From assembly GCA_003697105.1 (NCBI GenBank), contig RFFQ01000115.1:1-7899 (forward strand): a DNA stretch of 7,899 nt. Reading direction: 5' to 3'. Below are positions 1 to 7,899 of this stretch, in pieces. Origin of the DNA: Gemmatimonadota bacterium (lineage in GTDB: Bacteria > 4572-55 > J002). Within the stretch, counting starts at the first letter, position 1. Each line of letters starts with the position of its first letter. Below the pieces are notes generated by a model. It did no database searches. It saw only the letters and a program-made list of their open reading frames with translations, and was not told the DNA's origin. Made by a program: the position numbers and the translations under genes.

Positions 1-173
1 ATTTTAACCGGTTATACATATTCTGAAATCGCTACCGTCGTCTAAAAAATGAAGCGGAATCAAGGGGTTTTTTGATTTCCATTTTATTTGGAAATCTCTT
101 TGGCGGTTCTGGATGTCAACATGTTTTCCCATCAAGAATATTTTTTTATCCGCCAGATATTTCAGGCGGATAG
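1..173. other. Left-edge intergenic region, no identifiable gene
   Basis: No gene can be supported here. The first 45 bases on the plus strand read as 14 open codons and then TAA (43-45). They could be the tail of a gene entering from the left, but 14 residues are too few to judge. The stretch is AT-rich and has two inverted repeats. One pairs 74-80 with 90-96 around a 9-base loop. The other pairs 147-154 with 165-172 around a 10-base loop. The second can be lengthened by pairing the T-run at 141-145 with the A-run at 174-178, which overlaps the outer part of the terminator stem that follows. An open frame from 88 runs through the terminator and into the antisense of the peptidase gene, so it is not treated as a gene. 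Confidence 0.5.
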
Positions 174-206
174 AAAAACACCCGCCACAAACCGGCGGGT
201 GTTTTT
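174..206 (-). terminator. Strong bidirectional rho-independent terminator
   Basis: Bases 174-186 are perfectly complementary to 194-206, giving a 13 bp stem with a 7-base loop (187-193). The core is GC-rich (cacccgcc / ggcgggtg). It is flanked by five A on the left and six T on the right, so it makes a U-tract transcript in either direction. It lies 26 bases beyond the stop codon of the minus-strand M16 peptidase gene and most likely ends that transcript. It could also stop a plus-strand transcript coming from the left edge. Confidence 0.92.
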
Positions 207-231
207 TGCACCTTACTTTAATGACAGCATA

Positions 232-3060
232 TTACTCTTCGGATTTTGCGGTGGTCTTTTTTTCGGGGTAGAGTACTACTTGCACAAATTCATCGGGATT
301 GAAGTATCGCCGGGCGTATTCCATAATTTTATCATTATTAAACGAGGAAATCCACTGTTCTAAATTCAAAATTTCCCGCGGATCTTCACCGTACTTGTCG
401 TAGAATTCCAGATTGGAGAGCCAGAAATTGTTTTCCTGCAGTTGTGTCTCGCGTTCCCGGCGTTGCATCTCCTGCACTTTTTCCACGTAAATATCGCTTA
501 ACCCCTGCATTTTCAAGGAGTCGATTTGGGTCATTACGGCGGAAGTGAGTTCATCGACCCGGTCTGGAGCACAGCCAAAACCGATGCCCAGCATGTAACG
601 CGGTTGGGGGTCCCGTTGAGGGGATGCCCACACCCCGACACCGTAAACACCACCCATATCTTCGCGCAAAATTTCGCGTAATTTAATGCGAAAGGCTCGT
701 ACCATTGATTGGAGATAATACCGGTTTTCGCGGTTCCAGTCAAAATCACCGTGGAACATCATCCGCACCATGCTTTGCGGTTCAAGCCCTTTATAAACCG
801 CTTTTTTCACCACGCCGTCCGGAGGATTCATCCCGACATCATGCCACGTTTCCCCCCGGTGCTGGGCGGGAAGGCTGCCGAGGTAGGTCTCGACCAGTGG
901 TTTCATCGTCTCTAGCTCAAAATTTCCGACGAAAAGGAATGTAAAATCGCTGGCATCACCAAACCGGTCCTTAAAAATTTGGTACACCCGGTCTAGCTTG
1001 ACCTGATCCAGTGTTTCCACCGTCATTGGGTACGAGCGGGGATGATAATTCCCCATGGTGGTTCGCACCGTATCCATATAAACCGCTCGTGGATTCGCTG
1101 TCCGGTTTTCCAATTGCGTTTTTTGCCGTGCTACATACGCCGCAAATGCCGTTTCATCCTGACGGGGTGCGGTGAAGTAGAGATACACCAATTGAAATAA
1201 GGTCTCCAAGTCCTGCGGAGAGGCTCTGCCGGTAAAGCCTTCCTCCAATTCGCCAATTTGTGGGGAAACTTGCACTACTTTATCTGCCAGTAGCTTATCT
1301 AATTCGATCCGGTTGAATGCGCCTACACCGCTTTGGGTCATCACGTCATCTGCCACTACCGCCGACCAATAATCCGCATCATCCACCACAGAGTGCCCGC
1401 CGGGGCTATACGCACTGAATAAAATTTCATCATTTTTAAAATCTGTTGGTTTGAGGATGATCCGTGCCCCATTATCCAACTGCCAAACGGTTACATCCAA
1501 TTCATCGATACGGGTTTCACTACTAATTTTGCCCGGTGTTGGGGATTCTGCCACCAGCGGCTGATCCGAGACGTTATCTTCGTAAGGCTCAACCGTCTTT
1601 TGTGCCACGTGATCGAAAACAGCTTTTAGTTGGTCTTCTGTTGCCAGCGGTTCATCTCTCTCAGGACCATCAACGGCAATAACCCGATTTTCATCGGTGA
1701 TGTACTCTTTCACCAACGCATTTATATCTGCTAAATCAATGGTATCGAGATATTTTTGCGCTAATTTATATTCATCCGCAATATGGAGAGGGATAAAACC
1801 TCGTAAAAAATGACGTTGTACGTCCCAGATCAAGCGACGCGATTCGGTTTTGTCTTTTTCTGCCAATTTTTGCTCCAATTCTCGCATCAATTGGGCTTTC
1901 TGCCGTTGGAGTTCGGATTCTGTAAAACCGTGTTCTTGTACCCGCCGGGCTTCGGTCAACAGTGCTTCCAACCCTTTTTCGACGCCATCTTGATCGACTT
2001 GCGCCCCCAGCATGTAGATGTTCGTGCCGCGAATCCACCACATCGAATAGGAATATGCTGCGATAAATGGAGGTTCTGCTTGTTGGGTCAATTCATACAA
2101 TCGTTGGTTAAGCATTCCGTTGTAGAGTTCTTCCATCAAGCTCCGCCGGTAATCCCCTTCCGTTTGGAAGGTATTGGGTTTGTGCTTGAAGTAAACACTG
2201 ACGCTGGTACGGGTTGCTTCCGGGTCGGTAGCAATGGTATAGAGGGTTTCCTTATGTCCGGGCACATCGTATTCCACCCGTTCGCGTGGCTCAGCCACTG
2301 CCGGAATGGAATCAAAATAGCGGTGAATCAGGTTCTCGAATTGATCGACATCAATATCACCTACTGCCACCACCGCCATTAAGTCGGTGCGGTACCAATC
2401 CCGGTAAAACCGGCGCAAGACATCATGTTCAAATGTTTCGATGATCTCTTTTTTACCGATAGGCAACCGCTGGGCATACTTGGAATCTTTGAAAATAACG
2501 GGATATTGCTGGTCCCGCATCCGGGCATCTGCCCCTCGTCCCAATCGCCATTCTTCGATTACCACTCCGCGTTCTTTATCGATTTCTTCATCTTCCATTG
2601 TGATGTAATGGGACCAATCCGCCAAAATCTGAAAAGCGGTTTCAATGATCGTCAGGCTATCGGTTGGAATTTGGAGCATATAAACGGTTTCATCAAAACT
2701 GGTATAGGCATTCAGATCGGGTCCAAAACGCATCCCGATAGCTTCCAGATAATCCACCAGTTCGTGTTTTTCAAAGTGTTGGGTGCCGTTAAACGCCATG
2801 TGCTCCAGCAGGTGTGCTAACCCTTGCTGGTCATCATCTTCTAGCACGGAACCGGCATTGACAACCAACCGCAAATCTGCTCGATTTTCCGGTTTCGCAT
2901 TATGCTGGAGGTAATATGTCAATCCGTTCTCTAACTGACCCGTCCGAATATCAGGATTCATGGGAAGCGGTTGGTCCAAGTCAGGTAAATCCACTCCGAA
3001 ACTCACCTGTGCCATCAGTAATAAGATGACCGCAACGGTCTGTGAAATACGATTAACCAT
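232..3060 (-). CDS. Secreted M16-family zinc metallopeptidase (PqqL/pitrilysin-like), 942 aa
   Basis: This is a zinc-dependent endopeptidase of the M16 (pitrilysin/insulinase) family, probably periplasmic or envelope-associated and degrading peptides or unfolded proteins. From the ATG at 3060, residues 1 to about 22 form a signal peptide: a basic start (MVNR), a hydrophobic core (VAVILLLMAQV) and no lipobox Cys. The inverted zinc motif HLLEH is at residues 83-87 (bases 2800-2814). The third ligand is probably Glu163 in DKERGVVIEEW, 75 residues after the last His, the usual M16 spacing. The layout is two tandem halves: an active M16 N-domain (about 35-180) and its C-domain (about 200-400), then a second pair (about 520-900) lacking HxxEH. 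The second half ends with an R..Y segment (QPRYMLGIGFGC) typical of non-catalytic halves. Length matches the roughly 930-residue PqqL type. A GTG at 3144 would add 28 residues ahead of the signal peptide and is rejected. The substrate is unknown. Confidence 0.94.
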   Translation of the reverse strand: MVNRISQTVAVILLLMAQVSFGVDLPDLDQPLPMNPDIRTGQLENGLTYYLQHNAKPENRADLRLVVNAGSVLEDDDQQGLAHLLEHMAFNGTQHFEKHELVDYLEAIGMRFGPDLNAYTSFDETVYMLQIPTDSLTIIETAFQILADWSHYITMEDEEIDKERGVVIEEWRLGRGADARMRDQQYPVIFKDSKYAQRLPIGKKEIIETFEHDVLRRFYRDWYRTDLMAVVAVGDIDVDQFENLIHRYFDSIPAVAEPRERVEYDVPGHKETLYTIATDPEATRTSVSVYFKHKPNTFQTEGDYRRSLMEELYNGMLNQRLYELTQQAEPPFIAAYSYSMWWIRGTNIYMLGAQVDQDGVEKGLEALLTEARRVQEHGFTESELQRQKAQLMRELEQKLAEKDKTESRRLIWDVQRHFLRGFIPLHIADEYKLAQKYLDTIDLADINALVKEYITDENRVIAVDGPERDEPLATEDQLKAVFDHVAQKTVEPYEDNVSDQPLVAESPTPGKISSETRIDELDVTVWQLDNGARIILKPTDFKNDEILFSAYSPGGHSVVDDADYWSAVVADDVMTQSGVGAFNRIELDKLLADKVVQVSPQIGELEEGFTGRASPQDLETLFQLVYLYFTAPRQDETAFAAYVARQKTQLENRTANPRAVYMDTVRTTMGNYHPRSYPMTVETLDQVKLDRVYQIFKDRFGDASDFTFLFVGNFELETMKPLVETYLGSLPAQHRGETWHDVGMNPPDGVVKKAVYKGLEPQSMVRMMFHGDFDWNRENRYYLQSMVRAFRIKLREILREDMGGVYGVGVWASPQRDPQPRYMLGIGFGCAPDRVDELTSAVMTQIDSLKMQGLSDIYVEKVQEMQRRERETQLQENNFWLSNLEFYDKYGEDPREILNLEQWISSFNNDKIMEYARRYFNPDEFVQVVLYPEKKTTAKSEE

Positions 3061-3071
3061 AGATGATGAAA

Positions 3072-3076
3072 CTCCT
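3072..3076 (-). promoter_or_regulatory. Ribosome binding site that fixes the M16 peptidase start
   Basis: On the minus strand AGGAG sits 11 bases before the ATG at 3060, within the purine-rich run AAGAGGAG. It supports that ATG over the in-frame GTG at 3144. The ATG choice also puts the hydrophobic signal peptide right at the N-terminus. Confidence 0.8.
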
Positions 3077-3155
3077 CTTACTGAAAAGTGATATAATATT
3101 AGGGGGTACGAGGTTGAGACCCCAGTTTCGTTTACCTTCGACACCTAAATTGGTG

Positions 3156-4013
3156 TTAATATACTTCAGGGACAAACGTTTGATCGCTCAACGGTGGGCG
3201 AACATATCCCGTATTATCTTGACGTGGGGGAAGCTCAATAGGCTCGGGCGTTAAATCTTCGTAGGGGATGAGACGAAGCAAATGATGAATGCAATTTAAC
3301 CGGGCGCGTTTTTTATCATCCGCATTGACCACATACCACGGTGCTTGCTTGATATCCGTATAATTAAACATATCGTCCTTTGCTTTGGAATATTCGACCC
3401 ATTTTGTTCGTGCCTGTAAGTCCATTGGGCTGAGTTTCCAGCGTTTGGTGGGGTCGTCAATACGGGCTTGAAACCGCCGTTCTTGTTCTTCGTCACTGAC
3501 CGAAAACCAATATTTAATCAAAATAATCCCGGAACGTACCAGCATCCGTTCAAATTCTGGGCAGCTTCGGAAATATTCCTGCACTTGTTGTTCGGTACAA
3601 AAGCCCATCACCCGTTCCACACCGGGTCGATTGTACCAACTGCGGTCAAACAGCACCATCTCACCGGCTGCGGGCAGATGGGGCACATAGCGTTGAAAAT
3701 ACCATTGCGATTTTTCGCGTTCAGTGGGTACACCCAATGCCACGACTCGGCAAATACGAGGGTTCAAACACTGGGTAATCCGTTTGATGACGCCTCCTTT
3801 ACCGGCAGCATCGCGTCCTTCAAAAATAACAACCACTTTCAGACCCTTGTATTTGATCCACTCTTGCAATTTGACCAGTTCGATCTGCAACTTGCGTAGT
3901 TCGCGCTCGTAAAATTTGCGCTTGAGCTTGGGTTTTTTCTGCCGTACATCTTCGGATAGGGGTGCCTCCGTTAAGTTCGTGACCCGATAGCTCGCTTTTT
4001 TCTTTTTACCCAT
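3156..4013 (-). CDS. ppk2: Polyphosphate kinase 2 (PPK2), 285 aa
   Basis: This is a cytoplasmic polyphosphate:nucleoside-diphosphate phosphotransferase. PPK2 enzymes move phosphate between polyphosphate and nucleotides, usually favouring NDP to NTP. The P-loop is visible as GRDAAGKGG at residues 66-74. The Walker B region is FDRSWYNRPGVERVMGF (122-138), almost identical to what I recall of the single-domain class I enzymes of the Pseudomonas type. The lid is the basic segment about 171-205 (EEQERRFQARIDDPTKRWK), followed by the conserved DLQARTKW region. At 285 residues it is one complete domain, with a basic N-terminus (MGKKKK) and a C-terminal proline-rich tail. The ATG at 4013 is preceded by AAGGAG (4022-4027) with an 8-base spacer. 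It has its own promoter upstream. The M16 gene starts 95 bases downstream without an obvious terminator between them, so read-through is possible. Class I versus AMP-using classes is inferred from motif resemblance only. Confidence 0.94.
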   Translation of the reverse strand: MGKKKKASYRVTNLTEAPLSEDVRQKKPKLKRKFYERELRKLQIELVKLQEWIKYKGLKVVVIFEGRDAAGKGGVIKRITQCLNPRICRVVALGVPTEREKSQWYFQRYVPHLPAAGEMVLFDRSWYNRPGVERVMGFCTEQQVQEYFRSCPEFERMLVRSGIILIKYWFSVSDEEQERRFQARIDDPTKRWKLSPMDLQARTKWVEYSKAKDDMFNYTDIKQAPWYVVNADDKKRARLNCIHHLLRLIPYEDLTPEPIELPPRQDNTGYVRPPLSDQTFVPEVY

Positions 4014-4086
4014 GTTTCACACTCCTTATTAAACGAATGGATTATGTTTCGCATTGTTGGCAGCACCCATCAAACAATCCGGCTCC

Positions 4087-4115
4087 ATCATAACCGAACG
4101 TTACAAACGTGTCAA
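4087..4115 (-). promoter_or_regulatory. Sigma70-type promoter of ppk2
   Basis: On the minus strand, TTGACA (4110-4115, perfect -35 consensus) is followed after exactly 17 bases by TATGAT (4087-4092, 5 of 6 with TATAAT). Predicted transcription start is near 4080, giving a leader of about 67 bases that carries the AAGGAG ribosome site. It lies wholly in the gap between aspartate kinase and ppk2, so ppk2 can be transcribed independently of the upstream gene. Confidence 0.75.
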
Positions 4116-4136
4116 CCTTGAAACTATCCGTCTCCG

Positions 4137-5348
4137 TTAGTAGTCCAAACCAAACGCCTCGTGCAACACCCTAACCGCCTGACCCGCATTGGCTTTGGGG
4201 ATAATACAACTGATGGTGATATGGGATGAACTGATCAGATCGAGGGGAATACCGGCGTTGGAAATGGCGGCAAACATGCGTCCGGCAACACCGTACTGGG
4301 AGGACATCTCTGCCCCCACAATAGAAACTATTGCCACATCATTTTGGATGCTATATGCCCCTTGGTGCAATTCGTGGGTCAGTGCTTGCAGAACCGGCGT
4401 CACAATATCCAAATCCGCCAAATTGACGGCAAATGCCACCTCTACGCGCTCTCCGGCAATCCGGTTTTGAGTCGCCAACCGCACTCGCACCTCTGCTTTG
4501 CCTAACCGCTCAAAGACATTTGCCGCTAGGGTGTTTTCTTCTGCCGCGGCCGAGACGATCACTTTGGCGCAATCGGTGTTACACGTAATACCGCGCACCG
4601 GACGTCCTTCAATCTGAAGTTTACCGCCCATGATGGTGCCCGGTTTCTGATGAAAACTGGAGCGAATGTGGACGCGGATATTGTGCTGACGGGCAAATTC
4701 CACTGCTGCCGGATGGAGCGCTTTCATGCCTAAGTTGCTGAGTTCTAGCATTTCGTCATAGGTGATATAGGGGATTTTGCGGGCATCGGCTACTACATTC
4801 GGATCGGCGGTGAAGACACCATCTACATCCTTCAGAATTTCGCATTCATCCGCCTGAAGATATGTTGCCAATGCCAACGCGGTAATATCCGATCCGCCCC
4901 GCCCGAGCGTGGTGATCTCCTTTTCTTCGCTCACCCCTTGAAACCCGGCGACAATGACAATCTTACCCTGTTGGAGGGCTTCTTCAATCCGAAACGCCTT
5001 TACATCCTTGATCTTTGCCCGGGTGTGGCGGGTATCCGTGATAATCCCACTTTGTGAGCCGGTGAACGAGATCGCTTCATACCCCAGATCATAAATCGCC
5101 ATTGCCAACAGCGACATGGAAATCCGCTCACCCACGCTTAACAACATATCGAGTTCGCGCTCACGCGGGTGCGGTGAGACCTCATACGCCATTTTCATCA
5201 ACTGATCGGTGGTTTTACCCATTGCCGAGACCACGACAATCATCTCGTGACCCTGCTCTTTCAGCCCCACAATGCGAGCGGCGGCGGCTTTGATCAGTTC
5301 GGGCGTGGCAACCGAAGTACCCCCATATTTTTGGACAATACGCGCCAT
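4137..5348 (-). CDS. lysC: Aspartate kinase with C-terminal ACT domains, 403 aa
   Basis: This enzyme phosphorylates aspartate with ATP to 4-phospho-aspartate, the first step toward lysine, threonine, methionine and (in many bacteria) diaminopimelate. Motifs in order: KYGGTSV (7-13), [13 protein letters not shown] (38-50), SVGERIS (71-77), GFQGV (135-139), TTLGRGGSD (146-154) and [10 protein letters not shown] (174-183), all in the amino-acid kinase domain (about 1-235). Two ACT domains follow (about 250-325 and 335-403). The second carries [14 protein letters not shown], then ISSSHITIS, the region where lysine or threonine binds in feedback-regulated members. No homoserine dehydrogenase domain is attached, so it is monofunctional. 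The ATG at 5348 places KYGGTSV at the normal position. A TTG at 5402 would add 18 residues but lies inside the -10 box of the gene's promoter. No good Shine-Dalgarno precedes 5348. Which amino acid inhibits it cannot be read here. Confidence 0.95.
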
Positions 5349-5400
5349 AATCGAGGATGCGTCTGGAAAAAATAGGTGAAATAGGTCTTGAGAATGCCCC

Positions 5401-5429
5401 AATATACGCCGCTATCCGCCAGAGATCAA
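5401..5429 (-). promoter_or_regulatory. Promoter of aspartate kinase
   Basis: On the minus strand, TTGATC (5424-5429, 4 of 6 with TTGACA) is followed by a 17-base spacer and TATATT (5401-5406, 5 of 6 with TATAAT). The predicted start near 5394 gives a leader of about 46 bases to the ATG at 5348. This is too short for a lysine riboswitch, and none is seen. It lies back to back with the korA promoter. Confidence 0.6.
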
Positions 5430-5482
5430 CGGTAAATACAACGAGGCTCTAATTAAAATAAAAATAGTTATATCTTTTTTTA

Positions 5483-5511
5483 TTGACATCCGCACCGGTG
5501 CTTGTTACCAT
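5483..5511 (+). promoter_or_regulatory. Strong sigma70-type promoter of korA with extended -10
   Basis: TTGACA (5483-5488, perfect) is followed by a 17-base spacer and TACCAT (5506-5511, 4 of 6). A TGT just before the -10 (5503-5505) supplies the extended TGn element. The AT-rich run at about 5450-5482 resembles an UP element. The predicted start is near 5518, so the leader to the ATG at 5562 is about 44 bases. An upstream in-frame TTG at 5502 lies inside this promoter and so cannot be the start codon. Confidence 0.75.
5492..5501. promoter_or_regulatory. Possible operator: 10-base palindrome in the korA promoter spacer
   Basis: GCACCGGTGC is a perfect palindrome lying wholly between the -35 and -10 boxes of the korA promoter. 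A regulator bound here would overlap RNA polymerase. It is short, symmetry does not extend beyond it, and a chance match cannot be excluded. The regulator is unknown. Confidence 0.35.
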
Positions 5512-5561
5512 ACGCCTCAAAACAATCTGTTCCCTTAACGCTCCAAACGAGAACTCGAGTG

Positions 5562-7439
5562 ATGCAGACAAACAACGGTAACCCCCGTATTGTAGAAGAA
5601 GCCACCATCCTGTTTGCCGGTGATTCTGGCGATGGCATGCAACTGACCGGCACCCAATTTACAAACACCGCCGCCATGATGGGTAACGATGTTGCCACGT
5701 TGCCCAACTATCCGGCAGAAATCCGTTCGCCCGCCGGCACGCTCTATGGTGTGTCTAGCTTTCAAGTTCATTTTGGCAGTGTAGATGTTCACACGCCCGG
5801 CGATGAGTGTGATATGCTCGTGGCGATGAATCCGGCAGCGTTAAAGGTCAGCCTCCACCAGCTAAAGTATGGCGGCATCATTTTGGTGAATGAAGACCAA
5901 TTCACAGAGAAGAACCTGCGTTTAGCAGAATACGACGAGAATCCTTTAGATAATGATACCCTAGACCGGTATCAAGTGTATCGGGTGGAAATTTCCAAAT
6001 TAACCGCTCTGGCGCTAGAAGATTCGGGGTTGTCGCCCAAAGAGATCGAACGGTGTAAAAATTTCTTTGCGCTTGGTATCACTTACTTTCTGTACAATCG
6101 GGATGTGGCGCCGACGATCCGGTGGATTGGCCAAAAATTCAAGTCGCGCCCGGAATTGGCGAATGCCAACAAGACCGCCTTGCAAGCGGGTTATAATTTT
6201 GCCTATACCGCCGAGTTTTTTACCTCGCGTTATACCGTAGAAAAAGCGCAGTTGGCACCGGGCAAATACCGTAATATCAGCGGCACCCAAGCTTTAGCTT
6301 ACGGTTTAGTTGCCGCCGCCGAACGTGCCCAAACCCCGCTTTTTTATGGCGGATACCCGATTACACCGGCATCAGACCTACTGCATTATCTTTCCACTTT
6401 AAAACATTTTGGAGTGAAAACCTTTCAAGCAGAGGATGAAATCGCAGCAATCGGGAGCGCTATCGGAGCATCATATGCAGGAAATATCGCCGTGACGGGT
6501 ACTTCCGGGGCAGGGGTTTCGCTCAAAACAGAAGCTATCGGTCTGGCGGTGATGGCAGAACTGCCGCTAGTCATTGTCAATATTCAACGGGGAGGTCCCT
6601 CGACCGGTTTGCCGACCAAAACGGAACAATCCGACCTTTACCAAGCTATGTTCGGACGGCATGGGGAAGCGCCACTGATCGTGCTGGCGGCAAAAACACC
6701 GGCTAATTGTTTTGAGATGGCGTTTGAAGCCGTCCGGCTTGCCCAACAGCACATGACACCGGTGATACTCCTCTCCGATGGGTATCTGGGTAATGGCTCC
6801 GAACCGTGGCGATTGCCTGATGTGGACCGTCTTCCACCGATCAACATAACCTTTGCGGAAAACCCAGAAACGTACCAACCTTACCAACGGGATGAAAATT
6901 TGGTGCGGCTACGCGCGATTCCGGGTATGCCCGGCTTTGAACACCGCATCGGCGGTTTGGAAAAAGAGAATATCAGCGGTAATGTCAGCTACGATCCGGC
7001 AAATCATGAACTGATGACGAAACTTCGGCAGGAAAAAGTAGATCGCGTGGCAGAGAACATCCCGGATCTGGGGGTCGAAGGTGACCCCGACGCTGAACTG
7101 CTGATCCTAGGCTGGGGATCAACTTATGGCTCAATTAAAAAGGCGGTGGAAAATTTGTTAGCTGGTGGGATTCGGGTGGCACACGCACATTTGACGTATC
7201 TGAATCCGTTTCCGAAAAACACGGAAGCCGTATTGCGATCCTACAAAACAATTTTAGTTCCGGAGATCAACAACGGGCAATTAGTGAACATCATCCGCGC
7301 CAAATATCTGCTCCCCGCAATTCCGTTCAATATCATTCAGGGTCGCCCCTTTAAAGCGGTGGAAATTGAAGAAAAAGTGAAAGAATTGTTGAACTCCAAA
7401 AACGAATACAGCCCCAACGGCTCAACAACACAAAGATGA
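5562..7439 (+). CDS. korA: 2-oxoacid:ferredoxin oxidoreductase alpha subunit with fused gamma domain (KorA-like), 625 aa
   Basis: This is a subunit of a thiamine-pyrophosphate enzyme that decarboxylates a 2-oxoacid, most likely 2-oxoglutarate, to the acyl-CoA while reducing ferredoxin. It may also run in reverse to fix CO2. The N-terminal gamma domain (about 13-205) starts FAGDSGDGMQLTGTQFTNT and includes PAEIRSPAGTLYGVSSFQV. The alpha pyrimidine-binding domain (about 238-425) carries YPITPASD (265-272), TSGAGVSLKTEA (314-325) and NIQRGGPSTGLPTKTEQSD (340-358). A transketolase-C-like domain follows (about 530-605, GWGSTYGSIKKAVENL). This gamma-alpha fusion is about 610-630 residues in relatives, and length is normal. 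The ATG at 5562 follows the promoter by about 44 bases, with only a weak GAG ribosome site. The catalytic TPP-binding beta subunit (korB) should be adjacent but is not within the next 460 bases. Substrate assignment is by family resemblance; a pyruvate or other 2-oxoacid preference is possible. Confidence 0.9.
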   Translation: MQTNNGNPRIVEEATILFAGDSGDGMQLTGTQFTNTAAMMGNDVATLPNYPAEIRSPAGTLYGVSSFQVHFGSVDVHTPGDECDMLVAMNPAALKVSLHQLKYGGIILVNEDQFTEKNLRLAEYDENPLDNDTLDRYQVYRVEISKLTALALEDSGLSPKEIERCKNFFALGITYFLYNRDVAPTIRWIGQKFKSRPELANANKTALQAGYNFAYTAEFFTSRYTVEKAQLAPGKYRNISGTQALAYGLVAAAERAQTPLFYGGYPITPASDLLHYLSTLKHFGVKTFQAEDEIAAIGSAIGASYAGNIAVTGTSGAGVSLKTEAIGLAVMAELPLVIVNIQRGGPSTGLPTKTEQSDLYQAMFGRHGEAPLIVLAAKTPANCFEMAFEAVRLAQQHMTPVILLSDGYLGNGSEPWRLPDVDRLPPINITFAENPETYQPYQRDENLVRLRAIPGMPGFEHRIGGLEKENISGNVSYDPANHELMTKLRQEKVDRVAENIPDLGVEGDPDAELLILGWGSTYGSIKKAVENLLAGGIRVAHAHLTYLNPFPKNTEAVLRSYKTILVPEINNGQLVNIIRAKYLLPAIPFNIIQGRPFKAVEIEEKVKELLNSKNEYSPNGSTTQR

Positions 7440-7652
7440 TAGGAAAAAGAACAAGATTCCGCCCCTTATCATCTGCGGATTAAAAGCGGTGGTGGAAATG
7501 AAATCGCTTTGGAAAGCTCGATGGATGAGCCGCCCCAAACTAGTAAACTTCCGCTTCGGTTTTTTGATCCATTTTAATATCCCATTGGTAAAAATGGTAC
7601 TAACCGGATAATCATTTGAGTGAGACCGCGCACAAGAAAGCTGTTGTTTTCT
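7440..7652. other. Non-coding stretch after korA; no korB
   Basis: No gene recognised on either strand. An ATG at 7436 overlaps the korA stop as ATGA, a layout typical of translational coupling, but that frame closes after 15 residues (stop 7481-7483). An ATG at 7498 gives 37 residues (MKSLWKARWMSRPK...) that I do not recognise. A weak 3 bp hairpin with a T-run (7551-7565) could act as a poor terminator. A minus-strand frame is open across this stretch but has no start or family signal. The segment may be a decayed spacer or the scar of a rearrangement that separated korA from its partner. Confidence 0.45.
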
Positions 7653-7752
7653 TAGGTTCTGTTGACATTTCGTAATTTGTTTATGACATATTGTTTCTTT
7701 GAAAGGAGAAACGCCCTATGTCATCAAAATTACGAAATGTCAACAGAACCTA
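7653..7752. mobile_element. MITE-like / deleted insertion-sequence remnant with perfect 26-base terminal inverted repeats
   Basis: Bases 7653-7678 are the exact reverse complement of 7727-7752. Inner arms 7683-7690 and 7717-7724 also pair. Within these, 7693-7698 pairs with 7707-7712 around a GAAA loop (7701-7704), so the whole 100 bases can fold into one long hairpin. Each end reads TA then GGTTCTGTTGACATTTCG. If the TA is a duplicated target, the element is 7655-7750 with 24-base repeats. The inside looks like the 5' end of a transposase gene: TTGACA in the left arm, AGGAG at 7703-7707 and ATG at 7718. That reading frame ends after 11 codons at TAG in the right arm. This fits an IS whose transposase was deleted, leaving its two ends. 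A TA target suggests IS630 or the TA-targeting IS5 subgroups; the family is not determined. No transposase is present. Confidence 0.72.
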
Positions 7753-7899
7753 GGACTACATATAGATATTGATGATAGTAAAAATATAATAAGACTCTTG
7801 TCTTCTGACCACAAATTATTAGCTGAATGGGATGTTTACGTTATAGTCGGAGTTTTTTCTTCAAAATTAAGTCGATTATTATTTGTTCTAGCTGATAGG
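7753..7899 (+). CDS. Partial open frame, AT-rich, runs off the window (possible restriction endonuclease C-terminal fragment)
   Basis: The frame is open for 49 codons from the end of the palindromic element to the window edge. It reads GLHIDIDDSKNIIRLLSS, then DHKLLAEWDVYVI, then FSSKLSRLLFVLADR. The alternating strand-like pattern and hydrophobic core look like real protein rather than noise. G+C is 44 of 147 bases (30%), far below korA, which suggests acquired DNA. The frame continues without a stop back through the right inverted repeat to 7687 (stop at 7684-7686), with a possible TTG at 7699, so the visible N-terminus may be encoded by the element. GLHI(D/E)-like then LA-W-then KL--L-FV-AD resembles, from memory, the C-terminal part of MvaI/BcnI-type restriction endonucleases, which would make this a 5'-truncated gene. 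That identification is tentative; a start codon of its own is not seen. Confidence 0.4.

Follow-up and report, generated by a model that had tools for sequence, protein, structure and literature searches.

A 96-bp hairpin element in a Gemmatimonadota genome as a probable MITE of IS5-family origin

What is a long hairpin that encloses a Shine-Dalgarno (SD) sequence and a start codon doing close to the end of a contig? The window, meaning the whole 7,899-nt stretch analysed here, is one entire contig (C188) of a metagenome-type assembly of 4.18 Mb in 199 contigs. Near its right end, 7653–7678 and 7727–7752 are complementary at 26/26 positions, and RNA folding of 7640–7770 gave a minimum free energy (MFE) of −65.9 kcal/mol (z −13.7). 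No shuffled sequence was equally low (0/200; mean −21.5, sd 3.25); the hairpin is far above chance expectation. Beyond the arms, pairing runs through inner stems up to a GAAA tetraloop, with AGGAG in the innermost stem and the ATG (7718–7720) in the middle stem. An earlier sequence-only reading had described identical inverted arms, pairing into a GAAA loop, TA ends and a fold that carries a ribosome site and would hide the start codon. All four were recovered: TA was seen at both element edges, and SD and ATG were paired where that reading had placed them.

The hairpin and its surroundings

The upstream gene (5502–7439) was named from sequence reading as the alpha subunit of a 2-oxoacid:ferredoxin oxidoreductase. 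No beta-subunit gene was found in the 460 bp from this gene to the contig end; beta-subunit family matches lie on contigs C195, C24 and C186. Past the hairpin, 7753–7899 is AT-rich and contains a reading frame still open at the contig edge (LGLHIDIDDSKNIIRLLSSDHKLLAEWDVYVIVGVFSSKLSRLLFVLADR), with no Pfam, NCBIfam or plasmid match. This frame is possibly a gene cut by the element.

A strong RNA fold starting 213 bp past the alpha-subunit stop codon could be read as a terminator or regulatory RNA hairpin acting locally on that gene. However, no T-run follows the hairpin, and its sequence is present at unrelated loci and as the ends of insertion sequences (ISs), as set out below. Rfam returned no family at gathering score, the listed matches being models of microRNAs, which long hairpins of any kind will hit. 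In view of the other copies and the Rfam result, this reading was rejected as highly unlikely. It is largely refuted by the other copies, and the hairpin may have an incidental effect on mRNA stability.

Copies and parental ends in the same genome

Eight exact TAGGTTCTGTTGACATTT sites were found in the genome, against none for the reversed control, and 383 of the 386 genomes searched had zero sites. The 16-bp terminal inverted repeat (TIR) itself is exact at every IS and putative MITE end in this genome. Matches to the element lie at the ends of C66, C62, C158 and C54; at C47 and C67 the terminal repeat is present, its 18-base pattern altered at one position. C62 and C66 are IS left ends, with the same 82 bp as the window element followed by ATTACGAACGGATCAATGGTCAA, and here the element's ATG opens a longer frame, MSSKLRTDQWS. 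C47 and C67 are IS right ends, where a frame ends in FSRFDKFDTSFMAFLQFVATLIWLR, its stop codon running into the first bases of the repeat AAATGTCAACAGAACC. Searching with the FSRFDKFDTSFMAFLQFVATLIWLR peptide by tblastn retrieved proteins annotated as IS5 family transposase. TA was present at every parent IS end seen. Both ends of a parent IS thus lie in this genome. The parent is known by these two ends (11 N-terminal and 26 C-terminal transposase residues); own-genome searches with a sister IS transposase and PF01609 found no IS body in the assembly, the single PF01609 match lying on a different contig, C124.

The 96 bp of the window element correspond to 82 bp of IS left end and 16 bp of IS right end, overlapping by 2 bp. 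Its features in window coordinates are as follows.

7655..7750, + strand: putative MITE, 96 bp; orientation as in the parent IS left end; edges match repeat edges on other contigs
7653..7654, no strand: left target-site TA (YTA context), outside the element proper
7751..7752, no strand: right target-site TA (TAR context), outside the element proper
7655..7670, + strand: left TIR GGTTCTGTTGACATTT, 16 bp; exact at IS and MITE ends in this genome and also in other phyla
7735..7750, − strand: right TIR, + strand sequence AAATGTCAACAGAACC; equals the final 16 bp of the IS right ends C47 and C67
7655..7736, + strand: 82 bp identical to the intact IS left end (C62, C66)
7735..7736, + strand: junction AA, belonging to both the left-end and the right-end segment (microhomology of 2 bp)
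7718..7753, + strand: transposase frame remnant preceded by AGGAG, ATG plus 10 codons (MSSKLRNVNRT)
7671..7736, + strand: inner hairpin from the IS left end, pairing the transposase SD and start codon

The element is short, with 16-bp TIRs and an 11-codon remnant in place of a transposase gene, and its ends are common to ISs of the same genome (left in C62 and C66, right in C47 and C67). It also occurs at more than one site. C54:1–49 carries a junction identical to that of the window followed by a different flank, and the window copy has unique flanking sequence. Two copies are therefore certain (C188 and C54), and C158, which holds the first part of the element alone and fits either an IS or a MITE, is a possible third. 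The earlier reading had named a single genome-wide copy with no related IS as part of what would argue for a local hairpin; that result was not obtained.

The contig ends 147 bp after the element, and all other copies sit at contig ends, where the assembly breaks, which could suggest an assembly artefact. Repeats like these are, however, expected to break short-read assemblies, and recurrence of the junction in C54 with a different flank argues against a chimera. An artefact at the contig end was accordingly judged very improbable.

Judged by its sequence, the window element is very probably a non-autonomous MITE derived from an IS5-family IS that resides in the same genome and has a YTA/TAR target preference. 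The parent ends, the identical 82 bp, the common TIR and the TA-flanked loci all support the MITE origin that had been proposed from the hairpin. The parent may belong to the IS427 subgroup of IS5. The retained 16-bp TIRs would serve as sites of transposase binding and cutting, and the element, having no transposase, would be moved in trans by full-length copies. The SD, ATG and inner half of the hairpin would be leftovers of the parent transposase start. From copies and anatomy we infer transposition, TA duplication and an active transposase. Assuming a 2-bp duplication, the predicted pre-insertion sequence at the window site, with one TA, is TTTTCTTAGGACTA.

The sequence-only reading had also raised a portable translation-start cassette supplying SD and ATG to downstream genes, and AGGAG and ATG are indeed present at normal spacing. 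Yet the ATG frame stops after 11 codons at a TAG formed by the target TA and the adjoining G, both signals are paired in the fold, and in the IS they are the transposase's own start. Since most sites of the group read TAR, TAG or TAA would close the frame nearly everywhere. A start cassette is thus extremely unlikely and was rejected.

Two of the ends adjoin genes whose expression they could affect. A gltX-like gene follows immediately after the parent right end on C67:82–99 (L218), and the left end on C158 (L213) lies upstream of a gap-like gene.

Relatives elsewhere and hairpins at transposase starts

The element was not found outside its own genome among 60 genomes searched, the nearest being of the same class, and blastn against plasmids gave just three weak matches (E 0.1–0.3), taken as chance. 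An exact scan of the genome collection with TAGGTTCTGTTGACATTT found at least 118 stretches, against 7–8 expected by chance as estimated from collection size and pattern length. Among the matches listed, inward-facing repeats bound complete two-frame ISs, mostly of 798–841 bp. These sister ISs occur in Nitrosomonas communis (L118), bacterium RI_153 (L080), Dehalococcoidia (L081, L056, L108) and Coleofasciculus (L068, L086). Their transposase is split over two frames, with products matching Pfam DUF4096 and DDE_Tnp_1 and NCBIfam NF033580 (IS5 family transposase).

Small elements were also present: 55 sites of 62–331 bp among the matches listed, in about 35 sequence clusters, a loose grouping, since one end of some elements could differ at as many as three positions. 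They occur in Poribacteria, Chloroflexota, Methylococcales, Omnitrophota, Halobeggiatoa and others. TA lay on both sides at 64/68 sampled sites, in YTA/TAR context at 59 of those 64. Three sites in Chloroflexi BJ8 (L072, L079, L095) carry identical TA-flanked elements of 64 bp, among the shortest of the matches listed. Another genome, G317 (contigs C4, C8, C10 and C16), has 16 exact 18-bp terminal patterns, with element sizes including 201, 237 and 242 bp. In viral contigs the 18-bp TIR with CG had no match, and 16-bp TIR matches were seen in 29 contigs. The TIR sequence was not found in open-access papers. Across many phyla, the TA-GGTTCTGTTGACATTT repeat group gives rise to small palindromic elements, and it interrupts metagenome assemblies.

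Folded alone, with no right end, the parent left end gave an MFE of −31.3 kcal/mol (z −4.5) with the ATG paired at a probability of 1.00. The parent IS therefore appears to bury its own start codon in secondary structure. Because this left end is predicted to fold by itself, the inner hairpin of the window would be older than the MITE, and the striking structure of the window can be explained as the fossil of a transposase start.

Left-end structures are enriched in sister ISs, though not universal. IS left ends with the common repeat had z < −2 in 9/23 cases, compared to 12/150 ordinary gene starts drawn as controls from the IS loci themselves (Mann-Whitney p = 2.5e-4, with sequences not all independent). 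The strongest structures were those of L085, L152, L080 and the genome's own IS; several sister ISs had none. Pairing probability of the ATG was not clearly raised across the 23 left ends as a group. The IS left ends of L085 (1962 onward) and L152 each have a perfect hairpin of 15–16 bp with the transposase ATG at its centre.

In IS10 and IS50, mRNA structure sequesters the transposase start. A reference title in PMC8450116 indicates the same for IS200. By folding prediction, SD and ATG of the parent left end likewise pair with upstream sequence whose full length would be present only in a transcript from outside; no sequence relation to these elements exists. The enrichment across left ends is suggestive of protection from outside transcription, an effect known for some other ISs, and the parent hairpin probably lowers transposase translation from transcripts entering from outside. 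Start hairpins in the sister ISs offer a small testable point on how an IS may escape activation from promoters nearby.

Formation of the palindrome and comparison with known elements

Internal deletion is given as the origin of MITEs in general (PMC3852290). For the window element, deletion with 2-bp microhomology would be the standard account, and its sequence appears equally compatible with a fold-back copy. In the latter case the element would still be a MITE, its right arm copied from the left TIR after the strand folded back at the start-codon hairpin. In the right arm, no base points specifically to the IS right end; what it has of the IS ends is the 16 bp that left and right share, and the right-end-specific bases lie on the AGCGTAACC side. 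The joint also leaves the register of the pre-existing inner stem fully intact, and the element's perfect arm measures 24 bp without TA, more than any other in a sample of 58 small element records (the rest ≤17 bp). However, a simple deletion with 2-bp microhomology would yield the identical sequence, in one event the kept register may be chance, and fold-back copying should take the flank too unless stopped at the element end. We therefore regard a fold-back origin as unlikely, though credible. More doubtful still is the broader proposal of a widespread IS5 group whose left end repeatedly evolves a start-codon hairpin silencing read-through transcripts, with the same hairpin seeding palindromic MITEs by TIR fold-back copying.

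By either route, the window element, as a probable MITE, is a mobile element of an ordinary type. It shares a TIR and TA-flanked insertion with the IS5-family two-frame ISs (NF033580), as represented by the sister ISs with DUF4096 and DDE_Tnp_1, but has no gene, and the gene body of its parent is not assembled. Like the IS5-associated archaeal MITEs (PMC3852290), it is short, has IS TIRs and no transposase, and exists in several copies. The archaeal elements are tabulated at 140–252 bp, whereas the window element is only 96 bp, forms a near-perfect palindrome and retains the start signals of a transposase.
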